From Tamilnaduibacter salinus (lineage in GTDB: Bacteria; Pseudomonadota; Gammaproteobacteria; Pseudomonadales; Oleiphilaceae), in assembly GCF_003096655.1 (NCBI RefSeq), contig NZ_QEKQ01000002.1:248001-312000 (forward strand): a stretch of DNA of 64,000 nt, given 5' to 3'. Below the pieces are notes generated by a model. That model searched no databases. It saw only the letters and a list, made by a program, of their open reading frames with translations, and had not been told where the DNA came from. Of the stretch, positions 1 to 64,000 are shown piece after piece; the stretch's first letter is position 1; each line of letters starts with the position of its first letter. Both the position numbers and the translations under genes were made by a program.

Positions 1-133
1 CGTGCACGGTCTGACTGAGGTCGAGCGTTTTCAGCGTGTCGATGAAGCGTTTTGCGGATACGTCCAGTTCACCGATCTCGCCATAGATATAGATCTCGTT
101 CTTGTCGAGAATGGCTTTGATATTTCGAGCCAT
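1..133 (-). CDS. ClpP-like phage prohead protease, N-terminal fragment
   Basis: Only the first 44 codons are present; the gene runs off the left edge. The translation starts MARNIKAILDKNEIYIYGEI and continues with a segment containing DVSAKRFIDTLKTLD. The pattern 'short N-terminus, IYIYGEIG, then SA-x-x-F-x-D-x-L' is typical of the ClpP/S49-like head-maturation proteases of HK97-type phages, in which a serine protease processes the capsid shell during assembly. The catalytic Ser and His would lie further left and cannot be checked. A good ribosome site (AAAGGAG) ends 8-9 bases before the ATG. It follows the 148-aa gene by 85 bases on the same strand. It is the only morphogenesis gene visible and the main reason to call the element phage-derived. 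A host ClpP or SppA relative is unlikely given the short N-terminus and the context. Confidence 0.72.
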   Translation of the reverse strand, partial: MARNIKAILDKNEIYIYGEIGELDVSAKRFIDTLKTLDLSQTVH

Positions 134-218
134 GGCTGGTTCTCCTTTCGGGACTTTCTGTGAGGTTAGTGAGCCCTTCCGGGGTCTGAAATACCCGGCA
201 TTTCGTCGCAATGCTGGG

Positions 219-665
219 TCACCTGAAGCCGTCGCCGTTGATGATTTCCAGGGCACGACGCCACCCAATCGCCAGCGCCGGATCACCCCCGCCGTCGATG
301 CAGACGTTCCGCAATTTGATGAGCGCAATGGTGGCCTGGTGGTCTTTGACGTTCGGCACGGCATCGGCCATCGAGTCGGCAATAATGCCGGCGGCTTTGG
401 TCTTGCCGACGTGCTTCAGCAGGTGGCCGGCTGCCTCTTTGATGAGCTGATCCCGCTGGCGGGTCCGCCACACATAGCAGGGCTTCTCCCGGGCCTGACC
501 GGGGCCAACGGCAAGCCCCAGAGCCTCGTCGAGCGTCCGGGCCGTGCCGGATCGATAGGCCTTCAGTCCCGACAGGTACCAGGACTTCAGAGGCGCGGGC
601 GGTTCTTCGTCTCGTTCCAGGTGGTCGATGAGCTGGAGGAATGCGTCTGGTGGTGTGATGTTCAT
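219..665 (-). CDS. Hypothetical phage/satellite protein, 148 aa
   Basis: I do not recognise this family. The product is soluble, has no signal peptide or membrane segment, and is moderately charged. Its first third holds SWYLSGLKAYRSG and a proline-rich stretch (EEPPAPLK); the middle (REKPCYVWRTRQRDQLIKEA) is rich in basic residues. The ATG is preceded by GGGGA at about 7 bases. It is the first gene left of the repeat-rich non-coding segment and lies directly before the prohead protease gene, so it probably belongs to the late or packaging module, for example as a small head or packaging accessory protein. That role is inference from position only. An overlapping frame at 283-708 lacks a comparable ribosome site and looks like a shadow. 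Confidence 0.6.
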   Translation of the reverse strand: MNITPPDAFLQLIDHLERDEEPPAPLKSWYLSGLKAYRSGTARTLDEALGLAVGPGQAREKPCYVWRTRQRDQLIKEAAGHLLKHVGKTKAAGIIADSMADAVPNVKDHQATIALIKLRNVCIDGGGDPALAIGWRRALEIINGDGFR

Positions 666-785
666 AGCGCATTCCCCAAAACCCGGGTAGCCATGAAAGG
701 CACCACAAAGTTTTTGCAGTCAGACCCGCGTTGGGTGTGCGCCCTGATATTCCGTATGGAAGAACGGGCCGGTGGCCCTTGGTAA

Positions 786-814
786 ATTATAAAGGTGTAC
801 ACATAGTGACTACT
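786..814 (-). promoter_or_regulatory. Candidate leftward promoter for the late genes
   Basis: On the minus strand a perfect TATAAT (786-791) lies about 120 bases before the 148-aa gene. The position of a -35 box (about 809-814) is occupied by the end of repeat copy 1 (798-813) and has a poor match (AGTAGT). A good -10 with a weak -35 overlapped by a repeat would suit an activator-dependent promoter, possibly bound by the element's AlpA or replication protein. This is inference from spacing; no start site is known. Confidence 0.4.
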
Positions 815-930
815 GAAAGGCCTCAAAATGGCCTGACAGATACACATAGTGACTACATTAGGGGGGCCGCCAACCCTTTCAGCCCGTTTGGTAGTCGATA
901 TATGACTACATTGATACACATAGCGACTAC
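798..930 (+). repeat. Iteron-like direct repeats, family A
   Basis: TACACATAGTGACTAC occurs exactly at 798-813 and 841-856 and with one change (AGCG for AGTG) at 915-930. Between copies 2 and 3, GTAGTC-GATATAT-GACTAC (891-909) is an inverted pair of the same half-site. The four rightward GACTAC ends fall at 813, 856, 909 and 930, giving spacings of 43, 53 and 21 bases, close to 4, 5 and 2 helical turns, so all would face the same side of the DNA. Such phasing is expected for cooperative protein binding. Confidence 0.7.
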
Positions 931-971
931 CGTTTTTGTTTTTGGCGGGTAGGCGCTGGCGTTGAGGTTTC

Positions 972-1011
972 ACGGTGAAGTCACCGTTACAACCGTTACA
1001 GATACCGTTAC
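972..1011 (+). repeat. Short direct repeats, family B, with inverted partner
   Basis: ACCGTTAC occurs at 983-990, 992-999 and 1004-1011. The first copy overlaps the right arm of a perfect 7-bp inverted repeat, ACGGTGA (972-978) and TCACCGT (981-987), separated by 2 bases. The cluster lies within 15-55 bases of the end of the winged-helix gene. It is different in sequence from family A and could bind a second protein. Confidence 0.55.
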
Positions 1012-1025
1012 CAGTGCTCATGACA

Positions 1026-1427
1026 TCAGCCCTCGTAATCTTTGAATCGGTTGCTCGGGGTATTGGTTGGGCCCACATCGAGCTTCCCCCGGCACTCGTC
1101 GATTGCTTCCCAGGTCAGCGCGTAGAGCGTGCATCGGTGCCGACCGCCTTCGCGGGTCTCCTGAATCAGGCCCACTTCCAGAAGGCCCTTCAGGGCCTTG
1201 CTGAGCGTGCCGGGGGATTTCCAGCCGCGTTCCTTCATCACTGACCAGGCCGCGCAAAGATCGCCGTTGTTCTTGCCGTTGAATTGCCCGCCTATATCCA
1301 CCAGAAGCTTCACTTCCCAGCCTCCGAGCGAGCGATAGGCCGGACTCCCCAGAACGTCCTTGGGGAGCCCGAGAAACGGCCGTTTGCTCCGGCGTCCCTT
1401 CTGCCGGGCTCTCCGATCCTTTGCCAT
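1026..1427 (-). CDS. Winged-helix protein, putative replication initiator of the element
   Basis: The 133-aa product has a basic N-terminus (MAKDRRARQKGRRSKRPF), then a helical region with SPAYRSLGGWEVKLLVDIGGQ, a segment that looks like the recognition part of a winged helix (GTLSKALKGLLEVGLIQETR), and a C-terminal HRCTLYALTWEAIDECRGKL. From memory, similar short proteins with the 'YALTW-x-x-IDECRGKLD' ending recur in small prophages and satellites of Proteobacteria and are often placed as replication or regulatory proteins; I know of no biochemical proof. GGGGTGA precedes the ATG. It starts 3 bases after the stop of the 116-aa gene and lies immediately upstream of the repeat-rich segment, which supports a DNA-binding role at that site. 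Confidence 0.65.
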   Translation of the reverse strand: MAKDRRARQKGRRSKRPFLGLPKDVLGSPAYRSLGGWEVKLLVDIGGQFNGKNNGDLCAAWSVMKERGWKSPGTLSKALKGLLEVGLIQETREGGRHRCTLYALTWEAIDECRGKLDVGPTNTPSNRFKDYEG

Positions 1428-1430
1428 GGA

Positions 1431-1781
1431 TCACCCCGCCAGCGATGCCCGGAGCAGCGATAGCGCCAGCGGCCGTGAACTCTCATCGATGAAGTAGATG
1501 CCCGGGCGGCACACCTGGCCGTCCGCGTTGGTAAAGCGACGCCGGCAACACAAGATGTTGAGGCCGCGCTGGCGGAGGTCCGCGATGTAGGCGGGCCCGT
1601 TGCTGACCGGGCCGGCCCTGTCGATTTGCTCGCGGGTCTGCGGACCGTTCAGCAGGGCCTTCAATATCCGGGCGTGACGGCTTGCCAGCGGTCGGATCTG
1701 AGGGGTATTCTTCTTGGCGGTAGTGCTGGTTTGAGCCCCTGTTTGGTTGGCGCCTTCGGGGGCTTTCTCTTGATCTATCAT
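1431..1781 (-). CDS. Small winged-helix-like protein, 116 aa
   Basis: The N-terminal 25-30 residues are polar and Thr/Gln-rich. The rest contains ASRHARILKALLNGPQTREQ followed by a second helix and RQRGLNILCCRRRF, which reads as a helix-turn-helix with a short wing and a terminal GIYFID strand. That suggests a DNA-binding protein, but I cannot assign a named family. A strong GGGAGG ribosome site precedes the ATG. The start overlaps the 72-aa gene's stop by 4 bases (1778-1781), so translation is probably coupled. Position between AlpA and the replication-like protein points to a regulatory or replication accessory role. Confidence 0.6.
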   Translation of the reverse strand: MIDQEKAPEGANQTGAQTSTTAKKNTPQIRPLASRHARILKALLNGPQTREQIDRAGPVSNGPAYIADLRQRGLNILCCRRRFTNADGQVCRPGIYFIDESSRPLALSLLRASLAG

Positions 1782-1996
1782 CGCTTCCCTCCCCGCATGT
1801 CGATGTAGTGGAACAGCTCGTTCACAGCGACGGCCTTACACCCGGAGATCCGTTCAATCTGCAATTCCCCGAGAGTCACGGCGTCCTGGACTTCTTGAGA
1901 TGGGATGTTGAGCGTTCTGGGAACCTCGCTGAGGGCGAGGTACTGGCGTCGGTTCCGGAAGAACCAGCCAGGTCTGACCGGGCGCTGGGCTTTCAT
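1778..1996 (-). CDS. Small hypothetical protein, 72 aa
   Basis: This is a small basic protein without membrane segments. The part RRQYLALSEVPRTLNIPSQE followed by a short turn and VTLGELQIERI resembles the MerR/excisionase-like fold in which a helix is followed by a region that reads 'GxLxxxRI', so a DNA-binding accessory role is possible. It overlaps alpA by 4 bases (ATGA, 1993-1996) and the next gene by 4 bases, and must be part of the same transcript. No family was recognised with confidence. Confidence 0.55.
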   Translation of the reverse strand: MKAQRPVRPGWFFRNRRQYLALSEVPRTLNIPSQEVQDAVTLGELQIERISGCKAVAVNELFHYIDMRGGKR

Positions 1997-2187
1997 GCAG
2001 CACCCCCGTTTCGGTTCTCCCAGGCAATGATGTCCGAGAGTTTCCAGCGGGTGCAGTTATCTCCAAGCTTGATTGGGGCGGGGTACTTCCCTTCTCGAAC
2101 CCAGCGCCACGGCGTGATTCTTGAGACGCCGTATCGAGCGGCAAGATTCTTGTCGGAAAGATACTTCTCGTCTGATAGTTGAGTCAT
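1993..2187 (-). CDS. alpA: AlpA-family excisionase/transcriptional activator
   Basis: The 64-aa product has the AlpA/Xis-type winged-helix pattern: DKNLAARYGVSRITPWRWVR (helix-turn-helix), then GKYPAPIKLG and a C-terminal WKLSDIIAWENR. AlpA proteins of P4-like satellites and phage islands activate integrase or early transcription and assist excision. An upstream GTG at 2217 gives 10 more residues. I prefer the ATG at 2187 because GAGG lies 7 bases before it and family members begin close to the helix-turn-helix. The gene follows a 121-base gap after the 209-aa gene, so it may have its own promoter in 2188-2308, and it heads a run of overlapping genes. Confidence 0.82.
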   Translation of the reverse strand: MTQLSDEKYLSDKNLAARYGVSRITPWRWVREGKYPAPIKLGDNCTRWKLSDIIAWENRNGGAA

Positions 2188-2308
2188 GGTGTGGCCTCGC
2201 GTGTTTTGCTGTGTCACGAGCCACGTTATTCAGGAGGGTTAGGGAATGCTTTCTTAGAAGATGCTGAAACGGCAAAGAAACCGTTTTTTCAAGAAGATGC
2301 AGGGGCGC

Positions 2309-2938
2309 TTACTCGGAATGCCGTAATGTGCCGTGAATATCGCCGCAGTCAGGCAAGCGCGAACCCGTTTTAATCTGAATCCGGCCAGCATCGGTTATTA
2401 AGGTAGTGATAGGAAAGGTTTTTAAGTATTCGTAGTACCATTCTCGGAGCTTTTCCATCGAAACCGCGTACTCACCTGCGACGTGACTCAGTGCTTCCAT
2501 AACCGGCACAGGGTTCTCTCTTTCCCTCAGACTCAAGACTTGTCGGATTGCCGGCGGCTTGATGTTGGCTTCTCGCTTCAAGTCATGAATTCGGCGTCCT
2601 TTGTGCGGGGCAGCGAATATTTCGTTCCAGTTTCGCACCTCGAACGACTTAATCTTGCTAGATGCATCTTGCACGGCATCGACACACCAGGGAGGCATAG
2701 GCAAACCCTGTTCACCGCACATAGAGAGCGCTTCAAACAGAGCCTTTGAATCACCTTCCTGCCAGCGCTTCTCAAGCGGAGGCAGCCAGTTTTTCCACAC
2801 TGACCATTGATGGGCTGGCGAGTCATCGCAGACCCCTGAGCGAACACATTCCTCACCTATTTCGATTGCTTCTTCCAGCGACCAGCTTTCTAGGCTTTCC
2901 ATAGCCTCTTGCAAGTAGCCGTATGGTTTGCCACTCAT
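2309..2938 (-). CDS. Unknown element protein, 209 aa, coupled to the integrase gene
   Basis: The product is a soluble helical protein with no signal peptide. The middle part, HQWSVWKNWLPPLEKRWQEG, followed by KALFEALSMCGEQGLPMPPW, resembles a domain I have seen in many hypothetical proteins of proteobacterial phages and integrative elements, where a 'GDS-x-ALL-x-A-x-x-LCA-x-x-x-LPLP-x-W' motif precedes a 'W-x-x-x-F-x-x-P-x-x-KG' motif (here NWNEIFAAPHKGRR). Its function is unknown. The C-terminal half (AIRQVLSLRERENPVPVMEA) could bind DNA or protein. The gene overlaps the integrase stop by 4 bases (ATGA), so the two are translated together. Base composition is clearly more A+T-rich than in the integrase gene or the chromosome to the right, suggesting a different origin. 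Confidence 0.6.
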   Translation of the reverse strand: MSGKPYGYLQEAMESLESWSLEEAIEIGEECVRSGVCDDSPAHQWSVWKNWLPPLEKRWQEGDSKALFEALSMCGEQGLPMPPWCVDAVQDASSKIKSFEVRNWNEIFAAPHKGRRIHDLKREANIKPPAIRQVLSLRERENPVPVMEALSHVAGEYAVSMEKLREWYYEYLKTFPITTLITDAGRIQIKTGSRLPDCGDIHGTLRHSE

Positions 2939-4233
2939 GGGCTGCCCCCACCAATTGGCACGATTTTATCAGTGTCCGCCAGCGGCTGCCTTTCGTAGCA
3001 AAACCGCTCCCAATCCCCCATCATCAGGCGGCGCTTCTCAATCAGCTCTGAGCGAGCGTAGGCGGCCCGTGTCGCGTCGTCGTTGACGTGGGCCAGGGCC
3101 AGTTCGGAAACCTCGTCTGCATAGGCTGTGTTCTCCCGTGCCCAGTCCTTGAAGGTGGACCGGAAACCGTGGACTGTATATGGGGCGTCCATGCGCTTCA
3201 TCACGGCTGACAGGAAGTTGTTCGATGGAATCTGGCCTTTCGGGCCCGGGAACACCGGCTCGGTGCCCTCCCCTGGCCCGATGGCTTCGAGAATCTCAAC
3301 CGCCCGACTGCACAGGGGAACACGATGGACCTTCTCTGACTTCATCAGCTCGGCCGGTATGGTCCAGATTCGGGCAACCAGGTCCACGTCTCCCCATACG
3401 ATCCCCCGCTTACCAATTCGCTTGTCACCGATGACTTCGTTCGTCCTTGCAGCGGTCAGAATCAGAAACTCCAGGGCCTTCGCTGCCGTCCCCTTCCGTG
3501 CGGAAAGTTGCTGCATGAACTCTGACAACTGACTGAGAGGCATTGCCTTGTGATGCCCCTTCTTCTTGATCTTCTCCGGGGATGGGTAAACCTCATCGAG
3601 GTAGCCTTGCCAACGGGCGGGATTGTCATTGGAGCGGTATCCGTGGATTGCGCACCAGCCCAGGATGTTCTCGAGCCGGGCCCGGACTCGGTTGGCCGTT
3701 TCGGTCTTGCTTTCCCATATCGGATCAAGAACCGCCTTGATGTGGGCCAGCTCGATTTCTCTGACCGGAGTCGCACCGATGCGCGGGACCGCGTAGGTCT
3801 TCAGGCTGTTCCGCCACTGTTGGGCCTGGCGGGGATTTCGGAACTCCTTCGCCTTCATGTCGATGTACTGCTCCATGGCCTGTTCAAAGCTCATGGTGCT
3901 GAGCTGAGCGGCGACAAGAGCACGCTTGGCGGCCCGCTTCTCTTCTACTGGATCCGCACCCGCCCGAATCTGCTCTTTCAACTCCCTCGCTTTATCTCTC
4001 GCCTGAGCCAAAGACACTTCGGGGAAAGGACCCAGGCCAATATCGGGCCGCCGCTTGCCGACCTTGGTCCGGAGAATCCATTGCCTCGCGCCGCTGGGCG
4101 TCACCTTCAGCAGCAGGCCAGAGACTCCGCCCACGGGGTGGCGGGACTCCATAGGCTCCCCCGTTTCAGGATTAACCCGACAGGTGAGGCGTTTCACCTC
4201 AATCGCGGAAAGCTCTTTGGCAACTCTCGGCAT
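2935..4233 (-). CDS. int: P4-type tyrosine recombinase/integrase
   Basis: The 432-aa product has the P4-integrase layout: an N-terminal DUF4102-like arm-binding domain (GLLLKVTPSGARQWILR, residues about 40-55), a SAM-like core-binding domain (about 110-205), and a C-terminal catalytic domain. Catalytic residues are visible: Arg in LTAARTNEV (about 263), His-x-x-Arg in VHGFRSTFKDW (about 355-358), a second His in LALAHVNDD (about 382) and the nucleophile Tyr in RAAYARSELIEKRR (about 392). It catalyses site-specific integration and excision. A GTG at 4257 would add eight residues; I prefer the ATG at 4233 because homologues begin MPR-x-A-x-EL. The gene reads away from yccA and lies at the element's edge, as expected. 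All catalytic residues are intact, so mobility is plausible. Confidence 0.92.
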   Translation of the reverse strand: MPRVAKELSAIEVKRLTCRVNPETGEPMESRHPVGGVSGLLLKVTPSGARQWILRTKVGKRRPDIGLGPFPEVSLAQARDKARELKEQIRAGADPVEEKRAAKRALVAAQLSTMSFEQAMEQYIDMKAKEFRNPRQAQQWRNSLKTYAVPRIGATPVREIELAHIKAVLDPIWESKTETANRVRARLENILGWCAIHGYRSNDNPARWQGYLDEVYPSPEKIKKKGHHKAMPLSQLSEFMQQLSARKGTAAKALEFLILTAARTNEVIGDKRIGKRGIVWGDVDLVARIWTIPAELMKSEKVHRVPLCSRAVEILEAIGPGEGTEPVFPGPKGQIPSNNFLSAVMKRMDAPYTVHGFRSTFKDWARENTAYADEVSELALAHVNDDATRAAYARSELIEKRRLMMGDWERFCYERQPLADTDKIVPIGGGSP

Positions 4234-4632
4234 CCTTTGGCCCACATCCTGGCACACATAAAATGTTGTTATTCGATGCTACAAGGTGCTATCGTAGGTT
4301 ACAAGCGTTTCAGGTATGTTCCTGTTTTTGGATGGATAACGCTGGCACGAAGGTTGGAAAATCAGGTGGTTATGGTGCTTTTTGACGGACTGGCCCACCG
4401 CCATTTCTTTATATCGTCCTCTTTTCGCCCCTGCCTCTTGAACGGCTGAGCGCTTCAGGTGTTCACCCTCTGATGATAAAGAGCCTTATTTTTTATTCCG
4501 TCGGGAACGCAATCCCATTGATTCCTGTCGAAACGACATTATGATTGAGAGTATCAGGGAATCGCTGAAAGCGGCTTCCCCAATTGATTTCCGGGATTTC
4601 CTGAAAGACTGACACCAGTATTGGAGACAACG
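4234..4632. other. Element-chromosome junction and yccA upstream region
   Basis: About 400 bases without a convincing gene, more A+T-rich than the chromosome to the right. TACAAG is repeated at 4280-4285 and 4300-4305, 20 bases apart, just upstream of the integrase start, and might be integrase arm sites or an operator. I looked for a tRNA or the 3' end of one, the usual target of P4-type integrases, and found none. The yccA promoter must lie here, but I see no strong sigma-70 boxes. The attachment core cannot be placed from one end of the element. Confidence 0.4.
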
Positions 4633-5358
4633 ATGGTAGACAGACGGTTTGACATCCAGCAGGGCCATAATCAGGCCGCTGTGCAGGCAGGACGCCAGAC
4701 GGGTACGGGCATCGACGCCAATGCCATGAAGGTGTTGCGCAACACGTATTCCCTTTTGGCGATGACACTGCTGTTCAGTGCTGCCATGGCGGGGGTTTCC
4801 ATGGCCATGGGCGTTGGTCACGGCATCAGCCTCATGTGCAGTCTGGGCGCTCTCGGCCTCATCTGGCTGGTACTGCCCCGGACAGCCAACAGCTCAGCCG
4901 GCATCGCTGTGGTGTTCGCCTTCACCGGGCTTCTCGGCTTCGGGCTTGGGCCCATCCTGAACTACTATCTGTCCATGGCAAATGGCGGCAGCATCGTCAT
5001 GCAGGCCCTTGGCGGAACCGCCGTGGTGTTTTTCGCCCTGTCCGGCTACGTACTGACCACCAAGAAGGATTTCAGCTTCCTGGGTGGCATGCTGATGGCC
5101 GGCATGGTCGTTGTGATTGTCGGGATGCTGGGCATGTTTGTCGCAAGCCTGTTCGGCGTGGACGTCAGTGCTTTCAGCCTGGCGCTCAGCGGGGCGATCG
5201 TCCTGCTGATGTCCGGCTTCATCCTGTTCGACACCAGTCGGATCATCAATGGCGGTGAAACCAACTACATCATGGCCACCACGGGCCTGTACCTGAGCAT
5301 CTACAACCTGTTCGTCAGCCTGCTGCACATTCTCGGTGCATTCGCCGGCGACGACTGA
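4633..5358 (+). CDS. yccA: Bax inhibitor-1/YccA family inner-membrane protein
   Basis: The 241-aa product has a polar N-terminus of about 35 residues and seven hydrophobic segments. It carries the family signature near the end, FDTSRIINGGETNYI, followed by TGLYLSIYNLFVSLLHILGA. In E. coli YccA is a substrate and modulator of the FtsH-HflKC protease and protects SecY under stress; the fold is that of BI-1 calcium-leak proteins. I chose the ATG at 4633 because GGAG lies about 7 bases before it; a TTG at 4621 adds only four residues. A strong intrinsic terminator follows at 5384, so yccA is probably transcribed alone although the tus operon follows closely. In Pseudomonas the same neighbour order is known. 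Confidence 0.93.
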   Translation: MVDRRFDIQQGHNQAAVQAGRQTGTGIDANAMKVLRNTYSLLAMTLLFSAAMAGVSMAMGVGHGISLMCSLGALGLIWLVLPRTANSSAGIAVVFAFTGLLGFGLGPILNYYLSMANGGSIVMQALGGTAVVFFALSGYVLTTKKDFSFLGGMLMAGMVVVIVGMLGMFVASLFGVDVSAFSLALSGAIVLLMSGFILFDTSRIINGGETNYIMATTGLYLSIYNLFVSLLHILGAFAGDD

Positions 5359-5383
5359 GCGACTGTCAACGCATGACGGTAAG

Positions 5384-5409
5384 AAACCCCGGCCTCGCCG
5401 GGGTTTTTT
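5384..5409 (+). terminator. Rho-independent terminator after yccA
   Basis: A perfect 10-bp stem, AAACCCCGGC (5384-5393) and GCCGGGGTTT (5397-5406), closes a 3-base loop and runs into TTTTTT (5404-5409). It lies 25 bases after the yccA stop and only 29 bases before the tusD start, so tusD needs a promoter inside or just after it, or depends on read-through. Confidence 0.92.
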
Positions 5410-5437
5410 CTGATGTCCCACAAACCGCTGGAACCCC

Positions 5438-5860
5438 ATGACGGCACAGCCTGCCACCGCCCGCTTTACACTCGTGATCTCCGGTGCGCCCTACACCAGC
5501 CAGGCACCGCAATCCGCCCTGCGTTTTGCCGAAGCGGTCCTCTCTGCCGGGCACGCCATTGAACGGGTGTTTCTGTACGGAGACGGTGTCCACCTCGCAT
5601 CTTCCTATGCCGCGCCGCCGAGCGACGAGCCGGACTGGCCTGAGATGTGGGCGGAATTTCTGCAACAGCACCGTATTGCCGCCACCTGCTGCGTCGCCTC
5701 AGCGCTTCGGCGCGGCCTGCTGGATCACACTGAGGCCAGGCGTTACCAGCGACCGGGGGTCAATGTCCGCTCGTGCTACACCGTGGCAGGACTGGGCGAC
5801 TGGCTTGAGGCAGAGCAGGCCGCAGACCGGACGCTCTATTTCAAGGATGGAGGCGGCTGA
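5438..5860 (+). CDS. tusD: Sulfurtransferase complex subunit TusD
   Basis: The 140-aa product is a DsrE-family protein. TusD receives persulfide sulfur from TusA and, in the TusBCD complex, hands it to TusE for 2-thiolation of the wobble uridine in Lys, Glu and Gln tRNAs. The active-site Cys is present in AATCCVASALRRG (Cys84/Cys85), and the N-terminal strand FTLVISGAPYTSQAP is typical. It is the first gene of a tightly packed set; its TGA overlaps the tusC ATG. A dissimilatory sulfur-oxidation (DsrEFH) role is unlikely because no dsr genes are present and the TusE partner has a single conserved C-terminal Cys. Confidence 0.93.
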   Translation: MTAQPATARFTLVISGAPYTSQAPQSALRFAEAVLSAGHAIERVFLYGDGVHLASSYAAPPSDEPDWPEMWAEFLQQHRIAATCCVASALRRGLLDHTEARRYQRPGVNVRSCYTVAGLGDWLEAEQAADRTLYFKDGGG

Positions 5861-6207
5861 TGCAGTATCTGTTTGTCTTTGATCGGGCGCCGTACGGGAG
5901 CTGGAAAGACCGGGAGCTTCTGGACATGGCGTTCTCGGCCGCCGCCTTCGATCAGAGTGTGGGACTCTATTTCACACGGGATGGCGTCAACTGGCTGCGG
6001 GACGACCAGGCACCGTCCGTGATCGATCAGAAGTCGGTGGCACGACACCTTGGCGCCGCCGAACTGTTTGGCCTGGAAGGGCTGTTCGCCGATCAGGACA
6101 GTCTCGATCGCTTTGGCCTGGACGAGGCATCCATAACGCTGCCCGTGTCCGTGGTCACTGACCTGACCGCCCTGGAATCCAACGAAACCCGGATCATTCG
6201 TCTGTAA
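5860..6207 (+). CDS. tusC: Sulfurtransferase complex subunit TusC
   Basis: The 115-aa product is the DsrF-like subunit of TusBCD. The N-terminus LFVFDRAPYGSWKDRELLD and the segment AAFDQSVGLYFTRDGVNWL match the family. TusC carries no catalytic cysteine and is structural; this product has no Cys in the equivalent place, as expected. The start overlaps the tusD stop (TGATG) and its end overlaps the tusB start, so the three subunits are probably made in equal amounts by coupled translation. Confidence 0.92.
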   Translation: MQYLFVFDRAPYGSWKDRELLDMAFSAAAFDQSVGLYFTRDGVNWLRDDQAPSVIDQKSVARHLGAAELFGLEGLFADQDSLDRFGLDEASITLPVSVVTDLTALESNETRIIRL

Positions 6208-6491
6208 TGGCTTCACTGCATGTCATCAACGTCTCCCCGGACCATCCGCGTCTGTCGGAATGCCTGGGATACCTTCGTCACGGCGATACGCTGCTCCTGA
6301 CCGAGGACGCGGTGATGGCACTGGCGGATCAGCGCATCGACTGGCCTGCCGGGATCACGCTGCGAGCTCTCAGCCCAGACCTGGCCGCACGCGGCCTTGA
6401 CCCGGGGCGCTTGTCTGTCGACGCCACGCCGGTCAGCTATGGGGAATTTGTTACCCTGACACTTGAGTCCAACAAGGTGATTTGCTGGTAA
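6207..6491 (+). CDS. tusB: Sulfurtransferase complex subunit TusB
   Basis: The 94-aa product is the small DsrH-like subunit. LHVINVSPDHPRLSECLGYL, GDTLLLTEDAV and the C-terminal SYGEFVTLTLESNKVICW are typical of TusB, including the terminal Trp. It completes the TusBCD hexamer that passes sulfur to TusE. Its TAA overlaps the tusE ATG (TAATG). I see no sign of truncation. Confidence 0.9.
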   Translation: MASLHVINVSPDHPRLSECLGYLRHGDTLLLTEDAVMALADQRIDWPAGITLRALSPDLAARGLDPGRLSVDATPVSYGEFVTLTLESNKVICW

Positions 6492-6814
6492 TGACGACAC
6501 AGCCTCAACGAAACAACGAAGGGTTCCTGGAAAATCCCCACGAGTGGCGCCCCGACGTTGCCGAGGAAATTGCTGCGGAAGCCGGGATCGACCTGACGGA
6601 AAATCACTGGGAGATCATCTACTTGCTTCGTGATTTTTACACTGAGCATGAGATGGCACCACCGGCCCCACGCTTCTTCGTGAAAGCCGTCAAGCAATCT
6701 CTCGGCGCCGACAAGGGTAACAGCATCTACCTGATGCAGCTGTTCCCGGGAAGCAGTGCCCTGAAGGTTGCGAGCCGCATTGCCGGACTGCCCCGCCCGG
6801 CGAACTGCCTGTAG
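6491..6814 (+). CDS. tusE: Sulfur relay protein TusE (DsrC family)
   Basis: The 107-aa product shows the DsrC/TusE pattern: GFLENPHEW near residue 12, WEIIYLLRDFYTEHEMAP around residue 40-57, and the C-terminal arm ending PANCL with the reactive penultimate Cys106. TusE accepts persulfide from TusD and passes it to MnmA on the tRNA. True DsrC proteins have a second Cys about ten residues earlier; here that position lies in KVASRIAGL with no Cys, so the tRNA role is favoured over sulfite respiration. ATG at 6491 is chosen over an upstream TTG because it overlaps the tusB stop in the same way as the other junctions. Confidence 0.93.
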   Translation: MTTQPQRNNEGFLENPHEWRPDVAEEIAAEAGIDLTENHWEIIYLLRDFYTEHEMAPPAPRFFVKAVKQSLGADKGNSIYLMQLFPGSSALKVASRIAGLPRPANCL

Positions 6815-6848
6815 ACGCCGGGCGATCGCCTGAAACGAGAGAACCACT

Positions 6849-7901
6849 ATGGCCACTGAACACGACGAACTGCCCCAACCTTTTGCCGGCGAACATCCGT
6901 TTGCTCCGTACGTCCGCATCCTCGGGCGTGGACGTCACGGCTCCCGCTCGCTCTCCCGTGCCGAAGCACGCCACGCGATGGGGATGATTTTGCGCGATGA
7001 GGTGGATCCGGTTCAGCTTGGTGCATTCCTGATGCTGATGCGCGTCAAGGAAGAGTCCCCGGACGAGCTGACTGGGTTTATTGAGGCCGTCCGTGAGCAG
7101 GCCGAGCCGCCAGAGGGGCTGTCTGTCGATATCGACTGGTCTTCCTATGCGGGAAAGCGACGCCATGCGCCGTGGTTCTTCTTCTCCGTACTGCTTCTCG
7201 CCGAGGCCGGATTCCGAGTATTCATTCACGGTGCCGAGGGCCATACTCCGTCTCGGACCTACCTGACCGGCGTTATGGCGGATTTTGGCTTTGACACCGC
7301 CGAAAACTGGTCATCCGTCTCCAGGGAGCTCGACGAGCAGGGGTTCAGCTACCTACCTCTGTCACGCTTTGCTAAACGCCTGGCGGAGCTGATCGAACTG
7401 AGGCCCATTCTGGGGCTGCGTTCACCGGTGCATTCCCTGTCCCGACTGATTAACCCGTTGGACGCACCTCTGGTGATGCAGGGAATCTTCCACCGGCCCT
7501 ATTCCGGTCTGCACCAGGCCGCTGGTGAGAATCTGCGATACCCCCGGGTGGCGGTGATTCGTGGTGAAGGCGGAGAGATTGAGCGGGCGCCTGACAAGCC
7601 GCTCCGAGTGTACCGTGCCTGGTCGAACGGCAGCGATTCGGGAGCCGACGAAGAGCGCTGGCCGCCCTTTTTCGAACGACGTCAACCCGTTCCGGAAGCG
7701 ATTCGAACCGAGGAAATGCTGGCTGTCTGGCGGGGGGACGCGTCTGACGAGTATGGCGAAGCGGCGCTGGTCTCGACCACTGCTCTCGCCCTCTACGAAG
7801 CAGGGCGATGTGACTCGCAGTCCGAGGCCCTGGAGCTGGCAAGCGCTCTGTGGGCCGGACGTGACCGGGCCCGGTTTGACTCAGCGCCTGTCGCGGCCTG
7901 A
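6849..7901 (+). CDS. trpD2: TrpD2/YbiB-like glycosyl-transferase-fold protein
   Basis: The 350-aa product has the fold of anthranilate phosphoribosyltransferase: an N-terminal helical domain (LSRAEARHAMGMILRDEVDPVQLGAFLMLMRVK) and a C-terminal nucleoside-phosphorylase-like domain. The glycine-rich phosphoribosyl-pyrophosphate motif of real TrpD is degenerate (FIHGAEGHTPSRTYL), and the family member YbiB binds nucleic acids instead of making tryptophan. The usual annotation 'anthranilate phosphoribosyltransferase' is therefore probably wrong. It lies 34 bases after tusE, as in Pseudomonas, which hints at a link with tRNA or nucleic-acid metabolism. Its 3' end overlaps the convergent gene at 7881 by 21 bases. 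Confidence 0.82.
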   Translation: MATEHDELPQPFAGEHPFAPYVRILGRGRHGSRSLSRAEARHAMGMILRDEVDPVQLGAFLMLMRVKEESPDELTGFIEAVREQAEPPEGLSVDIDWSSYAGKRRHAPWFFFSVLLLAEAGFRVFIHGAEGHTPSRTYLTGVMADFGFDTAENWSSVSRELDEQGFSYLPLSRFAKRLAELIELRPILGLRSPVHSLSRLINPLDAPLVMQGIFHRPYSGLHQAAGENLRYPRVAVIRGEGGEIERAPDKPLRVYRAWSNGSDSGADEERWPPFFERRQPVPEAIRTEEMLAVWRGDASDEYGEAALVSTTALALYEAGRCDSQSEALELASALWAGRDRARFDSAPVAA

Positions 7902-8216
7902 CCCGTCTCGCGCACTGGTCTCCACCTCGCCAAGGAACGCGCTTAACCCGTTCTCCATCAGGCCAGAGCCAAAACGCATCAGGTTCCGGGTTGATTCGCG
8001 AACGGTATTCTCTGGGAGGTCCTGCAGGGACTGGCGGAACCCTTCGCGAACGCCCCCCGACACACGATCCGGCATGGCATCGGCCGCTTCCTGCAATTCG
8101 CGAACTTTCTGGTTCAGATAGGGTCTCAGCACCCACCGGAAAAACCCAAAGAGCACCGCCGCCGTGGTGCCGCCAACGGCGATGATCGTGATCAACAGTT
8201 CCTGCCAGAACGCCAT
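7881..8216 (-). CDS. Small single-span membrane protein, 111 aa, downstream of DUF445 gene
   Basis: The product begins with one hydrophobic segment (ELLITIIAVGGTTAAVLFGF), followed by a basic, helical cytoplasmic or periplasmic tail (RPYLNQKVRELQEAADAMPD). I do not recognise a named family. The ATG at 8216 follows a GGAGG ribosome site on the minus strand (bases 8220-8226). It sits 28 bases after the DUF445 gene in the same direction, which suggests a two-gene unit and a shared envelope role. Longer frames starting at 8330 run inside DUF445 and are less likely. Confidence 0.65.
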   Translation of the reverse strand: MAFWQELLITIIAVGGTTAAVLFGFFRWVLRPYLNQKVRELQEAADAMPDRVSGGVREGFRQSLQDLPENTVRESTRNLMRFGSGLMENGLSAFLGEVETSARDGSGRDRR

Positions 8217-8244
8217 GGCGCCCTCCTTTCCTGACGAATGGCCA

Positions 8245-9441
8245 TCAGACCAGCATAAAGGCCATCTGACCAGCTCCGGCCAACGCGCCAAAGAGGCCGC
8301 CGACCAACATGAGAGACAGCTCTTCCTCACGAAACGCGGGACGAAGAATGTCCTGAAACTCCGCCGGCGCCAGACGCTTCATCTGCGCAGACAGAACCGA
8401 AGCCACAACGGGAGCCCGCTCCCGATTGAATGTGGGATCGTGAAATACCTCGTTCGTGGCGGACGCCGCCTTCTGATTGATGGCTTTCTTGATATCGGTG
8501 TAGCCCGTCATGCCAACGGCCACCTGGGTACTCAGCTTCATGACCATGGAATGATCCAGCAGCGGGCGCAGGTGCTTCTGGATAATGGCGCGGGTCCGGG
8601 CGCCCTCTGAGCCATTCACCATGGCATCGGCGACTTTTTCGACCGTTAAAAGCTCTTCCGCCACCAATCGGCTCCACACCTCACTGATCTCCTCCTGGCG
8701 TCTCAGAAACAGCCCCTGAAGGCGCCAGAAAAAAATCCGTTTCGGGTTCAAGGGGCGAAATATCAGGTTGATGGCCAGCCAGTTGGTAATAAATCCAACA
8801 AAAAAGCCACCGATCGGCAGCGCCCAGAGGACCGGCCATTCGCTCCAGGCCGGAACCATTGCAGCACCCAGCAGCCCCCCGATGATGGCCCCTTTGTTGA
8901 TCACCGACTTGAGCTCAACCTGGCCAGCCTGCTGGAAAATGCGATTCATCAGATCCGGGTGGTGCTTGAGCTCCCGGCTGAGTAGCGCCTTCAGGTCCAC
9001 CAGGTCGCTCAGATCATCACCAAAGTCCTCAACAAGCGCCTCAACCCGGTCAGGGAGCTGGTCCGCTGCCCAACGGTAGATACGCTGACGCACGAACAGT
9101 GGCAGGTTGTCCCAGAGGACGGGCTGAACCTCATACATGATCTCGTCCACGTACTCATCGATGCGAGGAGTCACCTGGTTGAGCACATGCTGCACGATCC
9201 GTTGGGGTTCCAGTTTGTTATACACCACCGCCAGGTCGCCGAACTGCTGAAGGGTTCGATCAATACAAATGTGCGCCATTTTCTCGGCTTTGCGGGGAAT
9301 CACGCCCTGCCAGCCCAGCCCCGGTGCAATCCCGAAATACCGGACCGGGTAAAAAGACATCTTGATCGCCAGCCAGTTTGTAAACCAACCCACGAATGCG
9401 GCGACTGCCGGTAATGACCAGAGGGCAGCGTCGTTAAACAT
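8245..9441 (-). CDS. DUF445 family membrane protein
   Basis: The 398-aa product belongs to the DUF445 family (YjiN/YheB-like). It has an N-terminal membrane segment with the typical GWFTNWLAIKMSFYPVRYFG, a large soluble helical part, and a second copy of the motif, GFITNWLAINLIFRPLNPKR, near residue 225-245. The C-terminus ends in another hydrophobic segment (LMLVGGLFGALAGAGQMAF). The repeated F-x-TNWLAI motif suggests an internal duplication. Function is unknown; an envelope or membrane-organising role is likely. A terminator-like hairpin lies only 24 bases before its ATG, so its own transcription start must lie very close, or it depends on read-through from nfuA. Confidence 0.88.
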   Translation of the reverse strand: MFNDAALWSLPAVAAFVGWFTNWLAIKMSFYPVRYFGIAPGLGWQGVIPRKAEKMAHICIDRTLQQFGDLAVVYNKLEPQRIVQHVLNQVTPRIDEYVDEIMYEVQPVLWDNLPLFVRQRIYRWAADQLPDRVEALVEDFGDDLSDLVDLKALLSRELKHHPDLMNRIFQQAGQVELKSVINKGAIIGGLLGAAMVPAWSEWPVLWALPIGGFFVGFITNWLAINLIFRPLNPKRIFFWRLQGLFLRRQEEISEVWSRLVAEELLTVEKVADAMVNGSEGARTRAIIQKHLRPLLDHSMVMKLSTQVAVGMTGYTDIKKAINQKAASATNEVFHDPTFNRERAPVVASVLSAQMKRLAPAEFQDILRPAFREEELSLMLVGGLFGALAGAGQMAFMLV

Positions 9442-9464
9442 AGAACCCCGGTAGAAAAGCCCAT

Positions 9465-9497
9465 AAAAAACCGCTACCCGAACATGGCCGGTAGCGG
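9465..9497 (-). terminator. Intrinsic terminator after nfuA
   Basis: On the minus strand an 8-bp stem, CCGCTACC (9490-9497 strand complement) with GGTAGCGG (9471-9478 complement), closes an 11-base loop and runs into six Ts (complement of 9465-9470). It lies about 100 bases after the nfuA stop and 24 bases before the DUF445 start. Confidence 0.8.
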
Positions 9498-9594
9498 CTG
9501 ATGATTCATACTACAGTATCATGACGGACTGTCATGGGCGGGACATTGGCCCTCCCGCCGGGAAGTTACGGACACACCAGTTCGTTGCCCGCCA

Positions 9595-10182
9595 TTATTT
9601 GTAGTAGGCGTTTTCCCGGTAACTGTGGTCGGTGACGTCCTGAACGCTGGTCAGCTCCGGAATCCGGTCCGTCAGGGTGCTCTCGACCCCCTGCTTCAGC
9701 GTCAGGCTGACCGCACTGCAGCCCTGACACCCCCCGCCGAAGCGAAGGACGGCGACGGATTCGTCAACAACGTCCACAAGAGACACTTCGCCGCCATGGG
9801 AGGCCAGGCTCGGATTGATCTCCGAGGCCAGGATATAGTTGATCCGATCAGGCAGCGGTGCGTCGTCATCAATATTGGGAACCTTGGCGTTCGGCGCCTT
9901 GATCGTCAGCTGCCCGCCCATCCGGTCTTCGGAAAAATCAACGTAGGCCTCCTCCAGGAACGGCACGGAACTGTGATCGAGGAACAGCGTGAATTTCCCC
10001 AGATCAATCTGTTCGTCTGTCGGCACGACTTCATTGGGCGGGCAATAGGCCAGACAGGTTTCCGCGTGCTTGGTCCCGGGCTGCGTTACGAATATACGGA
10101 CTCCCATGCCCTCGACATCCTGCTTGCCGATCAATTGAGCCAGATAATCCCGGGCGGAATCCGTTACGGTCACGTTTGCCAT
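9595..10182 (-). CDS. nfuA: Fe-S biogenesis carrier NfuA
   Basis: The 195-aa product has an N-terminal degenerate A-type domain (residues 1-95; [20 protein letters not shown]) and a C-terminal Nfu domain with the cluster-binding C-x-x-C in [13 protein letters not shown] (Cys152, Cys155). NfuA carries [4Fe-4S] clusters to apo-enzymes such as aconitase-type dehydratases and is important under oxidative stress. ATG at 10182 is preferred to a TTG one codon earlier; AGGGTGA precedes it. It is divergent from metH across 179 bases and is followed by a terminator, so it is probably monocistronic. LeuC and CysI in this window need such clusters. Confidence 0.95.
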
Positions 10183-10313
10183 CAATTCACCCTGTTTCGA
10201 AGTTTCCCCTAGTTTAAGGCTTCCGCTCGGCGCATAAAAGACCCAGTGTTTTACTCGGATTTATCAGGGCCATGGTCAGGGCCAAGGATAGCAACGACGG
10301 AATGGTCCAATTT

Positions 10314-10322
10314 TGCTATCAT
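10314..10322 (+). promoter_or_regulatory. Candidate extended -10 promoter of metH
   Basis: TG-C-TATCAT (TG at 10314-10315, hexamer 10317-10322) is a good extended -10 element and lies 40 bases before the metH start. A -35 box is not convincing. I looked for a cobalamin riboswitch in 10183-10361 and found none of its conserved boxes. Confidence 0.4.
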
Positions 10323-10361
10323 TCCGCGCCCTGATACCAGCACAACCAACCCGGACATCTT

Positions 10362-13300
10362 ATGACGAACCGGCAACAGCGGATCGAACAACTCCATAAA
10401 GCCCTGCGTGAGCGCATTGTCATTCTGGATGGCGGCATGGGCACCATGATCCAGAACCTCCAGCTGAGTGAGGACGCGTTCCGCGGCGAGCGGTTCAGGG
10501 ACTGTGACCAGGAAGTCCAGGGCAACAATGATCTGTTGAACATCACGCAGCCGGAGAAGATGCAGGCCATCCACGCGGATTATCTGGAAGCCGGCGCGGA
10601 CATTATTGAAACGAACACGTTCAACAGCACCCGGCTGTCCCAGTCCGACTACGCCATGGAGTCGCTGGCCTATGAGCTGAACGTCGAAGGCGCCCGGATT
10701 GCCCGGGAGGTGGTGGATGAGTTCACCGCAAGAACACCGGAGAAACCGCGTTTCGTCACAGGCGCCATCGGTCCGACGTCCCGCACAGCCTCCATATCGC
10801 CGGATGTGAACAACCCGGGGTATCGAAATGTGGATTTCCAGACCCTCTACGAGAACTATTACGAGGCGACCCAGGGTCTGGTTGAGGGTGGCGTTGACCT
10901 GCTGCTCATCGAGACCATCTTCGATACGCTGAACGCCAAGGCCGCCATCTTCGCAATCCAGCAGTACTTTGAAGACAGCGGCGAAACACTGCCGATTATG
11001 ATTTCCGGCACGATCACTGATGCATCCGGCCGCACTCTGTCGGGGCAGACGACCGAAGCGTTCTGGAACTCAGTGAGGCATGCCAATCCTCTGACCGTGG
11101 GTCTGAACTGCGCCCTCGGCGCCGATGCGCTGCGCCCCCACGTCGAGGAGCTCTCCAACTGCGCAACCAGTTACGTCAGCGCCCACCCCAACGCGGGACT
11201 GCCCAATGAGATGGGCGAGTACGACCAGACGCCGGAGGAAATGGCCGAAATCATTGAAGGCTTTGCCCGGGATGGTTTCCTGAACATTATCGGCGGTTGC
11301 TGTGGCTCGACACCGGAGCACATCCGCGCCATTGCCGAAGCGGTCAGCCGTCACCCGCGCCGGGTACCGCCAGAGATTCCCCCTGCCCTGCGCCTGTCCG
11401 GCCTTGAGCCCTTTACGGCCGACGGCTCATCGCTGTTCATCAATATCGGCGAACGAACCAACGTGACCGGTTCCAAACGGTTCCTGCGTCTGATTCGCGA
11501 GGAACAGTACGAGGAAGCGCTGAGCGTTGCGCTGGACCAGGTTGAGAACGGCGCCCAGATCATCGACGTCAACATGGACGAAGGGATGCTCGAATCCCGG
11601 GACGTGATGGTGACGTTCCTCAACCTCATTGCGTCTGAACCCGACATCTCCCGCGTTCCCATCATGATCGACTCGTCAAAGTGGGAAGTGATCGAAGCCG
11701 GGCTGCGCTGTGTCCAGGGCAAGAGCGTTGTGAACTCCATCAGTCTGAAAGAAGGCGAAGAGGACTTCCTCGCCAAAGCCGAATTGTGCCGTCGCTATGG
11801 CGCAACCGTCGTGGTGATGGCATTCGACGAAAGCGGCCAGGCCGACAACTATGAGCGGATGACCGCTGTCTGCAAACGCTCATACGACCTGCTGATGGGG
11901 ATCGGCTTCCCGCCCGAGGACATCATTTTCGACCCGAATATTCTTGTGATCGGCACCGGTATGGCCGAGCACGACAACAACGCCGTGGACTTCATCGAAA
12001 CCGTTCGCTGGATCCGCCAGAACCTGCCTTACGCGTCGGTATCAGGCGGTGTCAGCAACGTGTCATTCTCGTTCCGTGGCAATAACGTCGTGCGCGAGGC
12101 GATCCACTCGGTCTTCCTGTACCACGCCATTAAGGCCGGTCTCAGTATGGGCATCGTTAACCCGGGCCAGCTGGTTGTTTACGATGAGATCGACCCGGCA
12201 TTGAAAGAACTGGTTGAGGACGTCGTGCTCAACCGCCGTGAAGACGCCACCGAGCGTCTGCTTGAAGCCGCCGACCAGTACCGGGGGCAGGCGGGCCAGC
12301 AGAAGGCCGAAGACCTGGCCTGGCGGGAGTGGCCGGTCGAGAAACGCCTTGAGCATGCGCTCGTCAAGGGCATCACCAGCTACATCATCGACGACACCGA
12401 GGAGTGCCGCCAACGCGCCGAGCATCCGATCGAGGTGATCGAAGGCCCGCTGATGGACGGCATGAACGTCGTCGGTGACCTGTTCGGTGACGGCAAGATG
12501 TTCCTGCCCCAGGTGGTGAAAAGCGCCCGTGTGATGAAGCAGGCCGTCGGCCACCTGATTCCCTACATCGAGGCCGAGAAATCCGCCGGTCAGCAGGCCA
12601 AGGGCAAGATCCTGATGGCCACTGTCAAAGGCGATGTTCACGACATTGGCAAGAACATCGTGGCCGTGGTACTGCAGTGCAACAACTACGAGGTCATCGA
12701 TCTGGGCGTGATGGTTCCCTGCGAGAAGATTCTCGAAACCGCACGTGAGCAACAGGTCGACATCATTGGGCTGAGCGGGCTGATCACGCCATCCCTGGAT
12801 GAGATGGTCCATGTAGCAAAAGAGATGCAACGCCAGGACTATCAGGTGCCGCTGATGATCGGCGGCGCGACGACGTCCAAAGCCCACACGGCGGTCAAGA
12901 TTGAGCCGCAGTACGACAACGATCTGGCACTCTACGTTTCAGACGCCTCACGTTGCGTGAACGTGGCCTCGAAGCTACTAAGCCAAAAGGCGAAGGAGGC
13001 GTTCGTCGCCCAGACCCGCGAGGAGTATGACACCATCCGCGAACGCCGGAAGAAGAAAGGCAGCCGGATGAAGCTCATTGGACTGGACGAGGCCCGTCAG
13101 CGTGACACGGGCATCGACATGGCCTCTTACGAGCCGGTCCGGCCCTCGTTTACAGGGCTGAAGGTCTTCGATGCGTACGATCTCGAGACCCTGGTCGACT
13201 ACATCGACTGGTCGCCGTTCTTCATCTCCTGGGACATGTCCGGAAAGTATCCCGCCATTTTCGACGACCCCAAACGCGGTGAAGCGGCGCGGACGCTATT

Positions 13301-14057
13301 CGACGACGCGCAGCACATTCTTCGCCGGATCATCGACGAAAAGCGCCTGACGGCACGGGCCGTGATCGGGTTCTGGCCGGCAAACCGCCGGGGGGACGAC
13401 ATTGTCGTCTATACCGACGAATCCCGTTCCGAGGAACTGACGACCCTGCACCACCTTCGTCAGCAGGATGAAAAGTCCCCCGGCAAGCCCATGCTGGCAC
13501 TGTCCGATTACCTGCTGCCTGAGGACGATGAACGCTGTGACTACATTGGCGGGTTTGCCGTCACAGCCGGGATTGGCGCGGATGAGTTGACGGAGGAATA
13601 CAAGGCCGTCAATGATGACTACAGCGCCATCATGGTTCAGGCACTGGCGGACCGCCTCGCGGAAGCGTTCGCCGAGCACATGCATGAACGTGTGCGTCGC
13701 GAATTCTGGGGCTATGCGCCTGCCGAAGCGCTCGACAATGACGCACTGATCAAGGAGAAATACCGGGGCATCCGGCCAGCGCCTGGCTATCCGGCCTGCC
13801 CGGATCACACCGAGAAGAGCACGCTCTTCGAGTTGCTCGATGCAACGGACAACGCCGGGATGACGCTGACCGAGCATTACGCCATGTCGCCCTCTGCGGC
13901 GGTTTCCGGCTGGTACTTTGCCCACCCGGAGGCCCGTTACTTCTCGGTGGGACGCATCGGCCGAGATCAAGTGGTGGATTACGCAGAAAGAACCGGCATG
14001 AGCGTCGCGGAGGTGGAGCGCTGGCTATCGCCCAGCCTCGGTTACGAGCCGGAATGA
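10362..14057 (+). CDS. metH: Cobalamin-dependent methionine synthase
   Basis: The 1231-aa product is full length. It transfers the methyl group of methyltetrahydrofolate to homocysteine through cobalamin. Domains in order: homocysteine-binding barrel with the zinc cysteines in [11 protein letters not shown] (about 310-312), pterin-binding domain (about 355-620; [16 protein letters not shown]), helical cap (about 650-740), cobalamin domain with the D-x-H-x-x-G motif in [15 protein letters not shown] (about 757-763), and the AdoMet reactivation domain with RPAPGYPAC near 1136. ATG at 10362 is the only start consistent with the conserved N-terminus ([18 protein letters not shown]). It is followed after 16 bases by a small membrane-protein gene. 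No metE is visible. The organism needs cobalamin for this enzyme. Confidence 0.97.
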
Positions 14058-14073
14058 TGCGCGAGAGAGACCT

Positions 14074-14304
14074 ATGACGGAACAGCAGCAGGACAATCAA
14101 CCCCAGCGCCGGAGACCGGGCATCCTGAAGATCATTCAGAGCATTCTGGCCGGTGCGTTCGGCGTGCAATCAAACCGTCGCCGGGAAGAAGACTTCCGCA
14201 GCGGCAACGCCCTCCCCTACATCATCGCCGGCGTCATTTTTACCGCCGGCTTCGTCATCACCATCGCCCTGATCGTGCGCTGGGTCCTCAGCACGCAGAG
14301 TTGA
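14074..14304 (+). CDS. DUF2970 small membrane protein
   Basis: The 76-aa product has a polar N-terminus rich in Gln and Arg, the DUF2970 core (GILKIIQSILAGAFGVQSNR, then EEDFRSGNALPYIIAG) and one C-terminal membrane span. Function is unknown. It follows metH by 16 bases and is probably co-transcribed; the pairing with metH or cysI genes is common in Pseudomonas-like genomes as far as I recall. No ribosome site is obvious beyond GAGAGA before the ATG. Confidence 0.8.
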   Translation: MTEQQQDNQPQRRRPGILKIIQSILAGAFGVQSNRRREEDFRSGNALPYIIAGVIFTAGFVITIALIVRWVLSTQS

Positions 14305-14364
14305 CAGCGACGCGGAAGCGGACGGCGGGATCGGCACCCGGCGCCGCCCCGAAACGCCGGCCCG

Positions 14365-14472
14365 TTACTGCCCGGCAACCCAGAACACGGCAAAAGACAC
14401 GGTCAGGGCAATCAGCACAATGGCCGCGATCGCATCCACCTGCCCGTCTGTCATCGTCGACTTCTTGCTCAT
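14365..14472 (-). CDS. Small single-span membrane protein, 35 aa
   Basis: This short frame reads MSKKSTMTDGQVDAIAAIVL and then continues as a hydrophobic helix ending in VFWVAGQ. It has a strong ribosome site (GAGGAG, about 9 bases before the ATG), a charged N-terminus and one clear membrane span, and a stop directly after. No gene overlaps it. The position between the metH/DUF2970 pair and cysI, on the opposite strand, suggests a stand-alone gene. I do not recognise a family. Good ribosome site plus coherent topology make it credible despite its size. Confidence 0.6.
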   Translation of the reverse strand: MSKKSTMTDGQVDAIAAIVLIALTVSFAVFWVAGQ

Positions 14473-14599
14473 GGATCTCACTCCTCAGCCTTTTTATGAG
14501 TCTTGTCTGGAGACGTGGATTGTCCCGAAATCCGAACTGAGTGTAGCACGAGGCTTTCGACGATTGGCATGGGCTGAATCGCGATTTATGCCGCCTGAA

Positions 14600-14729
14600 A
14601 CGAAAGCAAACAGTTATTAGCATATTGTTAAATAATCGTTTTGTGCATAAGCAGATCCTAGTATCATCTCCCTCAAATTAGGGGTATTCCCACCCATCTG
14701 TGATTTCCGACAGACAGAGATTTCGGACT
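14600..14729 (+). promoter_or_regulatory. A+T-rich upstream region of cysI
   Basis: Bases about 14611-14650 are strikingly A+T-rich (ATTAGCATATTGTTAAATAA) within a G+C-rich chromosome and contain a loose inverted repeat, TTATT and AAATAA. TATCAT (14662-14667) could be a -10 with TTTTGT 17 bases before it. Such A+T-rich, weakly symmetric sites are typical of CysB binding upstream of sulfate-assimilation genes; this is inference. Confidence 0.35.
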
Positions 14730-16382
14730 ATGTACGTCTACGACGAATACGATCGTCAAATCCTGAAAGAGCGCGTCGTCCAGTTCCGGCACCAGACCGA
14801 GCGCGCGTTGCGGGGCGAGCTCGAAGAGCACGAGTTTCTGCCACTACGGCTGCAAAACGGCCTGTATGTTCAGCGCTTCGCCCCAATGCTTCGCATGGCG
14901 ATTCCGTATGGCATGCTACGCTCGCGCCAGCTTCGGCGCCTGGCGGAGGTAACACGGGATTTCGATAAGGGCTACGCCCACTTCACGACCCGTCAGAACC
15001 TGCAACTGAACTGGCCGGCCGTTGAGGACGTGCCCGACGTGCTTGAGGCGTTGTCTGAAGTGGAAATGCACGCCAACCAGACCAGTGGCAACTGCATCCG
15101 TAACACCACGACGGACCAGTTTGCTGGCGTGCAGAAGGATGAAATCGTCGACCCACGCCCCTATTGCGAGCTGATCCGGCAGTGGTCGACCTACCACCCG
15201 GAATTCGCGTTTTTGCCGCGGAAGTTCAAGATTGCCGTGAACGCCTCTCCGTCCACCGATCGCGCGGCGGTTCAGGTTCACGACATCGGGCTGGAACTGC
15301 ACCGGAATGACGCCGGCGAACTCGGTTTCCGCGTCTACGTTGGCGGTGGTCTGGGCCGGACACCGATGGTCGGCCCCGTGATCCGGGAGTTCATTCCCGA
15401 GCGGGATGTGCTTACCTATCTCGAGGCGATTCTGCGCGTTTACAACCGCTATGGCCGTCGGGACAACAAGTTCAAGGCCCGGATCAAGATCCTCGTGAAG
15501 GCCACGACACCGGAAAAGTTTGCCGAGTTGGTGGAAGCGGAGTGGGAGCAGATCCGCAACACACCGACGCGCCTGACGCCGGAAGCCATCGAACAGATGA
15601 AGGGCTTTTTCACAGAGCCGGACTATGAGGATCTGGAAGACAATCCGCCGGCGCTGACGGAGGCCCTGTCAGCCAGCAAAGCGTTCAGTAACTGGCACAC
15701 GCGCAATGTCAGCGAGCACAAAAAGCCGGGTTACGCCATCGTGACGCTGACCCTGAAACAGACCGGCGTCCCAACAGGTGACGTCAGTGACCGGCAACTG
15801 GAAGCCATTGCCGATCTGGCCGATGAGTACAGCTTCGGCGAGGTCCGCGTGACGCACGAGCAGAACGTGGTGTTGGCGGACGTCCGTCAGGACCGCCTCC
15901 AGGAGCTCTGGGAAGCGCTTCGCCCGCTGGGCTTTGCCACGGCCAACCTGGGGACACTCACGGACATGATCTGCTGCCCGGGCGGCGACTTCTGCGCCCT
16001 GGCCAACGCCAAGTCCATTCCGGTCGCCGAAGCCATTCAGCGCGAGTTCGATGACCTGGATTTCCTCTATGACCTGGGCGACATCGACCTGAACATCTCA
16101 GGCTGCATGAATGCCTGTGGGCATCATCACGTCGGCAACATTGGCGTTCTGGGCGTCGATAAAAAGGGGCAGGAGTTCTACCAGATCTCCCTTGGCGGTT
16201 CGTCCAGAAGGGATGCATCCGTCGGCAAGATTCTCGGGCCGTCGTTTGCCCGTGAGGACATGCCGACCGTGGTCAAGGATATTATTCAGGTGTACGTCGA
16301 CCATCGGACAGAAGAGGAAACCTTCCTCGACACCTATCGTCGAATCGGTATGAGCCCCTTCAAGGAGCGCGTCTATGCCTAA
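14730..16382 (+). CDS. cysI: Nitrite/sulfite reductase hemoprotein CysI
   Basis: The 550-aa product reduces sulfite to sulfide with a siroheme-[4Fe-4S] centre. Two ferrodoxin-like/siroheme half-domain repeats are visible: RFAPMLRMAIPYGMLRSRQL, FTTRQNLQLNWP and NCIRNTTTDQFAG in the first, and RVTHEQNVVLADV in the second. The cluster cysteines are in TDMICCPGGDFCALA (about 413-419) and NISGCMNACGHHH (about 457-461). This is the Pseudomonas-type, ferredoxin-dependent form; no CysJ flavoprotein gene is nearby. ATG at 14730 matches the family N-terminus MYVYDEYDRQI. The last codons overlap the DUF934 gene by 8 bases. Siroheme for it would come through the cobA product in this window. Confidence 0.95.
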   Translation: MYVYDEYDRQILKERVVQFRHQTERALRGELEEHEFLPLRLQNGLYVQRFAPMLRMAIPYGMLRSRQLRRLAEVTRDFDKGYAHFTTRQNLQLNWPAVEDVPDVLEALSEVEMHANQTSGNCIRNTTTDQFAGVQKDEIVDPRPYCELIRQWSTYHPEFAFLPRKFKIAVNASPSTDRAAVQVHDIGLELHRNDAGELGFRVYVGGGLGRTPMVGPVIREFIPERDVLTYLEAILRVYNRYGRRDNKFKARIKILVKATTPEKFAELVEAEWEQIRNTPTRLTPEAIEQMKGFFTEPDYEDLEDNPPALTEALSASKAFSNWHTRNVSEHKKPGYAIVTLTLKQTGVPTGDVSDRQLEAIADLADEYSFGEVRVTHEQNVVLADVRQDRLQELWEALRPLGFATANLGTLTDMICCPGGDFCALANAKSIPVAEAIQREFDDLDFLYDLGDIDLNISGCMNACGHHHVGNIGVLGVDKKGQEFYQISLGGSSRRDASVGKILGPSFAREDMPTVVKDIIQVYVDHRTEEETFLDTYRRIGMSPFKERVYA

Positions 16383-16878
16383 TCTCATCCGCCACGACGG
16401 CATTCATACAGATAATTGGACGATCGTTCATCCGCCAGCGGAAGGGGAAGCCGTTGAGGTTCCGGAAGGCCCCGCCCTTCTCCCAGCTGCGATCTGGAAG
16501 GACAAACGCCAGGAACTGACCGGTCGCAATGACATCGGGTTCTGGCTCGACAGCCACGAGGAGCCGGAAGATCTGGCCGATTACGTGAACGAGGTTCCGG
16601 TCATCGGCGTGAATTTCCCGAAGTTCAGCGACGGTCGAGGCTACAGCATTGCGCGGCTGTTGCGCGAGCGGTTCGGGTTTCGGAACGAGCTCCGCGCCGT
16701 TGGTGATGTGCTGCTGGATCAACTGTTCTACATGAAGCGCTGTGGGTTTGACGCATACGCCCTACGTGAGGACAAGAACCCGGACGATGCCGAATACTGC
16801 CTGAATGTGTTCAGCCACGCCTATCAAGGCGCCGTGGATGACGACACTCCGCTCTTCCGTCGCCGTTGGGCGTCCTGA
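16375..16878 (+). CDS. DUF934 protein, sulfite-reductase partner
   Basis: The 167-aa product is a DUF934 protein: PAAIWKDKRQEL, then VNFPKFSDGRGYSIARLLRE and DQLFYMKRCGFDAYALRE are the conserved blocks. The family almost always follows cysI in Pseudomonas-like bacteria and has been proposed to serve sulfite reduction, perhaps as an electron-transfer or assembly partner; its chemistry is not settled. Here the gene overlaps cysI by 8 bases, which implies translational coupling. A strong hairpin follows at 16929. Confidence 0.88.
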   Translation: MPNLIRHDGIHTDNWTIVHPPAEGEAVEVPEGPALLPAAIWKDKRQELTGRNDIGFWLDSHEEPEDLADYVNEVPVIGVNFPKFSDGRGYSIARLLRERFGFRNELRAVGDVLLDQLFYMKRCGFDAYALREDKNPDDAEYCLNVFSHAYQGAVDDDTPLFRRRWAS

Positions 16879-16928
16879 GCACAGCGTTTTCGGGTGTTAG
16901 GGTCGCCTTATGACCCCGCCCACAGACC

Positions 16929-16964
16929 CAACAAGGGGCGCTCCATCCGGGGCGCCCCTTGTTG
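16929..16964. terminator. Bidirectional hairpin terminator between DUF934 and acuI
   Basis: A perfect 13-bp stem, CAACAAGGGGCGC (16929-16941) with GCGCCCCTTGTTG (16952-16964), closes a 10-base loop. It lies between convergent genes. The T-tail is short on both strands, so efficiency is uncertain. Confidence 0.75.
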
Positions 16965-16976
16965 TTCGCGATTCGT

Positions 16977-17969
16977 CTACAGACTGTGGTCGAGCACGAG
17001 GCTGCCGACGGAGTCGCCTTTGAGGAATCGCCCGAGCGCATCGCCGAGCCCTGATTTCCCCAGATCCCGGGCGCTGGCTTCGGTTTTCGGGCAGGCCCAG
17101 TCGCCTGCAAGGCGGCTCCAGACATAGGCTTTCTCGGACAGCGGAATCTCGACCGAATCAACACCAAGCAGATTCACGCCGCGCAGAATAAACGGAAATA
17201 CGGTGGCGGGAATTTTCGGACCGGCCACCAGGCCGCAACAGGAAACAGAGCCACCCGGCTTGATGTGCTTGAGCAATTCGGCAAGTGGTTCACCGCCAAC
17301 CGTGTCGAGTGCTCCGGCAAATGCCGGCTTTTCCAGCGGCTTCTTGCCCGGTTCCAGGCGATCCCGCCCGACGACGTCGGTCGCCCCCAACGACTTGAGG
17401 TGATCGGCCTGATCGGTTTTGCCACTGATCGCCACCACATCAAACCCCAGTCCGGCCAGGATTTCCACGGCGATGGTTCCCACCGCGCCGGTCGCGCCGG
17501 TGACGGCCACCGGGCCCTGATCAGGCGCAAGCCCCATTCGGAGCAGCTTGTTGACGCTGAGACCCGCTGTCAGACCGGCCGTGCCGTAGATCATGGACTG
17601 ACGCGCATCCCAGGCCGAAGGCATCGCAATGCACCAGTCGGATGGCACGCGAATATACTCACCGAACCCGCCTGCGGTGTTCATACCGAGATCATACCCG
17701 GTCACGATCACGGTCGAACCAGCCGGAAACGCCTCCGATGAGGACTCGACGACCTCACCAGCGGCATCGATACCCGGCGTGTGGGGGTATTCGCGAGTCA
17801 CCGCCTTGCTGCCACTCGCCGAAAGCGCGTCCTTATAGTTCAGGGACGAGTGGCTCACCCGGATCAGCACCTCCCCGGCCGGAAGATCGGACGTATCCTG
17901 AGTGTCCACCCGGCCCTCAAACTGCCCGTCTGCGACTTCATGGACTCGCCAAGCCTGGAATGCCGTCAT
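16977..17969 (-). CDS. acuI: YhdH/AcuI-family quinone oxidoreductase (acrylyl-CoA reductase type)
   Basis: The 330-aa product is a zinc-free medium-chain dehydrogenase/reductase of the YhdH/YhfP group. NSSLNYKDALSASG-like sequence (here HSSLNYKDALSASGS), YPHTPGIDAAG, VIVTGYDLGMNTAGGFGEY and the NADPH-binding VAVTGATGAVGTIAVEILAGLG are diagnostic. In Proteobacteria the enzyme reduces acrylyl-CoA to propionyl-CoA, detoxifying an intermediate of dimethylsulfoniopropionate or 3-hydroxypropionate use. Substrate is inferred from the family. It is transcribed towards the DUF934 terminator. A 26-bp tandem duplication separates its start from sohB. Confidence 0.88.
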   Translation of the reverse strand: MTAFQAWRVHEVADGQFEGRVDTQDTSDLPAGEVLIRVSHSSLNYKDALSASGSKAVTREYPHTPGIDAAGEVVESSSEAFPAGSTVIVTGYDLGMNTAGGFGEYIRVPSDWCIAMPSAWDARQSMIYGTAGLTAGLSVNKLLRMGLAPDQGPVAVTGATGAVGTIAVEILAGLGFDVVAISGKTDQADHLKSLGATDVVGRDRLEPGKKPLEKPAFAGALDTVGGEPLAELLKHIKPGGSVSCCGLVAGPKIPATVFPFILRGVNLLGVDSVEIPLSEKAYVWSRLAGDWACPKTEASARDLGKSGLGDALGRFLKGDSVGSLVLDHSL

Positions 17970-17983
17970 AAAGACTCCTATCT

Positions 17984-18035
17984 CTTGTGGTGCCGGTATC
18001 AGACTACTGCTTGTGGTGCCGGTATCAGACTACTG
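17984..18035 (+). repeat. Perfect 26-bp tandem duplication at the sohB stop codon
   Basis: Bases 17984-18009 and 18010-18035 are identical, each beginning CTTGTGGTGCC and ending AGACTACTG. The right copy contains the last two codons and stop of sohB; the left copy lies wholly in the space before acuI. This looks like a recent slippage or recombination duplication. Confidence 0.95.
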
Positions 18036-19094
18036 AAAGTAGCGATGGCGAAGTGAGCCAAGCAAGCGCCATACTGTCGCCTCCGCCGCGTCGCTGGCTG
18101 CCAGCCCCAGTTTCTCCGGCAGGGATTTGCGGCGCCGGTAACTGACCGCCATCACATCCGCACGGTCACACGCCTCAATCAAATACTCATCGGATGTGCG
18201 AACCTCGTCAATGAGCTGAACGTCGAGGGCCCGGCGACCGAACCACACGTCTCCGTTCGCAACGGCTGCCAGATCAACCGAGGGACGCCGTTCGCCCACA
18301 TAATCCTTGAACAGCTGATGGGTGTCTTCCAGATCGTCCAGGAACTTGGCCCGCCCCTGCTCCGTGTTCTCGCCGAAGATTGTCAGCGTGCGCTTGTGCT
18401 CACCCGCTGTCAGCACTTCGAAATCCACATCGTTCTTCTTGAGGAAGCGATGGAAATTGGGCAGTTGTGCCACCACGCCGATGGACCCGACAATCGCAAA
18501 CGGGGAGGCGATAATTCGGTCCGCCACACACGCCATCATGTACCCGCCGCTGGCCGCGACTTTATCGACGCAGGCCGTCAACGGGACCCCTTTGCTCCGG
18601 ATGCGATCCATCTGGGCGGCTGCCAGCCCATAGGAATGCACAAGGCCGCCGCCACTCTCAAGACGGACCACGACTTCGTCCCGTTGCGGATCGGCGACGC
18701 TCAACACCGCCGTAATCGAACGACGGAACGCATCCGTGTCACTGGCTTTGATATCGCCATGAAAATCCAGCACGAAAACCCGGGCACGCTCCTCGCCGTC
18801 ATGGCTGTCTTTTGCTGACTTCGACTTCTTCGCCTTTTTTTCAGCCTTTTCCTCCTTCTTACGGGCCTTGAGCCACGATTTCTGCCGGGACGCATCAAGC
18901 ATGCGCTTCTGGAGCGTCTCCTTCAGCTCGCGGTACTGGTCATTCAGTTTTTTGAGATGCAGTTCGCCATCCTCATGATCGCTGTGGCGGGTCTTCTGTG
19001 CAGCGGACACAATGCCAGCGACAATCACGAGAACAGCGGCCACCAGTGTGACTGCCTTGGCAAGGAACAATCCGTAATCGGTCAGGAACTCCAA
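18030..19094 (-). CDS. sohB: SohB-type inner-membrane S49 protease
   Basis: The 354-aa product begins with one membrane span (residues 10-32), then a highly charged Lys/Glu-rich linker (40-100) and an S49 peptidase domain facing the periplasm. The Ser-Lys dyad is visible: Ser182 in KVAASGGYMMAC and Lys234 in LTAGEHKRTLTIF. SohB resembles signal-peptide peptidase SppA but with a single catalytic domain; overexpression suppresses degP defects in E. coli. The N-terminal SohB_N region fits the family length. The gene stands alone, 230 bases from the divergent SCP2 gene. Confidence 0.92.
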   Translation of the reverse strand: MEFLTDYGLFLAKAVTLVAAVLVIVAGIVSAAQKTRHSDHEDGELHLKKLNDQYRELKETLQKRMLDASRQKSWLKARKKEEKAEKKAKKSKSAKDSHDGEERARVFVLDFHGDIKASDTDAFRRSITAVLSVADPQRDEVVVRLESGGGLVHSYGLAAAQMDRIRSKGVPLTACVDKVAASGGYMMACVADRIIASPFAIVGSIGVVAQLPNFHRFLKKNDVDFEVLTAGEHKRTLTIFGENTEQGRAKFLDDLEDTHQLFKDYVGERRPSVDLAAVANGDVWFGRRALDVQLIDEVRTSDEYLIEACDRADVMAVSYRRRKSLPEKLGLAASDAAEATVWRLLGSLRHRYFQ

Positions 19095-19324
19095 GTTGCT
19101 CTCCCTGAAATGCGGTGAATGGGTTTGGGAATCGTTGAAAGCCTCTCAGCATAACAGCCAGCCCCGACCGAAACAGCCCGTTCAAACAAGCGTTCGATCA
19201 AAGTTGACACGGCTCGGACACCTCCCTAAAGTCGGTCGGAACCCGCCGGAAACTGGACACGGACCGGCGTGGCCATACAAGGCACCCAAGCCAAGCTTTT
19301 GGACGACACGAAAAGGGTATAACA

Positions 19325-19639
19325 ATGTCTACAGCGCAGGTATTCGACAAGCTCGAAAAGAACTTCAATGCGGACGCCGCCGCCGGCCTCGACCTGGTCT
19401 TCCAGTTCGACATCGAGGACGATAAGACCTATCACCTCGTGATCAAGGACGGCACCTGTACGCTTAACGAAGGGGCACACGATGATCCGTCCGTGACGCT
19501 GATCATGAACGCTGAAACCCTGCAGGGCATCGTTTCCGGTGAAACGGACGGCATGCAGGCGTTCATGGCCGGTCAACTGCGCGCCGAGGGCGACATGATG
19601 CTGGCAACCAAGCTCGGCGAGCTGTTCGACATGGGCTGA
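19325..19639 (+). CDS. SCP2 sterol-binding domain protein
   Basis: The 104-aa product is a single SCP2 domain: VFQFDIEDDKTYHLVIKDGT, then DPSVTLIMNAETLQGIVSGE and MAGQLRAEGDMMLATKL. These domains form a hydrophobic tunnel that binds lipids or acyl-CoAs. The bacterial role is not defined; a lipid carrier or ubiquinone-linked accessory role (compare UbiJ/UbiT) is possible. It has its own upstream region of 230 bases. After it, a short CCGG hairpin and seven Ts (19660-19666) could end transcription. Confidence 0.85.
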   Translation: MSTAQVFDKLEKNFNADAAAGLDLVFQFDIEDDKTYHLVIKDGTCTLNEGAHDDPSVTLIMNAETLQGIVSGETDGMQAFMAGQLRAEGDMMLATKLGELFDMG

Positions 19640-19725
19640 TACCCGGCATCCGGCGTCGCTTTTTTTCCGGTCATCCGGTGGGAAGGCGACGCGCTCCCCC
19701 CTGCCAGTTCCCTCGATTGCTGCTC

Positions 19726-20403
19726 TCAGTATCCAGCCTCTGACGACGAGTCCGGCGGCATGATCCAGTCATCCATGGCCTGCCCGGCCCGACGGTTCGC
19801 CGGCAATGCGGCAAGCCCGGTCGACGACAGACGGACATCAAACACGGCACCATCCGCCATCGGCATAAAGGTGGCGTTGCCATACAGCGCGTCCAAAAAC
19901 GGCAGTCCGTGTTCCCGATCCAGGTGCCAGCTATCGAACCAGCTGCCTCCGCTGAGACCGTATACCGTCCGCTTGGCGCTGCGAGCCTGATCAAGTCGGG
20001 CATACCGACCGCTGATACGCTCCAGGCGGTATAGCGGCCCGATGCCCAGCCAGGAGAGCGGTTTTTTCAAATGCAGGATCCGCGCATCCACCTGCCACTG
20101 GTCACCACGTACCATGAAGGTGCTGGCGTCCTGCTCTGGCTGCTCAACCCGAACCCGCCAGGTCTGTGGGCCACTTTTCGTCATGCCGATGGTGGCGACC
20201 GTTTCGAGGTCAGAAAGGGTCTGATAGTGGCGCAGATCCAATGCCAGAAGTGCCGTATAGCCCCCTACGAGGATGATCAACAGGCCGACGCTGCCTCTGA
20301 ACCATGGCAACAGGATGTTCGGGCGGAGAAACAACCAGAGACCGGGCAGGACGAGCAGTCCGCCAAGAACGCCCAATACGATCATGCCTGCCTGGTCGAG
20401 CAT
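19726..20403 (-). CDS. Conserved hypothetical membrane protein, 225 aa
   Basis: The product has two N-terminal membrane spans (VLGVLGGLLVLPGLWLFLRP and GLLIILVGGYTALLALDL) and a soluble periplasmic C-terminal domain with QWQVDARILHLKKPLSWLGI and ISGRYARLDQARSAKRTVYG. From memory, Pseudomonas relatives carry the label 'multidrug transporter', but the topology is not that of a transporter and I would not use that name. It lies 40 bases after fimL on the same strand, so it may share its transcript and relate to pilus or envelope function. Confidence 0.7.
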   Translation of the reverse strand: MLDQAGMIVLGVLGGLLVLPGLWLFLRPNILLPWFRGSVGLLIILVGGYTALLALDLRHYQTLSDLETVATIGMTKSGPQTWRVRVEQPEQDASTFMVRGDQWQVDARILHLKKPLSWLGIGPLYRLERISGRYARLDQARSAKRTVYGLSGGSWFDSWHLDREHGLPFLDALYGNATFMPMADGAVFDVRLSSTGLAALPANRRAGQAMDDWIMPPDSSSEAGY

Positions 20404-20443
20404 AGGAAGGGGTCCGTATCAGCCCGAGATTGGCGCAGCGCCT

Positions 20444-22147
20444 TTACAGGCCCGCATCCGACAGTGACTGTTCCGCCAGTTTCAGAAGGTCCGGATTGCC
20501 GGTCTCGCCGGCGCCCAGCGTCTCAATATAGTATTCCAGAGAGGTCAGCGCATCCGCCAGGGCTTCCAGCATCCCTTCGGCAGGGGGCTCGCGACTCTCG
20601 AGCAGGCGCTCCTCAATGGATTCAACAATGCGCGAGAGAATCTCCGAGGCCTCCCGGTCTTCCAGCATGGCAAAACCACCCCAGATACTGCGCAGGGTTC
20701 CAGGCACGTTGGCCAGATGCATCTTGTCGTAGTCGGATTCCAGGAATGCCGTGATGGCGCGTTTTGCCAGCGTCAGTGCGGCTCTAGCCTCGTCAGCCAC
20801 CACAATGAGCGCCTCACGGAGATACAGCGACTGTTCGTCGGCAGGCTTGACGGTGGCCAGCGCATCGGTCTCGGTGGTGATCCCACGCGTGACCATCTGC
20901 ATGGCGGCATCTTCGATGCTGAGAACGGCATTCGCCAGCCCGTAGAGCTCGTCATCACCCGGGAGATGGTTGTCTGCCTCCCAGGCCTTCAGCTTGGCCG
21001 CTTCCTTGCCGGCCAGTTCGGACAGCTTCTTAAGATCCAGCACCGAAAGGGTGTTGGAAAGACTGTCGAGAGACGCTGAGATACTCGAAAGCTCACTCAG
21101 ATCCGGCTCAATACCACGCTCAATAATGTCCACCTTGTCCTTGAGCTGGTTCAGCTCTTCCTGCAAGGCTTCGGACAGGGACTGAAGAACATCCTCGCCC
21201 GGTCCATACAGTCGCTTCCGATGGGCTTCCATCAGGTGCTCGGGAAACTCCGCCGGGGCGAGCCCGTAATCCTGAAGCACCCGCGAGACTTCCGGGTTCG
21301 CCGAGCCACTCCGGTAAAGAATGTATACCAGATCGCGGACCAGTGAGTCTGGAACGTCTTTGCGGGAGGCCACCGGTCCGACATAGACCAGTTCGCGAAC
21401 ATAGCGCTCAATGCGCATCATCAGCCGCTTACGGATCTTGCCAAACGCCATGGCGCGGTCGAGCATGGTTTCCATGGTTAACGTCATGAGGCACCAGAAC
21501 GGCCCCATGTCGGCATTCCGGCACAGTCGTGCAAGCCCTTTCGAGGCTCGGCCAAGCAGTTTCAGGCTGATGGTTTCGTCCCGGTCACGCAGGATCCCCA
21601 ACAACCCAACCTGGTACATCAGCCGCATACGCCGGGCATAGACCTCGAACTGGACATCCTCGCCGAGAGGATCGATCGACAGCACGTCACAGAAATCAGG
21701 CTTGCTCTCAGACGGAATGTCGAAGAAGCACGATTCGGGATAGGGTTTCTCGCGGCGCGCTTCCCGTAGATCGTTGGTCACCGGCAATAGGAGCTCGGGG
21801 TGATCCACACGTTGCTGGTGATAGTATTCAACGTATCGGCGGAGAATGAAAAGCGCACTGCTTAATGCGGTCAACAGATGATTCTTGTCGTCGTTGGCAC
21901 CCACCGGAACATCATTCGCAACCGCGACGGCCTCCTGACAGAGCATCATGCCACCCCGCAGTTCGACCAGCACAAAAATACCACGAAGCTGGTTCAGAAA
22001 ATCAACGCAGTTCTGGAGGTCCTCGCCGCTGTCCCGGTTTTCCTGAAAGCGCTCAAGGCTCGCCTCGGCCTGTTTGATGGTCTGTTCGATTTCCGATTTG
22101 ACCAGATCAAACGACTGCGATTTCGTCGCTAGAGACGACTGCACCAT
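20444..22147 (-). CDS. fimL: FimL, ChpA-like scaffold for type IV pilus signalling
   Basis: The 567-aa product resembles the N-terminal part of the chemosensor kinase ChpA but stands alone: VKSEIEQTIKQAEASLERFQ at the start, LVELRGGMMLCQEAVAVAND where an Hpt-like domain would lie, and a second helical bundle near the end (ITAFLESDYDKMHLANVPGT). The phosphorylatable His of a functional Hpt domain is not visible. In P. aeruginosa FimL binds FimV and works with the Chp system and adenylate cyclase CyaB to raise cAMP and control twitching. fimV is 33 kb away in this window. The gene lies after dnaQ on the same strand, with its own promoter-like sequence at 22275. FimL identity rests on architecture and gene order. 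Confidence 0.82.
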   Translation of the reverse strand: MVQSSLATKSQSFDLVKSEIEQTIKQAEASLERFQENRDSGEDLQNCVDFLNQLRGIFVLVELRGGMMLCQEAVAVANDVPVGANDDKNHLLTALSSALFILRRYVEYYHQQRVDHPELLLPVTNDLREARREKPYPESCFFDIPSESKPDFCDVLSIDPLGEDVQFEVYARRMRLMYQVGLLGILRDRDETISLKLLGRASKGLARLCRNADMGPFWCLMTLTMETMLDRAMAFGKIRKRLMMRIERYVRELVYVGPVASRKDVPDSLVRDLVYILYRSGSANPEVSRVLQDYGLAPAEFPEHLMEAHRKRLYGPGEDVLQSLSEALQEELNQLKDKVDIIERGIEPDLSELSSISASLDSLSNTLSVLDLKKLSELAGKEAAKLKAWEADNHLPGDDELYGLANAVLSIEDAAMQMVTRGITTETDALATVKPADEQSLYLREALIVVADEARAALTLAKRAITAFLESDYDKMHLANVPGTLRSIWGGFAMLEDREASEILSRIVESIEERLLESREPPAEGMLEALADALTSLEYYIETLGAGETGNPDLLKLAEQSLSDAGL

Positions 22148-22274
22148 AGATTCGTATCCCTCGAGCCCGAGCGTTTCTTGTAGGTCAGGGCTTTATTCTC
22201 GCCAATTGCCCGCCCGCATAACGTGACGTTTTCCACACCTGTCCCGCGTCACGGAATCGTCACTCCAACAATTA

Positions 22275-22302
22275 CTTATAACACAAAATTCAGGCGTCTC
22301 AA
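22275..22302 (-). promoter_or_regulatory. Candidate sigma-70 promoter of fimL
   Basis: On the minus strand TTGAGA (complement of 22297-22302) and TATAAG (complement of 22275-22280) are separated by 16 bases. It lies just after the dnaQ stop and would give a leader of about 120 bases before fimL. Confidence 0.5.
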
Positions 22303-22329
22303 GAAATTCGCCTCTTTACCGATAGCCGG

Positions 22330-23037
22330 CTACTCGTGCTCCAACCGGTGCCAAAGGGCCTCGCCGGAGGCCTGACCGACCACGTCCAGGAACTCATCAT
22401 GGGCGGCCACCTCCTCCTGGGACGCGCGCACGACCCGCAGTGGCCGGCGTTCCGGGGACAGTCGCTGGATACCGCTGGCACCCCCTGCTCCGTCCTGCGA
22501 GGCATCCAGCGACAGGGCGGTCTGTCCGCCGGTCATCAGGAGATAGACGTCAGCCAGGATCTCGGAGTCCAGCAATGCCCCGTGCAGCTCCCGGTTGCTG
22601 TTGTCGACGCCATACCGTTTACAGAGCGCATCCAGGCTATTGCGCTGGCCCGGATGTTTGTCCCGGGCAATCACCAGTGAGTCGGTGATCTTGCAATGGT
22701 CGGCGACGCGCCAGTCCTTGCCCAGCCACTGGAATTCGTGATCAATGAATCCCACATCGAATGGCGCGTTGTGGATCACAAGATCACTGCCCTGGATAAA
22801 CTCAAAAAACTCCTGGGCAATATCGGCGAAGCGGGGTTTGTCGGCCAGGAACTCGTTGGTAATGCCGTGAACCTCAATCGCTTCTTCCTCAACCTCCCGG
22901 TCCGGATTGATATAAACATGGTAATGTCGGCCAGTCAGTTGCCGCTCTTCCATTTCCACGCAACCGATTTCAATGATCCGGTGGCCGTCCTGCGGATCAA
23001 TACCTGTGGTTTCCGTATCCAGTACAACCTGTCGCAT
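22330..23037 (-). CDS. dnaQ: DNA polymerase III epsilon subunit (3'-5' exonuclease)
   Basis: The 235-aa product is the proofreading exonuclease. Exo I is VVLDTETTGIDP (Asp7, Glu9), Exo II is LVIHNAPFDVGFID, and Exo III-epsilon is REL-HGALLDSEILADVYLLM with the catalytic His and Asp. The C-terminal tail that binds the alpha polymerase is present (after residue 185) and variable, as usual. It follows rnhA by 56 bases on the same strand, an arrangement common in gammaproteobacteria. The length fits the family. Confidence 0.96.
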   Translation of the reverse strand: MRQVVLDTETTGIDPQDGHRIIEIGCVEMEERQLTGRHYHVYINPDREVEEEAIEVHGITNEFLADKPRFADIAQEFFEFIQGSDLVIHNAPFDVGFIDHEFQWLGKDWRVADHCKITDSLVIARDKHPGQRNSLDALCKRYGVDNSNRELHGALLDSEILADVYLLMTGGQTALSLDASQDGAGGASGIQRLSPERRPLRVVRASQEEVAAHDEFLDVVGQASGEALWHRLEHE

Positions 23038-23093
23038 TCGTCGTTGGGTCCTGTATCTCAGATCAGCATTCCGGGCACGGCACCGTGCCGTCG

Positions 23094-23543
23094 TTACGAC
23101 GCCCCCACCACGGCGTCGACGCCTTCATTGGCCAGTTCGTCCGCACGCTCGTTCCCCGGATTACCGGCGTGGCCTTTGACCCAGTGCCACTCGACATCAT
23201 GGCGACGGGCCAGCTCATCCAGCTGTTGCCAGAGTTCCGCGTTCTTGACGGGCTTTTTGGCGGCGGTTTTCCAGCCGTTGCGCTTCCAGTTCGTCATCCA
23301 CTCAGTGATGCCCTTGCGCACATACTGGGAGTCCGTGTAGAGCGCGACCCGACACGGCCGCTTCAGAGCCTTCAGCCCCTGGATCGCCGCCATCAGCTCC
23401 ATTCGATTGTTGGTAGTGCTCTCTTCGCCACCGCGAAGTTCGCGTTTCGCGTCCCCGTAACCGAGCACCGCCCCCCAGCCTCCCGGGCCGGGGTTTCCAC
23501 GGCAGGCGCCATCGGTATACAGCGTGACGGTGGCATCGGTCAT
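23094..23543 (-). CDS. rnhA: Ribonuclease HI
   Basis: The 149-aa product degrades the RNA strand of RNA-DNA hybrids. The four acidic metal-binding residues are visible: Asp11 in [18 protein letters not shown], Glu49 in [10 protein letters not shown], Asp71 in [12 protein letters not shown] and the Asp in [10 protein letters not shown] near residue 134. The basic handle region [20 protein letters not shown] is intact. The start overlaps the methyltransferase stop by 4 bases (ATGA). Confidence 0.96.
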
Positions 23544-24346
23544 GAGCGGGGCTCTCCTGGTCGGTTAAACGGTCGGACGTTGGCGCTGCGGCGGATGATC
23601 GGTCGGGGCACGCGGGCGGAAACCGGTCCGGCGGCTGGCAACGGTAACACTTTGGCGGGCCGCCAGTAACGCCGGCGATCCGTTGGCGCCAGAACCCGTT
23701 TCTGGGCCAGCAGGCAATAATAGGCGCCCCCGGGCATGACCCGCTGAGCCGGCTCGCGGCCTTCCAGTATACGGAGCCGGTCCAGCGTCTGTTCGTTCTT
23801 CAGCGGCGGACGGAAGAACCCCGTTTCCGCGTGCTCGACTTCCGATTCCAGCAGGTTCAGCCAGTCCTCCAGACGAAACCGCGTCATGAACCGGCCGCAC
23901 CAGGGTGCCTTCTGGTCGCGGGAGACCAGCTTACACAACCCCCAGTAGCTCAGCGCATTGAAGCCGACCATCACCAGATACCCACAACTCCGCAGAACTC
24001 TGGACGCTTCCCGGACGACCTGGTGGGGCCAGCCGGAGAAATCCTGAGCGTGATGCACAACGACCAGGTCCATGGATTCGCTCGGGAACGGCAGCTCTTC
24101 ACTTCGGCATACCACCACGTTATCGGACAGGCCGGAGGTCCAGATTGGGGTGGTCCGCATACGCTGGGTAAAATCGCTGTTGGCTGCAAGCGGCAAGTCG
24201 TGGCTGACGCCAACCACCAGTTGGCGGGCACCCGTGAGCGACTGGGTCAGATTGGCGACCCGGTCCTGCTGATCGCGAAACACCGCCCGCCCCAGAGGGC
24301 TCTGGAACCAGGATTCGAAGGCCTGCTGTCGCTGCAACTGTTTCAA
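23540..24346 (-). CDS. SAM-dependent methyltransferase (YafS-like)
   Basis: The 268-aa product is a class I methyltransferase; motif I region reads [12 protein letters not shown], and [20 protein letters not shown] followed by [19 protein letters not shown] covers the usual motif II-III. The first glycine-rich motif is weak ([10 protein letters not shown] rather than D-x-G-x-G-x-G), as in the YafS group that lies beside gloB and rnhA in E. coli. The substrate is unknown. I prefer TTG at 24346, with GGGAGG just before it; a GTG at 24358 is possible. It overlaps rnhA and is divergent from gloB by about 90 bases. Confidence 0.8.
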
Positions 24347-24437
24347 GGTGCCTCCCACTGATTCCGGGCGGTGTCGCCGATGCGGTCTGTTGCTCTATGA
24401 TAGCAGGCACTCACTCAACGGTTACAGGGAGTCCGTC

Positions 24438-25214
24438 ATGCTGACGATTCATCCGGTGCCCGCGTTTTCCGACAACTACATCTGGTGTCTGGCCAATCAC
24501 GATCGCAAGACCGCGCTGATTGTGGACCCCGGCCAGGCCGCGCCTGTTGAGGCATTTCTGGAAAGCAATGGCCTGACTCCAACGGCCATCCTGGTGACGC
24601 ATCACCACCCCGATCATGTGGGAGGTGTGAATCAGCTCGCCGAGCGTTACGGTGTAGACACCATCTACGGACCGGACGGCTCGCCATTTGACGGCATCCT
24701 GCAGCCGGTCGGTGACGACGATAACGTAACCTGGGAATCCCTCTCCTTCCGCGTCATCCGTGTCCCCGGGCACACGCTGGACCACATCGCGTTCTTCTGC
24801 GACCAGGCCGCCGTCGACAATGCACCGGTTCTCTTCTGCGGTGACACCCTGTTCGCCTGCGGATGCGGTCGTCTGTTCGAAGGCAAACCGGCACAAATGC
24901 ACCAGTCGCTGTCCCGCCTTCGCGCGCTTCCGGACGCAACACGGGTTTACGCCGCTCACGAGTACACGTTGGCCAACCTGCGCTTTTCCCGGCATCTGCT
25001 CCCCGAAGACGACGACCTGGCCGCGTTCGAAACCCAGTGCAAGCGTCTTCGTGAAAGCGACCAACCAACGCTTCCCACACCGTTGTCCCAGGAAAAGGCA
25101 CTCAACCCGTTTCTGCGGTGGGACGACCCGGCCGTGATCGCGGCCGTGTCCGGTGATGGACTGCAAGCGGACGAGGTGTTTGCCCGGGTCCGCCAGGCCA
25201 AGGATCGGTTTTAG
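24438..25214 (+). CDS. gloB: Hydroxyacylglutathione hydrolase (glyoxalase II)
   Basis: The 258-aa product hydrolyses S-lactoylglutathione to lactate and glutathione. The binuclear metal motif THHHPDH is at residues 54-60; [10 protein letters not shown] and the later [15 protein letters not shown] and [13 protein letters not shown] carry the other ligands. The C-terminal substrate domain ends with [14 protein letters not shown]. Frames that begin earlier, at 24348, lack the conserved [16 protein letters not shown] start. The order gloB / methyltransferase / rnhA / dnaQ is a widespread gammaproteobacterial cluster. Confidence 0.96.
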
Positions 25215-25384
25215 CGCCCATCTGGTTGCATTTCCTAACCACGTCGTAACCTGATACCAACGGTTCTCTGTTGACCGCTTCAGGGCGGCTCCATAGAATC
25301 CGGAACGATTGGCTGCCGCGTCGTTGACGTGGTGGCCAGGCCGATCCGCGATCGGTCTGTGCCCACTTTTGACCGGAATCAATT

Positions 25385-27112
25385 ATGCCGTTGGCCCGTT
25401 TCACGTTTGCCTTTGCCATCATCACCTTCCTGACTGCCTGTCAGCATTTTCAATCCGCTGATACGCCATCGGAGGAGGAGCTGATGACGTCGGAGTCCGT
25501 CACGGTGGCAACCGGTGACGAGGCTCTGAAGGCGTCCGTCTCGGAACCGACCGACGTCAAGACGCAGACGCCCCAGCGGGCGATGGATGACGCGATTGAT
25601 ACGGCCCTCAAAGACCGGGTCTCGAAAGCCCGTGACCGGCTGGACGAGCCGAAGCCGGCCGGCACCCGTGAGGCTGAGAAGCCCCGGCCGGATCTCTGGG
25701 ATCGCCTTCGATCCCTTTTTGCCCTCAATCTCGACCAGTCCAACCGCCGCATTGAACAACAGCTCAACTGGTATGCGAACCACCCCCGTTATATCGAACG
25801 AGTGGCGAATCGGGCACAGCGCTACTTCTATCATGTCGTGAATGAGGTGGAAAAACGCGGGCTGCCCGGCGAATACGCACTGCTCCCGGTTGTGGAGAGC
25901 GCTTATGACCCGTTTGCCTACTCCCATGGCCGGGCAGCCGGGCTCTGGCAGTTCATTCCCTCCACGGGCCGGGCATACGGGCTGGATCAGAGCTGGTGGC
26001 ATGACGGTCGTCGTGATGTCATCGCCTCGACAGACGCCGCTCTGCGCTATCTCGATGCGCTGAGTCAGCGGTTTGACGGCAACCACCTGCTGGGGCTCGC
26101 ATCGTACAACAGTGGTGCCGGTACGGTGCTGCGGGAGCAGCGCCAGAACCGCCGCCAAGGCAAGCCGACGGACTACTGGTCGCTGCAGTTGCCAAAGGAA
26201 ACAAGGGCCTATGTTCCGAAGCTCATCGCGATTTCAAAGCTGATCCGGGATCCGGAAAAATACGGCATCGAACTCCCTCCCATGCCGGACAAACCCTATT
26301 TCGAGGTGATTAACACCGGGGGCCAGATGGATCTCGCGCGGGCGTCTGAAATGAGCGGTGTCGACATCGAGGAGATCTATCTCCTCAACCCCTCCTACAA
26401 TCGCTGGGCCACCCAACCGGATGGCCCACACCGCCTTCTTATTCCGGTTGCCGAGGCTGACACATTCAGGAAGGCACTGTCGGAGATGCCCCCCTCCGAA
26501 CGGGTGTCATGGCGCCATTACAAAGTCCGCTCCGGTGACACGCTGATTCGCATCGCGGACCGGTACAACACCACCCCGGACGTGATCCGCCGGGTCAACG
26601 AAATGCGTTCGAACCTGATTCGCGTGGGACAGCGTCTGCTGATTCCCACCGCGTCGAAGGGGACTGACCAGTATGCAATGAGCGCCAGCCAACGCCTCGC
26701 AAGACAACAGGCGTCGACCGATCGGCGCGAGGACGGCACCCGTATTGAGCACATCGTGCAAACCGGCGACACCTTCTGGGATATTGCCCGGGACAATGGT
26801 GTCAGCGTACGGGAACTGGCGAAGTGGAACGGCATGGCCCCGGGCGACCCGCTGGTCCCCGGTCAACGACTCGTTATCTGGTCGGAACGTGACAGCTCGA
26901 CGCTGGTCGCCGCCCGCCAGGCCTCTTCCGACCGTGACATGGTGCGCCGCGTCGGCTATGAAGTCCGCAAAGGCGATTCACTGGCCCGCATCGCCAGCCG
27001 GTTTAATGTGAATGTGAGGGACATCGCGGACTGGAACAGTCTGGACATCGACCGGTATCTCCAGCCCGGCCAGAGTCTGGTACTGTACGTGGATATCCGG
27101 CGCAGTCCCTGA
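25385..27112 (+). CDS. mltD: Membrane-bound lytic murein transglycosylase D with three LysM domains
   Basis: The 575-aa product is a lipoprotein: the signal ends in the lipobox LTAC (Cys19). A proline/charged linker precedes the SLT catalytic domain (about 115-290) with the catalytic Glu in LPVVESAYDPF (about 171) and GRAAGLWQFIPSTGRAYGL. Three LysM peptidoglycan-binding repeats follow at about 377-420, 455-500 and 523-570 (YKVRSGDTLIRIADRYN, IVQTGDTFWDIARDNG, YEVRKGDSLARIASRFN). It cleaves glycan strands with 1,6-anhydro ring formation in the outer-membrane-facing periplasm. Family members usually carry two to four LysM domains. It follows gloB by 170 bases on the same strand. Confidence 0.95.
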   Translation: MPLARFTFAFAIITFLTACQHFQSADTPSEEELMTSESVTVATGDEALKASVSEPTDVKTQTPQRAMDDAIDTALKDRVSKARDRLDEPKPAGTREAEKPRPDLWDRLRSLFALNLDQSNRRIEQQLNWYANHPRYIERVANRAQRYFYHVVNEVEKRGLPGEYALLPVVESAYDPFAYSHGRAAGLWQFIPSTGRAYGLDQSWWHDGRRDVIASTDAALRYLDALSQRFDGNHLLGLASYNSGAGTVLREQRQNRRQGKPTDYWSLQLPKETRAYVPKLIAISKLIRDPEKYGIELPPMPDKPYFEVINTGGQMDLARASEMSGVDIEEIYLLNPSYNRWATQPDGPHRLLIPVAEADTFRKALSEMPPSERVSWRHYKVRSGDTLIRIADRYNTTPDVIRRVNEMRSNLIRVGQRLLIPTASKGTDQYAMSASQRLARQQASTDRREDGTRIEHIVQTGDTFWDIARDNGVSVRELAKWNGMAPGDPLVPGQRLVIWSERDSSTLVAARQASSDRDMVRRVGYEVRKGDSLARIASRFNVNVRDIADWNSLDIDRYLQPGQSLVLYVDIRRSP

Positions 27113-27186
27113 ATGGGCGAACCTTACTGCCCGCGAATAAGAAGCCTCCCGCCGGGGGCAATAACAACCAGAAGTGAGTCGAATCC

Positions 27187-28992
27187 ATGAGGCACCCATA
27201 CAATGCCCTGAGCGGGCTTGTTCTGTCCGTCCTGTCGACCCTGGCCGTTCACGCTGCCGAGCCAGTGGAACCGGTCCACGCCCTGGCGATGCACGGGGAA
27301 CCCAAATACGGTCCGGGCTTTGAGCACTTCGGCTACGTCAACCCGGAGGCACCGAAAGGCGGTACGCTCCGTCGGAGTGTCGTGGCCAATGGCTTCGATT
27401 CGTTTCATCCCTATGCCCTCAAGGGCGTGGCCGCCGCTGGCATCCAGCAATACGCCTACGATTCCCTCCTGGTCTCATCGGATGATGAGCCCTTCACGAT
27501 GTACGGACTGATCGCGGAGTCCGTCGAGACGCCGGAGGATCGCAGCTACGTGATCTTTAACCTCCGCCCCGAGGCGCGCTTTTCCGATGGCGAGCCCATT
27601 ACCGCCGAGGACGTGGTGTTCAGCTATCAGACGCTGGTCACCGACGGACACCCCTTCTACCGGAACTACTATGCCAACGTCGGTCAGGCAACGGCCCTCG
27701 GCAAACACCGTGTCCGATTCGACTTTGGCGAGGATACCAACCGCGAGCTGCCTCTGATTCTCGGTCAAATGCCCATCTTCCCCAAACACTTCTGGCAGGA
27801 GCATGACTTCACGGGCCCCGGCCTGACGGTGCCTGTAACCAGTGGCCCGTACACCATTGACGAGTTCGAGGCGGGTCGCTCCGTCGTGTTTCAGCGGCAG
27901 GAGGATTACTGGGCCGAGGATCTGCCGGTCAACGTCGGCCGACACAACTTCGATCACATCCGGTTCGACTACTACACCGACAGCACAGTCGCGCTGGAAG
28001 CGTTCAAATCCGGCAACTTCGACCTGCGCATCGAGAATTCCGCAAAGAACTGGGCCACCGGCTACCAGAGTGACGCCCTGGAGAATGGCCGAATCATCAA
28101 GGAAACCCTCGAGCATCAGCGCCCTGCGGGCATGCAGGCGTTTGTCATGAATACGCGCCGGGCGCCGTTCGATAACAAACACGTTCGCAAGGCACTGGCC
28201 TATGGGTTCGATTTCGCCTGGACCAACAAGAATCTGTTCTACGGCCAGTACAAGCGCACCGACAGCTATTTCGAGAACAGCGAACTCGCCTCTTCCGGCC
28301 TCCCGAGTGATGCTGAACTCAAGCTTCTCGAACCCCATCGGGATGCGCTTCCAGATGCCGTGTTCAACAAGGCGTATCAACCGCCCTCGACTCAGGGCGA
28401 CAACACCCTTCGGGACAACCTTCGTCAGGCATTGAAACTGCTCAATGACGCCGGCTATGCGATCGAGGACGGGACCATGACGCATCAGCAGACCGGTGAG
28501 CCGTTGGCTTTCCAGATCCTGTTGCGGCAGAAGACGTTCGAACGGGTGGTCCTGCCCTTTGCCAGAAACCTGGAAAAACTGGGCATCCAGGTGGATGTAC
28601 GGCTGGTGGATACCAACCAGTACGTCCAGCGGGTTCGACAGTTCAACTACGACATGATCGTTCAGACGCTGCCCCAGTCCCGTTCACCGGGGAACGAGCA
28701 GCGGGACTACTGGCATTCCGTTAACGCCGACGTGTCCGGCTCCAAGAACTACATGGGTATTCAGGACCCGGTGGTCGACGACCTTGTATCGAAGATCATC
28801 CAGGCGCCGGACCGGGAGGCGCTCGTCACACGCACCCGTGCGCTGGATCGTGTGCTGCTCTGGGGGCACTACGTGATTCCGCAGTGGTTCCTGGATGTCG
28901 ACCGGGTGGCCTACTGGCAGAAGCTGTCTCGTCCGGACACGATCCCGGAGAGCGGCACGGACCTGAGCACCTGGTGGTCCGACGAATCGTGA
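27187..28992 (+). CDS. yejA: Periplasmic peptide-binding protein of a YejABEF/Npp transporter
   Basis: The 601-aa product is an SBP_bac_5 extracytoplasmic binding protein with a cleavable signal (cleavage likely after AVHAAE near residue 23). The N-terminal HALAMHGEPKYGPGFEHFGYV and PKGGTLRRSVVANGFDSF are characteristic of the YejA subgroup, as are the length near 600 and the C-terminal WYHSVNADV-like segment (here DYWHSVNADVSGSKN). YejABEF imports peptides and peptide-nucleotide antibiotics such as microcin C; Npp in Pseudomonas carries nucleoside-peptide antibiotics. The gene starts the operon and reads without a break into yejB, yejE and yejF. Pseudomonas has two such binding proteins here; this window has one. 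Confidence 0.9.
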   Translation: MRHPYNALSGLVLSVLSTLAVHAAEPVEPVHALAMHGEPKYGPGFEHFGYVNPEAPKGGTLRRSVVANGFDSFHPYALKGVAAAGIQQYAYDSLLVSSDDEPFTMYGLIAESVETPEDRSYVIFNLRPEARFSDGEPITAEDVVFSYQTLVTDGHPFYRNYYANVGQATALGKHRVRFDFGEDTNRELPLILGQMPIFPKHFWQEHDFTGPGLTVPVTSGPYTIDEFEAGRSVVFQRQEDYWAEDLPVNVGRHNFDHIRFDYYTDSTVALEAFKSGNFDLRIENSAKNWATGYQSDALENGRIIKETLEHQRPAGMQAFVMNTRRAPFDNKHVRKALAYGFDFAWTNKNLFYGQYKRTDSYFENSELASSGLPSDAELKLLEPHRDALPDAVFNKAYQPPSTQGDNTLRDNLRQALKLLNDAGYAIEDGTMTHQQTGEPLAFQILLRQKTFERVVLPFARNLEKLGIQVDVRLVDTNQYVQRVRQFNYDMIVQTLPQSRSPGNEQRDYWHSVNADVSGSKNYMGIQDPVVDDLVSKIIQAPDREALVTRTRALDRVLLWGHYVIPQWFLDVDRVAYWQKLSRPDTIPESGTDLSTWWSDES

Positions 28993-29039
28993 TGGTCCGA
29001 TCGCCCTCCCTGTCCATGACCCGCACCGGAGGTTGATGC

Positions 29040-30128
29040 ATGGGCGTCTACGTCCTCCGACGCCTGCTGCTGATGATTCCCACGCTGATGGGGATCATGC
29101 TCCTTAACTTTGTGATCGTTCAGGCGGCGCCCGGCGGTCCCATTGAGCAACTCGTTGCGGAAATGGAAGGCATTCATGGCGGTGCCCTCGATCGGGCAAC
29201 CGCGCAGGGGGGCGGAGAGGTGTCTGGCAGCGAGGGTTCATCCGGGGAATCCCGGGGCAGTCGCGGTATTCCTCCGGAACTGATCCAGGAGATGGAAAAG
29301 CTGTACGGCTTCGACAAGCCGCCCCACGAGCGTTTCCTGAAGATGCTTGGTGATTACGCCACGTTTGACTTCGGCGATAGCTTCTACCGTGACCGGTCCG
29401 TTGTCCAGCTCATCATCGACAAGCTTCCCGTGTCCATTTCACTGGGACTCTGGTCAACCCTGATCATCTACCTCATCTCGATTCCGCTCGGGATACGGAA
29501 AGCCGTTACCGATGGCTCCCGGTTTGACGTCTGGACCAGCTCGGTCATCATTGTCGGCTACGCCATCCCGGGTTTTCTCTTTGCCATCCTCCTGATTGTG
29601 CTGTTCGCCGGCGGCACCTATTTTGACTGGTTTCCTCTTCGTGGCCTCACATCGCAGGGCTTTGACAGCATGCCCTGGCACGAGCAGGTACTGGACTACC
29701 TCTGGCACCTGGTGCTCCCGGTCACGGCGAACGTGATTGCCGGGTTCGCCACCCTGACTCTGCTGACCAAGAACTCCTTCCTGGACGAGATTGGCAAGCA
29801 GTACGTCGCCACCGCCCGCGCCAAGGGCCTTTCCGAACGGCGCATTCTCTACGGCCATGTGTTCCGCAACGCCATGCTGATCGTCATCGCCAGTCTGCCC
29901 GGTCTGCTGATCCAGCTGTTTTTTACGGGGTCGTTACTGATCGAAGTGATTTTCTCGCTCGACGGTCTAGGCCTGCTCGGTTTCGAGGCCGCACTGAACC
30001 GTGACTACCCGGTGATCTTTGGCACGCTGTACATCTTCACGCTGATGGGGCTGATCCTGAAGCTGATCAGCGATCTGACTTACGTGGCTGTCGATCCACG
30101 CATCGATTTCGAGAGCCGGGAGGGCTGA
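29040..30128 (+). CDS. yejB: ABC transporter permease YejB
   Basis: The 362-aa product is an inner-membrane permease with six spans and an internal Ser/Gly-rich loop. The N-terminus [20 protein letters not shown] matches the DppB/OppB-type start, and the cytoplasmic coupling motif (EAA loop) reads [25 protein letters not shown] around residue 257-285. Between the first span and the conserved [18 protein letters not shown] there is a low-complexity stretch ([15 protein letters not shown]) that is longer than in dipeptide permeases but usual in YejB. GGAGG precedes the ATG. It is coupled to yejE by 1 base spacing. Confidence 0.92.
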
Positions 30129-30129
30129 C

Positions 30130-31158
30130 GTGGCCGGTATGACACTCTCCCCGATACAGCGCCGCCGCCTTCGGAATTTCCGCGCCAACCGACGGGGATT
30201 CTGGTCGTTATGGATTTTCCTCGTGCTCTTCGGGCTGTCGCTGTGCGCCGAGTTCATTGCCAATGATCGGCCGCTGGTCGTCTCCTATCAGGGTGAGTGG
30301 TATTTCCCGGTTGTAGAGACCGTGCCCGAAACCACCTTCGGCGGTTTTCTGCCCACAGAAGCGGATTACCGGGATGATTTCATTCGTGACGAAATCAATG
30401 GCAGTGGCTGGATCATCTGGCCGCCCATCCCGTTCCACTACGACACCATTAACTACAAACTCGACCACCCCTCCCCCGCACCACCTTCAGCGGTTAACTG
30501 GCTGGGTACGGACGACCAGGGCCGGGATGTCGTTGCCCGCCTGATCTACGGTTTCCGGATCTCGGTCGTATTTGCCCTGACCCTGACGTTCTTCAGCTGC
30601 CTGATCGGCGTTGTGGTGGGCGCGGTGCAGGGCTTTTACGGTGGCAAAATCGACCTGTTGGGCCAACGACTCGTGGAAATCTGGTCGGGACTGCCCGTGC
30701 TCTATCTGCTGATCATCCTCTCCAGCATCGTCCAGCCCAATTTCTGGTGGCTGCTGATCATCATGCTGTTGTTCAGCTGGATGCAACTGGTCGACGTGGT
30801 GCGGGCCGAGTTTCTGCGGGCCCGGAATTTCGAGTACGTTCGGGCGGCCCGCGCCCTGGGCGTCAGCAATCGCGCCATCATGTTTCGCCATATGCTGCCC
30901 AATGCCATGGTCGCGACGATCACGTTCCTGCCATTCATTCTCACGGGCGCGATCACCGCGCTGACCTCACTGGATTTTCTGGGCTTTGGCCTGCCCCCCG
31001 GGTCACCCTCCCTGGGGGAACTCATCGCCCAGGGCAAGGCCAATCTGCACGCGCCCTGGCTCGGCATCAGTGCCTTTGTAACGCTGGCGATCATGCTGAC
31101 GCTGCTCGTGTTCGTCGGCGAAGCCGTCCGCGATGCCTTTGACCCCAGGAAGAACTGA
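30130..31158 (+). CDS. yejE: ABC transporter permease YejE
   Basis: The 342-aa product is the second permease. It opens with a cytoplasmic basic segment (SPIQRRRLRNFRANRRGFWS), has one span, then a long periplasmic domain typical of YejE (VSYQGEWYFPVVETVPETTF and NWLGTDDQGRDVVARLIYGF), and five more spans. The EAA coupling loop is YVRAARALGVSNRAIMFRHMLPNAM. I use the GTG at 30130 because GGAGGG lies about 5 bases before it; the ATG at 30139 would be too far. It ends 1 base before the yejF start. Confidence 0.92.
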   Translation: MAGMTLSPIQRRRLRNFRANRRGFWSLWIFLVLFGLSLCAEFIANDRPLVVSYQGEWYFPVVETVPETTFGGFLPTEADYRDDFIRDEINGSGWIIWPPIPFHYDTINYKLDHPSPAPPSAVNWLGTDDQGRDVVARLIYGFRISVVFALTLTFFSCLIGVVVGAVQGFYGGKIDLLGQRLVEIWSGLPVLYLLIILSSIVQPNFWWLLIIMLLFSWMQLVDVVRAEFLRARNFEYVRAARALGVSNRAIMFRHMLPNAMVATITFLPFILTGAITALTSLDFLGFGLPPGSPSLGELIAQGKANLHAPWLGISAFVTLAIMLTLLVFVGEAVRDAFDPRKN

Positions 31159-31159
31159 T

Positions 31160-32755
31160 ATGACGGACCTGCTGGATGTACGCAATCTGTCCATCGCCTT
31201 CAACGGCCAGCCTGTTGTTGAGGATTTCTCGTTCCGGGTGCCCGCCGGAACCACGGTCGCCCTCGTTGGTGAAAGCGGCTCAGGAAAATCCGTAACCGCC
31301 CAGTCGGTGCTGCGGTTGCTCGACCGTCATCCCGTCAGCTACCCCTCGGGAAAGATTCTCTGGCACGGTGAAGATTTACTGAAAGCCTCAGAGCGCCGCA
31401 TCCGGCGCGTTCGGGGTCAGAAGATCAGCATGATCTTCCAGGAGCCGATGACATCCCTCAACCCACTGCATACGGTCGAAAAGCAGATCGGTGAAACGCT
31501 GGCCGTGCATCAGGGTATGCGCCCGGCAGCGGCACGGGAGCGAATCCTCGAGTTATTGAAGCTGGTCGGCATTCCACGCCCGGAGCAGCGGCTGAAAAGC
31601 TTCCCGCATCAGCTTTCCGGTGGGCAGAAGCAGCGGGTGATGATTGCCATGGCCCTGGCAAACGAGCCCGACATGCTGATCGCGGACGAGCCGACCACGG
31701 CCCTCGACGTGACCGTCCAGCATCAGGTTCTGGAATTATTGCGCTCCCTGCAACACCGTCTTGGTATGGCGATTCTGCTCATTACCCATGACCTGTCGAT
31801 CGTGCGGCACTATGCCGAGGAGGTCGTGGTCATGCAGTCCGGTCGCCGGGTTGAGGCCGGACCGGTCGCGCAGGTCTTCGATTCGCCCCGCAGCGACTAC
31901 ACGCGCATGTTGCTCGACGCCGACCCGAGTGGCACGCCACATCCCTGCCCCAGACCGACCCGCGCACTGTTGCAATGCGAGGAACTGAGCGTTCATTTTC
32001 CCATAACGCGCGGCTTTCTGGGCCGCCCCAAAACCTGGTTGACTGCGGTGGACCGGGTCGGGTTCACGCTGCATTCCGGTGAGACGCTGGGCATCGTCGG
32101 CGAGAGCGGCAGTGGCAAGACCACCCTGGGCATGGCCCTGTTGCAACTCGTCGATAGCGAGGGACGCGTGCATTTTGATGGGCGCGATGTGTCGCACGAC
32201 AACCAGAAACAGTTCCGGGCGCTGCGACGCCAGATCCAGATTGTTTTCCAGGACCCCTTTGGCAGTCTCAGCCCCCGCATGTCAGTTGCCCAGATTGTTG
32301 GTGAAGGGCTCGAGGTCCACGAACCGGATACGCCGGAGGCCCACGACGAGCGGATCGTTCAGGCGCTGAAAGACGTCGGACTGAATCCTGAGAGTCGTCA
32401 TCGCTACCCCCATGAATTCTCCGGCGGGCAACGCCAGCGGATCGCCATCGCCCGGGCGTTGGTACTGCAACCGGCACTGATCGTGCTGGATGAACCCACC
32501 TCCGCCCTGGATCGGACCGTGCAGAAACAGGTAATCGATCTGCTCAGAGGGCTGCAGAAACGCTATGGCCTGGCCTACCTGTTCATCAGCCATGACCTGG
32601 CGGTGGTTCGTGCGCTCAGCCATCGCGTGATGGTGATGAAATCCGGCGAGGTAGTGGAGTCCGGCCCGACCGAGCGAGTCCTGTCCGATCCGATTACCGA
32701 ATACACGCAGCGACTGCTGGAGGCCGCATTCTTTTATCAGGGACGCCCCGCCTGA
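31160..32755 (+). CDS. yejF: Duplicated ABC transporter ATPase YejF
   Basis: The 531-aa product has two complete ATPase cassettes in one chain. Cassette 1: Walker A GESGSGKS (about 37-44), signature [15 protein letters not shown], Walker [13 protein letters not shown]. Cassette 2: Walker [12 protein letters not shown] (about 313), signature [15 protein letters not shown], Walker [13 protein letters not shown]. Each is followed by the oligopeptide-type C-terminal segment. It powers the YejB-YejE channel. ATG at 31160 follows AGGA by 9 bases and the yejE stop by 1; an earlier frame at 31133 overlaps yejE and is not needed. Confidence 0.94.
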
Positions 32756-32842
32756 CGGCGGGAGCGCCTACGACGAAGATCGCCTTAACCTGGCCGTTCA
32801 AGTGCGAAAGAATGGCCATATTGGACAACGAGGAGCAATCCG

Positions 32843-33634
32843 ATGGGAATTCTGGACGGAAAAAAGGCCCTGATTGTCGGGGTCGCGAGCAAGCACTCCA
32901 TTGCCTACGGTATCGCCGATGCCTTTCACCAGCAGGGCGCGGAACTGGCATTCACCTACCAGAACGAGAAACTGCGGCCCCGGGTTGAGAAATTCGCCGA
33001 GGCTTGGGACAGCACCCTGACGTTTCCCTGCGATGTTGCCAGCGATGAGGACATTGAGCAGGTGTTTACCGACCTGAAAAAGCACTGGGACCAGGTTGAT
33101 ATCATTGTGCATTCGGTCGGGTTCGCGCCCGCGGAAGAGCTGGACGGCGATTACGTCGACGTCACCACGCGCAGTGGATTCCGTACCGCCCACGACATCA
33201 GTGCCTACAGCTTCGTCGCGCTGGCGAAGGCGGGCCGGCCTATGCTCTCCGACGGCGGCGCCATGTTGACGCTGACCTATCTCGGTGCGGAGCGTGTGCT
33301 CCAGAACTACAACGTCATGGGCCTCGCAAAAGCCTCCCTGGAAGCCAATGTCCGCTACATGGCAGCCAGTCTTGGAAAACAGGGGGTCCGGGTGAATGGC
33401 ATCTCAGCCGGTCCGATCAAGACGCTGGCCGCTTCGGGAATCAAAAGCTTCCGCAAGATGCTTGCCGAAAACGCACATCGCGCCCCGCTTGGCCGGAACA
33501 TCACCAAGGAAGAAGTTGGCAATTCCGCCGCGTTCCTGTCGTCCGACCTGGCCAGTGGTATTACCGGCGAGATCATGCACGTCGATGGCGGTTTCAACAT
33601 CACCGCAATGAGCCAGGAAGACCCCGAGGCGTAA
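32843..33634 (+). CDS. fabI: Enoyl-[acyl-carrier-protein] reductase (NADH) FabI
   Basis: The 263-aa product performs the last reduction of each fatty-acid elongation cycle. It is a short-chain dehydrogenase with the atypical NAD motif [12 protein letters not shown] (residues 12-23) and the catalytic Y-x6-K set, Tyr146, Tyr156 and Lys163, in [20 protein letters not shown]. Gly93, a site where mutations give triclosan resistance in E. coli, is conserved in SVGFAP (residue 93). GAGGAG precedes the ATG. It follows yejF by 87 bases on the same strand, the order also found in P. aeruginosa. Confidence 0.96.
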
Positions 33635-33642
33635 CCCCCCCC

Positions 33643-33671
33643 GGTGCTGGCTCCCCTGCCGGGCCAGCGCC
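33643..33671 (+). terminator. Hairpin after fabI
   Basis: GGTGCTGGC (33643-33651) and GCCAGCGCC (33663-33671) form a 9-bp stem with one G-T pair and an 11-base loop, 9 bases after the fabI stop. The following ATTTCTC is only weakly T-rich, so it may be a weak or factor-assisted terminator. Confidence 0.5.
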
Positions 33672-33749
33672 ATTTCTCGAACTGCATCACTGTTCCGGTT
33701 TGTAAAAACACGTAACGTCGGGCGGAAAACTCAAGAAGAGTCCGACCGT

Positions 33750-34790
33750 ATGACCGCGAACGTCCGTCACATCCTGCTACTCCTGCTGGTCACGTTGATC
33801 CTGAATGGCTGCGCCAGCATGGGGCAGGCCATGAAAGCCAGCCCGTCACTCGCCAATCTCGGCGGCATCGTGACGATTTCTGATCGCTGGCTTGAAGAGC
33901 GCTACGTCAACGACGAATCGCAATTCATGAGGGTCAACGGGTACCGGATTCATTACCGGGACATCGGCCAGGGTGAGCCCATCATCCTCATGCACGGGAT
34001 ATTCTCTTCGCTCCAGACGTGGGACAGCTGGGTCCGGGAACTGAGCCGAACCCACCGTGTGATCGCGCTGGATATGCCGGGATACGGCATGACCGGAGCG
34101 CCGGAGAATCCGGACAACTTCGACGAGGACAATATCGTCAACACGGTGGCGAAATTCGTTGAACGTCTCGATCTGGACGGCATCACCCTGGTCGGCAATT
34201 CACTTGGCGGGTTTGTGGCGTCGCAGTACGCCGCCCAGTACCGGGACCGCGTGGACCGCCTGGCACTGATTGATCCGTTCGGCTACCCCCAGCAGACCCC
34301 GTTTCTGCTCGATCTCGGCACCTGGTTCCCGGTCCAGTTCATGGGGCAGTGGGTGCAGCCTCCCTTTTTCGTGACGTTTGCGCTCAGCACGGCCTATGGC
34401 GACGCCGACCGGATCAGCGACAGGGACGCTTACCGCTATGTGCACATGTCCCAGCGTGAGGGCGCGAAGCCAATCTACATGGAAACGCTGAAGATGGTGG
34501 AGGCGCGGGCGGAAAACAACGATCCATTACCCTTCTACCGGATCAAGGCTCCGACACTGTTGATGTGGGGAGAAGATGATGAGTGGGTGCCGATATCACT
34601 GGCGGAACGGTGGCTGGCCGACATTACCCGCTCCGCGCTGGTGACGTATCCAGGGGTTGGTCACATTCCCATGGAAGAGTCGCCGGAGGCCACACTTGAG
34701 GATTTCCGCCGCTTCCTGCGCAGCGGTCTCTCCCCCTTCTCAGAGTCCGTTGCCGGGACGCGGGACAAGGCAGGGGAAGAAGGCAGCTGA
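33750..34790 (+). CDS. Alpha/beta-hydrolase lipoprotein (putative lipase/esterase)
   Basis: The 346-aa product carries a lipoprotein signal with lipobox LNGC (Cys21) and a full alpha/beta-hydrolase domain: the oxyanion segment LMHGIFSSLQTWD, the nucleophile elbow GNSLGGFVASQ (Ser about 150), the acidic residue in WGEDDEWVPI (about 274) and the His in GVGHIPMEE (about 304). The triad is intact, so it is probably active on esters in the periplasm or outer membrane. Substrate is unknown. The C-terminal 25 residues are polar and disordered. It converges on the PilZ gene after 30 bases. Confidence 0.85.
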   Translation: MTANVRHILLLLLVTLILNGCASMGQAMKASPSLANLGGIVTISDRWLEERYVNDESQFMRVNGYRIHYRDIGQGEPIILMHGIFSSLQTWDSWVRELSRTHRVIALDMPGYGMTGAPENPDNFDEDNIVNTVAKFVERLDLDGITLVGNSLGGFVASQYAAQYRDRVDRLALIDPFGYPQQTPFLLDLGTWFPVQFMGQWVQPPFFVTFALSTAYGDADRISDRDAYRYVHMSQREGAKPIYMETLKMVEARAENNDPLPFYRIKAPTLLMWGEDDEWVPISLAERWLADITRSALVTYPGVGHIPMEESPEATLEDFRRFLRSGLSPFSESVAGTRDKAGEEGS

Positions 34791-34820
34791 TCGACGCCGC
34801 CTCTGAGCGTGGTCGCAGCG

Positions 34821-35222
34821 CTAATCATCCATCGCGTCCGCGACGGCATCCAGCCAGTCCGCCAACGAGGTGTCGTCCGACTCAAGAACCCGCAGGCCGG
34901 ATCGATGACGTCCATCTCCGTCGTCCTGCGACCAGATGGTCTCAAACATGAGCGTGTAGTCGGCGCGACCACCGGGACGGGCCAGTTGAACAACACCCAC
35001 GATCAGGGCGCCGACAGAGAGCGGCTCCGTTGAACAGACCCTCAGACCGTTCGCTGAAAAGTCATGGCCGTCGCAGGCCAGCCAGCGCCCATCGCCAGAT
35101 TCCTCCGGACCCGGGGCCTCGACCTGCAGCCAGACCCGCGCCCGGCCGCTCAAACGAAACTCATGACGCTGCTCAGTCTCCGTTTCCGGTTGCTCACCAA
35201 AGCGATAATCTGGTTCGTTCAT
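34821..35222 (-). CDS. PilZ domain protein (c-di-GMP binding)
   Basis: The 133-aa product has the PilZ signature: RHEFR (R-x-x-x-R, about residues 19-23) and DFSANGLRV (D/N-x-S-x-x-G, about 54-62), followed by beta strands ending in a helix. Both c-di-GMP contact motifs are present, so binding is likely. It overlaps the DUF1631 stop by 3 bases (35222), and the two are clearly one unit. A stand-alone PilZ beside a DUF1631 protein suggests a c-di-GMP-controlled surface function such as twitching or biofilm; that link is inference. Confidence 0.85.
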   Translation of the reverse strand: MNEPDYRFGEQPETETEQRHEFRLSGRARVWLQVEAPGPEESGDGRWLACDGHDFSANGLRVCSTEPLSVGALIVGVVQLARPGGRADYTLMFETIWSQDDGDGRHRSGLRVLESDDTSLADWLDAVADAMDD

Positions 35223-37069
35223 CAGCGCCCCACCCTGATTCGCCCGACAACCCGTGACAGAGTGTCCTCAAACTCTGCTTCCTGGCTCAGCAACCGTGCT
35301 GAGCCCTCATAAATCCGTTCCTCAAGATCGGTCTCGGTCATCTCTGTGCGGTTCAGTCCCAACCGGTCCACAAAGACCAGCTTACGACTGGCGTTAATCC
35401 GCACCGCCAATTTGAGCTTTGTCGGATCGGCTCCCGCCGACGACCGCTCAATCCAGGCGCCCAACTTGAGTTTGCTGATCGCTTCCCGAATCTCCTTCCG
35501 GGCCGCTTCCTCCTGGCGCGCTGCCTCGGCTTCCTCAGCGGCCTGGCGCTCCGCCGCCTCGACCGCCACCCGTTTCTCCTCGGCCTCCCGGCGTGCCTGT
35601 TCCTCAGCCTCACGCCGCCGTGTCTCTTCCTCCTTCTTTCGACGGATCGCCTCAGCGCGTTCCCGGGCCTGGCGGCGTGCCTCTTCCCGCTGTCGTTTCT
35701 GCGTCGCCAGAACCTGTCCGAGCGCCTGAACAGCCTCACGGACGACCTGGCCAAACGGCGTCACGGCAGGCAGCGGTTTCAGCTCCCCACGTTCCAGGGC
35801 GGACTCAAATGCATCCCACGCCATAACGCCCAGTTTGACGCCCTCGCCGTTCGTCCAGAGCACATCGGAGGAAGGTTCGAGGTACGCAAAAAAATACCGT
35901 CGCTGTTCGTCTGCTCCGGAACCACTGACATACCACTGATGCGACAGGGCGTCGACACGAGCCGGGTCGACGGCTTCCGGATTCAGCCACCTCAGGTCAA
36001 AATCTCCCGCGTCGGCGGTTTCCAGAGCCGGGGATTCTCCCCGTATCCGGGCCACCAGCAGCTCATCCAGGCCGGAAAGGGTCTGGCGGTCAAGCGGCTT
36101 GCCCAGAATCTGCTGGCCAATTTCCGAGAGGTGGTCGGTGAGCTTCTCACCGACATGATAAAGGCGTTGCCGGTCCCCGTCGGAGAGTGTCGGGTCACCA
36201 ATCCAGACCAGCCATTCAAGCAGGCGGGAGGCGCGGCGCGCCGAATCACTCTCCATGCCCTGTGACCAGATGGCCTGGCGCAGCAGGGGCAGCCAGATGT
36301 GATGAATAAAGTCGAGAATAACGGTGGGCAGGCGACGATCACGGATGGCACGGCCGATCAACGCCCGGGCAGTCTGGTCCGCCGCACGCTGGCGTGATGC
36401 ACCCTGCTCGGTTTCAAGCAGGCGTTGGCGGAGTTTTCCGATACGGCTCTGTCGCCGTCGTTGGTCCTCCGCCCATTCGTTCACAAACCGGGTAAGTGCG
36501 GTGGTCTCTCCGGTGCCGAAGCACTCATCAACGGCCGGCATGAGGTCATCGAGCCGGCGCAGCAGCTGGCGTGCGGACCGTCCGCCGGAGTCGCTCCATC
36601 CCCTCAGGGAAACCAGTCCGTCCAGCCAGTCGTGAATCGGATTATCGTGACTCAGCGCCAGTGCCCCGGAACGGTTCACTTGCCAGGCCAGCAGGAATCT
36701 CAGGCGTGCCGCCCGGGTGACCAGTGAGGGGTGCAGCCCGGACGTGCTGAGAAAGACATCCATCACCCGATCCGCGAGATAGGCCGCATTCACCTGACGA
36801 ACGGACCAGAGCCGTTCATCCTGGCGCAGGAGTTCGATCACCCGCGCATCATGCTGCCCCTGCCAACTCTCGCGAAGTATCTGGGTCCAGTCGGCAGCAT
36901 CTTCCGGCAAGGTCCGGCCGGCCGGATACGGCAGCTCCGGAACCCGAAGCCCCTCGAGAATCGCGTCGACAACGTCAGCCTGTGACTCCGGTGTCTGATC
37001 CGGTGCGTGCATGAAAACGGCGTTCCCTTCACTGATCCCGATGCCTTCAAAACCCGGAATGGGAGGCAT
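35222..37069 (-). CDS. DUF1631 family protein with coiled coil
   Basis: The product (615 aa from ATG at 37069; a TTG at 37108 is possible) belongs to the DUF1631 family of large cytoplasmic proteins. A helical N-terminal part contains VMDVFLSTSGLHPSLVTRAA and LPTVILDFIHHIWLPLLRQA; the middle has WLVWIGDPTLSDGDRQRLYH; residues about 460-550 are a long Arg/Glu/Ala coiled coil (RRKKEEETRRREAEEQARRE). The last 90 residues (LKLGAWIERSS, then LAVRINASRKLVFVDRLGLN) resemble a PilZ-like beta domain. Function is unknown. Overlap with the PilZ gene suggests that both act in one c-di-GMP-linked pathway. It is divergent from aroG. Confidence 0.78.
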   Translation of the reverse strand: MPPIPGFEGIGISEGNAVFMHAPDQTPESQADVVDAILEGLRVPELPYPAGRTLPEDAADWTQILRESWQGQHDARVIELLRQDERLWSVRQVNAAYLADRVMDVFLSTSGLHPSLVTRAARLRFLLAWQVNRSGALALSHDNPIHDWLDGLVSLRGWSDSGGRSARQLLRRLDDLMPAVDECFGTGETTALTRFVNEWAEDQRRRQSRIGKLRQRLLETEQGASRQRAADQTARALIGRAIRDRRLPTVILDFIHHIWLPLLRQAIWSQGMESDSARRASRLLEWLVWIGDPTLSDGDRQRLYHVGEKLTDHLSEIGQQILGKPLDRQTLSGLDELLVARIRGESPALETADAGDFDLRWLNPEAVDPARVDALSHQWYVSGSGADEQRRYFFAYLEPSSDVLWTNGEGVKLGVMAWDAFESALERGELKPLPAVTPFGQVVREAVQALGQVLATQKRQREEARRQARERAEAIRRKKEEETRRREAEEQARREAEEKRVAVEAAERQAAEEAEAARQEEAARKEIREAISKLKLGAWIERSSAGADPTKLKLAVRINASRKLVFVDRLGLNRTEMTETDLEERIYEGSARLLSQEAEFEDTLSRVVGRIRVGR

Positions 37070-37290
37070 GGACCACCCATTGCAGCACGTCCGGTTGAAG
37101 GCGTCCAATGGCGCTTTCCGAGGTCGTCCGGCAATTGCATTGGACCGGTAAATGCCGCAGTATGACGGGCCTTACCCCAAAGCAACAGGCGGTTTCCGGC
37201 GCCGGGCCGACAAGAGCACTCTTGTCCGTCACCTTAATCCTGTTTATCAGGAAACCGCAATAAGAATCTGATTTCGGAGAGATCACAAGA

Positions 37291-38364
37291 ATGGCCGACA
37301 AGCAGCTTGAGAACATCAATATCGCGAGTAACGAGGCGCTGATTACGCCCGAGGCCCTGAAAGCCGAGATGCCGCTCGCGGACAAGGCGGCGGAGACCGT
37401 CGAGCAAGGACGTGACACGATTCGCAATATTCTGGATGGAAAGGATCACCGGCTGTTCATCGTTGTGGGCCCCTGCTCCATTCACGATGTTGCGGCGGCG
37501 CGCGAATATGCCGAAAAACTCAAAACGCTGGCGGACGAGCTCAGCGACACGCTCTACATCGTCATGCGGGTCTATTTTGAGAAACCGAGGACAACCGTCG
37601 GCTGGAAAGGTCTGATCAACGACCCGCATCTGAACGACTCCTTCGACATCGAGGAAGGTCTCCAGATCGGTCGTCGGCTGCTGCTGGACATCAACGACCT
37701 CGGCCTGCCTGCGGCGACCGAAGCCCTGGACCCGATCTCTCCCCAGTACCTGCAGGACACGATTGCCTGGTCCGCCATCGGGGCGCGAACCACCGAATCC
37801 CAGACGCACCGGGAAATGAGCAGTGGTCTGTCCATGCCCATCGGCTTCAAGAACGGGACCGATGGCAGTCTGGATGTGGCCATCAATGCCATGAAGTCCG
37901 TCTCCCACCCCCACAGCTTCCTGGGGATTGACCAGAAGGGCCAGGTGTCCATCGTCCGGACCCGCGGCAACGAATACGGTCATGTCGTGTTGCGTGGTGG
38001 CGGTGGCAAGCCGAACTACGACTCGGTTTCGGTGGCATTGTGCGAGAAGGAACTGGAGAACGCGGGACTGCGGCCATCACTGATGGTCGACTGCAGCCAT
38101 GCCAACTCCAGCAAGGATCCGGCCGTTCAGCCGCTGGTGATTCAGGATGTGGCGCACCAGATCATTGAAGGCAACCGGTCCATCCATGGGCTGATGGTGG
38201 AGAGCCATCTCAACTGGGGCAAACAGTCCATCCCGGACGACCTGTCCGAGCTCAAGTATGGGGTCTCGGTAACCGACGCGTGCATCGATTGGGAAACCAC
38301 CGAAAAGGCCCTCCGGGACATGCGGGACAAACTCCGGGACGTCCTGCCCAAGCGCCTGGACTGA
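37291..38364 (+). CDS. aroG: 3-deoxy-7-phosphoheptulonate synthase (class I, AroG type)
   Basis: The 357-aa product condenses phosphoenolpyruvate with erythrose 4-phosphate, the first step of aromatic synthesis. Conserved blocks: VVGPCSIHD, MRVYFEKPRTTVGWKG, GARTTESQTHREMSSGLSMP, VLRGGGGKPNYD and VDCSHANSSKD. Length and blocks fit the E. coli AroF/G/H group, which is regulated by feedback from Phe, Tyr or Trp; which amino acid cannot be told safely here. A GGAGAG ribosome site lies before the ATG. It has its own promoter region and a strong hairpin after it. Confidence 0.95.
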   Translation: MADKQLENINIASNEALITPEALKAEMPLADKAAETVEQGRDTIRNILDGKDHRLFIVVGPCSIHDVAAAREYAEKLKTLADELSDTLYIVMRVYFEKPRTTVGWKGLINDPHLNDSFDIEEGLQIGRRLLLDINDLGLPAATEALDPISPQYLQDTIAWSAIGARTTESQTHREMSSGLSMPIGFKNGTDGSLDVAINAMKSVSHPHSFLGIDQKGQVSIVRTRGNEYGHVVLRGGGGKPNYDSVSVALCEKELENAGLRPSLMVDCSHANSSKDPAVQPLVIQDVAHQIIEGNRSIHGLMVESHLNWGKQSIPDDLSELKYGVSVTDACIDWETTEKALRDMRDKLRDVLPKRLD

Positions 38365-38371
38365 CGTCCTT

Positions 38372-38398
38372 GACGGGCTCCGTGGAACGGAGCCCGTC
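38372..38398. terminator. Bidirectional hairpin between aroG and cobA
   Basis: A perfect 11-bp stem, GACGGGCTCCG (38372-38382) and CGGAGCCCGTC (38388-38398), closes a 5-base loop between convergent genes. Neither strand has a clear T-run, so termination strength is uncertain. Confidence 0.7.
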
Positions 38399-38407
38399 CT
38401 GCCCTGC

Positions 38408-39166
38408 TTACTGCCCCACCCAATCGAGCTGGTCGCGCAACCGGACCACGTCACCGATGATGATCACAGTCGGCGCCCGCACACCACGGTCGTTCACGGT
38501 TCCGACGATGGTTTCCAGGGTCCCGGTAACCGTCTGCTGATCGGGTAGTGTGCCTTTGGAAACCAATGCGACCGGCATGTCGGGCCGCATTCCGTGGGCC
38601 ACCAGCTCCCGGACGATGACCGGCAGTCCGACCAGCCCCATATAGAACACCAGTGTCTGGTGCGACTGAACGAAATCATCCCATGGCAGGTCACAGCTGT
38701 CGTTCTTGAGGTGGCCTGTCACAAACCGCACGGACTGGGCATGATCCCTGTGGGTGAGCGGGATGCCGGCATACGCCGCACAGCCGGAAGCGGCCGTGAT
38801 GCCCGGCACGACCTGGAAGGGAATCCCGGCCCGGGACAGCCATTCGATCTCCTCGCCGCCGCGACCAAAAATAAATGGATCGCCTCCCTTGAGACGGACA
38901 ACACACAGTCCCTGGCGGGCCAGTCCAATCAGACGCTCATTGATCTCATCCTGAGGCAACGTGTGTTCCGAACGACGCTTACCCACATGGATCAGACGCG
39001 CCTTCGGATTGATCCGAGCCATGATTGCATCAGACACCAGCCGGTCGTACAGCACCACATCGGCCTTACGTATCAATCGATCCGCCTTGAGTGTCAGCAG
39101 ATCCGGGTCGCCAGGCCCGGCGCCCACCAGAAAAACCTGCCCTTGTGCGGTGTCTGATTCCTGCAT
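38408..39166 (-). CDS. cobA: Uroporphyrinogen-III C-methyltransferase (single-domain SUMT)
   Basis: The 252-aa product makes precorrin-2 by two AdoMet-dependent methylations. [58 protein letters not shown] and YMGL are diagnostic. The N-terminal precorrin-2 oxidase/ferrochelatase part of the fused CysG is missing, so a separate CysG-N or Met8-type enzyme should exist elsewhere. It feeds siroheme to CysI and, if cobalamin is made, that pathway for MetH. It follows serS by 8 bases and is co-transcribed with it. Confidence 0.94.
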
Positions 39167-39174
39167 GGTATCCC

Positions 39175-40524
<1,350 letters not shown>

Positions 40525-40579
40525 TCAGGGGCGCCCTGCGATGTCGAACGCTCTTGGGGCACCATTACAAAAAAGGCCC

Positions 40580-40585
40580 AGTATA
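40580..40585 (-). promoter_or_regulatory. Candidate -10 box for serS
   Basis: On the minus strand TATACT (complement of 40580-40585) lies 122 bases before the serS ATG. The -35 at 17 bases is poor (TGGTCC). No T-box leader was seen. The 228-base gap between rarA and serS holds no other gene that I can support. Confidence 0.35.
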
Positions 40586-40686
40586 GCGTTCTGGAAACGG
40601 ATGGACCACGCCCTGTCCGGGGTCCGCGTAAAGCACGCACTCTGCCTTGCTCAGGACAGGCTATGGATCAGAATCGGCCTCCCGAT

Positions 40687-42045
40687 TCAGGCGCCTGAGC
40701 CGGAGGAATCCCGGTAGCGTTTGCGGGGGCTCGCCTCATTGCGGGCATCCAGACGTTGTCGCTTCTCGGAAAGTTTGATTTCCAGACCGCGCTCAACGGG
40801 ATGGTAATAGCGTACGTCAGCGAGTTGCGGCGGTAAATAGACTTCTCCGGCTGCAAAGGCATCCGGCTCATCATGGGCGTACCGGTATTCATCGCCGTGG
40901 CCCATGGATTCAAGCAGCTTGGTTGGCGCATTACGCAGGTGGATCGGGACCTCGTAGTCCGGCTGTTTCCGGATGTCCGCCACACACCGGTTGTAGGCGT
41001 TGTAGACGGCGTTGCTTTTGGGAGCCAGGGCCAGGTAGGTGCTTGCCTGTGCCAACGCCAGCTCCCCTTCCGGCGATCCAAGTCGCTCCTGGGTGTCCCA
41101 GGCATCAAGACTGATCCTTAGTGCCCGGGGGTCGGCATTGCCAATGTCCTCACTGGCAATTCTCACCAGCCGCCGTGCCACGTATACCGGATCGCACCCG
41201 CCATCGAGCATCCTGCACATCCAGTACAGGGCTCCGTCCGGGTCCGAGCCACGTACGGACTTGTGGAGCGCCGAAATCTGGTCGTAGAAAACATCACCGC
41301 CCTTATCAAAGCGGCGCAGACTCGACTGCATGACCTGCTCAAGCACGTCGCCTGTGATACGGGGCGAACCGTCGGACTCCGGCTCCGCCAGATCGGAGGC
41401 AACCTCCACGATATTCAGCGCGCGCCGGGCATCCCCATCCGCCGCGGCGGCAATGGTTTTCAGCAGGTCATCGCTGGCCGTGACGCGCCCGTCCAGGCCT
41501 TCCGGCTGTTCGATGGCACGTCTGAGCAGTGCCACCAGATCGTCCTCGTCGAGGGTCTTGAGAACATAGACGCGGGTTCGGGAGAGCAGCGCGCTGTTGA
41601 GTTCGAAGGAGGGATTTTCGGTAGTGGCACCCACAAAAATCACCGTACCCGCCTCAATGTGCGGCAGAAAGGCATCCTGCTGGCTCTTGTTGAACCGATG
41701 AACCTCGTCGACGAACAGCAGCGTGTCCCGCCCTTCCGTCTCACGCCTATGGCGGGCCCGCTCCACCGCATCGCGGATGTCTTTGACGCCGGAGAGGACC
41801 GCCGACAGGCTCTCAAACGTCACATCCGTACACTCGGCCAGCAGACGGGCAAAAGTGGTTTTCCCGACCCCGGGCGGCCCCCACAGAATCATCGAGTGGA
41901 GGTGGCCTTCCTCCACCGCCCGGCGAAGCGGCTTGCCCGGCCCCACCAGATGCGACTGACCGGCATAGTCAGTGAGCGTTCTGGGTCGCATGCGGGCCGC
42001 GAGCGGCTCAAAGCCCGCGGTGTCGGTGAACAGCCCGGGCTGCAT
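40687..42045 (-). CDS. rarA: Replication-associated recombination protein RarA (MgsA)
   Basis: The 452-aa product is an AAA+ ATPase related to clamp-loader subunits: Walker A WGPPGVGKTTFA (residues 55-66), Walker B LLFVDEVHRFNKSQQDAF (110-127), sensor 1 GATTENPSFELNSALLSR. The C-terminal tetramerisation part includes YWMCRMLDGGCDPVYVARRL and AIHLRNAPTKL-like PIHLRNAPTKLLESMG. It acts at stalled forks. It starts 1 base after the lolA stop, so it is transcribed with ftsK and lolA. Confidence 0.96.
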   Translation of the reverse strand: MQPGLFTDTAGFEPLAARMRPRTLTDYAGQSHLVGPGKPLRRAVEEGHLHSMILWGPPGVGKTTFARLLAECTDVTFESLSAVLSGVKDIRDAVERARHRRETEGRDTLLFVDEVHRFNKSQQDAFLPHIEAGTVIFVGATTENPSFELNSALLSRTRVYVLKTLDEDDLVALLRRAIEQPEGLDGRVTASDDLLKTIAAAADGDARRALNIVEVASDLAEPESDGSPRITGDVLEQVMQSSLRRFDKGGDVFYDQISALHKSVRGSDPDGALYWMCRMLDGGCDPVYVARRLVRIASEDIGNADPRALRISLDAWDTQERLGSPEGELALAQASTYLALAPKSNAVYNAYNRCVADIRKQPDYEVPIHLRNAPTKLLESMGHGDEYRYAHDEPDAFAAGEVYLPPQLADVRYYHPVERGLEIKLSEKRQRLDARNEASPRKRYRDSSGSGA

Positions 42046-42046
42046 G

Positions 42047-42688
42047 TCAGCGGGTGTCCCGGATCACGTCCACCGAGTCCGGGTAGTCGAGTTCGAAAAC
42101 ACCGTCACTGATCGGATCATTCAGCAGGACGTTCTCAAAGGCGATGATCGTTCGCTGCTCCAGGGAGTCGGTCAGACGCATCTCACGGACCACGCCATCC
42201 CGGAAATGCAGGCGCAGCGACAGAAACAGAGCATCCTGACTGCGCGGGACCAGTTTAAACACCGTCGCGGCATTGTCGGTCCCGACCCGCGATACCCGGT
42301 AGTTCTCCGAGAGACTGCCCACTTCCCCACTCAGCAACAACGCCGGCGTCTTGCTGACGCGCTGTGTCATGTCGCGGATCGTCACCTGCTTGAGGTCCGG
42401 GTCGTAGACCGTCACCGTTTCACCATCCGCCACGATCGTCTGATTCATGGGCGGATCGCTTTTCCAGAAGAAAAGCCCCGGACGCTTCGCGCGCACCCTG
42501 CCGCTCGTTTCCTGAACGGTCGAGCCGGAGCCATCCACCACCACCTGACGAAAATCGGCCTCGAACGACCGGTAATCGGACAAACGATCCGCCAACGCAC
42601 TGGCATCGTCATGGCTTCCGTCAGACTCAGCCGCAGCAAGCGGTAAGGCCAGCAGGAGCCCGAGCAGGACTCGCCCTATCAACGTCAT
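42047..42688 (-). CDS. lolA: Outer-membrane lipoprotein carrier LolA
   Basis: The 213-aa product has a cleavable signal peptide (MTLIGRVLLGLLLALPLAAA, cleavage near residue 20). The mature protein has YRSFEADFRQVVVDGSGSTV, GRVRAKRPGLFFWKSDPPMN and a beta-barrel half-shell fold that carries lipoproteins across the periplasm from LolCDE to LolB. The typical blocks of gammaproteobacterial LolA are present. It lies 11 bases after ftsK and 1 base before rarA, the conserved ftsK-lolA-rarA order. Confidence 0.94.
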   Translation of the reverse strand: MTLIGRVLLGLLLALPLAAAESDGSHDDASALADRLSDYRSFEADFRQVVVDGSGSTVQETSGRVRAKRPGLFFWKSDPPMNQTIVADGETVTVYDPDLKQVTIRDMTQRVSKTPALLLSGEVGSLSENYRVSRVGTDNAATVFKLVPRSQDALFLSLRLHFRDGVVREMRLTDSLEQRTIIAFENVLLNDPISDGVFELDYPDSVDVIRDTR

Positions 42689-42699
42689 TCACAACTCTC

Positions 42700-45231
42700 C
42701 TAGTCTTTGGGGGGTGGCGGCGCCAGCACCTCGCGGGCCCCGTTATGCCCGGCAGCGCTCACAACGCCCGCCGCTTCCATGGCGTCCACCAGGTTCGCAG
42801 CCCGGTTGTAACCAATCTTGAACTTCCGCTGAACGGAGGAGATCGAGACGCGGCGCCCCTCGGTGACGAAGTACACCGCCTCATCGAACAGGGCATCCTG
42901 CTCATTGTCGCCATCGTCGGACAGGGTCGGTACGCCCGGCAGACTCTCTCCCTCGGCGCCTGAGAGGACGTTGTCCTCGTAGATCGGTTCGCCCCGCTGT
43001 TTCCAGGCCTCGACAATCCGATGCACCTCGTCGTCGTCCACGAAAGCGCCATGCACCCGTACTGGGTGACCCGAGCCGGGTGGCAGGTAAAGCATGTCGC
43101 CATGGCCGAGCAACTGCTCCGCTCCGCCCTGATCCAGCACCGTCCGTGAGTCGACCTTGGACTGGACCGAGAACGAGATCCGGGTCGGGATGTTCGCCTT
43201 GATCAGCCCGGTGATCACATCCACCGACGGCCGCTGGGTCGCCAGGATCAGGTGGATGCCCGCCGCCCTCGCCTTTTGCGCGATCCGTGCAATCAGTTCT
43301 TCGACCTTCTTGCCGACAATCATCATCATGTCGGCGAACTCATCAATCACAACCACGATGTGTGGCAGGGCTTCCAGTTCGGGGCGTGCGTCTTCGGTCC
43401 CTTCCAGGCTCTCTTCCGGTTTCCAAAGCGGGTCGCCTATGGGCTCGCCGGCCGCGGCGGCGTCACGGACCTTGCGATTGAAGCCGGCCAGGTTCCGCAC
43501 GCCGAGCGCGGCCATCAGCTTGTAACGCCGCTCCATCTCCGCCACACACCAGCGAAGTCCGTTCGCAGCCTCCTTCATGTCCGTCACGACCGGCGCCAGC
43601 AGGTGGGGTATGCCGTCGTAGATATTCAGCTCAAGCATTTTCGGGTCCACCATGATGAAGCGGACCTCTTCCGGGGTGGACTTGAGCAGAATGCTCAGGA
43701 TCATCGCGTTGACGCCCACGGACTTGCCGGAGCCGGTTGTGCCCGCAACCAGCAGGTGGGGCATCTTGGACAGGTTCGCCACCATGGGGTTACCGCCGAT
43801 GTCATTCCCCAACGCCATCGTCAGTGACGATTTCGAGCCAATCCAGGCGTCGGACGACAGCACCTCCTTGAGGCGAACCATTTCACGCTGCTCGTTGGGA
43901 ATCTCAATCCCCACCACCGATTTTCCGGGAATCACCTCCACCACCCGCACACTGATCACGGCCAGTGAACGGGCCAGGTCCTTCGCCAGGTTCGTGATTC
44001 GACTGACTTTCACTCCTGGGGCCGGCTTGATTTCAAACCGGGTGATCACCGGGCCGGGGTTCACCTCGACGACCTCGACTTTCACACCGAAATCGCCAAG
44101 CTTTTCCTCCAGCAATTCCGACATGTACTGGAGCGACTCCTTGGAATACCCCGGCTTCTGATCCGGGTCCGGGGGGTCGAGAAGATCGAGGGACGGCAGC
44201 GGGCTGTCCACATTATCGAAGAGCGACGGCTGTTTTTTCCGGGCAGCCGGTTTTTTCGCTTTCTTCTTTCTGGGCGCTTCGGTCGGCGCCGGCTCCGCGT
44301 CGTCACGGGAGTACGGCGTGATTCGCAGGTCTTTTTCAGACTGCCCGGGGGCATCGGCATCCGGCTCTGCACTGATGCCTTCAGCCAGTCGAGCGGGCTC
44401 AGCGCTCTCTGTCGTTGCGCCTTCCAGTTGCGGCTCAACACGAGCTTTTCGGATTCTCACCCGGCGACGGAACCAGCCCAACGGCGACCAACGACCTTTC
44501 TTCGGCGGCGCTGGCACCACCCGGTCGTTCACAATGGGCGGTTCCTGCCGCGCTGGGGTCTCCTGATTGGCATCCGACACCTCCTTCGGTTTGGGGCGCA
44601 CGGCGTCTTTCAGCCACGCGAGAAACCGGAGGGTCCAGGCCCCCAGGGTGTCCATCACACGAAACCAGGACAGGCCCGTGAACACGGTCAGTGCGAACAG
44701 AAAAATCGCGACCAGCAACAGGGTCGCCGCAGGCAGATTAAAGGCCGACACCATGGCATCGGACACTTCCCGCCCCAGAACACCGCCGGCATCGGCGTCC
44801 AGGCCCATCACGGCATACAGAGACAGCAGACTGGTTCCGCTCAGAAGAATCAGGACAAAGCCGCCCAGCCTCAGGGCCGCCAATGGCGCGTGGAAGCCGC
44901 CGGCATCACGGCGCTGGCGAATGAGATGGATCACCTGAACCGCTACCAGTGCTGGGAACAGGAAGGCGACCTTGCCAAAGAAGTCCATCAACAGGCTGGC
45001 AATCCAGGCTCCGGTCCGACCGGCATAGTTGGTGACATTGAGGTCATGGCCGATACTGGACCAGCCCGGATCGGCCGGATTGAAAGACACCAGCGCCATC
45101 GTCAGATAAAGGCACAGCGCGATCAGCGCAATGACCGCTCCTTCCCGACCCCCCTGGGCCAGCAACCGGCGGAATCGCCGCTGTTTTTCAGTCAGCCCGG
45201 ACTGGGCCTGGGCACTGTTTTCTTCCGACAT
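42700..45231 (-). CDS. ftsK: DNA translocase FtsK
   Basis: The 843-aa product has four N-terminal membrane spans (about 30-200), a Pro/Lys-rich linker (about 215-360), and the RecA-type motor: Walker [15 protein letters not shown] (about 495-508), Walker [15 protein letters not shown] (about 627-640). The C-terminal gamma winged helix (about 775-835; [20 protein letters not shown]) reads KOPS sequences and activates XerCD. It couples septation to chromosome segregation. The linker is of medium length, shorter than in E. coli. Start ATG at 45231. It heads the ftsK-lolA-rarA unit. Confidence 0.96.
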
Positions 45232-45272
45232 GGATCTCCGTGCTTCGATGGTTCCGCCCGGGAACCGGGTCG

Positions 45273-46496
45273 TCAGGTGCTGAGCTGGTCCAGTCCTCGT
45301 GCGAGGTCCGTCTTGAGGTCGTCCAGCGACTCGAGCCCGACGGACAGGCGCACCAGATTCTCGGTAATCCCGGCCGCTTCCTTATCCTCCGGCGACAGCC
45401 TCCCGTGCGTTGTGGTCGCCGGGTGGGTGACGGTGGTTTTGACGTCGCCCAAGTTCGCCGTGATCGAAATCATCCGTGTTGCGTCCACCAATTGCCAGGC
45501 TTCATCACGACCGCCTTTCACCCGGAAAGACACGATACCGCCAAACCCGGACTGCTGTCGGGCCGCCAACGCATGTTGTGGGTGTGACGGGAGCCCGGCG
45601 TAGAACACTTCCTCGACCTCAGGACGCTGCTCCAGCCACTCGGCCAACGCTAACGCATTTTCGCAGTGAGCGCGCATACGAATTGGTAACGTTTCCAGCC
45701 CCTTGAGGAACACCCAGGCATTGAACGGACTCATGGTCGGCCCGGCCGAGCGCAGGAAGCCGTAGACCTCTTCCATGGTCTTGTCGTCACCAACCACGCA
45801 GCCGCCGACGCAACGCCCCTGCCCATCCAGATACTTGGTGGCCGAATGGATGATGATATCCGCGCCGTGCTCCAGCGGGCGTTGCAGGATTGGTGTGCAA
45901 AAGCAGTTATCCACAACGAACCACGCTCCCTGCTGCCGGGCAAGGTCCGAGATGAACGCCATGTCCGCCACTTCGCACAGCGGATTGGAGGGCGTTTCGA
46001 GAAACAGCATCTTCGTTTCAGGTCGGATGGCAGCTTGCCATTCCGCCTCGTCGGTCAGTCGAACGAAGGTGGTGCTGACCCCGAAACGTCCCAGGTATTT
46101 CTGGAGAAGCACGTTCGTGGTACCGAAAACACCACGGGAACACACCACATGGTCCCCGCTCTGGAGCAGCGCCATGCATGTGGCAAGGATCGCGGACATA
46201 CCGGAGGAAGTAGCGACCGCCCGTTCGCCACCTTCCATCGCCGCGATCCGTCGTTCGAAGCTTTGTACCGTCGGGTTAGTGAACCGGGAGTAGATGTTCC
46301 CCGGCTCGTCACCGGCAAAGCGGGCAGCCGCCTGGGCGGCACTGCCATAGATGAAGCTGGACGTTGGATAAATGGCGTCGCTGTGTTCGAGTTCCGGCGT
46401 TCGGTTCTGCCCCGCACGAAGCGCCAGCGTTTCGATGGACGCGCCCTGCATGTCGGACTCCGGAATCGTCGTTTGCTGGTATCGAATGCGGCTCAT
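45273..46496 (-). CDS. metZ: O-succinylhomoserine sulfhydrylase MetZ
   Basis: The 407-aa product is a PLP enzyme of the Cys/Met metabolism family. [22 protein letters not shown], the cofactor-binding S-x-x-M region [20 protein letters not shown], the aspartate-bearing VVDNCFCTP and the Schiff-base Lys (about 221) in [16 protein letters not shown] are all present. MetZ makes homocysteine directly from O-succinylhomoserine and sulfide, linking the sulfide from CysI to MetH. Choice of MetZ over MetB/MetC rests on the purF neighbour, as in Pseudomonas. ATG at 46496 is preferred to a GTG at 46520. Confidence 0.93.
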
Positions 46497-46535
46497 GGCT
46501 GTCTCTCTCTCACCGGACACATGGCTATGGTGCCC

Positions 46536-48059
46536 TCAGTCATCATTGTGCAGGTCGATGACATCGCTGTCTTCGAGCGTATGGCGACTCTCGCGGCGTT
46601 CCTTGTTGTCGTCACTGCGTTCGCGCTCCAGTGCCGTCAGATAGTCCGAATGGACATCGCCGGTGATGTACTGACCATTGAATACTGATGTTTCCCACCC
46701 ATCGATGTCCGGATTCACATCGCTGACACACTGAATGAGATCGTCCAGATCCTGATAGAGCAACCAGTCCGCGCCGATCAGTTCCTGAATTTCTTCAATG
46801 GTCCGCCCATGCGCAATCAATTCGCTGGCCGCCGGCATATCAATGCCGTACACGTTCGGATAACGGACCGGCGGTGCGGCCGACGCAAAATACACCTTTT
46901 TCGCACCGGCATCACGGGCCATTTCGACGATTTCGTCACAGGTCGTTCCGCGAACGATGGAGTCATCCACGAGCATCACGTTCTTGTCGCGGAACTCGAG
47001 ATCAATCGGATTGAGCTTCTGACGGACCGACTTCTTGCGCATGGTCTGGCCCGGCATGATGAAGGTCCGGCCAATATAGCGGTTCTTGATGAACCCTTCC
47101 CGGAACTTCACACCCAGACAATGGGCCATCTGCATCGCCGAGGTGCGGCTGGTATCGGGAATCGGCATGACCACATCGATGTCATGATCGGGGCGCTCAC
47201 GCTGCACCTTGTCGGCCAGCGTTTCCCCCATCCGCAGGCGGGCCTTGTATACGGACACCTGATCGAGGATGGTATCCGGCCGTGCGAAGTACACATGCTC
47301 GAAAAGACACGGGTACAGACGCGGATCGTCCGCACACTGTTCGGTGTGCAGCGTGCCATCGGTTTCGATATAGATCGCCTCACCCGGCGCGATGTCCCGG
47401 ACCAGTTCAAAGCCGCCAGCGTTCAGCGCCACACTCTCCGACGCGATCATGTATTCGGTGCCCTCGTCCGTCTCGCGGACGCCATAACAGGCCGGTCGGA
47501 TACCATTGGGATCACGGAAACCAATCACGCCGTAGCCGGTGATCATTGCGATCACGGCATAGGCGCCCCGGCACCGCTTATGGACAGCACGAACCGCCGC
47601 GAACACATCATCCCGGGTCGGGTTCAGTTTGCCGATCGCCTGCAGTTCATGAGCAAAGACATTCAGCAGGACTTCAGAATCCGAGTTCGTATTGATGTGG
47701 CGAAGATCCGTCCGGAAAAGGTCCCGGCTCAGTTCGTCCGCGTTCGTGAGGTTGCCGTTGTGGGCGAGCGTGATGCCGTAGGGACTGTTCACATAAAAAG
47801 GCTGCGCTTCGGCGGAGCTGGAGCTGCCCGCGGTCGGGTAACGGACATGCCCGATCCCCACATTACCGACCAGCCCCTGCATGTGGCGGGTACGGAAAAC
47901 ATCCCGCACCAGCCCATTGTCCTTTCTCAGGAAAAAGCGGTTGTCTTCGTATGTCACGATGCCGGCAGCGTCCTGCCCCCGGTGCTGTAGAACCGTCAAC
48001 GCGTCATAGAGCGTCTGATTGACGTTCGAGGTGCTGACCAGACCGACAATGCCACACAT
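46536..48059 (-). CDS. purF: Amidophosphoribosyltransferase
   Basis: The 507-aa product performs the first step of purine synthesis. It begins MCGIVGLVS, so Cys2 becomes the N-terminal nucleophile of the glutaminase domain after Met removal; there is no propeptide. [20 protein letters not shown] belongs to that domain. The PRPP loop is [13 protein letters not shown] (about 361-373). The C-terminus is acidic. It lies 56 bases after cvpA, the classical cvpA-purF pairing. Confidence 0.97.
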
Positions 48060-48115
48060 TGATTGACTGTTTCTCCTGCAGTTGTTGCTGCCCGATGCGG
48101 GGATCGGGCGTGTAC

Positions 48116-48661
48116 TCAGGTCTGCTGCTCGCCGGTTTTACCGGACGCCGTTTCCGGCCCCGGCTCCGGGCCCAGCAGTCGCTCGAATTCATCTCCCAGC
48201 ATTCGCCGGGACCAGGACTCGACCAGCGCCAGCCGGTCAATCATGATCGACTGCTGCCACCATGCCCCCTGGGACAGCGGCGTATACCGTGTCAGTGCGA
48301 TCGCAACGATCACAACGATAAGGCCACGAAGCAGCCCGAACCCCATGCCCAGCACCCGATCCGTCGGCGACAGCCCGGTCGCCCTGACCAAGTGACCGAT
48401 CAGGTTATTGATGACGGCGCCAACAATCAGGGTACCAAAAAACAGAATGGCAAATGCGGCCACCAGCCGTACCAGAGGCGTTTCCACGGTACCCTGCAGG
48501 AGGGTCTGCATCTGGGGATGGAACGTGCGCGCAATCAGGAAGGCAGCCACCCACGTCACCAATGATAGCGCCTCGCGGACGAACCCGCGTTTCAGGCTGA
48601 TCACGGTTGAGACGGCAATGATCGCAATGATGACCCAGTCAATCCAGATCAGCGCTTCCAT
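48116..48661 (-). CDS. cvpA: CvpA family membrane protein
   Basis: The 181-aa product has four membrane spans: the first begins [20 protein letters not shown], then [20 protein letters not shown], and [20 protein letters not shown] ends the core. The C-terminal 40 residues are polar. CvpA is needed for colicin V production in E. coli and has been linked to bile and envelope stress; its molecular role is open. The gene precedes purF on the same strand, as in many Proteobacteria. Confidence 0.92.
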
Positions 48662-48749
48662 CAGGCACTCGGCTGCATGCTGAGAAAGGACGCGATTCTA
48701 GCAGGATCACCAGCAACACTAAAGCAGACGCCGGCGCCATCACGCCGGC

Positions 48750-49436
48750 TCACTGATCGCCCTGAATCACCAGGCTGTTGACGGAAAAGGCCTCGTCCAG
48801 CGACTGTTTCGCTTCCTTCGCCATGGCCTCACTGGCAAAGGGTCCGGAGAAGACCCGGGTCAGCGTCGTCCCCCCGCGCTCGATCTGCTGGAGATGGGCG
48901 TCGTATCCGGCTTCGCGGATGCGATCCCGCATGCCCGTCGCGTTACCACGGTTGCCAAAACTACCGAGCTGGACGAGCCAGCCCCCTTCGAGAACCTCGC
49001 TGAATTCACTGGCCGATGCAGATGCCTGCTGAGCGCTGGATTCCGGTCCCGCAGCGCCACCCTCCGAATCCGGAGAGTCGACTGAGTCGGTGTCTGAAGT
49101 GCCGGCGACGTTTTCAGAAGCCGCCACCGTCTCCGATGCCGGTTCTCCGGAAGCCGGTTCGCCGTCATCACCGGATTCCGGCGTCTCGGGGAGCGCCTCT
49201 TTCGCCGGGCGCTCCTCCAGTTTGAAATCCGGCGGCTCTTTGGCAGAAGAGGTCGTATTGGCGGTGTCCGATGAATCGCCAGGCTGAGAGACTTCCGGAA
49301 AATCGGGCTCCTCCGGAATATCGACGGCCTGGGTCGTCCGCTCCTGACGGGGTTCATCAAACAGCATCGGCACAAATATGACCGCCAGGGAAATCAGCAC
49401 GAGAGCCCCGACAACTCGCTGTTTCAGTCCGTCCAA
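48750..49436 (-). CDS. dedD: DedD-like SPOR domain protein
   Basis: The 228-aa product has a cytoplasmic start (MDGLKQRVVGALVLISLAVI) with one membrane span (about 8-24), a long acidic Pro/Ser/Glu linker, and a C-terminal SPOR domain (about 150-225; WLVQLGSFGNRGNATGMRDR). SPOR domains bind denuded glycan strands at the septum. DedD takes part in cell constriction. Its position between folC and cvpA matches Pseudomonas and E. coli. Confidence 0.9.
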   Translation of the reverse strand: MDGLKQRVVGALVLISLAVIFVPMLFDEPRQERTTQAVDIPEEPDFPEVSQPGDSSDTANTTSSAKEPPDFKLEERPAKEALPETPESGDDGEPASGEPASETVAASENVAGTSDTDSVDSPDSEGGAAGPESSAQQASASASEFSEVLEGGWLVQLGSFGNRGNATGMRDRIREAGYDAHLQQIERGGTTLTRVFSGPFASEAMAKEAKQSLDEAFSVNSLVIQGDQ

Positions 49437-49524
49437 AACGTTCGACCTCTACCCATCTCCGTGTATCCTGATACTAACCCTCCGGGTGATCGCCCGCCAA
49501 GTGACGGTCCCGTAAGCACCCTCA

Positions 49525-50784
49525 TCAGTGTCGGTCGAGCCACGCTCTGGCTTCCGCTACCGTGTAGAAGGAACCGAAGACGATCACCTCGTCACCGGGG
49601 GAAGCGCCCTTCATAGCCGCGCTCAACGCATCACCAACGGAATCGCAGCAATGCATTGGGGCTGACACCCGGCCTCGCCCCCGGGCTTCCAGCGCAGCGG
49701 CTGGGAGAGCCCGGGGACCTCGAAGTGAGGCCAGATACCACACGTCAACGGCGTTAGCCAGCGCTTCCATGACACCACCGGAATCCTTGTCTTCCAGCCC
49801 GGCATATATGGCGTAGCGCCGGCCGCGACAGGGCATGCGGTGAAGCCGGTCCGCCAGCCAGCGAGCGGCATCGGGATTGTGCCCAACGTCAAGAATCACC
49901 GCCGGTGCGCCTGAACGAACTTCAAATCGGCCGGGAACGACCGTTTGCGCCAGGGAGGCGCTGATCGAATCGTCCCGGATTTCCGGCTCGATCAGCCAGG
50001 TGGCCTGTACCGCCGCCGCCAGGCTCTGCTCGGGGAGACCACGATCAGGCAGAGCAACCCGGCGGGCACCGTCCGCATCAATCACTTCGAGTCGTTCGCC
50101 GTCGCGCTCGATCCGATAGGCCTCGCCATGCCGGTACAACGAGACGCCCTGCGCCCTTGCCTGGTTCACCACCGACCGGGGTGGTTCCAGCTCCGCACAG
50201 ATCGCCACGCCACCGGCCCGGAGCACACCGGCCTTCTCATAACCAATCGTTTCACGGTCGTTGCCAAGCCAGGCCGTGTGATCAAGCCCCACGGAAGTGA
50301 TGACCGCCATGTTTGGATCGAGCGCGTTGACGGCGTCCAATCGACCGCCCAGACCCACTTCAAGCAGCCAGTTCTGGCTGCCAGCTTCTTCGAAAGCCAC
50401 AAACGCAGCCAGTGTCCCGAACTCAAAGTACGTCAGGCTGACCGAACCGCGCGCCGACTCGACCCGCTCAAAGGCGCGGACAATCCGGGCATCGTCCAGC
50501 TCCTGACCGTCGATACGGATGCGTTCGTTGTACCGCTCGATATGGGGGGAGGTGTAGGCGGCGACCGTCTGACCCGCATCACGGAGTATGGACTCAAGCG
50601 CCGCAATGGTGCTGCCCTTGCCGTTCGTGCCGGCGACGGTGATGATCCGCGCGCTGGGCGGCTTTGGGAACAGGCGACGGAGGACCAGCAGGACGCGATC
50701 AAGCCCAAGCTCGATCTCGACCGGGTGACGGTGCTCCAGTGCCGCGAGCCACGACTCAAGCGTGGCACCAGTGTTACTCGTCAC
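49525..50784 (-). CDS. folC: Bifunctional folylpolyglutamate/dihydrofolate synthase
   Basis: The 419-aa product adds glutamate to folates. Its ATP loop is [18 protein letters not shown], the Mur-ligase-like [12 protein letters not shown] follows, and the substrate region contains [20 protein letters not shown] and [21 protein letters not shown]. The C-terminal part has [20 protein letters not shown] take GTG at 50784 as the start, overlapping accD by 11 bases; the longer frame from 50838 would lie deep inside accD. The polyglutamylated folate serves MetH. Confidence 0.9.
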
Positions 50785-51709
50785 TCTCAGCCTGGGCGTC
50801 CGGTTCGGCCGGGGTGACCGCGGGCTCACCCTCCTCATCGTCGATCACAGGCGGCTCCGCTCCTGTGAACTTCGCCAGTTGGCGGGCGATGGTCGCACGC
50901 ATGTCGTGACGGGAGACGATCATGTCCACTGCGCCGTGCTCCAGCAGAAACTCACTGCGTTGAAACCCCTCCGGCAGCTTTTCGCGCACCGTCTGTTCAA
51001 TGACGCGCGGGCCAGCGAACCCGATCAGGGCGTAGGGTTCGGCAACGTTAAGATCTCCCAGCATGGCGAGACTGGCCGACACCCCCCCAAAAACGGGGTC
51101 GGTCAACACGGAAATGAACGGAATCCCCTCTTCCCGGAGACGTTCCAGAGCGGCGGCGGTCTTGGCCATCTGCATCAGGGACAGAATGGCTTCCTGCATG
51201 CGGGCTCCGCCACTGGCCGAAAAACAGACCAGGGGAATACGCTCTTCCAGAGCGACATTGGCGGCGCGAACGAACTTCTCACCAACGACCTGCCCCATGG
51301 AGCCGCCCAGGAAACTGAACTCGAAAGCGCACGCCACGAGCGGCACATCGAGGGTTTTCCCCCGCATGGCGATCAGGGCGTCTTTCTCACCGGTGTTCTT
51401 CTGGTTCTGACTCAGGCGTTCCTTGTAACGCTTGCTGTCCTTGAACTTCAGTCGGTCCCAGGGTTCAAGCTCCGCCGCGATTTCCTCCCGGCCTTCCGGG
51501 TCAAGAAACAGCTCAAGACGATGCCGCGCGCTGATGCGAAGATGATGGCTGCACTTGGGACACACATCGAGATTCTTGTCCAACTCCGGCTTGTAAAGGA
51601 AACCGCCACACTTGGGGCACTTTTTCCAGAGGCCTTCCGGCACACTGCTGCGTTGCTTCGCATCCGACCGGATGCTTCCCGGCATGATCTTATCCAGCCA
51701 GTTACTCAT
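50774..51709 (-). CDS. accD: Acetyl-CoA carboxylase carboxyltransferase beta subunit
   Basis: The 311-aa product carries an N-terminal zinc ribbon (Cys31, Cys34, Cys50, Cys53 in KKCPKCGGF and [10 protein letters not shown]) and the crotonase-like carboxyltransferase domain ([20 protein letters not shown] and [19 protein letters not shown]). With AccA it transfers CO2 from biotin to acetyl-CoA. The C-terminal 25 residues are acidic and variable. It lies 24 bases after trpA and is followed by folC with overlap, the usual accD-folC pairing. Confidence 0.96.
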
Positions 51710-51733
51710 GGTCGCTTCCCGTCCGGTTGTCGG

Positions 51734-52549
51734 TCACTGACTTGCCCGAGCGTCCAGCGCCTCGCGCATCGGGCGCAGTCGTTCATCCAGCGCCCGGTGG
51801 AGGGCGTCAGGATCCGTCTGATGCTCTGCAATTGTATTCACCAGCACGCTGCCGACAATAACACCATCGGCTACCCGGCCGACCGATGCGGCGGAGTCGG
51901 CATCCCGGATACCAAACCCGACGGCCACGGGAAGGTCCGTCAGGCGGCGGATTCGCTCCACGTTCTTCGACACATCGTCCACATCGAGACCAGCCGCGCC
52001 AGTCACTCCCTTGAAGGAAACATAGTAGATATAACCGGACCCGTGGCCACTAATCGCACTGACCCGATCATCGGTGGTCGTGGGTGCCAGAAGGAAAATA
52101 GCGTCCAGTCCCGCATTCCGGAACAGTGGCGCCACGTCGGCGGCCTCCTCTGGAGGCAAGTCGACGGTCAGCACGCCGTCCACTCCCGCCTCACGGGCTC
52201 TGGCGGCAAACGTCTCGTAGCCCATGGCTTCCATCGGATTGAGATATCCCATCAGCACGACCGGCGTGTCCGGATCGTCCTCACGGAACTGCTCAACCAT
52301 ACCCAGTACCTGCCGCAGCGATGTGCCATGGACCAGCGCACGCTCACAGGCCTGCTGGATGACAGGGCCATCGGCCATCGGGTCCGAGAATGGCACTCCA
52401 AGCTCCAGAATGTCCGCACCGGAAGCCACCAGACGGTGCATGATGGCAACGGTACTGTCCGGGTGGGGGTCACCCGCTGTAATGAAGGGAATCAGGGCCT
52501 TACGGCCCTGTTCACGAAGGGATTGCAGTCGTTGCTGGATTCGGCTCAT
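51734..52549 (-). CDS. trpA: Tryptophan synthase alpha subunit
   Basis: The 271-aa TIM barrel cleaves indole-3-glycerol phosphate. The catalytic acids are Glu49 ([10 protein letters not shown]) and Asp60 ([10 protein letters not shown]). [35 protein letters not shown] and [15 protein letters not shown] are in place. It follows trpB by 21 bases and precedes accD by 24 bases, so the tryptophan and fatty-acid genes share a transcript. Confidence 0.97.
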
Positions 52550-52570
52550 TCGTTCTCCTGACTGGCGCGT

Positions 52571-53791
52571 TCAGACGTCGATGCCGTCGATTCGGGCCAT
52601 GGTATTGATGTCCTTGTCGCCACGGCCGGATATGTTGATGACCAGATTCTGATCCGGACTCATCCCGGCCGCCATCTTCAGTGCGTACGCCACAGCGTGA
52701 GCCGTTTCGAGCGCCGGCATGACGCCCTCGGTGCGCGTCAGGCGCCGGAACCCGGCCAGCGCTTCCTCATCGGTGACCGAGACATACTCGGCCCGACCGA
52801 CGTCCTTCAACCAGCTGTGCTCCGGGCCGACACCCGGATAGTCCAGTCCCGCGCTCACCGAGTGGGTACCGGCAATCTGGCCGTTCTCATCTTCCATCAG
52901 GTAGGTACGATTGCCGTGCAGCACCCCCGGACGACCGGCGCTGAGCGGCGCCGCATGCTGGCCGGTCTCGATCCCGTAACCACCGGCTTCCACGCCGATC
53001 ATGCGCACGTCCTCATCGAGGATGAATGGATAGAACATGCCAATGGCGTTGGAACCGCCGCCCACGCAGGCGAGGACGGCATCGGGAAGCTGGCCGGTCT
53101 TCTCCAGACTCTGGCGGCGGGTTTCACGGCCAATCACTGACTGAAAATCCCGTACCAGCAGCGGATAGGGATGGGGACCGGCAACCGTGCCGATAATATA
53201 GAAGGTGTCATCCACATTCGTGACCCAGTCGCGCATCGCCTCGTTCATGGCGTCCTTGAGCGTTCGGGTGCCGCTGGTCACCGAGTGCACCTCGGCGCCG
53301 AGCAGCTTCATCCGGTACACATTGACCGATTGCCGCTCGATGTCTTCCGCACCCATGAACACATGACACTCGAGCCCCAGTCGCGCGCAGACAGTGGCGG
53401 TAGCGACGCCATGCTGCCCAGCGCCGGTCTCGGCAATAATCCGCTTCTTGCCGAGAAAGCTCGCCAGCAACGCCTGTCCGATCGTATTGTTGATCTTGTG
53501 GGCGCCCGTGTGGTTCAGATCCTCACGCTTGAGCCAGATTCTGGCTCCGCCGATCTCACTCGTCAGGCGCTCTGCCAGGTAGAGTGGCGTCGGGCGCCCG
53601 ACGTAGTCCTTCAGCTCTTCATCAAAGCGCGCCAGGAATTCAGGATCCTTGCGCAGCTTCATATACTCTTGCTCAAGCTGCGCCAGAGAGTCCATCAGCG
53701 TCTCGGAAACAAAACGGCCACCATAGACCCCAAAATGTCCCCGCTGATCCGGGAGCTCACTGAGCATTGCTTCTGTCAGTTTTACCGACAC
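52571..53791 (-). CDS. trpB: Tryptophan synthase beta subunit
   Basis: The 406-aa PLP enzyme joins indole and serine. Lys99 in [18 protein letters not shown] binds the cofactor; [33 protein letters not shown] and [13 protein letters not shown] are present. The start is GTG at 53791, preceded by GAGGTG at about 5 bases and lying 35 bases inside trpF, so translation is coupled. An ATG at 53767 has no good ribosome site. In P. aeruginosa trpAB is elsewhere with trpI; here the trpF-trpB-trpA order is kept with truA and accD, as in many other Proteobacteria. Confidence 0.96.
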
Positions 53792-54404
53792 GATTCACCT
53801 CGTTGATAAAATCAACAACCCGTTTCGGGTCCTTGATGCCCTTGTCGCGTTCCACACCACCACTGACATCGACGCCCCAGGGCGCCACACGCGCAATAGC
53901 GGCGGCCACGTTAGCAGAAGTCAAACCACCGGCCAATATGACCGGCATCGGGCGTTCCGGCGGGATCAGGGACCAGTCAAAGGTTTCGCCGGTTCCGCCG
54001 TAACGTTCCGGAGAATACGCATCCACAAGCATCCCGGATCCGCCGGCGTACTGCCGGAATGCTGAACCCAGATCCGTACTGTCACGCATACGGATGGCTT
54101 TCATCCAGCGCCGCCGGAATTGGTCGCAGAACGACGGCGATTCGTCACCGTGAAACTGAAGCAGGTCCAGGGGAACCGACGCCAGGGTCTCGCGGACCTC
54201 GGATTCCGTCGGGTTGACGAATAGTCCGGTCACGGTCACGAACGCCGGCGTGGCCGCCACGACCGCCCTGGCCTGTTCGAGTGTGACGGCACGGGGGCTG
54301 GGTTCATAAAACACCAACCCGATGGCATCGGCTCCCGCCCTGGCGGCAGCCCGGGCATCCTCGGGGCGAGTCACACCACAGATTTTAACGCGTGTTGACG
54401 GCAT
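53757..54404 (-). CDS. trpF: Phosphoribosylanthranilate isomerase
   Basis: The 215-aa TIM-barrel product carries the catalytic Cys in [12 protein letters not shown] (residue 9) and the general acid Asp in [29 protein letters not shown] and [17 protein letters not shown] bind the phosphate. ATG at 54404 follows GGGAG by 5 bases; an earlier TTG would lie in truA. Its 3' end overlaps trpB by 35 bases. Confidence 0.95.
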
Positions 54405-54424
54405 GCGGTCTCCCGATTCCGCGA

Positions 54425-55273
54425 TCAACATAGTCTGTCCACTGGCGACAGAAACGCCGGTCCAACTGGCAGGTCTGGCAGCCCGAATCCGGGCGGATAC
54501 GTCACCTCCACCATGTGGAGCCCCTGAGCCGGTGCGGTCATACCTCCCTGGCGACGGTCCCGCGCTTCCAGTATCTCATGAATCCAGTCCGGCTGCCGGT
54601 GACCGCTCCCGACCGCCATCAGCGATCCCGCAAGATTCCTGACCATATGATGAACAAACGCATTGGCGGTGACATCCAGCTCGACAAAAGGTCCTGACCG
54701 ACGCACGGCAATCGCATGGATATTCCGGAAAGGGGTCCGCGACTGACAGCCCGCTGCCCGGAACGTACTGAAATCGTGCTCACCCACGAGCACCTGTGCG
54801 GCGTCATTCATGGCCGCCGCATCCATTGGCCGAAACGTCCAGGCCACCTGATGGCGAAGTAACGCGGGCCGCACCGGGTGACTGTAGATCACGTACCGAT
54901 AGCGACGAGCGGTCGCGGAGTGGCGAGCGTGAAAATCCTGACTCACAGGCCCGGCCCAGCGCACGGACACGGAGGAAGGCAGATTGGTGTTGATGCCCAT
55001 GACCCAGGATCGTTGCGAGCGACGTGCCTGGGTGTCGAAGTGCACAACCTGAGCGCAGGCATGGACGCCGGCATCCGTTCGACCGGCGCATACCGGAATA
55101 ACGGGTTCATTCGCGACACGACTGGCGGCCGCACGGACCTCCGCCTCGACTGACGGCACGCCGGGTTGCTGCATCTGCCAGCCATGATAGGCCGCCCCGT
55201 CATACTCAACGATCAGGGCCACACGGCCCGGCCCGACAGAGAGGGCTTCTGACGGTGGTTCTGGGAAGGACAA
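54425..55273 (-). CDS. truA: tRNA pseudouridine(38-40) synthase
   Basis: The 282-aa product modifies uridines 38-40 in the anticodon arm. The catalytic Asp67 is in [40 protein letters not shown] and [17 protein letters not shown] are the other conserved blocks. The N-terminal 15 residues before the core are slightly longer than in E. coli. It follows fimV by about 95 bases with a hairpin between. trpF begins 20 bases after its stop. Confidence 0.96.
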
Positions 55274-55317
55274 ATCGGGTTCCGTTATCAGGATTCAGTG
55301 GGCCATAAACGACAATA

Positions 55318-55346
55318 CCGCCGACGCCAGAACTGGCGGTCGGCGG
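55318..55346 (-). terminator. Hairpin between fimV and truA
   Basis: CCGCCGACGCCAG (55318-55330) pairs with CTGGCGGTCGGCGG (55333-55346) with one bulged base and a very short loop. On the minus strand it lies about 22 bases after the fimV stop and about 45 bases before truA. The tail (TATTGTCG) is only weakly T-rich, so it may attenuate rather than fully stop transcription. Confidence 0.55.
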
Positions 55347-55367
55347 CGTTGATTTCATTCTACCCGA

Positions 55368-58300
55368 TCAGGAGAGATTTTTAAGCAGATCCTGTGCTTC
55401 GGCTTTCTGCTCGTCGCTGCCCTCAAGCGAGACCTCTTCAAGAATCTCACGAGCGCCATCGGCATCGCCCATCTCGACATAGGCTCTTGCAAGGTCCAGC
55501 TTAGTGGCCGCCTCGTCGGTGCCGGACAGGAAATCGAACTCATCGTCTTCCAAATCCTCACCGGACAGATCCGTGACCTCCCTGTCGTCGGACTCGACCT
55601 GTGCCTGCTCCGAGCCGGGTTCGTCGAGGACGTCGTCAGCGGTATCTTCCGCGAGCGGGATCTCATCCTCCCCATCCGGCGTCTGCGGCTCTTCGAGAGC
55701 CTCTTCGTCGGATGCTTCGTCACCGGCGACGGGTTCCTCAGAGGGCTCGGCGCCTTCACCCTCATCGGCATCCCCGAGCGTTACTGCATCCGCCGAATCA
55801 CCCCCCGTCACTTCTTCCATAACAGCCAGATCGTCGTCCGAAATATCCAGCTCCAGGTCGTCCAGATCTTCGGCCGAGGCATCATCGGAGCCGGCGTTGT
55901 CACCCGTCTCCTCTTCACTGGCCACTTTGTCCAGCTCGGCGTCCAAATCATCCAGGAAGGACTCGTCCGGCGCCCCATCATCACCGCCTGAGAGGTCCAG
56001 CTCCTCATCCAGCAGAGATTCTTCCGTACCACCGTCGGATGTCGACGTCGCTACGGCATCGCTGGCCTCACCTGAACCCTCCGCCCCTTCTTCCAGCAGG
56101 CTTTCATCAAGCTCCAGGTCGCCCAGTTCGTCTTCCAGCGACGTTAAATCCGACTCACCGGCCTGCTCGTCATCCGGCGCCGCTTCGTCGTCGGATGGCA
56201 ACTCGAAGTCGACCGACAGGTCCTCCGACTGTTCATCACTGTCTTTCGGTTCCGGGGCGGCGCCTGCGTCTTCCAGCGCCTCTGAGGCGTCGCTGCCATC
56301 ACCTTCCAGGTCCAGGCTGGACAGGTCGTACTCGATGGGCGAGTCCGGGTCGTCTGCGGCTTCTTCCGCTTCCTCGCGCTCGATCTCGGGCTCGCCAACA
56401 TCCAGGGAATCAATATCAAGCTCGTCGGCGACATGACTTTCCGATGCCTCCGCCTGAGAAGGCGATGGCTCATCAGACGCCGTCCGGTCGGTATCCAGGC
56501 TGCTGAAGGTGTCACTGAAATCGAACTCATCGTCGGAAGCCGCCGCATTATCGCCACCAGCGGGCGAATCCGATCTCAGCTGCGATTCCAGATCATCAAT
56601 GCTTGGCATTGACTCGGCATCACGCAACCGTTCTTCAAGCGCTCGCGCTTCTTCGGTCGCCTCCTCTTCCTCCAGCGTCCGGAGTTCGCTGAACTGCTTC
56701 TCGAACGCGTCACGGTTGCCCGAGTCCGCGTAGATGGCGAGCAGCTTCAGTCTCAGGTCGGTGCGGCTCGGCTCCCGGGAAATGGCACTCTCAAGGACTT
56801 CAGCGGCCTGATCATATTGGCCGTATGAAGCGTAGCCATCCGCCTCGGAGATCGCGTCCTCGGCGTCACCAGCCTCACCGGATTCGTCTTCGTCACCAAG
56901 AGAGAGCGGCTCGTCGTCAGCATCGGCGTCCCGATTCAGCTCCTCATAGAACGCCTTTTCGCGATTCGCGTTCCGGCGCGCCACCAGGCCGAGAATGACG
57001 AGTAGTGCAACCACGCCGCCACCAAGACCGATCTGATAGGCGGGGTTGTTCTTGAGCTGGTAAATCAGCTCCTGGACGGTACTGCGCTGCACATCATCCT
57101 GAGCGGTGGTGGCCGGCTGAGCCGGCTCACCGGAATCTGGGGCACCGTCGGCCTCGGTCACGCCATCACCACCGGTTGTCCCCGTGGCCTCGCTCGCCAC
57201 AGCCGGTGCGTCGGCCTGCTCACTCGGCGCCTTGTCTGATTCGCCCGTCTCGGTTGTGGCCGGCTCACCCTCACTGGCCACCTCGTCCGTCTCCTGAGCA
57301 TCCATGTCGGAGGCCGGAGCCGTTTCATCCGCCGCGTCTCCGGCCGCTATCTCCGGCTCGGTTCCGGTGGGCTCCTCGCCCGCGGCGTCCGCATCCGAGT
57401 CCGTGGCCATCATCGGCTGATCGTCTTCCGGACCGGCCTGCGCCTGGTCAGCCGCCGTTGGTTCCTCATCAGGCACGGCGGTTTCCGCCGCATCGCCCAT
57501 CGTGGCATCTTCGGCCGGAGAATCACCGTCACCGCCCTGCTGCTGTATCCGGGCAAGCTGATTGTTCTTCAGCTCAAGCAATCGCTGAAGGGTATCGACC
57601 TGTTCCTCCAGATCTTCCATTCGGGAGTTGAGCTCTTCATTGTCCCGACGCAGGCGATCCAACTCCTCCTGAGCAACCGCCCCGGCCCCGGCATCGGCAC
57701 TACCGCCGGCCGCACTGGCGCTACCGGCCGCCGACCCCTCGCGCTGGGTCCCGGACCCGCTTTCGTCCCCTGCAATGAGCTTCAGCTCGGCTTCCCCGGC
57801 CCCGGGCGCGTCACTGGGCGCCTGAGCCTGTTGGCCAGTCGCATCAATCTCAGGCTCGGGCTGCTGAAGGGCCTCGTTCTGGGCAACGACCTGACGACTG
57901 GCCTCAGTGGGTGAGCGCTGGCCGATCTGCTCCGGGGTCGGAATCCGCAACACCTGCCCCTGTTTGAGGCGATTGATATTGTTGCCGATGAAGGCATCCG
58001 GATTGAGGTCCTGAAGCGCCAACATCGTCTGCTGGGTGGTGTACCCGGTTCCGGCACGGACCTGCTGAGCGATACTCCACAGGGTGTCAGACGAATCGGT
58101 CGGGCCATAGTCCCGACCCGCAGCGGGCGTCGTCCGGGCAACGTCATCGCCGGAATCAACCTCATCACGCGCTGCCCGCTCGCGCCGGCGGGATTCGGCG
58201 CTGCGCTCAGCGGGTTCGTCGGTCGGCTGAGCGGTCTGCGCTGGCGCGACCTCCGTGTCGACACCCGATTCCTCTGCATAGGTCGGCGGGTCGATCAGCA

Positions 58301-58676
58301 ACGAATATTCCCGCAGCAGACGACCGTTCGGCCAGGTCACTTCCACCAGAAAATTGAGATAAGGCTCACGAACCGGTTCGTCACTGGTGATATCGATAAC
58401 GAGCTGACCATCCGGCGCCGTGGAAACGGAGAACTGGAGACTGTTAAGGAAAAAGCTGCGCTCAATACCGACCCGCTCAAATGCGGAATTCGGTGCCAGA
58501 TCAACCAGCACTTCATCAGCGCTGACGCCATTGGCCTCACGCAGGGCAACCTGTGCATCCAGCCGTTCGTTCAGGTAGGACTGAAGCTCCGCATCCCCCA
58601 GCCCCAGCGCATTCGCCACATTGGAGCCGAGCCCCCCTACCAGAGCCAGGGCAACCGCGAGTTTACGTACCTTCAT
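55368..58676 (-). CDS. fimV: FimV, LysM pilus-assembly hub protein
   Basis: The 1102-aa product has a signal peptide (cleavage near NALGLGD, about residue 24), the FimV N-terminal domain (about 25-150; YLNERLDAQVALREANGVSA), a LysM domain (about 195-245; LWSIAQQVRAGTGY and IGNNINRLKQGQVLRIP), a coiled coil (about 335-375), one membrane span (about 545-567), and a very acidic cytoplasmic region with TPR-like helices and the C-terminal FimV motif (ATKLDLARAYVEMGDADGAR). In P. aeruginosa FimV anchors pilus secretin assembly and recruits FimL to activate CyaB. The cytoplasmic part has several hundred residues rich in Asp, Glu and Ser. It starts 323 bases after asd. Confidence 0.94.
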   Translation of the reverse strand: MKVRKLAVALALVGGLGSNVANALGLGDAELQSYLNERLDAQVALREANGVSADEVLVDLAPNSAFERVGIERSFFLNSLQFSVSTAPDGQLVIDITSDEPVREPYLNFLVEVTWPNGRLLREYSLLIDPPTYAEESGVDTEVAPAQTAQPTDEPAERSAESRRRERAARDEVDSGDDVARTTPAAGRDYGPTDSSDTLWSIAQQVRAGTGYTTQQTMLALQDLNPDAFIGNNINRLKQGQVLRIPTPEQIGQRSPTEASRQVVAQNEALQQPEPEIDATGQQAQAPSDAPGAGEAELKLIAGDESGSGTQREGSAAGSASAAGGSADAGAGAVAQEELDRLRRDNEELNSRMEDLEEQVDTLQRLLELKNNQLARIQQQGGDGDSPAEDATMGDAAETAVPDEEPTAADQAQAGPEDDQPMMATDSDADAAGEEPTGTEPEIAAGDAADETAPASDMDAQETDEVASEGEPATTETGESDKAPSEQADAPAVASEATGTTGGDGVTEADGAPDSGEPAQPATTAQDDVQRSTVQELIYQLKNNPAYQIGLGGGVVALLVILGLVARRNANREKAFYEELNRDADADDEPLSLGDEDESGEAGDAEDAISEADGYASYGQYDQAAEVLESAISREPSRTDLRLKLLAIYADSGNRDAFEKQFSELRTLEEEEATEEARALEERLRDAESMPSIDDLESQLRSDSPAGGDNAAASDDEFDFSDTFSSLDTDRTASDEPSPSQAEASESHVADELDIDSLDVGEPEIEREEAEEAADDPDSPIEYDLSSLDLEGDGSDASEALEDAGAAPEPKDSDEQSEDLSVDFELPSDDEAAPDDEQAGESDLTSLEDELGDLELDESLLEEGAEGSGEASDAVATSTSDGGTEESLLDEELDLSGGDDGAPDESFLDDLDAELDKVASEEETGDNAGSDDASAEDLDDLELDISDDDLAVMEEVTGGDSADAVTLGDADEGEGAEPSEEPVAGDEASDEEALEEPQTPDGEDEIPLAEDTADDVLDEPGSEQAQVESDDREVTDLSGEDLEDDEFDFLSGTDEAATKLDLARAYVEMGDADGAREILEEVSLEGSDEQKAEAQDLLKNLS

Positions 58677-58911
58677 GCTTTTTCCTTACCAGTCTCCGTT
58701 TTTGATAACAGCGTGCGAGGAACCGGATGACCAATGACGTTGCCTTTGCACGGAAAGGGGAACAGACGGCAGACCCCCAGTGTGTGCAAAAGTATTGATG
58801 ATAAACCCCGATTTATCAATTATTCAGCGTTATTGTTTCGAGATTTACCCGAGATACTTATTTCATTCGTCTGGCAACGACCATCCTAAGGATTGGTGGC
58901 GTTTGCCAAGC
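58677..58911 (-). promoter_or_regulatory. fimV upstream region
   Basis: About 235 bases hold no credible gene. Bases 58800-58870 are A+T-rich and should contain the fimV promoter; candidate -10 boxes exist (TATCAT, TATCTC), but none has a convincing -35 at the right distance. The region includes the palindrome described separately. Confidence 0.4.
58799..58818. promoter_or_regulatory. Perfect 7-bp palindrome upstream of fimV
   Basis: TGATAAA (58799-58805) and TTTATCA (58812-58818) are perfect inverted copies separated by 6 G+C-rich bases. It lies 123 bases before the fimV ATG in the A+T-rich zone and could be an operator. As RNA it could also form a short hairpin. The binding protein is unknown. 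Confidence 0.45.
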
Positions 58912-58956
58912 GCACAAAATAACAGGGGCGGTGACCGTTTTCAGCCACCGCCCCTG
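58912..58956 (-). terminator. Intrinsic terminator after asd
   Basis: A perfect 11-bp stem, CAGGGGCGGTG (complement of 58946-58956) with its partner at 58923-58933, closes a 12-base loop; on the minus strand it is followed by TTATTTTG. It lies 44 bases after the asd stop. Confidence 0.85.
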
Positions 58957-58999
58957 ATATTCGTGCCAGAAATCCGACACAGTTTGCATTTCCGGGAGC

Positions 59000-60124
59000 T
59001 TACCCGTCCTGCAGGATCTGCAGCATGCGGCGCAGCGGCTCCGCTGCCCCCCATAGGAGCTGATCGCCCACGGTGAAAGCGGAAATGTATTCCGGCCCCA
59101 TGGCCAGCTTGCGGATTCGCCCGATCGGCACGGACATGGTGCCAGTCACACGGGTCGGGCTCAGTTCTTCCATGCTGGCTTCCTTCTCATTGGGCACCAC
59201 TTTTACCCAATCGTTGGCCTCCGCCAGGATGGACTCGATCTCACTGACCGGCAGGTCCTTTTTCAGCTTGATGGTCAGGGCCTGACTGTGGCTGCGCATG
59301 GCGCCGACCCGGACACAGATGCCGTCGATCGGGATCGGCTGATCACTGCGCCCCAGAATCTTGTTGGTCTCACTTTGCGCTTTCCACTCTTCCTTGCTCT
59401 GACCGCTCTCCATGGGCTTGTCGATCCACGGAATCAGGCTGCCGGCCAACGGCACGCCGAACTGGTCCGACGGGAAGTCCTCTGACCGCATGGTGTCGAT
59501 GACCTGACGGTCGATATCGAGGATGGCCGATGCCGGATCGTCCATCAGTTCACCGGCCCCATCGCGGATCCGCCCCATCTGGTTGATCAGCTCGCGCATA
59601 TGCTGCGCACCGGAACCGGACGCCGCCTGATACGTCATGGGAGACACCCACTCGATCAGGTCTTTCTCAAGCAGCCCACCAAGCGCCAGCATCATCAGGC
59701 TGACGGTACAGTTACCGCCGACGAAATCCTTGACGCCATCCCGGAGACCAGCATCGATTACATCACGATTCACCGGGTCCAACACGATGATGGAATGGTC
59801 CGCCATCCGCAGCGTGGACGCCGCGTCAATCCAGTATCCATCCCAGCCTGCGTCGCGCAACGGTTGATAGACCTTGCTCGTATAATCGCCACCCTGGCAG
59901 GTCACAATCACATCCATCGCTTTCAGCGCATCCAGGTCGAACGCGTCCTTCAGCGCCGGAACATCGGATTTACCCACATCCGGCGCCGGCTTGCCCGTCT
60001 GGGAAGTGGAGAAAAACACCGGATCGATGTCGGCAAAATCATTCTCTTCACGCATGCGCTGCATGAGGACAGAGCCCACCATGCCACGCCAGCCAATCAG
60101 TCCAACTCGCTTCATGCGATTCAT
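59000..60124 (-). CDS. asd: Aspartate-semialdehyde dehydrogenase
   Basis: The 374-aa product makes aspartate semialdehyde, the precursor of Lys, Met, Thr and diaminopimelate. The NADP site is [18 protein letters not shown]; the active-site Cys139 is in [29 protein letters not shown] and [17 protein letters not shown] carry substrate ligands. This is the gammaproteobacterial 370-residue class. ATG at 60124 has AAGGGG just before it; ATG at 60115 is an alternative. It lies between leuB and fimV, the Pseudomonas order. Confidence 0.96.
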
Positions 60125-60141
60125 GAACCCCTTGTTGTCTG

Positions 60142-60172
60142 GGAGCCGCAGTCCCCGATGGGGAGCGGCTCC
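60142..60172. other. Long hairpin between leuB and asd
   Basis: GGAGCCGC (60142-60149) pairs with GCGGCTCC (60165-60172), and inside it TCCCC (60152-60156) pairs with GGGGA (60160-60164), giving 13 base pairs with a 2-base bulge and a 3-base loop. No T-run follows on the minus strand. It could be a transcript-stabilising structure or weak terminator in the asd leader. Confidence 0.55.
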
Positions 60173-60215
60173 GGTATGAATGGTGTGCCGGTAAGCGTCA
60201 AGTCACCGGCCAATC

Positions 60216-61289
60216 TCAGAGTGCCGCCAGAACGGCGTCACCCATTTCACGGGTGGTCACCCGCTGAGTGCCTTCTGAATCAATGTCCGCCGTACGCAGC
60301 CCCTGGTCCAGCACACTGCTGACGGCGGATTCGATGGCAACCGCAGCCTTTTCGGCACCCAGGCTGTATCGAAGCATCATCGCTGCAGACAGAATGGTTG
60401 CCAGTGGGTTCGCAGCGCCCTGACCGGCAATGTCCGGGGCTGAACCGTGGCAGGGCTCATACATTCCCTGCTTTTCCGCGTTCAACGCCGCCGATGGCAA
60501 CATGCCAATGGAGCCTGTCAGCATGGCCGCTTCGTCGGACAGAATATCACCGAACATATTGCCGGTCACGATCACGTCGAACTGCTTCGGGTCCCGAACC
60601 AGTTGCATGGCGGCATTATCCACGTACATGTGAGACAGCGTGACGTCGGGGTAATCGGCCGACAGCTCTTCCATGATGTCGCGCCACATGCGCGTCACTT
60701 CCAGCACATTGGCCTTGTCAATCGAGCACAGCCGGCCATTACGCTGCCGGGCCGCTTCGAACGCCACCCGACCAATCCGGCGGATCTCCGACTCGCTGTA
60801 GACATAGGTGTTGTAACCCTGGCGCTCTCCGTCGTCCGTTTCGCGAACGCCCCGGGGCTGGCCAAAGTAAATGCCCCCCGTCAGCTCCCGGACAATCAGT
60901 ATGTCGAGACCGGAAACGACCTCGGGTTTCAGCGAGGACGCGGAGGCCAGCTGCGGGTACAGAAACGCCGGACGGAGATTCGCAAACAGCTCCAGTCCGG
61001 AACGCAGCCCGAGAAGCCCTTTTTCGGGCCGCTGAGCCATCTCCAGATGATCCCATTTCGGGCCACCGACGGCACCCAGCAGAATGGCATCGGCGCGCTG
61101 CGCCTTTTCCATCGTTTCGCCCGGCAGCGGCTCACCGGTGGCGTCGATGGCCGCGCCTCCCACCTGCCCCTGCTCGAACTGCAGCCCGAGACCAAAGCGC
61201 TCGTTGATCCGCTCGAGCACACGCTCGGTTTCAGCAATGATTTCCGGCCCGATGCCATCACCGGGCAGTGTGAGTACGGTTTTTGTCAT
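60216..61289 (-). CDS. leuB: 3-isopropylmalate dehydrogenase
   Basis: The 357-aa product oxidises and decarboxylates 3-isopropylmalate. [32 protein letters not shown], the substrate arginines in LFANLRPAF and [16 protein letters not shown], and the metal aspartates in [14 protein letters not shown] and [14 protein letters not shown] are all visible. Length is normal. It follows leuD by 32 bases and completes leuCDB. A long hairpin follows before asd. Confidence 0.97.
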
Positions 61290-61321
61290 GGTATCGAAAT
61301 CCTGTTTCCAGTTAGGGAAGA

Positions 61322-61975
61322 TCAGCCGGCGCTCAGGTCGCGGAACAGCCAGGGGGCGGTTCGTCGCCGTTGATCCTCATACGTCCTGATGTGATCCGCG
61401 TCCTCGAGCGTCACGCCGATGTCATCAAGGCCGTTGAGCAGACAGTGGCGCTGGAAATCATCCACCTCGAAGGAATACGCCTCGCCGGACGGCGTTGTGA
61501 CGGTTTTTGCCTCCAGATCCACGGCAAGCTCAAAGCCGTCTTCCGCCCAAGTGGCCTGAAACAGTTTTTCCACTGTTTCTTCCGGAAGAACAATGGGTAA
61601 CAGGCCATTCTTAAAGCAGTTATTATAGAAAATATCCGCAAAGCTCGGCGCAATGATGGCCCGGAAACCGAAATCCTCCAGCGCCCAGGGCGCGTGCTCC
61701 CGGCTGGAACCACACCCGAAGTTGGACCGCGCCAGCAGAATGCTGGCATTTTCGTAACGCGGTTGGTTGAGGACAAAATCGGGGTTCTTCGGTCGCTGAG
61801 AACAGTCCTGATCCGGCTTACCCTCGTCCAGGTACCGAAGTTCATCAAACAGGTTCGGCCCAAAGCCGGTCCGCTTGATCGACTTGAGAAACTGCTTCGG
61901 GATGATCATGTCCGTGTCCACATTGGACCGGTCCATGGGCGCGACAACGCCCTTGTGCTGTGTGAATGCGCGCAT
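61322..61975 (-). CDS. leuD: 3-isopropylmalate dehydratase small subunit
   Basis: The 217-aa product is the swivel domain of isopropylmalate isomerase. [40 protein letters not shown] and [17 protein letters not shown] are signature blocks. It joins LeuC to isomerise 2- to 3-isopropylmalate. It lies 12 bases after leuC. Confidence 0.96.
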
Positions 61976-61987
61976 GTCGTCGCCCCC

Positions 61988-63406
61988 TTATTGCATCAGT
62001 TCGCGGACATCAGTGAAGTGACCGCTGATCGCTGCGGCCGCCGCCATCGCCGGGCTGACAAGGTGCGTACGACCACCGAAGCCCTGACGTCCCTCGAAGT
62101 TCCGGTTGGAGGTGGACGCACAGTGTTCGCCCTGCCCCAGCTTGTCCGCATTCATCGCCAGGCACATGGAACAGCCCGGTTCGCGCCACTCCAGACCCGC
62201 GTCGATGAAGATCCGGTCCAGGCCCTCCTGTTCGGCCTGGGCTTTCACCACACCCGAGCCGGGAACGACCATTGCCTGTTTCAGTCGCGGCGATACCTTG
62301 CGTCCCTTGACCACCGCCGCCGCTTCACGGAGATCCTCAATGCGAGCGTTGGTACAGGAGCCAATGAATACCCGGTCCAACTCGATGCCGGAAATCGGCG
62401 TGTTCGGCGCCAGCCCCATGTACTGCAGGGCGCGCTCAATGCCGCCTCGCTTGATCGGGTCCTGTTCTCTCTCGGGATCGGGCACCTCACCGCCCACACC
62501 GGTCACCATTTCCGGGGAGGTCCCCCAGGTGACCTGCGGCTGAATGTCTTCTCCCTGCAGATCGACGATCTTGTCGAACGCGGCGTCGGCGTCGGAATGC
62601 AGATTCCGCCAGCTTTCCACGGCCTGATCCCACAATTCGCCGGTCGGGGCGAACGGACGGCCCCGGACATAGTCAATCGTGGTGTCATCGACCGCCACCA
62701 TGCCTACCCGGGCGCCCGCCTCGATCGACATATTGCAGATGGTCATGCGGGCTTCCATCGACAGATTGCGGATCACCTCACCACCAAACTCGATGGCATA
62801 GCCGGTACCGCCCGCCGTGCCGATCTTGCCGATGATCGCCAGCATCACGTCCTTGCCCGTGACGCCGGGGCCAAGTTGCCCGTTCACACGCACCAGCATG
62901 TTCTTCATTTTCTTCTGGATCAGGCACTGGGTGGCCAGCACGTGTTCGACTTCCGAGGTTCCGATACCGTGAGCCAACGTCCCAAACGCCCCGTGGGTGG
63001 ACGTATGGGAATCGCCACATACGATGGTCATCCCCGGGAGGGTCGCGCCCTGCTCCGGTCCGATCACGTGGACAATGCCCTGACGGCGGTCCTGAATGCC
63101 AAACTCGACAATGCCGAACTCATCGCAGTTCTTATCCAGCGTTTCGACCTGTGTTCGGGACACCGGATCGTCAATTCCGGCAATGCCCTGCTCACGGTTG
63201 GTGGTTGGCACATTGTGGTCCGCCGTCGCGAGATTCGCCCCCAGCCGCCAGGGCCGCCGATCCGCCAGCCTCAGCCCCTCGAAGGCCTGGGGTGACGTCA
63301 CTTCGTGCAACAGGTGACGGTCGATGTAGATCAGGCAGGAACCATCGTCCCGCTCCTTGACCAGGTGGGCATCCCACAGTTTGTCGTAAAGGGTTTTTCC
63401 AGCCAT
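61988..63406 (-). CDS. leuC: 3-isopropylmalate dehydratase large subunit
   Basis: The 472-aa product is the [4Fe-4S] subunit. The cluster cysteines are in [14 protein letters not shown] (about 350) and the later [10 protein letters not shown] (about 410 and 413). [20 protein letters not shown] and HQTDAFG-type blocks are present. ATG at 63406 matches the family start [13 protein letters not shown] and has GAGAGA before it; the ATG at 63421 adds five residues. Its Fe-S cluster is a likely client of NfuA. It has a good promoter and probable LysR control upstream. Confidence 0.96.
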
Positions 63407-63477
63407 GGTTGTCTCTCTCATTCAGTCAGCGCCTCCTGAAAAGCCCGGGAGGGGCGTTCGGAGCGCGTTCACTTTGA

Positions 63478-63494
63478 TTATGGCTTGATCATAA
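63478..63494. promoter_or_regulatory. Inverted repeat over the leuC -10 region
   Basis: TTATG (63478-63482) and CATAA (63490-63494) are perfect inverted copies separated by 7 bases and overlap the leuC -10 box (63488-63493). This could be the second, activation-type site of the divergent LysR regulator or a repressor site. Confidence 0.4.
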
Positions 63495-63516
63495 CGCCGC
63501 CCCTGGATAACCTCAA
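63488..63516 (-). promoter_or_regulatory. Sigma-70 promoter of leuCDB
   Basis: On the minus strand TTGAGG (complement of 63511-63516) and TATGAT (complement of 63488-63493) are separated by 17 bases. The predicted start site near 63481 gives a leader of about 75 bases. I see no leucine-rich leader peptide. Confidence 0.65.
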
Positions 63517-63536
63517 TTCATGTTTATTATATTTGG

Positions 63537-63553
63537 CATTCCATTTTGGAATG
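63537..63553. promoter_or_regulatory. T-N11-A palindrome, probable LysR-type binding site
   Basis: CATTCC (63537-63542) and GGAATG (63548-63553) are perfect inverted copies with a 5-base centre; the inner ATTCC-N5-GGAAT has the T-N11-A form. Its centre at 63545 is about 64 bases before the predicted leuC start, the classic recognition-site position of LysR-type regulators, and it lies 11 bases before the regulator's own ATG, so autoregulation is likely. Confidence 0.6.
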
Positions 63554-63563
63554 GCTGGTGCCG

Positions 63564-64000
63564 ATGGATACACAATTACTGAAGGCGTTCGTGACCGTGG
63601 TGGACCAGGGCTCGTTCTCTGAGGCGGCCGAAACGCTTCACCTGACCCAACCGGCGGTCAGCAAGCGACTGGCGACACTGGAACAGCAGCTCGGCGGCCC
63701 GCTCATCGAGCGGGGAGCCCGACAACTCCGCCTGACCGATGCCGGAACCCGTCTGCTGCCACACGCTAGACGGATTCTCGACGAACTCCACAACGCCCGC
63801 CTGTCACTGACCGATCCGGGCAGCGAGGTCGCCGGCCCTCTGCCGTTGATTGCGAGCCACCACATCGGCCTGCACCACCTGCCTGCGTGGCTTCGCCGAC
63901 TGAACCGTGAACACCCCGCCGTGAATGTCGCGCTCCAGTTCATGGACTCGGAGAGTGGCTACGGCCAGATGCGACGCCGGACTGCGGAGCTGGCCTTCGT
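63564..64000 (+). CDS. LysR-family transcriptional regulator, N-terminal part
   Basis: The first 145 codons are present; the gene runs off the right edge. The N-terminal winged helix reads LLKAFVTVVDQGSFSEAAET, LHLTQPAVSKRLATLEQQLG and LIERGARQLRLTDAGTRLLP, the standard LysR DNA-binding domain and linker. The effector domain starts near residue 90 (PLPLIASHHIGLHHLPAWLR). It is divergent from leuC by 157 bases, and this LysR/leuC arrangement also occurs in Pseudomonas. The natural target is leuCDB, with an isopropylmalate-like effector as a guess. ATG at 63564 matches the usual short N-terminus MDTQLLKAF. Confidence 0.93.
   Translation, partial: MDTQLLKAFVTVVDQGSFSEAAETLHLTQPAVSKRLATLEQQLGGPLIERGARQLRLTDAGTRLLPHARRILDELHNARLSLTDPGSEVAGPLPLIASHHIGLHHLPAWLRRLNREHPAVNVALQFMDSESGYGQMRRRTAELAF

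Follow-up and report, generated by a model that had tools for sequence, protein, structure and literature searches.

A tRNA-Ser island of Tamilnaduibacter salinus with its own TerS, capsid, and tape-measure genes, a probable satellite of a lambda-like siphophage

Tamilnaduibacter salinus carries an 11.1-kb island that, judged from its sequence and that of its relatives, is a real, conserved satellite, and we consider it fairly probable that this integrated element hijacks a lambda-like siphophage by swapping in its own versions of three particle components. The genes for these components, a Nu1-type TerS, a fusion of a ClpP-type prohead protease with the major capsid protein (MCP), and a tape measure protein (TMP), are the only particle genes that we recognised in it. 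The island's borders, gene content, and conservation, the presence or absence and mosaicism of its TMP cassette, the cos-like block that it shares with a phage, and the relatives of all three genes in that phage were read directly from sequence.

Borders, gene content, and relatives of the island

The window analyzed here is a stretch of 64,000 nucleotides (G000:C2:248001-312000) in a 3.4-Mb genome; in the L002 coordinates of Table 1, position 20000 is the base preceding window position 1. Once the contig was extended leftwards, the island could be traced from the 3' end of a tRNA-Ser gene to a 17-bp copy of that end, its right border preceding yccA, so that the 4.2-kb segment considered in the original prediction is its right-hand portion and amounts to less than half of it. 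An empty integration site was not found, and relatives differ in their tRNA/yccA arrangement. All genes named in that prediction lie on one strand, as it stated, and the gene order that it described (int, alpA, probable replication genes, and then a head gene of the island's own) holds across the full element: int, p209, alpA, p72, p116, p133, the repeats, p148, the protease/MCP fusion, TMP, p75, the cos-like block, and TerS.

Table 1. Features of the island from left to right, in window positions unless prefixed.
Feature	Position	Strand	Evidence or remark
tRNA-Ser	L002:13182-13272		left of window
attL	L002:13259-13275 = G000:C2:241259-241275		tRNA-Ser(TGA) 3' end; left of window
Two genes at tRNA end	L002:13404-14332	+	opposite strand
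TerS, Nu1-type, 165 aa	L002:14388-14885	-	PF07471, phrog_57
cos-like block	L002:14889-14943
p75 "HPLG" protein	L002:14973-15200	-	small, helical
TMP, 920 aa	L002:15433-18195	-	PF10145, phrog_4211
Prohead protease/MCP fusion, ClpP-type, 623 aa	G000:C2:246262-248133 (1-133 in window, start at 133)	-	PF00574 and PF25209 (5e-52), phrog_133
p148	219-665	-	all-helical, AlphaFold pLDDT 83; immediately upstream of capsid fusion
Repeat segment	798-1011	.	3 x TACACATAGYGACTAC (at 798, 841, 915) and 3 x ACCGTTAC (within 983-1011)
p133, 133 aa	1026-1427	-	adjoins repeats; no Pfam or PHROG match
p116, small protein	1431-1781	-	weak winged-helix match, PF14090 below cut-off
p72, small conserved satellite protein	1778-1996	-	follows alpA
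AlpA-type regulator/excisionase, 74 aa	1993-2217	-	PF05930, phrog_66
p209, int-overlapping gene	2309-2938	-	iolg-like position; 4-nt ATGA overlap with int read in sequence
Tyrosine integrase, 440 aa	2935-4257	-	PF22022, PF13356, phrog_1 (Arm-DNA-bind_3, Phage_int_M)
attR, copy of tRNA-Ser(TGA) 3' end (CTGGCCCACCGCCATTT)	4390-4406	.	17-bp perfect direct repeat; sister elements with att repeats at same tRNA

Genes were identified by a Pfam scan of all called island genes and a PHROGs search with the ten main ones. The anticipated integrase and AlpA were recognised by both, the latter barely over the Pfam cut-off (21.5 bits) and at 3e-10 to the PHROG excisionase/regulator family; the integrase is 70-72% identical to those of satellites L020, L171, and G129. 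Both small genes expected beside alpA are in place, and one of them, p72, is present in 15 of the 163 genomes of the taxonomic family and lies in satellite islands wherever inspected. The 209-aa gene, proposed together with the dual repeat families as the mark of an undescribed subgroup, does not define one: it sits where PICMIs have iolg, and the gene found at this place in the present family varies from member to member. It has a 56% relative in L020.

Of the predicted winged-helix protein, the 133-aa gene is present and the fold assignment found no match in Pfam or PHROGs. Relatives of p133 occur in G129 (68%), G150 (63%), L020 (73%), and G101 (61%); several other satellites have kept the gene, two of them next to repeats, and p133 is probably a replication initiator or regulator. 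The two repeat families beside it are real, each with 0.00 copies expected by chance in the window, and the TACACATAGYGACTAC set reappears in genome G129, where its 74/43-bp spacing is unchanged, and, as a variant, in G150. The segment is probably an origin or operator array. On the far side of the repeats, p148 has relatives of 39-51% identity in L020, L090, L091, L170, L171, G091, and G129; a PDB fold search with it returned no match, and one with p75 no usable match.

Neither a CI-type repressor nor a lysis gene was found in the 4.2 kb or across the island, in agreement with the original prediction, and the ClpP-like N-terminus noted there belongs to the full protease/MCP fusion. The scans (Pfam for all genes, PHROGs for the ten main ones) gave no match in the island to portal, TerL, head-tail connector, HNH, or further tail genes, to a primase (DUF3987/DUF5906), or to the P4 core genes (alpha primase, sid, psu, and delta), and a PADLOC scan of its unknown genes found nothing. 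A search for portal, TerL, and head-tail connector genes having found none, the island is by its gene content not a cf-PICI in the defined sense, and that part of the prediction falls. The extension to attL disclosed neither a complete prophage nor a truncation after the protease, but it did disclose one tail gene, the TMP, of a kind that the proposed cf-PICI model excluded. The anatomy is consistent with a phage satellite in general.

Relatives were sought in the 163 genomes with the TMP, the capsid fusion, p72, and the cos-like block as queries. About 20 islands, including the window's own, share the layout of the control end, and eight of them carry a TMP. Most are bounded by repeats of tRNA or tmRNA 3' ends (14-48 nt) lying ~6.5-16 kb apart, the borders of G019 and G091 being weak (14-15 nt). 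We sorted them into four types by their structural genes, many of which were named solely from BLAST matches to a restricted choice of queries, so that diverged ones may have been missed: (i) capsid fusion and TerS with no TMP (G129, G019, and G091); (ii) a TMP of the same family with no capsid fusion (G137, G075, G034, G048, and G060) or a TMP of a different type (G150 and G074b, the latter also with an S78 head protease); (iii) TerS with TerL (G147, which has a 333-aa capsid protein, and G093, with G029, G035b, G034b, and G052 placed here by gene layout only); and (iv) no recognised structural gene (G115 and G101). The window's island combines types i and ii and is not unique in doing so, for capsid, TMP, and HPLG protein follow one another in this order in the IMG/VR contigs L171 and L020 as well, with 66-67% capsid identity, and L171 has both att sites. 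The sister element G091, in Marinobacter sp. ELB17, supports the earlier placement of the island among compact satellites of marine gammaproteobacteria; among the open-licence papers searched, none dealt with Marinobacter together with phage satellites.

That the island is a decayed prophage, stripped of most of its structural, lysis, and regulatory genes, is very improbable. The island does hold homologues of three phage structural genes, but its open reading frames are intact, there is purifying selection, the att repeats are perfect, independent elements keep the same gene order at 45-72% identity, and the ~20 islands of similar size are built on one int-alpA backbone.

Several further observations were made among the relatives. 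L171 (1-10720) is a complete satellite that has a capsid fusion, a TMP, and the cos-like block; no TerS could be recognised in it, and it therefore presumably relies on that of its helper. In satellite L073 (G074:C3), an S78 prohead protease is encoded together with a 686-aa TMP of a different kind (9697-11757 and 12010-12522), by its sequence an independent joining of head and TMP genes. A partial locus in another family of the same order (L173, from G330) holds a DUF927-like gene with relatives of p148 (30%) and of the capsid fusion (45%); satellites of the head type may thus reach beyond the family. A tandemly repeated ORF pattern lies immediately upstream of the TMP in satellite G060 (L022, ~12000-13650). 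The 337-aa gene preceding the TMP in G137-type satellites was considered as a capsid gene, which was not supported. A gene for a DUF4124 protein (137-189 aa) stands next to the TMP, on its upstream side, in phages G134, G062, and L175-L193. It recurs in satellites, on the opposite strand in G048, G137, G075, and G034 and on the plus strand in G129 and L091; its product may possibly act in superinfection exclusion.

Packaging, capsid, and a candidate helper phage

Phage IMGVR_UViG_2902000069_000001 has relatives of the island's TerS (62%), protease/MCP fusion (36%), and TMP (63%), and likely represents the helper type. We had entertained an origin of the head and TMP genes from two phages, an idea that arose from prophages G033 and G095, in which the capsid fusion accompanies an unrelated TMP; it was dropped because this one phage has relatives of the whole trio. 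A GpA-type terminase is absent from the host genome, in which, therefore, no helper prophage with that terminase is resident.

Directly upstream of terS in this phage lies a non-coding block, the sole copy in its 42.7 kb, that matches the equivalent place in satellite L091 at 80.6% over 72 bp (E 1e-13) and the window's island over 56 bp. The block is also found in satellites with no recognisable terS (L171, G115, and G101) and near terS in prophage G005; from its place and conservation we infer that it functions as a cos site. The satellite of G129 has a second copy, 77-81% identical, at its far end (G129:C11:707625-707690). Taking the roles of the TerS domains to be those of lambda Nu1, the satellite proteins match the phage at 63-74% in the C-terminal domain, much as close satellites match one another (63-71%), whereas in the N-terminal DNA-binding part they match it at 48-56% and one another, among close satellites, at 64-80%. 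By these identities the N-terminal part separates phage from satellites and the C-terminal domain does not.

In the scenario that we favour, infection by the helper, or its induction, would switch on AlpA, and Int, AlpA, and the int-overlapping protein would excise the island, whose replication p133 and the repeats would start or regulate. The satellite TerS would then dock on the helper's large terminase and steer it to the island's cos-like block, a satellite head would be built from the protease/capsid fusion upon the helper's portal, and the satellite TMP would take the place of the helper's own in tails otherwise made of helper proteins, the helper's tail-assembly chaperone included. We infer these steps, from excision and the assembly of capsids to the redirection by TerS, the role of the cos-like block, and the entry of the TMP into particles, by analogy and from evolution. 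Helper head parts would also be needed, since no portal, TerL, connectors, or HNH gene was found. Several findings count against this scenario, among them the lack of a GpA-type terminase in the host genome: the capsid fusion of the candidate helper is only 36% identical, and, unlike in PLEs, no chaperone gene was found, the island holding no homologue of the gene in the chaperone position of local phages, although a very diverged one is possible.

The capsid fusion and TMP might instead be mainly interference factors that poison or resize the helper's heads and tails and form no particle of the satellite's own. The lack of a portal, connector, or chaperone would suit such a role, as would the precedent of SaPIbov5 Ccm, a capsid-protein homologue that redirects helper capsids (PMC8569155). 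The fusion, however, is full length with its Ser and His positions conserved, and the TMPs of PLEs occur inside PLE virions (PMC12987554); we regard interference as improbable next to the hijacking of a siphophage.

The tape-measure gene

Contigs L020 and L091 are 89.9% identical in nucleotides over 2.4 kb, up to the stop codon of the capsid gene; the TMP gene follows in L020 and is absent from L091, and similarity resumes right past the TMP stop. The TMP is thus a clean, swappable cassette, and the difference is compatible with gain or loss. All satellite TMP frames are intact, with dN/dS of ~0.08-0.18 at a dS near saturation. Their products span 909-938 aa and those of most phages 911-933 aa, so tail length would stay the same, at an estimated ~0.14 um for 920 aa at 1.5 A per residue, and what a satellite gains by encoding its own TMP cannot be read from length.

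We examined mosaicism in 28 TMPs (8 from satellites and 20 from phages), of which 25 entered the permutation test after removal of near-copies. Residues 61-420 fall into two alleles, with 78% identity inside an allele and 25% across the two, and satellite or phage status is irrelevant here (p ~0.25); satellite L171 and prophage G062 are 95-100% identical across this region. Residues 541-920 behave otherwise, for here the allele is irrelevant (55.9 versus 55.9%), and identity is higher within than between the satellite and phage classes (59.3 versus 51.7%, p=0.0005 with labels permuted within allele). In the tree of this region all eight satellites stand on one side of a branch of moderate support (66/85), an arrangement obtained in 0 of 500 label shuffles. 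The two regions, on this evidence, have separate histories, a result that leaves shared ancestry in and does not imply function. At least three captures of the TMP, as suggested by full-length trees, were given up in favour of module exchange because region-wise trees trace that signal to residues 61-420.

The TMP could also be passive cargo or recombination bait from phages with no role in satellite particles, which we hold to be unlikely. The exchange of residues 61-420 with phages, as between L171 and G062, and the lack of a TMP in close relatives such as L091 would accord with it. Against it, the reading frame and length are maintained at a dN/dS of ~0.1, the C-terminal half has a separate history in satellites, and sister satellites G074b and G150 carry TMPs of unrelated types.

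The C-terminus of the lambda TMP sits in the tail tip (PMC10721106). Within the hijacking scenario, we tentatively suggest a satellite TMP of two parts: residues 61-420, traded repeatedly with phages in one or the other allelic form, might track whatever this region targets or fits, and residues 541-920, the end expected at the tail tip, might be satellite specific and decide the entry of the TMP into satellite tails.

Known satellites and significance

Chimeric tails have been proven for the PLEs of Vibrio cholerae, which put their own TMP into them, and deletion of PLE tmp lowers transduction by 96-99.9% (Mathur, Boyd et al., Nature 2026, PMC12987554); the principle behind the island is therefore not new. 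The island, too, encodes its own TMP, and most of its tail proteins would be made by the helper. PLEs, however, carry a tail-assembly chaperone, whereas the island has no recognised chaperone or baseplate-hub gene and has instead a Nu1 TerS and its own protease/MCP fusion. Its probable helper type is a lambda-like siphophage and not the contractile-tailed ICP1, and its TMP is a mosaic partly common to phages, whereas the PLE11 TMP is 20% identical to that of ICP1.

With cf-PICIs (PMC10690885) the island shares int, alpA, its own capsid protein, protease, and TerS, and putative tmp genes have been reported in some of them (PMC12987554, Extended Data Fig. 10); the missing portal, TerL, connectors, and HNH set it apart from cf-PICIs as PMC10690885 summarises them. 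It resembles the PICMIs of Vibrionaceae in its marine hosts and in its control end of int, an int-overlapping gene joined by ATGA, and alpA, all three required for excision in PICMIs (PMC10803314), but it has no primase, occupies a tRNA-Ser site instead of their usual fis, and carries structural genes. SaPIbov5-type cos PICIs (PMC8569155) likewise have a satellite-encoded capsid-protein homologue, and cos-type packaging, which is probable for the island; the island differs in its full protease/MCP fusion, its TMP, and its proteobacterial host.

Satellite-encoded tape measures were first demonstrated in 2026, and in cholera PLEs only (PMC12987554). The present family is a natural dissection of such elements, with islands that hold few or no structural genes, TerS and capsid, TMP alone, or all three. 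Because one pair of satellites differs precisely by the TMP cassette, and the TMP divides into a region held in common with phages and another that sets satellites apart from them, selection of the TMP is testable with chimeric TMPs. The two-part reading, if true, would supply the selection step that is missing from the PLE picture, and the hosts of this family, in which that selection could be tested, are cultivable, non-pathogenic marine bacteria.
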